IMG/VR virus record: IMGVR_UViG_3300013137_000785
Coordinates: 1 to 23,115 of that record
Source: a virus
Length of the DNA stretch: 23,115 nt
Strand: one strand, 5' to 3'
Shown: piece by piece, positions 1-23,115 of the stretch
Layout: each line of letters opens with the position of its first letter
How positions within the stretch are numbered: the first letter of the stretch is position 1
The notes under the pieces: model-generated
Told to the model about the DNA's origin: nothing
The model's input: only the letters and a program-made list of their open reading frames with translations
Databases searched by the model: none
Program-made: the position numbers and the translations under genes

Positions 1-237
1 CAGGACGTCGCCGCTGATGCGCCCGTGCCTGCGGTCGTCCAGCCTGCGGCGCGCGCTGCTGTGGCTCCTGGAGAGCGCGTCCGCTTCACGTCCCTCGCAG
101 GCATCGATTGCGAGGCTGTCGTGATGGGCATCGATTGCGCCGACGTGGTGCAGCTGCGCGTCATCAAGCCGAGCGGCTTGACCTTCACGACGTTCGCCGC
201 AGAGGGCACCGGCCCCGGCACTTACCAGCGAGGCTGA
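1..237 (+). CDS. Small hypothetical protein in the head-tail region (5' partial)
   Basis: The frame is open from the first base, so the gene probably begins upstream of the window; 78 residues are visible. A GTG at 25 could be an internal or true start, but no clear Shine-Dalgarno sequence precedes it. After a short Ala/Pro-rich stretch the protein has alternating hydrophobic residues and two similar GIDC segments (GIDCEAVV and GIDCADVV), which suggests a small beta fold. It stops one base before the connector gene at 239, so it belongs to the same late operon. No family is recognised. A small head or neck accessory protein is the contextual guess. Confidence 0.55.
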   Translation, partial: QDVAADAPVPAVVQPAARAAVAPGERVRFTSLAGIDCEAVVMGIDCADVVQLRVIKPSGLTFTTFAAEGTGPGTYQRG

Positions 238-238
238 C

Positions 239-703
239 ATGGCGTTTCTGACCGACGCATACATCGAGTCGATGCTGGGTGGCGGCACGCGTGGGCCCGC
301 GCAGTACGCGGCCATTGCGAGCGACGCAGGCGCACGTGCGGCGTACATCGCGTCGGCTGATGCGGTCGTGTTGTCGGCCTGCCGCAAAGGCGGCTACTCG
401 TCGGTGAGCCTGTCACCGCAGCAGCCGTCGAGCGGCGATGCCTTCGAGCTGCTGCGCCTGATGAGCTTCGGCGCGTGGCTCAAACTCGCGTCGTTCTACG
501 CGAGGGGCATCGAAATCCCTGAGACGATTGTCGCAACGATTCCAGACCCAAAGAGCATCTACGCGACAGACGGCGTGCGGCTCGACTTGCCCGGCCTCGA
601 GCGCGACCCGCTTGGCGGCGACGGTGGCGCGGACCTCATCAACGGTACGACGATGACCTCGTCGGACCCGGTCTTCACGCTGCGCAATCTGTCGCTGTTC
701 TGA
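239..703 (+). CDS. gp36-like head-tail connector (head completion) protein
   Basis: This 154-aa protein starts with an acidic, helical segment (MAFLTDAYIESMLGG) typical of the start of Mu gp36-like/DUF1320 connector proteins. A helical middle (residues about 60-90) and a loop-rich C-terminus follow. Such proteins form a ring below the portal that joins head to tail. The call rests on length, the N-terminal pattern and position just before a gpG-like morphogenesis gene and a terminator-like gene, the usual order in Mu-type and many siphophage late operons. Its stop overlaps the next start as TGATG at 701-705, so translation is probably coupled. Sequence similarity alone is weak. Confidence 0.5.
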   Translation: MAFLTDAYIESMLGGGTRGPAQYAAIASDAGARAAYIASADAVVLSACRKGGYSSVSLSPQQPSSGDAFELLRLMSFGAWLKLASFYARGIEIPETIVATIPDPKSIYATDGVRLDLPGLERDPLGGDGGADLINGTTMTSSDPVFTLRNLSLF

Positions 704-1176
704 TGGGCGTCACGTATCCACCGGGCCGCAGTCCGCAGGATTTGGCGCGGAAGCTGACCGCGATGATGAAGCGCACGCAGGACATGACGCCTGCGATGAA
801 GGTCGGCGCAGAGGCGATTGACCGCCTGATGAAGAAGACCTTCGACAACAGCGCGTCACCGACTGGCGTCAAATGGAAGCCGCTTGCGCCGCAGACGATT
901 GCTAAGCGCAAAGACAACTCAAGCACGCCGCTGGTCGATAGCGGGAAACTCCGCGAAGCCACCGTTGCGCGCGGTGGTGCACGCACCATCTACTTCAGCA
1001 GCAACAGAGCTTACGCAGGATTCCAGCAGTTCGGCACGCGCTACATCCCCGCGCGGCCATTCATGCCGATCACGCGCTCGGGCGACCTGACCGACGAAGC
1101 AGGCCCGGCGAAACTGGTGTTTGACCGCATCGCTGCACAGGTCGGCAGCTACATCGTCAACGGGAGGATTCGATGA
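703..1176 (+). CDS. Phage virion morphogenesis protein, Mu gpG-like
   Basis: This 157-aa protein carries the recognisable pattern of the phage virion morphogenesis family (Mu gpG / P2 gpS-like). There is a helical N-terminus, then a 'TGVKWKPLAPQTIAKRK' segment near residues 54-70, a 'PLVDSGKLREA' segment near 75-85, and 'AYAGFQQFGTRYIPARPFMP' near 103-122. The QFGT...PARPF signature is the strongest evidence. Family members act at the head-tail joining step or in tail completion. The start overlaps the previous stop (TGATG) and the stop overlaps the next start (ATGA, 1173-1176), so it sits inside a coupled chain of head-tail genes. Confidence 0.8.
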   Translation: MGVTYPPGRSPQDLARKLTAMMKRTQDMTPAMKVGAEAIDRLMKKTFDNSASPTGVKWKPLAPQTIAKRKDNSSTPLVDSGKLREATVARGGARTIYFSSNRAYAGFQQFGTRYIPARPFMPITRSGDLTDEAGPAKLVFDRIAAQVGSYIVNGRIR

Positions 1177-1715
1177 CCGCCGTTGCCGACGTCGCAATTC
1201 GCCGTGCGCTGCGCGAGGTGCTTGAGGGCACCGCCACGGGCGTCCGCGCGATTACGCCGGGCCTGCTCTCGTGCGATGTCGCGGTCGGCACTAACGACCT
1301 CACGCTGTCGCTGCGCACTGCGAGCACCGCGCGCGTCGAGATTGCCGTCGCGTATCCCATGCTCGAGGACAGACCGCAGCAGCCCATCAACGTCTGGATG
1401 CGTGGCGTCGAGGTCACGCTGACCTATTCGTATCTGCTGGAGTCGCAGTCGCTGCTGCCGACTGAGTACGCCGCGGTCAAGGCGTCAGCGGCCTCTACGA
1501 CGGACCTTGTCGCGCAGGCGCTCGCGTGGCCGGGCAAGCTCTCGACCACGGTCGCAGGCGTCGCCACGGGCATCGTGTCGGGCGTGCTGATGTGGAACGG
1601 GACGACGGTCACGCGCGATGACGCGGCGCGCTCAGGGCAGACTGAGGGCGGTGGCCTCTACCAGCTCGAACAACGATTTACCGGCGTCGTGCTCACCGCA
1701 GCAGACATCGTCTAA
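1173..1715 (+). CDS. Probable tail terminator/completion protein
   Basis: This 180-aa protein follows the gpG-like gene and directly precedes the tail tube gene, the usual place for the terminator that caps the tail tube. The ATG at 1173 has GGAGG just upstream and overlaps the previous stop as ATGA. The N-terminus is helical (residues 1-25). The middle has beta strands including 'VEVTLTYSYLLESQSLLP', and the end 'LYQLEQRFTGVVLTA' resembles the closing strand of terminator proteins, which often contain a similar LYQ...F.G segment. No motif proves the assignment; position and fold pattern carry it. The alternative is another neck protein. Confidence 0.5.
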   Translation: MTAVADVAIRRALREVLEGTATGVRAITPGLLSCDVAVGTNDLTLSLRTASTARVEIAVAYPMLEDRPQQPINVWMRGVEVTLTYSYLLESQSLLPTEYAAVKASAASTTDLVAQALAWPGKLSTTVAGVATGIVSGVLMWNGTTVTRDDAARSGQTEGGGLYQLEQRFTGVVLTAADIV

Positions 1716-1727
1716 GGAGCCTGCACA

Positions 1728-3002
1728 ATGACCGTTCAAGTATCCGCTCTCGGGCGCACGCGTATCTGCGCGGAGGCTGCGTTTGCCGTCAATGAGACGG
1801 GCACCATCGCAAACTTCCTCGACCTTCCGATTGTCGAGAACAGCGGCACGTTCGTCCCGCTCACCGACCATCTCGAGCCTGAGCTGCAGCAGCAGTATCT
1901 GCACAGCTACACCAACTCGAAGATGGTGCTCGCAAAGAAGTCGAGCACGCTCGCGTTGACGACGTATCTCGCGGGCACTGGCGCACCGCAGGACGGCAAC
2001 GACACTTTCGCGAATCCGACGACGAACTGGGCGCTCGGTCGTTTGCTCGGCGTGCTGATGGGTGCTGTTCAGCAGGGCACGCCGCAAGTCGCTGCGACGG
2101 CCGTCACCGCGGGCAGCACGACCACGTCGGTCAACGTGACTGCGGGCCACGGCAACACGCTGGGTGCGCCCGGTGGCGCGTATGCCGTGCGCATCCAGTC
2201 CACGGGCCTTTACGAAGCGCGCGAGATTCTAAGCGTTACGGCCAACGCAGTCGTGCCGAAGGTCGCGCATAGCGCGGCTCCTGTCCTTGGAGAGCCCGTC
2301 ATCTGGGCCACGACATTCGGACTGACTAACAACCTTTCCGGCTTTCTCTCGACGTTGCAGTTCCTTGTCGAAGGCGCGGAATCTGGCGATGAGTTCGTCG
2401 GCCTTGGAATGCAGGGCACGATGTCCATCGACATCACGCAGGGCCAGATTGCCAAGCTCTCGACGCAGCTCACCGGCGCATCGTGGGTGCGCAGCAACGT
2501 CACGTCGCTGGGCGCTGCGACGATCACGAACTTCTCGCCCATCGCGCACATGACGTCGGAGCTGATTCTCGGCACCGGCACGATCACGTCATCGCAGACG
2601 CGCAACGTCGTCTCGCACTCGTCCAGCACGTGGACGCCGGGCATGGCGAATCTGCCGGTGACGTCGCCGGAAGGCCCAGCCGACAGCGGCATGATCGGCT
2701 GGAAGCGTGCGCGTGGTCGCGCCATCACGGGTCAGGTGCAGGTCTACGACGACACCGCAACGAACTGGATTACGGCCGACACGAACCGCACTGACCTCTC
2801 GCTGTTCCAGCAGGTGGGCATGACGACTGCGGGCATCGTGCTGTTGAGCGCGCCGACCATTCAGCTCTCAGTCGTGCCGCCGCGCACGCCTGCAAATGAC
2901 CTCTACGGTTTTCAGGTGTCGTGGGCTGGCCGCAACGACGAAGCGATTTCGTCGCCGTCTACGGACGTGCAGCGCTCGGCATTCCGCATCCACATCTTCT
3001 GA
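1728..3002 (+). CDS. Major tail tube protein (probable)
   Basis: This 424-aa protein is rich in Thr, Ser, Ala, Gly and Val and has long beta-strand stretches, as expected for a tail tube subunit with an added surface domain. AAGGAG lies about 8 bases before the ATG at 1728, one of the best ribosome binding sites in the window, which fits a protein made in many copies. It is followed by a two-gene chaperone unit and a tape measure gene, the standard tube - chaperone - tape measure order of siphophages. The Thr-rich section near residues 120-150 ('TAGSTTTSVNVTAGHG') looks like a linker or decorating domain. Length exceeds that of many tube proteins, in line with an inserted domain. Confidence 0.65.
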   Translation: MTVQVSALGRTRICAEAAFAVNETGTIANFLDLPIVENSGTFVPLTDHLEPELQQQYLHSYTNSKMVLAKKSSTLALTTYLAGTGAPQDGNDTFANPTTNWALGRLLGVLMGAVQQGTPQVAATAVTAGSTTTSVNVTAGHGNTLGAPGGAYAVRIQSTGLYEAREILSVTANAVVPKVAHSAAPVLGEPVIWATTFGLTNNLSGFLSTLQFLVEGAESGDEFVGLGMQGTMSIDITQGQIAKLSTQLTGASWVRSNVTSLGAATITNFSPIAHMTSELILGTGTITSSQTRNVVSHSSSTWTPGMANLPVTSPEGPADSGMIGWKRARGRAITGQVQVYDDTATNWITADTNRTDLSLFQQVGMTTAGIVLLSAPTIQLSVVPPRTPANDLYGFQVSWAGRNDEAISSPSTDVQRSAFRIHIF

Positions 3003-3043
3003 GCACAACCCGGCAGCACGGCGCTTGAGGAGGCGCACGGCTC

Positions 3044-3634
3044 ATGCACCACGAATCCGATCCCACACGCGAACTCCACTGTTGCGTCTCATTCGATCCT
3101 GCGATTGACCGCGCAGCGATGGGGCGCGACTTCGTCCGGCACTTTGGCTACGTCGGCGCGACCGTCGATGAGGCGCGCTACGGCAATCGCGACAAGGCGC
3201 TGCTGCGCTACGTCGCCGGCAAGCGCGCGAGCGTCTTCGTCCTGCGCCCGCTGCGTGCGTATGAGCGCGCCCAGTGCGACTCGCTGCCGACTGCGGAATC
3301 ACGCTGGCTGCGTGCGCTGTCGTATGCGCTCGTGCGCGCGGAGGTATGCCCGCCGCTCTGCTGGAAGAGCGAGGCGATTTTCCCTCGCGAGCAGCATGAC
3401 GGGCGTCCTGCGCTCGACGCCGACGCGCTCGACTACCTGATGGAGTGCGTTTCAATCGAAGCCCTTTACGAAGTCGGCGCGGTGGCATACGCGCGGAGCA
3501 GACTCGGCCCTTTCGTCGAGGGCTTTGCGCCGCTGCCGGTTACCTCGGCGTTCGTGCTGGCGCGCCAACTCCAGTCCCATGCGGACACCCACGAGCCGAG
3601 CACGTCCGACACATCGACCACCGACGCGGGCTAG
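3044..3634 (+). CDS. Tail assembly chaperone, upstream (gpG-type) product
   Basis: This 196-aa, mostly helical protein lies between the tail tube and tape measure genes, the position of tail assembly chaperones that coat the tape measure before tube polymerisation. An AGGAGG sequence precedes the ATG at 3044. Residues 155-157 (Gly-Pro-Phe) are encoded by GGC CCT TTC, which gives the heptamer C CCT TTC in the exact phase needed for -1 slippage into the frame of the downstream gene. The last 20 residues are Ser/Thr/Asp-rich and probably unstructured. The chaperone role comes from position and layout; I recognise no family motif. Confidence 0.6.
   Translation: MHHESDPTRELHCCVSFDPAIDRAAMGRDFVRHFGYVGATVDEARYGNRDKALLRYVAGKRASVFVLRPLRAYERAQCDSLPTAESRWLRALSYALVRAEVCPPLCWKSEAIFPREQHDGRPALDADALDYLMECVSIEALYEVGAVAYARSRLGPFVEGFAPLPVTSAFVLARQLQSHADTHEPSTSDTSTTDAG
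3508..3514 (+). promoter_or_regulatory. Candidate -1 programmed frameshift site C CCT TTC
   Basis: The heptamer fits X XXY YYZ. Codons of the upstream chaperone gene are CCT (3509-3511) and TTC (3512-3514), preceded by C. After a one-base backward slip the tRNAs would read CCC and TTT, keeping Pro and Phe. The next codon is then CGT at 3514, in the frame of the downstream gene, which stays open to 4023. The fusion would have 326 residues (157 + 169). Siphophages commonly make a G and GT chaperone pair this way. I cannot judge a downstream stimulatory structure by eye. Confidence 0.5.
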
Positions 3635-3636
3635 AC

Positions 3637-4023
3637 ATGGCCCGTCCGCAGGCGCTGGCGGTGCGTAGGGCGTGGGACTGCGACTGCGATGGTGCGCAGC
3701 GCAGGCCGGTGCGTGCGACGACGCTAGACGGCCTCGGAGCGTCGGTGACGCGTATGCGCGACGGCATCGCTAAGCTGCTCGGGGATGCGCCGACGTCGTG
3801 CCCGTGGCGCGCGTACGCTGACCCGGTGGTGGCGCAGGCGCTGTCGCTGCGTGCTCGCGGCAACCTCGGCGCGGTCGAGCTCGACGCGCAGCCTGCTATC
3901 GTGGTCGAGGCGATGCTCGAGATCGACGGCTCGCAGAACCACGTCGAGGCGGTCGATGCGCGTGCGGAGCGCGAGCGACGCGAGGCAGAGCGCCGGATGG
4001 CTGAGGCTCAGCGCAAGGGGTGA
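3637..4023 (+). CDS. Tail assembly chaperone, downstream (T-type) product
   Basis: The gene encodes 128 aa from an ATG two bases after the upstream stop, or it is read as the C-terminal part of a frameshift fusion that enters this frame near 3514. The segment 'CPWRAYADPVVAQAL' (residues about 53-67) resembles a Cys-Pro-Trp-Arg motif seen in small proteins preceding the tape measure in several phage groups. The C-terminus is a charged helix rich in Arg and Glu. No strong ribosome binding site precedes the ATG, which would fit coupling or frameshifting as the means of translation. Its stop lies three bases before the tape measure start. Confidence 0.55.
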   Translation: MARPQALAVRRAWDCDCDGAQRRPVRATTLDGLGASVTRMRDGIAKLLGDAPTSCPWRAYADPVVAQALSLRARGNLGAVELDAQPAIVVEAMLEIDGSQNHVEAVDARAERERREAERRMAEAQRKG

Positions 4024-4026
4024 CCG

Positions 4027-5601
4027 ATGGCTGAGTTCGACATTCAAGGCAAAATCACATTCGACAGCACGCAAGCGACGAGCGCGCTGAAGGGCGTCTC
4101 GCAGGCGGCTGGCGAAACTGCGAAGCAAACAGCCAAAGTCGGCGAAGCTGCTGCGTCGTCACAGTCTAAAATCGGGCAGTACGGCAGCACACTTGGACTG
4201 GTCGGTCAGGCTGCAGGTCAACTGAGTCCAGCGCTAGGAAGTGTTGTCACGGTCGCTGGTTCTGCGACTGGCGTCATTCAATCGTTGACCACGCTTGGGC
4301 TTGGTCCGCTTGGCCTTGCCATCGCAGGAGTCAGCGTCGCGATTACGGCTGGCGTCGGTCTTTGGAAAAGTTGGAGCGACGAGCAGAAGCGAGCATCTGA
4401 GTCGCTAAAGCAGAACGTGCTTCCAACTCTCGAAGACCTTATCTCAAAGGCAAATCAAGCGAACCAAGCGCTTGCAACAGAGCGTCGCCTTGCGCGTGGT
4501 GGCGGGACATCGGCAGAACAATCAGCGTTTTTGCAAGACCTCAAAAATCGGACGCAGCAGCAACAGACGCAGTTTCAAGTAATGGAAGCGTCGTTTCAAG
4601 GTCGCATTGTTACTGCTTCGGAAGTTCTTCAACGCGATACGCTGTACGCGACCATTGAAGCAAACAAGCGTGAAATCAATCGACGCGAAATCTTGTTGAA
4701 TCAAGCTCGCGAAAATGAACGCTTGACTGCACAAAACGAAGCAGCGCTTGCGGCGATGCAACTGGAAATCGAGGCAGTTGGTGGTGGCGGTCGTATAGGG
4801 CCAGATGTGCCAGATCGACCAACCGGCGGTGGAGGTCGTCGTGGTGCAGCGCCAGTGCAACGCGAAGATCCAAATGCGGCAGCACGCGAGGCAGGCGAAG
4901 AGCTTGACCGCTTGTGGGCGCAGTCGGAGCAACGGCTCGCAGAGCGTCGCGCGCGGTGGGCCGAAGAGGCAGCGTTTCAAGCTGAGCTGAACCAACTCGA
5001 AGCAGACGAAGTCAGGGCGCGTCTTGATTTGCTGGAACGCGATGAGGCTGAAGCGGAAGCTCTACGCGAGAAGCGCGCTGAAGAGCACGCGCAGCGGATG
5101 CAGGAGATCAACGAAGCAATCTTCAATTCGTTACAAAGCGCGCTTGCGTCGAGCGTTGATGCGTGGCTCAGCGGTTCGCGGTCGATGGGTGAAGCCATGC
5201 AAGACATGGTCAAGGCCGTCGCGAAGTCTCTGGCATCAGAGGCAATCATCCAAGGGCTCAAGCAGACCGCGCTCGGCATCGGAGCGCTCGCCATGGGTTC
5301 ACCGACTGCCGTCTCGCACTTTGCTGCCGCTGGCAAGTGGGCCGCTGTCGGCGTCGCTGCGGGCGTCGTGGGCGCTGCGTCTGGCGCATTTGGCGGCGGT
5401 GGTGGCGGTGGCGGCGCTGGGCCTGCTGCGGCCACTGGCGGGCCTGCGCTGACCGCTGGTGCGCGCGAGGGCGCAGGCACGACGGTCGTCATCAACTGGG
5501 GCAGCAGCGGGCTTGTGTACGCGGCTGACCGCGCGCAGCTCGGGCGCGACATCAGCGGCATGATCAGCGAGGCGAACGGACGCCTTGGACGGGGGATGTG
5601 A
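4027..5601 (+). CDS. Tail tape measure protein
   Basis: This 524-aa protein has the typical make-up of a tape measure. The Ala/Gln/Ser-rich helical N-terminus (residues 1-60) is followed by a hydrophobic, possibly membrane-active stretch (about 60-112). Long charged coiled coils rich in Arg, Glu and Ala cover about 125-235 and 290-365, and a Gly/Ala-rich tail contains a run of eight glycines near 458. Tape measures set tail length and may help DNA cross the inner membrane. Compared with other phages it is short, so the tail should be short. Codons up to about 5200 are clearly less GC-rich at third positions than in neighbouring genes, suggesting exchange. It ends 'GRGM' overlapping the next start. 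Confidence 0.8.
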   Translation: MAEFDIQGKITFDSTQATSALKGVSQAAGETAKQTAKVGEAAASSQSKIGQYGSTLGLVGQAAGQLSPALGSVVTVAGSATGVIQSLTTLGLGPLGLAIAGVSVAITAGVGLWKSWSDEQKRASESLKQNVLPTLEDLISKANQANQALATERRLARGGGTSAEQSAFLQDLKNRTQQQQTQFQVMEASFQGRIVTASEVLQRDTLYATIEANKREINRREILLNQARENERLTAQNEAALAAMQLEIEAVGGGGRIGPDVPDRPTGGGGRRGAAPVQREDPNAAAREAGEELDRLWAQSEQRLAERRARWAEEAAFQAELNQLEADEVRARLDLLERDEAEAEALREKRAEEHAQRMQEINEAIFNSLQSALASSVDAWLSGSRSMGEAMQDMVKAVAKSLASEAIIQGLKQTALGIGALAMGSPTAVSHFAAAGKWAAVGVAAGVVGAASGAFGGGGGGGGAGPAAATGGPALTAGAREGAGTTVVINWGSSGLVYAADRAQLGRDISGMISEANGRLGRGM

Positions 5602-6446
5602 TGCCGCGTGATCTCTACTCGCCAGCGTGGGATTTTGCGACGCTGGACATGGGCACCATTGGCGCGCTGAACTCTGCTGTCATCGCGGGCACCATTACCG
5701 GCAACATGGGTTTCGCGACGGGCGTCTACGTCCACGGCAACGCGCAAGGCATGGCCGACAGCGTGCCGATCAATTCGTTTATCGATGCGATGGAGACGCA
5801 GATTTCCGGGCTGACGGTGACGTTCAGCCTCTCGACGCTGAAATACACGCTGAGTGCTGGCGGTACATTCTCAGTCACCTGGACTGGCGCAGCGGGCTTC
5901 GTGATGCGCGACATTCTTGGCTTCGCGGCTGACCTGAGTGCAGCGTCGTCGTACACCTCGACGGTGCGGCCGAAGTACCTAATCGTCTCGCGTCTCGCGG
6001 GCCAGTCGCAAGTTCACGAGACATACGAGCCGCAGGGCCGCATCGCGTATGCGGAGTCCGACAACGGCCAGTCGTACTCGACGCATCCTGTCGAGCTGCC
6101 GACGTATCGCGATTGGACGCAGCCTTTCGAGACGCTGGAAGGACCGACTGACGCGGAGTGGTCGGGCAACAGCGCAATCGGCGGCACGGCTGTTCGTCGC
6201 GCTAACGTGGGCGCTGCGACCAAGGTCACGTGGACGTGGGAGGATATGACCAAGCACCTCCGCGCGACGCTGCCGTTCCAGCTCGTTGACCGCTCGACGT
6301 CGGTGGATGGCGAGGGCGATTTGTACAAGATTCGCGGCGAGGGCGCGCACTTCGATCCGACGCGCATCACGGTTGACTACGACGGGCACTGGACGATTCC
6401 GTTCGTTTGTCGCGTACTTCAAGCCACGACGGCATTGCCGCCATGA
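5601..6446 (+). CDS. Distal tail / tail-tip protein (putative)
   Basis: This 281-aa protein is encoded right after the tape measure, where distal tail proteins usually lie. The ATG at 5601 overlaps the preceding TGA (TGATG) and has a GGGGG run upstream; a GTG one codon earlier is a weaker choice. The sequence is beta-rich with aromatic residues, for example 'YTLSAGGTFSVTWTGAAGF' near residues 90-110 and 'DWTQPFETLEGPT' near 170-185. Its end overlaps the next gene as ATGA at 6443-6446. I do not recognise a family; the structural role is inferred from position and composition. Confidence 0.5.
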   Translation: MPRDLYSPAWDFATLDMGTIGALNSAVIAGTITGNMGFATGVYVHGNAQGMADSVPINSFIDAMETQISGLTVTFSLSTLKYTLSAGGTFSVTWTGAAGFVMRDILGFAADLSAASSYTSTVRPKYLIVSRLAGQSQVHETYEPQGRIAYAESDNGQSYSTHPVELPTYRDWTQPFETLEGPTDAEWSGNSAIGGTAVRRANVGAATKVTWTWEDMTKHLRATLPFQLVDRSTSVDGEGDLYKIRGEGAHFDPTRITVDYDGHWTIPFVCRVLQATTALPP

Positions 6447-9112
6447 GCTGGTCCGACGTCATCGCGCGCGGCAGTGGGCCGATAGCGTATCGCCTCGTCA
6501 TCGCGGGGCATCCGCTTGAGTTCGTGTCGGCGTCGTCGCTCATCGGCTTAGGCACGGAGGACCGCGAGCGCATCGGCGGGCTCGAGGCTCGCAGCATCCA
6601 GTGGGGCGAGACGCTCGACCCAGCAGCGGTCAAGCTGCGTGGGCAGGGCTTCACGGCGCGCATCGTCGATGACGGCTCGCACCGCACAGGCGATTCGTTC
6701 GTGCGTCAGCCGTCGCGCATCAACTATCTGACCTCGTCGGTGACGTCGGGCACGGTCGCCATTCCGATGGCGAACACCAACACCGCGAACGGTGACATCT
6801 TCTACCTCGGCAACGAGTGCTTCAAGATCACCAGCGGCGGCGGCACGGCTGCGCCATCATGCACGCTCACGCGCGGCTATCGCGACAGCATCGCGACGGC
6901 GCATTTCGTTGACCCGACGCTGGGCTTGTCGCGGCCTGAGATTACGTTTGAGGAGTCAGGCCAGTACAACGGGCGTCCGAGCATTGAGGGCTCGCTTGCG
7001 TACCTCTACGCGTACGGCGACGGCGAGACGGGCAACGGCACGCTGGTCTGGCGCGGCATCGTCGCAGCGCAGCCGAAGCTCCGCGACCTGACCGTGTGGG
7101 AGGTCGAGCTCGACAGCGTCGTCAGCGTGCTCGATCAGACGCTCGGCGCTGACCTCGCGGAGCCGTCGATGCTTCGCGGCATCACGTACAACGCGCAGAC
7201 CGCGCCGCAGTTTCAGATCAGCATTCTTGCAAGCGTAGACTACGACGGCGCAATCGATCACACAGCGACCGTCGGCGGCGCAGACCTCGCGGGCTTCTAC
7301 GAAACGCAAGAGGAGTTTTGCGATGCGCTCAAGGTGCTGATTCGCACGGCTTCGTCAGGATGGGGCACGCACGCGCTGAATCGCACGTCGGGTGAGCGAC
7401 CGACGTTGATCCCGACGCCGACAGATGCGGGCGCATGGCGCTTCGTCTATTCGACGCCATCGGCGTCAAGTCGGTGGTGCACCGTCGCGACGCTGAATGA
7501 ATCGACCGCGCGCGTTGACCCGGTCTACTCTGGCGGCGGTATGCCGATGACGCGCTCTGACGGCGTGCGCGTGTTCTCGGTCAGTTCATCGGATAGTTTC
7601 TATCCGTACTCGTTTGCGATGGTCGATGGCGCAGGCACGGTGCCTCGCGGCTTTATCGGTGAGCAGACTGCATCGTACACCGACACTGCGTTTATCGGCG
7701 GCACGCTATCGCTGGCGGTGTCCGATACTATCTCTATCGAATGGCCTGCGTTTGACGGCAAAGAGGCATTCACGCGCGACTATCTTGTGCTCGCGTGGGA
7801 CTCGACGTTGCGCCGCGCGACGGTGCGCCGACGTCGCGTGCATGGTCCGCGACCGGGCGTGGTTGATCGGTACTACACCGCATCGTCGGTGCCGTCAGTC
7901 ACGACGTCGCGCAGCTATGCCGTGTCGGGTCCGTTCTCCGATTTCATCTTTGCGTTGATCAACGACTCGCCTGAATATGTCGCGACTGGCCGGATGCCGC
8001 TGGTCACGAGCGAGCACATCGACAACACGGGACTCGGCGCAGCAGTTAGTGCTATCGCGCTCGGCCGCGACTGGCTGCTCTCGCGCGCGTACCTCGGCAC
8101 CAGCGACGTGTCGCTCGCGAAGATGATCGAGGAGGAGTGCAAGCTCTACGGCCTTGTGCCGTCAATCACGACTGACGGCCGCATCAGCTACGTCCCGTTT
8201 CGCGTCGGCGCTGCGACTGAGGCGACGTCGTACACCGTCGATGAGTCCAAGCATCTGAGCGGTGCGCAGATGCCAGGATTTGAGCCGTCGGCATTCGGGC
8301 TGCTCAACACCATCCAGCTCAAGACCGGGTGGGATCCAAAGGACGGCAAGCATATCGGCCGCACGTTCGTCGTGCGCGACTCGGCGGCGCTGTCGCGAAA
8401 TCCGCTGCCGCGCATGATGAAGGTTGAGCCGCGTTCGTCGTGGGCTGACGACCTCGCGATTCCTTATAGCGAAGTCCTTGCGATGGCGCAGACGTGGCTT
8501 GGTGTGCTCGGCGCTGCGTACCAGACGATCACCGTCGCGTGTCGCCTCGACGCCATCGACGCGACCATCGGCTCTCAGGTAGCCGTCACGGTCGCGCAGC
8601 TGCCGAATACGCTCGACGGTGGGCGCGGGATAACCCTCGCGTCAGGCGTCGTCATCGGGCGCAGCGTCCGGCCTCTGGACGCGATTGTGGAGCTGACCGT
8701 CCTGACGACTCAGGTGCGCGTCGCCGGCTATGCGCCCTCGTCGCTGATCGACACCGTTACGCTCGTCACTGGAAGCACCTACGACATCGTCCTCGACGCG
8801 ACGCAGCCTGCGGGTTACGCGACGACCGATGAGTGGAAGATCGATGACGTCATCCAGGTCACGCAGTACGACGCCGCAGCGCCGACGTCAGTGACAGGCA
8901 CCGTGACGCTCGTGACGACGAGCACGCGCACGGTGCGCGCCACGCTGAGCGGCGCAGCGCCCTCGGGTACGCTGACGCTGGAATACCGCACCGCGCAGTT
9001 CGTGGACGCGCAGCAAGAGCGCTATGCGTTCATCGCGCTCGAGGACGGCGCCGGCGGCAACGTGATCGAGTTTGCATCTGGCAACGTCGCGCCACGGCAG
9101 TTTGCGAGCTGA
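6443..9112 (+). CDS. Large tail-tip/hub protein (putative)
   Basis: At 889 aa this is the largest protein in the window. The start MSWSDVIARG at 6443 is chosen because it overlaps the previous stop as ATGA; an in-frame ATG at 6407 lies deep inside the preceding gene. The protein is beta-rich with repeated Thr/Ser/Gly segments. Its C-terminal 180 residues look like small beta-sandwich (Ig-like) modules ('SSLIDTVTLVTGSTYDIVLD' and 'PSGTLTLEYRTAQF'). Tail-tip hub proteins follow the distal tail gene in many siphophages and connect the tube to receptor-binding fibres. No catalytic motif was seen. The function is inferred from length, order and composition. Confidence 0.5.
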   Translation: MSWSDVIARGSGPIAYRLVIAGHPLEFVSASSLIGLGTEDRERIGGLEARSIQWGETLDPAAVKLRGQGFTARIVDDGSHRTGDSFVRQPSRINYLTSSVTSGTVAIPMANTNTANGDIFYLGNECFKITSGGGTAAPSCTLTRGYRDSIATAHFVDPTLGLSRPEITFEESGQYNGRPSIEGSLAYLYAYGDGETGNGTLVWRGIVAAQPKLRDLTVWEVELDSVVSVLDQTLGADLAEPSMLRGITYNAQTAPQFQISILASVDYDGAIDHTATVGGADLAGFYETQEEFCDALKVLIRTASSGWGTHALNRTSGERPTLIPTPTDAGAWRFVYSTPSASSRWCTVATLNESTARVDPVYSGGGMPMTRSDGVRVFSVSSSDSFYPYSFAMVDGAGTVPRGFIGEQTASYTDTAFIGGTLSLAVSDTISIEWPAFDGKEAFTRDYLVLAWDSTLRRATVRRRRVHGPRPGVVDRYYTASSVPSVTTSRSYAVSGPFSDFIFALINDSPEYVATGRMPLVTSEHIDNTGLGAAVSAIALGRDWLLSRAYLGTSDVSLAKMIEEECKLYGLVPSITTDGRISYVPFRVGAATEATSYTVDESKHLSGAQMPGFEPSAFGLLNTIQLKTGWDPKDGKHIGRTFVVRDSAALSRNPLPRMMKVEPRSSWADDLAIPYSEVLAMAQTWLGVLGAAYQTITVACRLDAIDATIGSQVAVTVAQLPNTLDGGRGITLASGVVIGRSVRPLDAIVELTVLTTQVRVAGYAPSSLIDTVTLVTGSTYDIVLDATQPAGYATTDEWKIDDVIQVTQYDAAAPTSVTGTVTLVTTSTRTVRATLSGAAPSGTLTLEYRTAQFVDAQQERYAFIALEDGAGGNVIEFASGNVAPRQFAS

Positions 9113-9118
9113 GGGCAC

Positions 9119-9727
9119 ATGAGCACGAGCAACAGCGGCGGCTTCATCCTCGGTGTCGATACGACGTTCAGCAGCTACGGCAATCGGCCTGTCCGCACGA
9201 GCGAATGGCAAAGCATCGCAAACAATCTCAATCACCTCGCGGACGAGCGTTCGCGCGTGCTCGTGTGCTGGTCGCCGCGCTCGACGACGACGGGCGGCTA
9301 CACGATCAAGGTGTCGGGCGCATGGACGCGGCTGATGAGCTTTGGTCCGTTCCCATTGCTCGTCGGCGCAGACGGTACGCCGTATCCCGTGCGTCTCGCG
9401 GTCGGTGGACGCTCGACGGCATCGAGCCAGCTGCGCATCGGTGTCTGCGTGCTCGGCGCTGCTGATGCCGACATGAGCGCGACGACTGCGCCAGCGAACG
9501 TGCTCGAGAGTGCGGCATTCAACAACGCGACGAACCTCTGGCGCGTGGATGGCGGCGTGACCGTTGACCCGGTCTTCCAGGACTACGGCATCGTCAACGC
9601 GCTATCGGGCGCGACGCCTTCGACGGTGGCAGCGGTGCTCGTGACCGTCGAGGTCTGGGGCAAGAGCGCGACGGGCTCTGCGTGCGTGGCGACGCAGGCG
9701 TACGCGGCTGAACAGGTGGCGCTATGA
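9119..9727 (+). CDS. Probable tail-tip or fibre protein, unknown family
   Basis: This 202-aa, beta-rich protein begins six bases after the hub gene stop. The N-terminus 'GGFILGVDTTFSSYG' leads into a short helix, then an antiparallel beta pattern (residues about 60-130) with many Ser/Thr/Ala residues. It ends by overlapping the next gene (ATGA at 9724-9727), so the two are probably made together. No enzyme motif, signal peptide or membrane segment is visible. A minor virion role at the tail tip is inferred from its place between the hub and the esterase-bearing gene. Confidence 0.4.
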   Translation: MSTSNSGGFILGVDTTFSSYGNRPVRTSEWQSIANNLNHLADERSRVLVCWSPRSTTTGGYTIKVSGAWTRLMSFGPFPLLVGADGTPYPVRLAVGGRSTASSQLRIGVCVLGAADADMSATTAPANVLESAAFNNATNLWRVDGGVTVDPVFQDYGIVNALSGATPSTVAAVLVTVEVWGKSATGSACVATQAYAAEQVAL

Positions 9728-10734
9728 CCGCGACAGTCCCGGCCGCGCGTCCCGTCGTGCAGCAGGCCGACGTCGTCAGCGGGCAGGCTGTCCGCGCGCG
9801 CACGTGGCTCGACGCTGGCGAGCTCGCCAACTGGTGCAGCGGCAACGGCGAATACCTCGTGCCTGCGTACTCGCCAGAGCAGACCATGGCGGCTAACAAG
9901 ACCTTCGTGTTCCGCTTTCGCGTGACGCCGCCCGGCCGCGCTGTGCGTCGCGTCTGGCAGCTCTACCTTGAGGGCAACTGCGCGATCACGCTCGACGGCA
10001 ATGTCGGGCCGTCGGCCGACTACATCACCGACAGCGGCGGCACGTGGGTCCGCTACGTCGAAGACCTCACGGCGAAGTCGGCCACGCTGCAAGAGATATC
10101 GCTCTCAATCGCGAATGCCACGTCGAGCGGGTCGCTTATCGTCAAGAGCATCTGCTGCTACGAAGACCCGCGCATCGTGCTCGACAAGGACGCGACGGAC
10201 CTCGGCGTCGAGCTCACGTCGCTGGCGGTGCGCGAGCCGATTCAAGAGAACCAGTACACGTCGCTCGGCGGTATCGCGGCAGCTCTGGCGGCAGAGCAGC
10301 GTCGCCAGTATTTCAATGTCGCGCGTCCCGACGACATCGCGGAGTGCTGGGCCACGACGAGCGGCACCTTCGGCATCATGCTCGATGAGGTGCCCATCCT
10401 CACGCGCAAACTCTACCCGGCATCCACGACGGGCAACGTGCGATTCGCTGCGTTGTGCAAGGCCAGCGACGCGACGACCGACGGCGAGATTCGCGTTACG
10501 AACAACGCGACCGCAAACACCGTCACGCTCACCGTCAATAATCCCGGCACGAGCTGGGGCTGGTACACCATCGACTTCGCGAGCGACATTCTCTGTGAAG
10601 ATCTGACTGAGGGCACCGGCTGGCCTGATGGCGCGCTGCTGACGAGCGTTGCAAAGACGCTCGACATCGACTTCCGCGTCAGTGGTGGCGCAGGCACATT
10701 CTACGTCGCGACCATCGCGGCCATCGAGTATTGA
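9724..10734 (+). CDS. Probable tail fibre or virion protein with beta-sandwich domains
   Basis: This 336-aa protein appears to hold two similar halves. One around residues 40-150 has 'KTFVFRFRVTPPGRAVRRVWQL'-type strands and an ending like carbohydrate-binding beta-sandwich modules ('SIANATSSGSLIVKSICCYED'). The other, about 210-336, has 'LTVNNPGTSWGWYTIDFAS'. Between them lies a more helical linker (165-210). Such jelly-roll halves are common in receptor-binding or decoration proteins. This is judged from the residue pattern only. The start overlaps the preceding stop as ATGA. Confidence 0.4.
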   Translation: MTATVPAARPVVQQADVVSGQAVRARTWLDAGELANWCSGNGEYLVPAYSPEQTMAANKTFVFRFRVTPPGRAVRRVWQLYLEGNCAITLDGNVGPSADYITDSGGTWVRYVEDLTAKSATLQEISLSIANATSSGSLIVKSICCYEDPRIVLDKDATDLGVELTSLAVREPIQENQYTSLGGIAAALAAEQRRQYFNVARPDDIAECWATTSGTFGIMLDEVPILTRKLYPASTTGNVRFAALCKASDATTDGEIRVTNNATANTVTLTVNNPGTSWGWYTIDFASDILCEDLTEGTGWPDGALLTSVAKTLDIDFRVSGGAGTFYVATIAAIEY

Positions 10735-10760
10735 GCGCCACGCGCGCGAGGAGATAGACC

Positions 10761-11129
10761 ATGAGCGAAACGATCCTCCGAGAAGACGCCGACATTCTGC
10801 CGCCGGAGCAGGACGCGATTTCACAGGTCACGCTGACGGCAGCGACGGCGACGTCTGCGCAAGACACCGGCGTTACTGGCGCGACCATCGCGCTTGGTCC
10901 GCAGTTCGTGACGTTCTGCTCGACGGCTGAGTTTTTCATCGTCTTTTCTAAGGACGGCACAAACACGATCACGACGCCTGTCGTGACGACTGCGACGTGC
11001 TTCGGCCCGTTCCCTGCGAGCGTGCAAGTGCCTTTCCGCGTGACGCCGACGCAGCGTTACTTCCGCGCAATCTCGACGCCGGGCGGCACGCTCAAATGGT
11101 ATCGCAGCACCGGCCCCGGACAGGTCTGA
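10761..11129 (+). CDS. Small beta-rich virion protein (putative)
   Basis: This 122-aa protein has an acidic N-terminus (MSETILREDADILPPEQ) and then a compact beta pattern rich in Thr, Val and Phe. A GAGGAGAT sequence precedes the ATG at 10761, so it has its own good ribosome binding site. It lies directly before the LamG/SGNH gene (one-base gap). Segments such as 'GPQFVTFCSTAEFFIVFSKDG' suggest a single beta domain of the type found in small decoration or fibre-tip proteins. No family is recognised. Confidence 0.4.
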   Translation: MSETILREDADILPPEQDAISQVTLTAATATSAQDTGVTGATIALGPQFVTFCSTAEFFIVFSKDGTNTITTPVVTTATCFGPFPASVQVPFRVTPTQRYFRAISTPGGTLKWYRSTGPGQV

Positions 11130-11130
11130 C

Positions 11131-12939
11131 ATGAGTCGTCGAGGAGCAGGCGCGCGCGGAGGTCGCCGCGGCGGTAGCATCACGGAAGCGCCGTTTGACC
11201 CTGCGCTTGCGCCGATGTTTGCGTGGTATCGGCAGACGATGAGCGTGTCGCAGTGGACCGACTTGACCGCAGGCGCGCGTCACGCGACGCAGGCCACAGC
11301 GGGCAATCAACCTGTCTACACGGCGAGCGACGCTGACTTCAACAGCCAGCCGAGCCTGACGTTCACGACTGACGATTACATGAACTGCGGCGGCGTCGCG
11401 AGTGCGTGGGCGTTCCTGCACGACACCACAGATGCGACGCTCTACATGGTGTTCCGGCCATCGAGTACGACTGGCGAAACAAAGTACCTTTGGAACTCCA
11501 TCGGTGATCTCGTCGCGAACAATCGCGGTGTCTCGTTGCTCTACCATGCGACGACGCAGACGGCAGAGGTGTTCGTCGGCAACGCGGGCACGGCGCGGTG
11601 CGTGCAGATCATTGGCGCTGACTCGGAGGTCGTGCGCGACGCGGCGCACGTGCTCGTCTATCGCAAGAACGCAGGCGGCTTCCAGCTCTGGCTCGACGGC
11701 GCGCTGCTCTTGTCGGGCGAATACAACGGCACGCCGACCGCGACGGCAGCGACGGTTACGCCGTCCATCGGCGGCTATTCGGCGTACGCAGCGACGCGGC
11801 AGTTTGAGGGCAAGATGGCCGAGATCGGCGTGCTTGCGTCGTATACGTCGCCGGTCGCGATCACGGCATATGCGCGAGCGCGATATGCAATCACGACGTC
11901 GCGCGCGAATACGCATCGCAGCGCGTTTCAGGATGGGCTCAATCTCAACGCAGGCGCACCGACTGGCGGCTCAAAGGTCTGGTCGTACTACGGCGGCGTC
12001 AATGCGACTCCGGGCACGACGCGGCAGGTCGCGCGCGTCCTCAATCGCGCGACTGCGTACAACATCCAGACGCGCACTAACGGCACGCCTGCAAGCGCAA
12101 CGATTGGCAATGACAACCGCTACCGCGTCAGCACTGTACCGCTCACGCCTTCAGGATTCTCCGCAGATGCGCGGCCAATCAAAGCGCTGCTGATCGTCGG
12201 TGAGAGCTGCGCGCGCGGCCGGTCGTCCACCACGGGTTTGCCGTCAGGCTACCCACCAGCAAAAGGCGTGATTTACGCGTGGACTGGCGAGGACACCACG
12301 CTTGCGCTGCCGTCAATTGAGCAGCCGACCTACACCTACGGCGTTGATTCGATTCTCAACACCGATAGCGGTGTGCCCGGCGTCGGTCCCGGTGGCCTCG
12401 CGTCGTGGTACCTGCAAGTCGCAGAGGGTTCCGGCGCAGTCTGGCTGCACGTGAACTGCGGCAAGGGCGGGTCCACGTCTACGAACTGGAACAGCTCGAG
12501 CACGAACACAAACGTTTTGCTCGGTGCCACGCTAGCGCGCATTCGTCGCATCGAGGATGTCGCAGCGGCGTTTGGCGCAACGGTGCAATGGGTCGGCATC
12601 TACGTCGATCAGGGAATCAACGATGCCGTCGGTGCATCGCCTACGTGGGACACCAACTGGTCTGCGATTGAGACGGTGCTGCGCGGTGAAGCGGGCCTCG
12701 CGACTGTGCCGCTGGTATTCCGCAAGGAGCCGACAATCGTGCCCACGGATCTCTCGTATCCCGGCTGGACGACGGTACGCACGCAGCAGGACGGCTGGCA
12801 GAAGGGCACGTCACCAAAGCGCATCATGGTGGATATTGACCCGCTGCCTGATTACGTTGAGGCGGCTCAGGTGCATCCCGGCACGGTGTCGAATGCGCAG
12901 ATTGGATCGGCAGTCTCGACATCGATTAGGAGCGCGTGA
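11131..12939 (+). CDS. Tail protein: LamG-like domain joined to SGNH-type esterase
   Basis: This 602-aa protein has two parts. After a Gly/Arg-rich start, residues about 70-250 look like a concanavalin/LamG lectin fold ('ATLYMVFRPSS', 'GGFQLWLDGALLLSGEYNG', 'GKMAEIGVLASYTS'). Residues about 350-600 show SGNH hydrolase blocks: 'LIVGESCARG' with nucleophile candidate Ser359, 'GKGGSTST' with Gly446, 'DQGINDA' with Asn497, and 'AQVHPG' with His582. The block I form is close to that of sialate O-acetylesterase/CE6-like enzymes. The Asp usually three residues before the His is missing; Asp574 or Glu577 may serve. The likely role is to bind and deacylate host surface sugars during adsorption. The enzyme class is fairly clear; the substrate is unknown. 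Confidence 0.6.
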   Translation: MSRRGAGARGGRRGGSITEAPFDPALAPMFAWYRQTMSVSQWTDLTAGARHATQATAGNQPVYTASDADFNSQPSLTFTTDDYMNCGGVASAWAFLHDTTDATLYMVFRPSSTTGETKYLWNSIGDLVANNRGVSLLYHATTQTAEVFVGNAGTARCVQIIGADSEVVRDAAHVLVYRKNAGGFQLWLDGALLLSGEYNGTPTATAATVTPSIGGYSAYAATRQFEGKMAEIGVLASYTSPVAITAYARARYAITTSRANTHRSAFQDGLNLNAGAPTGGSKVWSYYGGVNATPGTTRQVARVLNRATAYNIQTRTNGTPASATIGNDNRYRVSTVPLTPSGFSADARPIKALLIVGESCARGRSSTTGLPSGYPPAKGVIYAWTGEDTTLALPSIEQPTYTYGVDSILNTDSGVPGVGPGGLASWYLQVAEGSGAVWLHVNCGKGGSTSTNWNSSSTNTNVLLGATLARIRRIEDVAAAFGATVQWVGIYVDQGINDAVGASPTWDTNWSAIETVLRGEAGLATVPLVFRKEPTIVPTDLSYPGWTTVRTQQDGWQKGTSPKRIMVDIDPLPDYVEAAQVHPGTVSNAQIGSAVSTSIRSA

Positions 12940-13172
12940 TGATGCCGCATACGCTGATCATCGATGACGTCCTCGTCGCGCTCACGTACTGCGTCGCGGG
13001 CGATGAGCGCGCGCTAGATCTGGAGCTGCGCTATGCGGACGGCACGTACGCGCTTGGCACGTACAGCGCGTCTGCGGGCCTCGTGCTCGCGGCATCGGCG
13101 CTGAGTGCGGATCAGCGCACGACGCTGATGCAGGGTTGCGCGGAAGCGCTGCAAGCATGGATGGACTCGTGA
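12939..13172 (+). CDS. Small hypothetical protein after the esterase gene
   Basis: The gene encodes 77 aa. It starts at 12939 (TGATG overlap with the previous stop) or at the next ATG at 12942; TAGGAG lies 6-9 bases before these. The first half is beta-like ('HTLIIDDVLVALTYCVAGDERALDLELRYADGTYALG', taken in pieces), and the end is an amphipathic helix ('QRTTLMQGCAEALQAWMD'). No motif is recognised. Its place between the fibre genes and the lysis cassette suggests a fibre-associated chaperone or minor structural protein, which is inference only. Confidence 0.5.
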   Translation: MMPHTLIIDDVLVALTYCVAGDERALDLELRYADGTYALGTYSASAGLVLAASALSADQRTTLMQGCAEALQAWMDS

Positions 13173-13187
13173 CTCGGAGGCGCAGCG

Positions 13188-13538
13188 ATGAACGTCTGGC
13201 AACTCATCGCCGCGCTCGCTGGTGCGCCGTCTGTCGGTCTGGTCATCCGCGCGATATTCAGGCGGCTCGACGGCAGCGCACGCACGAACTCACGCGAGGT
13301 GGACTATCTGCGCGGTGAGCTGGTGCGCGAGCGCCAGCAATGCGCCGACGACACGGCTGAACTCGAGGCGCGCATCGCGTATCAGGTCGAAGTGCACGAG
13401 ACGCTGCGCAAGCAGATCACGTCACTTGAGCGGCGCAACATTGAACTGAAGAACGACCTCGACGTGGTGCAGCGCGACCTCGCAGATATGCGCGCGGTGC
13501 TGCGGTGGAAGGCATCGCAACAGGGAGACGGCGAATGA
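13188..13538 (+). CDS. Membrane-anchored coiled-coil protein (i-spanin candidate)
   Basis: This 116-aa protein has one N-terminal hydrophobic segment (residues about 3-24) and then a long charged coiled coil (about 38-108) rich in Arg, Glu and Leu, ending in a polar tail. That shape fits an inner-membrane spanin (Rz-like), which joins with an outer-membrane lipoprotein to fuse the membranes at lysis. GGAGG lies 9 bases before the ATG. It overlaps the holin gene as ATGA at 13535-13538, and a lipoprotein gene follows, which supports a lysis role. Without a clear family match, a general lysis-cassette membrane protein is the safer reading. Confidence 0.5.
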   Translation: MNVWQLIAALAGAPSVGLVIRAIFRRLDGSARTNSREVDYLRGELVRERQQCADDTAELEARIAYQVEVHETLRKQITSLERRNIELKNDLDVVQRDLADMRAVLRWKASQQGDGE

Positions 13539-13768
13539 CGAAGCGAAAGACGAAGGCTGCGCCTCGCGCGCGTGTCCGCGTGACGGTGCCGATGATCGTC
13601 GGCTGGCTGACGAGCATCTCAATGGTGCTCGCGGCGGTGCTGCCGGTGCTGCCTGCGGCGACGCCGACGTGGCTGCGCGAGGTGCTAGCGCTGCTCGCGA
13701 TTGCGGTCGCTGCGACGGTCCAGTCATGGCGCGCGCCAGCGTCGCCGGAAGGGCAGGGCGAGACATGA
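13535..13768 (+). CDS. Holin, two transmembrane segments
   Basis: This 77-aa protein has a strongly basic N-terminus (MTKRKTKAAPRARVRV), two hydrophobic helices (residues about 18-38 and 48-64) separated by a short Pro/Thr turn, and a polar C-terminal tail. Holins of this size form membrane lesions that time lysis and let endolysin reach the cell wall. The ATG at 13535 overlaps the previous stop (ATGA), and its own stop overlaps the next start, so it sits in a coupled lysis unit about 1 kb before the amidase. The holin call is from topology and context; holins share little sequence. Confidence 0.65.
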   Translation: MTKRKTKAAPRARVRVTVPMIVGWLTSISMVLAAVLPVLPAATPTWLREVLALLAIAVAATVQSWRAPASPEGQGET

Positions 13769-14289
13769 CCGCGCTGCTGGCATCTCGAGAGTTTCAGCGT
13801 CGGGGCGTCATCGCGCTATGCGTCGCGTGGCTCGTCTCGCTCGCGGGCCTCGTGCTCGCTGCGTGCCTGACCGGCTGCGGGCCGTCTGCGCTCGCCATCC
13901 ATGCAGGCGCAGCCGACGTCGCAGGCGTCGCGATCAACGCGACCGGCGACGAGCTCGTGGCCGCGCGCGGTCGTGCGCTGCGCGAGGCGGTCGAAGAGGC
14001 ACCGTCGCGCGAGGTCGCGGAGAGCGGCGTCCAAGTCGTCGTCGCGCGATTCCTGCCTGCGCTCGAGGCGTACGATGCGCTGCGGCTGACGCATGACGCC
14101 TACGTCGATGCGCTCGTGCTCGCGGCTGCTGGTGCGCCGGCAGACCTCGGCCGGTGGGCGCAGCTCGCGGCGCGGCTGGTCCAGGCATGGGGCGCATGGG
14201 CCGCTGCGGGGGCTGCGCTGGGCGTCGAGGTCGTCAGCCCGCCTGCTGCGCTGGTCGCGGTCACTGCGGGCGCTGGAGGTGCCCTGTGA
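13765..14289 (+). CDS. Lipoprotein of the lysis cassette (o-spanin candidate)
   Basis: This 174-aa protein has a basic N-terminus (REFQRRG), a hydrophobic signal segment (about 14-33) and lipobox-like sequences L-A-A-C (Cys34) and L-T-G-C (Cys38) followed by Gly-Pro. Signal peptidase II cleavage before Cys38 would leave a lipid-anchored domain of about 137 residues, mostly Ala-rich helix. An outer-membrane spanin would be expected near a holin and a coiled-coil membrane protein, but this is much longer than classical Rz1 and is not nested in the i-spanin gene. A different periplasmic role is possible. The start overlaps the holin stop as ATGA. Confidence 0.55.
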   Translation: MTALLASREFQRRGVIALCVAWLVSLAGLVLAACLTGCGPSALAIHAGAADVAGVAINATGDELVAARGRALREAVEEAPSREVAESGVQVVVARFLPALEAYDALRLTHDAYVDALVLAAAGAPADLGRWAQLAARLVQAWGAWAAAGAALGVEVVSPPAALVAVTAGAGGAL

Positions 14290-14543
14290 GCCTCGCGGAC
14301 GGGCTGGACGCTGCGGCGGTGGCTGCGGACGCTACGGCGGCTGCTGCGCCCGCTGGCGTGGCGCGGTCGGTGGCGCTCATCGTCGCGGCGGCGCTGCGCA
14401 TGGCGGCACGTCTGGCGCGTGCCGGACAGAGCCCCGCGGCCATCGTCGAGGCTATCGAGCGTGTCGCGCCGCTGGACGACCGCATTGCGCAGCAGGACGC
14501 CGACATCGCAGCTCGCATCGCAGAGCGCTGGCCTCGTGAGTGA
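14286..14543 (+). CDS. Small Ala-rich helical protein, GTG start
   Basis: The gene encodes 85 aa, starting with GTG at 14286 that overlaps the lipoprotein stop (GTGA). The product is almost entirely Ala-rich helix. A moderately hydrophobic stretch (about residues 25-45, 'GVARSVALIVAAALRMAARL') could be a membrane-associated helix, and a charged C-terminal helix ends 'IAARIAERWPRE'. It lies between the lipoprotein and the endolysin, so a lysis accessory role such as antiholin is possible but unproven. High third-position GC and the tight overlap support that it is coding. No family is recognised. Confidence 0.5.
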   Translation: MSLADGLDAAAVAADATAAAAPAGVARSVALIVAAALRMAARLARAGQSPAAIVEAIERVAPLDDRIAQQDADIAARIAERWPRE

Positions 14544-14682
14544 CTCGCCACGCGAGGACGTGCTGCGCGCCGCGCTAGCGCTCGTCAGGGCGCGGCAGAA
14601 CGCGGGCCTGCCTCGCGCACGGGTGCAGGAGCTAGAGCGCGCTCTTGAGGCTGCTGCGCGCCGCTATTGGGCTGCGCTGTGA
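14536..14682 (+). CDS. 48-aa helical protein, GTG start
   Basis: The frame runs from GTG at 14536, overlapping the previous gene by 8 bases, to TGA at 14680-14682. The product (MSDSPREDVLRAALALVRAR... to ...RRYWAAL) is a charged amphipathic helix pair with no membrane segment or signal. Codon third positions are GC-rich, as in neighbouring genes. It is part of a run of three tiny genes that start with GTG and overlap one another before the endolysin. Function unknown. Confidence 0.45.
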   Translation: MSDSPREDVLRAALALVRARQNAGLPRARVQELERALEAAARRYWAAL

Positions 14683-14810
14683 GGCGCGCCATCAACGCGC
14701 TTGTCGCGGATGCGGCGCTGACTCTGTGGCAGGTGCTGCTATGGCTACGCTGCGAGCGCGCTGCGCTGGCTGTCGGGATGTGGGCATGGCGTCGCATCGG
14801 ACGCCTCTGA
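14679..14810 (+). CDS. 43-aa membrane-like peptide, GTG start
   Basis: Starting at GTG 14679, which overlaps the preceding stop as GTGA, this frame gives 43 residues ending at TGA 14808-14810, ten bases before the amidase ATG. The central part is hydrophobic with several Trp residues ('ALTLWQVLLWLRCERAALAV') and both ends carry Arg. This suggests a membrane-associated helix, for instance a holin regulator. It fills what would otherwise be a 138-base gap in a gapless operon, which supports it as a gene. No family is recognised. Confidence 0.4.
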   Translation: MRRAINALVADAALTLWQVLLWLRCERAALAVGMWAWRRIGRL

Positions 14811-14820
14811 GGAGCAAGCG

Positions 14821-15423
14821 ATGACGTGTGCTCAGCCGGTGATCGATGGACGGACGCTCTCGCCGTCGTGCTGGTGGCATCCGCCGCAGGAGGGATGCCG
14901 TCGTCGCAAGAGCCCGCCGCGCGCGGTGGTCTGGCACTGGACCGCAGGCGAGCGTGCGTGCGAGGGCGTCTGCTCGACGCTGCGGTCGCGCAAGCTCTCG
15001 ATCCACTACGTCATCGACGCGGACGGCCGCATCGTGGAGTGCGCGGACCCGGCGACGACGGTGGCCTATCACGCAGGCACGGCAAACGAATGGACCGTTG
15101 GCGTGGAGATTGTGAGTCGTGGCGTGCAGCCTGCGTTGCCTGCGCGTCCTCGCGAGCCCGTGTCGGTGCGCGTGCATGACCGGCCAGTCGCCGCGCTGAA
15201 CTTCACTTTCGCGCAGTATCTGTCGATACAGTCGCTCGCGGAGCAGCTCTCGCACGACCTCGGCATTCCGCGTGTGTGCGCAGGATTTGAGCCGACGGTG
15301 ATGACGCCCGGCGAGCAAAAGGCATTTGCAGGGCATCTCGAGCACGCGCATCTGAGCGCGGGCAAGATCGATTCTGGTGGTCTGGTCATGCGATTCCTGC
15401 GGGAACGCTGGGGCATCAAGTAA
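14821..15423 (+). CDS. Endolysin: N-acetylmuramoyl-L-alanine amidase (Amidase_2 type)
   Basis: This 200-aa enzyme is predicted to cut the bond between N-acetylmuramic acid and L-alanine in peptidoglycan. Amidase_2 hallmarks are visible: 'VVWHWTAGE' with zinc ligand candidate His39, 'SIHYVIDADGRIVE' (residues 60-73), 'YHAGTANEWTVGVEIVSRG' with Glu96, and a C-terminal 'GHLEHAHLSAGKIDSGG' (171-187) giving the second His ligand (His172 or nearby) and Asp184 in place of the usual Cys/Asp ligand. There is no signal peptide or separate cell-wall-binding domain, so release depends on the holin. GAGGAGC precedes the ATG. Length is typical of a single-domain phage amidase. Confidence 0.85.
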   Translation: MTCAQPVIDGRTLSPSCWWHPPQEGCRRRKSPPRAVVWHWTAGERACEGVCSTLRSRKLSIHYVIDADGRIVECADPATTVAYHAGTANEWTVGVEIVSRGVQPALPARPREPVSVRVHDRPVAALNFTFAQYLSIQSLAEQLSHDLGIPRVCAGFEPTVMTPGEQKAFAGHLEHAHLSAGKIDSGGLVMRFLRERWGIK

Positions 15424-15433
15424 GGAGTTCATC

Positions 15434-15841
15434 ATGGCTGTTCAGCTTTCGATTGCAGTCCGCAACGCGCGCCTCGACGCCATCGAGACGACCATCGGCA
15501 CGAGCGCCGTTCTCAGAATCCGCACGGGCGCGCAGCCTGCGACGTGCGCGACTGCCGATTCGGGCACCGTGCTCGCGACGCTCAATCTGCCGTCGGACTG
15601 GATGTCTGCTGCGGCGTCGGGCAGCAAATCGTTGCTGGGCACGTGGCAAGACCTGACTGCCGACAACACGGGCACGGCCGCGCATTTCCGACTCTACGAC
15701 TCCACCGGCGCGACGTGCGGTTTGCAGGGCAGCGTGACGGCGACTGGTGGCGGCGGCGATATGACGCTCGACAACACCAGCATCGCAAGCGGTCAGGCCG
15801 TCACGATCACGTCGTTCACGCTCACCGATGCGAACAGCTGA
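15434..15841 (+). CDS. Conserved small phage structural protein (beta-rich)
   Basis: The gene encodes 135 aa. The ATG at 15434 is chosen because AAGGAG lies 7-8 bases upstream; an in-frame start at 15377 is inside the amidase gene. The sequence has a pattern I recognise from many siphophage small proteins: 'VRNARLDAIETTIG', then 'LRIRTGAQPATCATADSGT', 'HFRLYDSTGATCGLQGSV' and a C-terminal 'DMTLDNTSIASGQAVTITSF'. Members usually lie near tail fibre or lysis genes and are thought to be virion-associated, though no role is proven. It overlaps the next gene as TGATG. Confidence 0.6.
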   Translation: MAVQLSIAVRNARLDAIETTIGTSAVLRIRTGAQPATCATADSGTVLATLNLPSDWMSAAASGSKSLLGTWQDLTADNTGTAAHFRLYDSTGATCGLQGSVTATGGGGDMTLDNTSIASGQAVTITSFTLTDANS

Positions 15842-15984
15842 TGCGGTGCGCTGACTGCGGCGGCACGGGTCAGCATCCCGCGGAGACACAGTGCGCGCTC
15901 TGCGAAGGGCGCGGGCACGACAACAGCGGCATCGGCTGGCCGACGGAATGCGAAGACGACGAACTCCCTGCGAGCGAGGATTGA
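15841..15984 (+). CDS. 47-aa zinc-finger-like protein with two CxxCxGxG motifs
   Basis: The ATG at 15841 overlaps the previous stop (TGATG), and the gene ends right against the next start at 15985. The product holds 'CADCGGTG' (residues 3-10) and 'CALCEGRG' (18-25), two copies of the CxxCxGxG motif known from the DnaJ cysteine-rich domain, which together could bind one zinc ion. The C-terminus is acidic (ECEDDELPASED). The spacing and overlap make coding likely despite the small size. It may be a minor chaperone or protein-binding peptide; its role is unknown. Confidence 0.55.
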   Translation: MRCADCGGTGQHPAETQCALCEGRGHDNSGIGWPTECEDDELPASED

Positions 15985-16782
15985 ATGGCGATCACGACTC
16001 TTGACGGCCTCATCGCATCATCGAAAGAGCGCGTCCGCTGGACGAGGACCGCGACGCGCACGACCGTTGCGAACGGCTGGTTTTCGCTATTCAACATCGC
16101 GGGCCATCCGGGCGCGGGTACGCTCGCAATCGGCAACACCGCCAACGGCCTCGTGCCTACTGATGCGACAGCAGGCTATCCGCTGGTCGCGGCATTCGGT
16201 GGCGGCGCTCTGGGATACCTCGGTCGCGCAACATTCGCAAACACGGTTGCGAGCCGCATCGTGCTCTTTGACCGTTTGTTCACGGCAGGCGCATACGCGT
16301 TCAACACCAACACGGCTCTCGCATCGCAACCTAGCTACGCAGGCCGCGTGCCCAATACAGACTACAGCGGCCTTGAAATTTGGTGCGAGCAAGTCACGGC
16401 GGCTACGGGAAATTTAGCCGTGAACGTCACGTACACCAATCAATCCGGCACCGGCTCGCGCACGACTGGCGCTGTCGGCATCGGCGCAGCGCCGACCGTG
16501 GGCCGCTGCTGGCAGTTGCCGCTACAGTCTGGCGACAGCGGCGTGCAGCGCATCGACAACGTGACCGGAAGCGTCGCGACAAACGGCACCTTCAACGTGA
16601 TGGTGTTGCGCCGCTTGTGTGAGGGCCGCGTTATCGTCGCGAACAGCATCGACCGACAATCGGTTATCGATACAGGCGCGCTCGTGCAAATGTACGACAA
16701 CTCTGCGCTCTATGTGATGGTCGCGGCTGACTCCACATCGAGCGGTTTGCCTGACGTCGATTTCCAAGTAGTCAACGGCTGA
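15985..16782 (+). CDS. Virion structural protein, unknown family
   Basis: This 265-aa, beta-rich protein has abundant Ala, Thr, Gly, Asn and few charges, the usual make-up of phage surface proteins. Segments such as 'VANGWFSLFNIAGHPGAGTL' (28-47) and 'DNSALYVMVAADSTSS' near the end look like beta-sandwich strands. It lies between a zinc-finger-like small gene and a repeat-rich gene, in the second block of probable structural genes downstream of the lysis cassette. No catalytic motif or signal peptide was seen. A fibre or decoration role is inferred from composition. Confidence 0.5.
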   Translation: MAITTLDGLIASSKERVRWTRTATRTTVANGWFSLFNIAGHPGAGTLAIGNTANGLVPTDATAGYPLVAAFGGGALGYLGRATFANTVASRIVLFDRLFTAGAYAFNTNTALASQPSYAGRVPNTDYSGLEIWCEQVTAATGNLAVNVTYTNQSGTGSRTTGAVGIGAAPTVGRCWQLPLQSGDSGVQRIDNVTGSVATNGTFNVMVLRRLCEGRVIVANSIDRQSVIDTGALVQMYDNSALYVMVAADSTSSGLPDVDFQVVNG

Positions 16783-16795
16783 CGCGAGGTAGACG

Positions 16796-17866
16796 ATGGC
16801 GACGTCGCTCGACAGATCGCTGATCGGCCTATTCAACACCGTCACCGTATTCGGGCTCGGTGACGGCAGCAGCGGCACCGCTGCGATCACGCTCGGCGCG
16901 CTCACGTCCTCAAGCGCGGGCACCGTTGCTATCAATGGCACTGCGAGCATCACGCTCGACGCACTCACGTCATCGTCGGCCGGAACAGTCGCAGTCGCGG
17001 GCACGTCTGCGATCACGCTCGGCGCAGCGACGCTTGCGAGTGCAGGCACCGTCGTCACGGCGGCGATTACAGGCACCGCATCGATCACGTTTGGCGCGCT
17101 GACGTCGAGCAGCGCCGGGACGGTGCTCGTCGCGGGTGGGCTGACGAAGACGCTCGACGCGATGACGTCGTCGTCGGCTGGCACCGTCCTCGTGACGGGC
17201 ACGTCGTCGGTCACGCTGGGCACAGCGACGCTGTCGAGCGCTGGCGGCGCGGCAGTCGCAGGCACGCTCGCGACGACGCTAGGTACGCTGACGTCGAGCT
17301 CGACGGGTACGGTGCTCGTCGCGGGCGCATCGGCCACGACGCTCGGCACGCTCACGGCTAGCAGCGCAGGCGGCGTCGGCGTAGCAGGCGCGCTCGCGAC
17401 TACGCTCGGCGCAGCGACGGCGACATCCTCGGGCGTCGTCCAAAATCTCGGCATCGCGTCGATCACGCTTGGTGCAGCCACGTCGAGCAGCGCCGGGACG
17501 GTGCTCGTCAATGGCGTCTACAACGCGCCATTCGCTGCGCTGACAGTCGCAAGCGCGGCCCGCGTCGCTGTCGCTGGTGCATCAGCGATCACGCTCGGCG
17601 CACTGACGCTATCGTCGGTCATCGACGTCTCCGCGCGCGGGCAGCTCGCGGTCACGCTGGGCGCGCTGCAACTCTCAGCGACCAATCGACCATTCGTGCC
17701 TGCGCGCGAGCGCACGGTGCGCGTCCCATCGTGGCCGCGTGCGCTTGTCGCGGAGGTCGCCGCGCGCGAAAACGTCGTGCCTGCGCAGCCGCGCATCATC
17801 GAAGCAATCGACCCTGAACGCACCATCGACCTACCGCGCGCGTCGCGAATCGTGAGGGCTGCATGA
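16796..17866 (+). CDS. Repeat protein with thirteen 21-residue repeats, probable fibre or shaft
   Basis: This 356-aa protein has a short N-terminal segment (1-29). Thirteen tandem repeats follow (about 30-305), each close to 'xITLGALTSSSAGTVxVxG'. Repeat 3 carries a three-residue insertion and repeats 11-13 are degenerate. A C-terminal region of about 50 residues is rich in Arg and Pro ('RERTVRVPSWPRALVAEVAARE'). Such T-L-G-A-L-T-S-S-S-A-G-T-V repeats occur in phage fibre-like or surface proteins and may form a beta-helical or beta-stack rod. The start follows a GAGGTAG sequence; the stop overlaps the next gene as ATGA. Confidence 0.6.
   Translation: MATSLDRSLIGLFNTVTVFGLGDGSSGTAAITLGALTSSSAGTVAINGTASITLDALTSSSAGTVAVAGTSAITLGAATLASAGTVVTAAITGTASITFGALTSSSAGTVLVAGGLTKTLDAMTSSSAGTVLVTGTSSVTLGTATLSSAGGAAVAGTLATTLGTLTSSSTGTVLVAGASATTLGTLTASSAGGVGVAGALATTLGAATATSSGVVQNLGIASITLGAATSSSAGTVLVNGVYNAPFAALTVASAARVAVAGASAITLGALTLSSVIDVSARGQLAVTLGALQLSATNRPFVPARERTVRVPSWPRALVAEVAARENVVPAQPRIIEAIDPERTIDLPRASRIVRAA
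16883..17710 (+). repeat. 13 tandem 63-bp coding repeats
   Basis: The repeats are in phase with the reading frame and encode 21 residues each (one has 24). At DNA level they share pieces such as ATCACGCTCGGCGC and AGCGCCGGGACGGTGCTCGT but vary at many third positions, so they are old or under selection on the protein. The array is not interspersed with unique spacers and is not a CRISPR array. Such arrays can change length by recombination. Confidence 0.8.
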
Positions 17867-18165
17867 CGACGAAGTTCGCTGATGACAACCTCGACTACAC
17901 GCTGCAATTTGACCTTGCGACCGGCGAGTCAATCGTCAGCGGCACGTGGACGTTGACGCTCACGACGACGGGCTCCGCGACTGGCACCGACCTCGTCGCA
18001 GGCACAGGTCCGCGAGCGCCGTCGTACAGCGGCGACCTCGCAACTATCTGGCTCAGCGGTGGCCGCGTCGGCGAGTCGTGGACCGTGTCGGCGGTGGTCG
18101 TCACCGATGCTGCGCCGACGCGCACGCTCGCGGGCTCGATGCTCGTGACCATCGCCGCGCTCTAA
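17863..18165 (+). CDS. Small beta-rich phage protein, last gene of the late operon
   Basis: This 100-aa protein starts at the ATG overlapping the previous stop (ATGA). Its pattern is a single immunoglobulin-like beta sandwich: 'DYTLQFDLATGESIVSGTWTLT', then 'SYSGDLATIWLSGGRVGESWTVSAVVVTD' in pieces, and a closing strand 'SMLVTIAAL'. Similar small proteins with a 'GE.I....W.LT...G' start appear at the end of tail-fibre clusters in other phages. It is the last plus-strand gene, 38 bases before the terminator hairpin. The function is unknown; a virion accessory role is inferred. Confidence 0.55.
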   Translation: MTTKFADDNLDYTLQFDLATGESIVSGTWTLTLTTTGSATGTDLVAGTGPRAPSYSGDLATIWLSGGRVGESWTVSAVVVTDAAPTRTLAGSMLVTIAAL

Positions 18166-18202
18166 TCACCTCGGCAGCGGTCATCCTCGCCCGCGCCCGT
18201 AG

Positions 18203-18260
18203 GCCCTGCATCTCTGCTCTGCGTGTCGGCGCAGCGCGGGGATGCAGGGCTTTTCGTTTT
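18203..18260 (+). terminator. Rho-independent terminator of the late operon
   Basis: A perfect 10-bp outer stem pairs GCCCTGCATC (18203-18212) with GATGCAGGGC (18241-18250). An inner 5-bp stem CTGCG/CGCAG (18219-18223 with 18230-18234) closes a six-base loop, and TTTTCGTTTT follows at 18251-18260. The T-rich tail is only on the plus strand, so it ends the late transcript. The minus-strand operon coming the other way has no matching T-run here. Confidence 0.85.
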
Positions 18261-18269
18261 CCGTCGCGC

Positions 18270-18332
18270 TAAGTCCTGACCTCGTCGCCGTAAGTCCTGA
18301 CCTCATCGCGCCAAAGTCTGGACCTCAACGCG
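18270..18332. repeat. Three 21-bp tandem repeats at the convergent junction
   Basis: Three adjacent 21-base units share AAGTCCTGACCTC: TAAGTCCTGACCTCGTCGCC (18270), TAAGTCCTGACCTCATCGCG (18291) and a diverged CAAAGTCTGGACCTCAACGC (18312). The third lies in the 3' end of the cas6-like gene on the minus strand and the second overlaps its stop. The stretch between the two operons, 18166-18302, otherwise holds only the terminator. They may be a protein-binding site or a slippage product; no function can be assigned. Confidence 0.6.
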
Positions 18333-19046
18333 TCCGCAGCCGTACGCCACGCGCGCGCCAAGTCCAAGCCCGCGTGATGCGGCCTCAAGCACGTAGCGCG
18401 TCGTCGCATCGCACGCGACATCGACAGTGCCGACGAGCCCGTCAACGCGACCGACCTTGCCGCGGTAGTAGACAGGCACGTACTCAGTGCGGTCGTCGAG
18501 GACGCGCATCGTCAGCTCGCCAGGAAACAACTCCATCTTGCGCGCGAGCGTCCACGTCGCGTTGAGCATCGCTGCGTCGTCTGCGCGGCGCTTGCTGACC
18601 TTCTGGCCTGCGCTGTTGGTGCTGCTGACGACGAGCGGCGTACGCAGCGTGACGCGCGCGAAATGCGCGCCTGTCACGTACGCCGGCGGCACGTGCACGC
18701 GTATCGGTGCACCGAAGCGCAGCACGACATCGCGTGCTCCGATGCGTGAGTGCCGCGACGTCGTGGCGAGCGCGAGCGCGTCGGCCTCGCTCCACCACGC
18801 AGCGGCCCAGCCTGACGGCGACGCCCACGGCACGAGCGACCAATCGCTGCGCGTGTGCGCTGTCGGACGCTGATGACTGCGGCCGAGCGCGCCAGTCAGC
18901 GCAGCGTGCAGCCACGAACATTCATGCAGCTCGAGCGCGCGGTAGTAGCCGTCGAGCGCGATAGGCAGGCCCACGCACAGCGTCGCGCGCGGAGACGTCA
19001 CGCACGGCCTCAGCCAGTCGTCGTCAGTCGTTGCAAGCGCGCTCAT
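18303..19046 (-). CDS. cas6: Cas6-like CRISPR RNA endoribonuclease
   Basis: This 247-aa protein is read from the ATG at 19046, which overlaps the cysH stop as ATGA; an upstream ATG at 19079 is less likely. It has the two-RAMP layout of Cas6. The N-terminal part is 'LPIALDGYYRALELHECSWLHAALTGALG' in pieces, with His47 at the position where several Cas6 proteins have the catalytic His. A second part has 'VTLRTPLVVSS' and a final glycine-rich loop 'GLGLGARVAYGCGRVEV' (about residues 226-242), matching the Cas6 GxG...GxG signature. It would cleave repeat RNA to make guides. Family membership is judged by eye. Type IV-B loci normally lack Cas6, so this gene is unusual in this context; a diverged Csf5 is an alternative name. 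Confidence 0.72.
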   Translation of the reverse strand: MSALATTDDDWLRPCVTSPRATLCVGLPIALDGYYRALELHECSWLHAALTGALGRSHQRPTAHTRSDWSLVPWASPSGWAAAWWSEADALALATTSRHSRIGARDVVLRFGAPIRVHVPPAYVTGAHFARVTLRTPLVVSSTNSAGQKVSKRRADDAAMLNATWTLARKMELFPGELTMRVLDDRTEYVPVYYRGKVGRVDGLVGTVDVACDATTRYVLEAASRGLGLGARVAYGCGRVEVQTLAR

Positions 19047-19861
19047 GCGATCACCGGGCAGATGAGGCGTGGCACGCACTCATTGAAGGTCGGCGGCGTC
19101 TCAAGGTCAACGCGATGCTGCCGCTCAATGGCGCGGATGGTCTGGCCGTAGTAGCGCGACTCCCATTCTTGTCGGCCATGCCCCTCGCCGTAAAGGCCCC
19201 ACAAATTGTTGACGCGCACGCGTCCTCGCTCATAGCCGCCATTGAGCGCGCACGGGTAAGACGGGTGCAGCGGGAAGTCGAGCAGCCGCGCGAACACGTC
19301 CTCACTGCGCCACCAGCCAAGCGGACGGCCGGTGTTTGCGTCCTCGTCACCGAGCCCCAAGTGCTTGACGACGCGCTTGCGAATGCCTGCCTCTTCTGCG
19401 CGGATGCCGCTGACGTAGCGTTTGCCGAAGCGCCGCGCAGCAGCCGCAAAGCCTGCGCGATAGGCCGCGTTCGTGTCGTAGCGCCCGGTGCGTTCTTTCG
19501 TCTGGCAACGCACGCGGACCTCGTAATATCGCGCGCGAAGGTCGGGATACAGCGCCAGCCATAGGTCGCGCAGTTTGTCGCAGTCGGGATTGGCGACTGG
19601 TTCAATGATGACGTGCACGAGCGGCCAGTCGCAGTCGGACTCGACCACGAGCGACAGCAACGCTGTCGAGTCCTTGCCCCATGAAATGCCGATGTATCCG
19701 CGCTCGCCAGACACGAAGTCGGCAAGCGCTGCGCGTGCTTGCGCCAGTCGTCGCGCGTGCACCTGCGACGCGGCCCAAATAGCATCGACGCGTGCTCGCG
19801 ATTGCCAGATGCGCCAGTCCTCGTCGGTGCACCGCATTTGCAGCAGCTCGTCGCGATTCAT
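19043..19861 (-). CDS. cysH: CysH-like PP-loop (PAPS reductase family) protein of type IV-B locus
   Basis: This 272-aa protein has a PP-loop ATP-pyrophosphatase motif S60-W-G-K-D-S65 ('GYIGISWGKDSTALL'), where the usual second residue Gly is Trp. It is followed by 'VHVIIEPVANPDCDKLRDL', 'SGIRAEEAGIRKR' (151-163) and 'RPLGWWRSEDVFARLL' (179-194), all typical of the PAPS reductase/CysH superfamily. Such proteins use or bind adenylylated nucleotides. A CysH-like gene is the known hallmark neighbour of type IV-B CRISPR-Cas loci, where its role is not established. Metabolic sulfate reduction is unlikely: no cys genes are present, and it sits in an ATGA-coupled chain between csf3 and the cas6-like gene. 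Confidence 0.85.
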   Translation of the reverse strand: MNRDELLQMRCTDEDWRIWQSRARVDAIWAASQVHARRLAQARAALADFVSGERGYIGISWGKDSTALLSLVVESDCDWPLVHVIIEPVANPDCDKLRDLWLALYPDLRARYYEVRVRCQTKERTGRYDTNAAYRAGFAAAARRFGKRYVSGIRAEEAGIRKRVVKHLGLGDEDANTGRPLGWWRSEDVFARLLDFPLHPSYPCALNGGYERGRVRVNNLWGLYGEGHGRQEWESRYYGQTIRAIERQHRVDLETPPTFNECVPRLICPVIA

Positions 19862-20514
19862 GGCGGGCACGCAATTTCCTCTTCGCGCGCACGCGCCCAA
19901 TACGGCGGGCGCACGCAGCCGATACGCACCGCGTAGTCGCGCAGGCCCTCGACGTCGAGCGGTAGATGACGCATCGCTGCGCCGTCTGCGCTAAGCACCG
20001 GGAAGCCCGGCCACACCTCGTCCAGCTCCTCGACGCGCCAGCGCAGCACGGTGCCCTCGCCAACACCGCGACGACGGCCGAGACGCGACACCAGCGACAG
20101 CAGCTCGCGCACGCCGTCTGCGTCGCCCACCGCGTACCAGTGCAGCTCGCGCGCGTGCACCGTTTCGACGGGGATGCGGTACGCCTTGCACGAGCCTTCG
20201 CTGAGCTGGATGCGCTTGACGGTTGGACCGCCGAGCGCAATGGCCTCGCTCAGCGGGAAGCGTCGATTGAGCCACCGGTGCTCGCGCTGATCGATGTGCT
20301 GAATCGACGTCGTCGCGAGGTAGTACCGACCGCACGTAGAGAGCGCGATGGGAATGTCGAGCGGCTTCGCATTGACCGCGTCAGCCTGCGTGTACAACGG
20401 CGGCGCATCATCGCGACGTGCAGCCGCAGCCATCAGCAGCGCGTCGAGGTGAATGCCCTCTGGCGGCAGAATCAGCCGCGACTCCATCTCTGCGATAATG
20501 CGCAGCGGGGTCAT
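19858..20514 (-). CDS. csf3: Csf3, type IV Cas5-family subunit
   Basis: This 218-aa protein opens with 'RIIAEMESRLILPPEGIHLDALLMAAA' in two pieces, the N-terminal strand and helix with the 'hLDaLL' signature of Csf3. A glycine-rich RAMP loop 'GRRRGVGEGTVLRWRVEE' lies at about 146-163, and the C-terminus has 'VRPPYWARAREEEIACPP', also typical of Csf3. As the Cas5-like subunit it should cap the 5' end of the guide RNA and border the Csf2 filament. The ATG at 20514 overlaps the csf2 stop, and the stop overlaps cysH (both ATGA), so expression is tightly coupled. The RAMP loop and the conserved ends make the assignment fairly secure. Confidence 0.85.
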   Translation of the reverse strand: MTPLRIIAEMESRLILPPEGIHLDALLMAAAARRDDAPPLYTQADAVNAKPLDIPIALSTCGRYYLATTSIQHIDQREHRWLNRRFPLSEAIALGGPTVKRIQLSEGSCKAYRIPVETVHARELHWYAVGDADGVRELLSLVSRLGRRRGVGEGTVLRWRVEELDEVWPGFPVLSADGAAMRHLPLDVEGLRDYAVRIGCVRPPYWARAREEEIACPP

Positions 20515-21512
20515 GCTTGGATCTTCTCCAACGTGGCTTTGAGTTCGTCGGCGTGCTGCGCGACGTGTGCGCGGAATCGCGCAATCTCAGGCGCGCGATT
20601 GTCGCCAGTGATCGCAAGTGCGTCGAGCTGCGCAGGCGACGACGACACGTCGCGCTCGAGCCCGCGCGCTGCGACAGGCACGAGCAAACCATGCCCAGTG
20701 CCCTTCTTGCCGCCGACGCGAGCACGCGCCAGGAACGCCGCAAGCATCACGTACAGCGTGTCGCGCTCAAGCTGCGTATGCGTGACCGCGTCGAGCTTCC
20801 AGACAAAGAGGCTGCCCGCCGCGAGCGTCTCGAAAGTGAACGGCATCATCGTGCTCTTCTCGCGGTCCTTGCCCGCAGCGTCATCCCGCGCACTGGCGAC
20901 CTCGCTCGCGAGCAATCGATTCTCGGTCTTGAGTTGCTCAGTGCCGCTCATCAGCGCGCGCTTCTTGCTGTCGAGCGTCGGGTCCATGCGTACGCGCTGC
21001 ACGAGCTCGATGTGCTCGCGCGCCGACGACGTCTCTGCGCCGTCTTGCGTCATCATGTCGATGATCCACTGCGGCGTCAGATGGTGCCATTCGTCGCAGA
21101 CCAGCATCGCGTCGCCGCACTCGATCTTGCCGGGCTCGATGCGATTGCCGATGCAGCCGCCAAGCAGTCCGATGTGCGGGAGCAGCTCACGCATCTTGCG
21201 CGCGTCCTCGATGCGCACGACCTCGGCCGCAGCGCCGAGCACCATGCCGCCGCTGAACAGCAGACGCAGCGCAGCCTCGGTCAATCCCGGCCCGCCAGTC
21301 AGCATCCCTGCGGCCTCAAGCAGCGCGTACGTGCCCGCCTCGCGCAGCCCGTGCCGCATCGTGTCGCCGGTCACGTAGGGGATTTTCGTCCAGCGTCCCG
21401 ACGGCAGACGCACCTTGCGGCGCATCGCAACTTGCGTATTGCCGATGGTGCCTTCGGCGTGCGCGATGGGCTGCTCTGCGCGCAACAGGATCTCGATGCG
21501 ATGACGTTCCAT
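20511..21512 (-). CDS. csf2: Csf2, type IV Cas7-family backbone subunit
   Basis: This 333-aa protein is read from the ATG at 21512, which follows AGGAGAAAGC and overlaps the cas11 stop (TGATG); an in-frame start at 21608 would lie inside cas11. The N-terminus 'IEILLRAEQPIAHAEGTIGN' and the 'KIPYVTGDTMRHGLREAG' segment (43-60) are the Csf2 hallmarks: RAMP strand 1 and the conserved G-D-x-x-R-H-x-L-R loop. Near the C-terminus 'RVGGKKGTGHGLL' is a Gly-rich RAMP element. Cas7 subunits polymerise along the guide RNA, and type IV-B Csf2 is known to form a filament with Cas11. No nuclease residues are expected. Length is normal for the family. Confidence 0.88.
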   Translation of the reverse strand: MERHRIEILLRAEQPIAHAEGTIGNTQVAMRRKVRLPSGRWTKIPYVTGDTMRHGLREAGTYALLEAAGMLTGGPGLTEAALRLLFSGGMVLGAAAEVVRIEDARKMRELLPHIGLLGGCIGNRIEPGKIECGDAMLVCDEWHHLTPQWIIDMMTQDGAETSSAREHIELVQRVRMDPTLDSKKRALMSGTEQLKTENRLLASEVASARDDAAGKDREKSTMMPFTFETLAAGSLFVWKLDAVTHTQLERDTLYVMLAAFLARARVGGKKGTGHGLLVPVAARGLERDVSSSPAQLDALAITGDNRAPEIARFRAHVAQHADELKATLEKIQA

Positions 21513-21877
21513 CAGGCTTTCTCCTCTCGCGCGGCCTTGCGCCGCTCTGCTTCCACGCGTGACCGCGCCATCAGATAACCAATCTCCGATTCCAGCACGC
21601 CGATCCACAACATCGGGTCAGCATCCATCACATCAACCAGCGTCGTTGATGCCTTAGAAAAGGCTGAGCTGGGAGCCGAGAGATTCAGCCCGCGGCGCAG
21701 GCTCGACACCATCTGCTCCGCGTTGCCGCTCGTCCGCAACGACGTCGCCAACCGGTCCTGCAACTGGTCCCAATGCTTCATCGGGTTCGCGCCGTTCGCG
21801 AGATACTCCGCTCGCGCTTCGAGCAGCAGCATCACCGCTGCCTCGCGTACCGCGTCCGCTCTTTGTTCGTCCAGCAT
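21512..21877 (-). CDS. cas11: Cas11-like small subunit of the type IV-B complex
   Basis: This 121-aa, helical and charged protein lies between csf1 and csf2, exactly where type IV-B loci encode the small subunit that lines the inside of the Csf2 filament. The ATG at 21877 is chosen for the purine-rich AAAGGGAAG just upstream and because codons downstream are strongly GC-rich at third positions; the frame is open further 5' to 21994 but inside csf1. Visible features are an acidic first helix ('LDEQRADAVREAAVMLLLEAR'-like), a central loop with Ser/Ala ('NLSAPSSAFSKAS') and a final basic helix ending 'RRKAAREEKA'. The first 224 nt overlap the csf1 tail in another frame. Small subunits share little sequence, so the call rests on position and fold. 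Confidence 0.7.
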   Translation of the reverse strand: MLDEQRADAVREAAVMLLLEARAEYLANGANPMKHWDQLQDRLATSLRTSGNAEQMVSSLRRGLNLSAPSSAFSKASTTLVDVMDADPMLWIGVLESEIGYLMARSRVEAERRKAAREEKA

Positions 21878-22607
21878 TCTTCGCTTCCCTTTCCAGCGCC
21901 ATGCGCGCCTGCACCGCATCCTCGTCGCGCTGTGACAGCCACAGCGCCAACTCATACCAACCGCCTCCGCGTTCGCCGCCATACTCGCGCTCAAATACGC
22001 GCAGCGCCTGCTCAGCCAACTGCCACGCGCGCGGCGTAAACTGGCCCGTCTCGAGTTCGGCCTTGGTGACGCCAGCCGTCAGCAAGTCACGCATCATGTC
22101 GGCCAGCAGCCAGTCACCGATTACGACGTCGCGCTGCTCAAAGCGCACGATGCCATTGCCGCGCATACGCGCCGTGTTGACGCGTGCCCACGGCAGGACG
22201 TGCTTCTGCCCGCTGTCGGCAATCGCGGCCCACCACGCGCCACGCTTAGGCCCGCGCAGCCATTCGCGGATGACGGGCTTGCTGCCCTTGTTTGCAAACA
22301 CGTAGCCGCGCTCATCGTACAGATGCGAGAACAGCCGCAGATTGACGCCCTTCTTGCCGGGCTCTGCGGGTGGATATCCCGGTGGCTGCACCCATGAGTG
22401 CGCGTAGACGCACGGCTCGCAGATGCGGTCGCTCAAGCCGTGGCCCATGAGTTTGTTCTGGTCGGTGAACGACGCGCCCTGCCAGCGCTTGTACGCGTGC
22501 GTCCTCGGCCAGTCGCGCGCGCAGACCACGCACGCAGCGGCGACGTCCTCGCAGCCTTCCTGCGGCGGTGAGCCCGCCACGCGGAACACGTCGCGTGCTG
22601 GCGTCAT
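21654..22607 (-). CDS. csf1: Csf1, type IV large-subunit (Cas8-like) zinc-finger protein, with extended C-terminal tail
   Basis: This 317-aa protein has a four-cysteine zinc-binding layout, C26-x2-C29 ('CVVCARDWP') and C63-x2-C66 ('RICEPCVYAHSW'). Between them lies 'GASFTDQNKLMGHGLSD', a pattern close to the 'F.D...L......IC..C' region of Csf1. Residues about 90-235 are helical and beta mixed with 'LYDERGYVFANKGSKPVIREW'. From residue 244 to 317 the frame overlaps cas11; this tail is rich in Gly, Arg, Ala, Asp and Glu, is poor in GC-rich third positions, and ends 'SLGSQLSLF'. QLSLF matches the beta-sliding-clamp-binding pentapeptide. The start overlaps the upstream gene's stop as ATGA. Csf1 is the proposed recognition (large) subunit of type IV complexes. 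Confidence 0.82.
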   Translation of the reverse strand: MTPARDVFRVAGSPPQEGCEDVAAACVVCARDWPRTHAYKRWQGASFTDQNKLMGHGLSDRICEPCVYAHSWVQPPGYPPAEPGKKGVNLRLFSHLYDERGYVFANKGSKPVIREWLRGPKRGAWWAAIADSGQKHVLPWARVNTARMRGNGIVRFEQRDVVIGDWLLADMMRDLLTAGVTKAELETGQFTPRAWQLAEQALRVFEREYGGERGGGWYELALWLSQRDEDAVQARMALEREAKNAGRTKSGRGTRGSGDAAARSASGVSRERREPDEALGPVAGPVGDVVADERQRGADGVEPAPRAESLGSQLSLF

Positions 22608-22849
22608 ACGCGCTGCAACTCTGCGAGCTGCGCTAACGCTTCCTCGGCGCGGTGGTACTCGCGCTCGCGCCCGTCAAGCGCCTGCCGCAGTTCGACGCGC
22701 ACTCGCGCTAGATGCGCCATCGCGTCGTCGCGCTGCACCTCGCAGCGACGCAGCTCCGACATCGTCGCGCCGAGCGTCTGCCGCAGCTCGCGGATGTTCG
22801 TCTCGAGCGCTGCGACGTAGGCCGCGCCGTCGTGTTCGCCGTTGCTCAT
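22604..22849 (-). CDS. Small coiled-coil protein coupled to csf1
   Basis: The gene encodes 81 aa from the ATG at 22849, which overlaps the upstream stop as ATGA; an ATG at 22858 is possible. After a polar start (MSNGEHDGAAYV) the protein is one continuous charged helix with regularly spaced Leu residues ('ALETNIRELRQTLGATMSEL', 'VRVELRQALDGREREYHRAE'), so it is probably a coiled coil. Its stop overlaps the csf1 start by four bases. It has no recognised family and no known counterpart in the standard type IV-B gene set. It may be an accessory subunit, or simply a phage gene from which the csf operon continues. Confidence 0.6.
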   Translation of the reverse strand: MSNGEHDGAAYVAALETNIRELRQTLGATMSELRRCEVQRDDAMAHLARVRVELRQALDGREREYHRAEEALAQLAELQRV

Positions 22850-23115
22850 GTCCACCACTCCACTCGCGTCTTGCGACGCCGCTTGCCGCGCTCCAATCGC
22901 ACGGCGCAGAAGTCTGACTCCGCGTTACCGACGCGCAGGCCCGCTGCCAGGAATTGCGGGCGTCGCGCACAGTACGCGAGCCCAGTCATCTGCCAGTCGC
23001 GGCCGATGCGCGACCACACGTCCTTGTGGCGCTGCTGGCCTGCAAGCGCGTTGACCCGCAACAACACGGCGACGCGTGGCGCTTGCTCCATCGCGCGCGT
23101 GATGAACGCAGCGTC
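22846..23115 (-). CDS. Hypothetical protein, 5' end beyond the window
   Basis: The frame is open to the right edge and ends at TGA 22846-22848, overlapping the coiled-coil gene start. At least 89 residues are visible; an ATG at 23091 has no ribosome binding site, so the true start is probably outside. The protein is basic, with 'QRHKDVWSRIGRDWQMTGLAYCARRPQFL' (in pieces) and a C-terminus 'ERGKRRRKTRVEWWT'. The many Arg and aromatic residues would suit nucleic-acid binding, but I recognise no family. It shows that the csf genes are a continuation of a longer minus-strand transcript. Confidence 0.5.
   Translation of the reverse strand, partial: DAAFITRAMEQAPRVAVLLRVNALAGQQRHKDVWSRIGRDWQMTGLAYCARRPQFLAAGLRVGNAESDFCAVRLERGKRRRKTRVEWWT

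Follow-up and report, generated by a model that had tools for sequence, protein, structure and literature searches.

Type IV-B systems are typical of plasmids, and few CRISPR-like systems are understood less well, above all in where their RNA comes from and where they act. What would such a module do in a phage, and where would its guides come from? These questions are raised by the stretch of DNA analysed here (the window), which is the entire 23,115-bp IMG/VR record IMGVR_UViG_3300013137_000785, a linear metagenomic fragment. Six intact open reading frames (csf1, cas11, csf2, csf3, a cysH-like gene and cas6) occupy positions 18303-22607 on its minus strand and, as an initial annotation had described, face head-on a set of tail and lysis genes that ends at 18165. 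The features of the locus are as follows:

22604..22858, minus strand: orfX (84 aa), predicted as a coiled coil and joined to csf1 through ATGA; a 62-71% identical homologue lies at the same position in 4 relatives
21654..22607, minus strand: csf1, large subunit, 317 aa, with a long low-complexity C-terminal tail (PADLOC 1.1e-16; TIGR03114 8.6e-6, below the curated cut-off)
21657..21671, minus strand: QLSLF, the last five residues of Csf1, equal to the consensus beta-clamp-binding pentapeptide
21512..21877, minus strand: cas11-like small subunit, 121 aa (PADLOC 5e-7; start set by alignment with relatives; first ~224 nt overlap csf1)
20511..21512, minus strand: csf2, Cas7-like backbone, 333 aa (PADLOC 3.3e-47; profile match to PDB 7jhy)
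19858..20514, minus strand: csf3, Cas5-like, 218 aa (PADLOC 3.6e-43; TIGR03116 8.3e-18, below the curated cut-off)
19043..19861, minus strand: CasCysH, a cysH-like gene with the type-A allele, 272 aa (PHROG PAPS reductase, E 7.8e-13)
19667..19684, minus strand: PP-loop SWGKDS of cysH (sequence motif)
18303..19046, minus strand: cas6 (cas6L), 247 aa, starting with ATG and overlapping cysH by 4 nt (AF2 and Foldseek; PADLOC Cas6)
18906..18908, minus strand: codon of His47 in cas6, a candidate catalytic residue located on the first long helix (alignment and model)
18330..18365, minus strand: cas6 glycine-rich loop, residues 228-239 (invariant residues, 11 sequences)
18203..18250, no strand assigned: hairpin separating cas6 from the tail operon, conserved, with compensatory changes in its stem

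The junctions orfX/csf1, csf2/csf3, csf3/cysH and cysH/cas6 share the 4-nt overlap ATGA, and cas11 and csf2 overlap by 1 nt (TGATG). The overlaps of 1-4 nt that had been ascribed to the operon hold from cas11 through cas6 but not for csf1/cas11, which overlap out of frame by ~224 nt (cas11 ATG at 21877; csf1 stop at 21654). orfX is a probable leader gene of the operon. The hairpin downstream of cas6 has a long loop on a 10-bp stem and is followed by TTTTCGTTTT on the plus strand. It is probably the terminator of the tail operon; it had no Rfam match and was not among the terminators listed by a short-loop scan. A role as Cas6 substrate is not favoured, the stem and TTTTCGTTTT being read as a terminator.

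The window encodes a Neck1 gene and an amidase endolysin, and a 49.5-kb colinear relative (77-82% nucleotide identity) encodes large and small terminase, a DnaB-like helicase, RecT and SSB. These genes bear out the proposal that the operon is carried by a genuine tailed phage, and the relative supplies the terminases that the initial annotation had advised looking for in flanking contigs, the record itself ending short of terminase and portal. Misassembly of a plasmid and a phage contig, which would have undone that proposal, is ruled out by colinear phage contigs and because the operon was found again in four records of other metagenomes (G001, G002, G003 and G005). The IV-B module also recurs across dozens of viral contigs. 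Of two scans of genome contigs, the first returned no match and the second a single betaproteobacterial MAG contig. That a phage carries type IV-B is by itself already known, viruses with such systems having been reported previously (PMC10848311, PMC11656645).

The best solved relative of the window Csf2 in profile searches is the IV-B Csf2 7jhy (E 2.7e-14), as against E 0.0027 for the IV-A Csf2 8rc2, and this IV-B kind of Csf2 is accompanied by csf1, csf3, a Cas11-like small subunit and the cysH-like signature gene. The profile searches proposed in the initial annotation returned CRISPR models in PADLOC for csf1, cas11, csf2, csf3 and cas6, and PHROG gave the match for cysH, in agreement with all six gene assignments; Cas6 is supported by structure as well. 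No Cas family beyond those named was found in the module. Its large subunit matches Csf1 models and not the Cas10-like subunit with HD nuclease of type IV-C, and DinG (PF13307), which type IV-A would have, was detected in 0 of 16 records. The usual description of type IV-B, without array or adaptation genes, fits the window, itself a fragment; the same description has no crRNA-processing enzyme, a non-signature trait from which the window departs. Because Cas6 is present, we class the module as a variant and not a typical member: it is almost certainly a variant type IV-B effector, carried by a virus and equipped with Cas6. The putative catalytic Asp42 of 7jhy aligns with Thr, Ala or Ser in the window clade (manual count from the alignment), and target-RNA cleavage by Csf2 appears unsupported on this basis. 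In otherwise close relatives, the type-A cysH is swapped for a ~25% identical type-B allele, and relatives with type B match Pfam PAPS_reduct (5.6e-15).

For the window Cas6 by itself the PADLOC match is weak (E 0.0036), and a profile-only search of the PDB with cas6L returned solely maltose-binding protein, by chance. The assignment is settled by relatives and structure. In PADLOC, relatives of cas6L score as Cas6 at 3.6e-7 and 3.5e-8, and a match to Pfam Cas_Cas6_C among relatives exceeds the cut-off of that model. An AlphaFold (AF2) model from an 11-sequence alignment reached pLDDT 85.4 (29 with 3 sequences), and all 43 of its Foldseek matches in the PDB at E<=1e-3 were Cas6 or Cas6-containing CRISPR entries, including the type IV Cas6 6njy. 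The model has a tandem RAMP fold, a glycine-rich C-terminal loop in which G228, G230, G236, G238 and R239 are invariant (11 sequences), and a conserved candidate catalytic histidine, His47, which lies in a helix of residues 40-53, is kept in 10/10 rows covering the column and is, we infer, the catalytic residue. The model and the relatives confirm the window protein as Cas6, a predicted endoribonuclease, and its gene is under purifying selection (dN/dS 0.13-0.32). Fold, helix-borne histidine and glycine-rich loop are shared with T. thermophilus TTHB231 (4c9d), P. furiosus 3qjj and type IV 6njy, but sequence identity to these is 9-18% and the window Cas6 forms a lineage of its own; several of its relatives bear an N-terminal Cys-rich (Zn-ribbon-like) extension that it lacks. 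Type IV-B has been described without a crRNA-processing enzyme (PMC8175902; PMC7937560). Cas6 in IV-B appears new as far as we searched the literature, and an earlier mention in type IV surveys is possible.

A cas6 is present in 13 of the 19 members of a viral IV-B clade. The lineage of the window Cas6 takes up three operon positions there: 3′ of cysH (window, G001, G002, G003, G005), 5′ of csf1 (L023, L037, L039, L048, L049, L051) and between csf3 and cysH (L050, a split ORF). No cas6 was detected in the other 6/19, so the enzyme is not essential everywhere. Unrelated Cas6 families occur in four other viral IV-B operons (Cas6e in L060, Cas6b in L076, Cas6 in L061 and a Cas6e-like protein in L045), as expected if each matched a different host repeat.

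The C-terminal tail of Csf1 provides a second departure from plasmid systems. Its QLSLF ending conforms to the beta-clamp-binding consensus QL[S/D]LF (PMC12309361), or more loosely QxxLF, in an exposed tail. Such a motif recurs in viral Csf1, in 9/21 lineages, compared with 2/1021 background ORFs (Fisher p 4e-15); it is missing from the L041-L046 group and L049, and the plasmid Csf1 proteins sampled are 211-228 aa long and lack a QLxLF tail. QLxLF is conserved in the csf1 frame where the overlapping cas11 frame varies, and from this alignment it is judged to be selected in the csf1 frame despite the overlap. A by-product of cas11 coding was rejected on the same variation and because L061 and L065 carry the motif without an open cas11 frame opposite. 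The tail is thus a candidate sliding-clamp docking site, proposed from its motif, and appears new as far as the literature was searched.

Plasmid IV-B loci (Mycobacterium sp. JS623, 7jhy; Rhodococcus, Gordonia and Mycolicibacterium plasmids) share csf1, cas11, csf2, csf3 and a cysH-like gene with the window and likewise have no array or DinG described; unlike the window, those inspected lack Cas6, their cysH is often divergent from the operon, and their Csf2 is only ~25% identical. Skermania phage SPI1 (KR011061) carries csf1-cas11-csf2-csf3-cysH in one direction, as in the window, but has no Cas6 by the cas6L profile, no clamp motif and a Csf2 28% identical to that of the window. The atypical IV-B locus of Fuxivirus, a Bathyarchaeia virus, is also virus-borne with CysH, but belongs to an archaeal virus with a two-repeat mini-array and Cas4 elsewhere, and Cas6 is unmentioned in the text of that report (PMC10848311). 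Type IV-A (Csf1-3, Cas6/Csf5, DinG and array) has Cas6 within the operon as does the window, which lacks DinG and array but has Cas11 and CysH.

In 23 records, each covered over all or nearly all of its length (G002, G003, G004 and 20 others), a search for exact repeat pairs found no CRISPR array, only short coding or low-complexity repeats; the method recovered the true array of L065, beside a TnpB/Cas12f-like gene. Cas1 was likewise not detected in 16 records. With arrays, Cas1 and DinG all lacking from the searches of the window and of near-full-length relatives, the guides must have another source. In the model that we tentatively prefer, and rate at somewhat less than even, Cas6 would during infection cut repeat-containing RNA provided in trans, most likely transcripts of presumed CRISPR arrays of the host. 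A Csf2/Cas11 filament with Csf3 and Csf1 would assemble on the resulting guides, and the Csf1 tail would dock the complex onto the sliding clamp at work on replicating DNA. That clamp would usually be the host's, since 14/16 records lack a clamp gene of their own. CysH, a PP-loop enzyme, would act at the docked complex on the bound target. Host guides matching competing phages or plasmids would block these rivals, and loading of host crRNA would deplete host CRISPR complexes too. The setting that fits best is, we infer, inter-element conflict or counter-defence; as first suggested for the operon, it may act on competing plasmids or phages or influence host transcription. The model is weakened by the sole purified IV-B complex, plasmid-borne in Mycobacterium and without a Cas6 of its own, which did not enrich co-expressed I-E crRNA (PMC7937560), and by the clade members without cas6 (6/19) or clamp motif (L041-L046, L049).

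Phage Cas6 and Csf proteins might instead seize or misprocess host crRNAs and leave the host CRISPR complex empty, with no need for target binding, as already proposed for IV-B (PMC8175902). The presence of Cas6 without an array, the variation of Cas6 families between viruses as though fitted to different hosts, and the failure to find an effector nuclease agree with this; we nonetheless find it doubtful, as misprocessing needs no more than Cas6, the plasmid complex did not capture crRNA (PMC7937560), and the clamp motif and conserved CysH are left unexplained. Less likely still, Cas6 could trim phage or host transcripts that the filament coats or silences as expression control, a reading compatible with the missing arrays and with the heterogeneous 55-60 nt RNA bound by the Mycobacterium complex (PMC7937560). 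The capture of diverse Cas6 families suggests specific substrates, and the clamp motif indicates DNA. Cas6 proteins, moreover, are typically repeat-specific. An autonomous system, with a mini-array or single repeat on the unsequenced part of the phage or too short or degenerate for detection, is very unlikely: the window is a fragment and a two-repeat mini-array is known from the IV-B locus of an archaeal virus (PMC10848311), but the 23 records yielded no CRISPR-spaced repeat pair outside coding and low-complexity repeats, under a scan that detected the L065 array. Finally, a non-functional hitchhiker or a plasmid-phage assembly artefact, which the usual plasmid home of type IV-B and the linear metagenomic record might suggest, is hardly credible for an operon that recurs in four records of other metagenomes, with every gene intact and dN/dS of 0.07-0.44.

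Returning to the model of guides supplied in trans, viral IV-B may, as a more doubtful extension of it, form a distinct functional class that is Cas6-equipped, armed with host crRNAs, tethered by Csf1 to clamps for recognition at replication forks, and served by CysH as effector. The repeated capture of Cas6 by array-less viral IV-B operons implies that RNA processing matters to them, and the repeats that these enzymes cut offer a handle on the system; the putative clamp-binding tail of Csf1, its large subunit, points to a candidate place of docking.

The csf1-cas11-csf2-csf3-cysH-cas6 operon of the window, which is one entire IMG/VR record (23,115 bp), is real and lies beside phage genes.

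Features of the window
Left edge to 18165, plus strand: phage structural and lysis genes, including Neck1 (PHROG, 3.6e-22), tape measure (6.2e-5) and amidase (Pfam, 9e-14)
16874-17509: tail or fibre-like protein gene with repeats of 63-nt period (21 aa)
18203-18250: conserved hairpin where cas6 and the tail genes converge, with compensatory stem changes
18262-18303: head-to-tail pair of 21-nt copies similar to the cas6 3′ end (L015 has three; absent from relatives G002, G003 and G005)
18303-22607, minus strand: csf1, cas11, csf2, csf3, cysH and cas6

The 1-4 nt overlaps of the initial annotation are compatible with the ATGA or TGATG junctions found elsewhere in the operon but not with csf1 and cas11, which overlap out of frame by ~224 nt. 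An 84-aa coiled-coil ORF upstream of csf1, kept in relatives, is ATGA-coupled to it. Since the hairpin is followed on the plus strand by TTTTCGTTTT, it is probably a terminator.

Assignment to type IV-B is upheld by the nearest solved structure to Csf2, IV-B Csf2 7jhy (2.7e-14; IV-A is far, 0.0027), by the presence of Cas11 and CysH, and by searches for DinG and Cas1 in 16 records, which found neither. The Csf2 tree, whose deep branches are long and of unsure order, places the window inside a 19-member viral clade (support 100/100) separate from Skermania phage SPI1 and actinobacterial plasmid IV-B loci. The proposed phage origin is confirmed by large and small terminase genes in the colinear 49.5-kb relative G002 (77-82% nucleotide identity), which also encodes a DnaB-like helicase, RecT and SSB. 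Misassembly of a plasmid and a phage is ruled out because four further records from different metagenomes (G001, G002, G003 and G005) share the operon. It is also present in G004 (51 kb), with Csf2 47% identical and cas6 relocated upstream of csf1. The only match in a cellular assembly, a Betaproteobacteria MAG contig carrying IV-B and a Cas6 of the window clade (L037, VGID01000082.1), is possibly a prophage or binned phage. Several phages have an SNF2-type helicase gene shortly upstream of the operon (L052:4985-6697; L035:6716-8881; L023:3541-4935).

The window Cas6 by itself gives a weak Cas6 match (0.0036), and matches are clear in relatives of its lineage (L023, 3.6e-7; L039, 3.5e-8, which also exceeds the Pfam cut-off for Cas_Cas6_C). 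Its AlphaFold model (11-sequence alignment, pLDDT 85.4) matched 43 PDB entries at E<=1e-3, all Cas6 or Cas6-containing CRISPR entries, including type IV Cas6 6njy, and no BFVD viral protein at that threshold. Structure and relatives confirm the initial assignment. Conserved elements are His47, which sits on the first long helix, and the loop G228-x-G230...G236-x-G238-R239; cas6 dN/dS (0.13-0.32) is similar to that of csf genes.

Cas6 is linked to viral IV-B. Among ~40 csf2/csf3/cysH loci from a scan of viral contigs, the Cas6 lineage of the window occupies three operon sites (3′ of cysH, 5′ of csf1, between csf3 and cysH), and cas6 occurs in 13 of the 19 viral Csf2 clade members. Further loci carry Cas6e (L060, 1e-24), Cas6b (L076, 4.4e-52), Cas6 (L061, 1.9e-11) or a Cas6e-like gene (L045, 3.2e-8); L062, with Csf2 nearly identical to that of L061, gave no Cas6 match. 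None was annotated or detected in the inspected plasmid loci, and published accounts describe IV-B without a crRNA-processing enzyme (PMC8175902; PMC7937560), in contrast to the window operon. In viral loci without detected cas6 (L042:10774-13211; L041, L043, L044, L046), a second PP-loop gene comes next; in L042 this region holds a ParB-like and a PAPS_reduct/DUF3440 gene (an IbrA/IbrB-like pair), and ParB-like and DUF3440 genes also lie near the Rhodovastum plasmid locus L135.

Csf1 of the window ends in QLSLF, a form of the consensus sliding-clamp-binding motif QL[S/D]LF and identical to the PolC C-terminus (PMC12309361). This or a close form lies at or near the Csf1 C-terminus in the window, G001, G002, G003, G005, L023, L035, L039, L051, L052, L061, L064 and L065. 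Its codons are not the same in all viruses, and cas11 is variable where it overlaps the motif (SSAFS, SSRCS, SSTCS, SSRSS); therefore the motif is selected in the csf1 frame. The strict motif occurs in 9 of 21 Csf1 lineages, as grouped by us, versus 2 of 1021 other ORFs, which are unannotated and many not genes (Fisher p 4e-15). The plasmid and SPI1 Csf1 proteins checked are short and lack it; the difference between plasmid and viral Csf1 is by itself not significant (p 0.06; few plasmid sequences). As no phage clamp gene was detected in 14 of 16 records, the partner would be the host clamp in most of these phages. G007 and G024 encode their own, that of G007 (ORF 3609-4979, in L039:2016-6810) preceding cas6 and csf1 by ~0.9 kb and itself preceded by an ORF that looks integrase-like by eye.

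Two cysH alleles, ~25% identical, are interchanged among operons whose csf proteins are 71-98% identical: type A in the window, G001 and G003, type B in G002 and G005. Outside this group, the more distant G004 also has type B. The swap, seen between closely related phage operons (window:19043-19861; L014:8743-9507; L016:6653-7414; L018:7186-8004), is independent of csf and cas6 and resembles replacement of a component for effector function or specificity. Every CysH sampled retains the PP-loop S(W/G/F/A)GKDS.

In 23 records covered by whole or near-whole scans, no CRISPR-spaced repeat pairs of at least 20 nt were found beyond low-complexity or coding repeats; the detector works, since it recovered the true array of L065. 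In the 2025 classification, arrays are missing from most IV-B loci (PMC12669027). The L065 viral contig (6196-15440) combines IV-B genes, a TnpB/Cas12f-like 623-aa protein and then an array of ~11 37-nt repeats; this phage has its own sliding clamp gene.

The data establish the genes, the Cas6 fold, selection, operon linkage, the lack of a detectable array and the Csf1 motif; the mechanism built on them is inferred. Probably, Cas6 would process repeat RNA supplied in trans, the guides would load the Csf filament, Csf1 would dock the complex on clamps through its motif, and CysH would be the effector. The main doubt comes from a plasmid IV-B complex supplied with a I-E array and Cas6, in which crRNAs were not enriched (PMC7937560); that lineage lacks its own Cas6. 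While IV-B on a virus is ordinary and already known, a IV-B variant bearing Cas6 and the clamp motif is new within the accessible literature.
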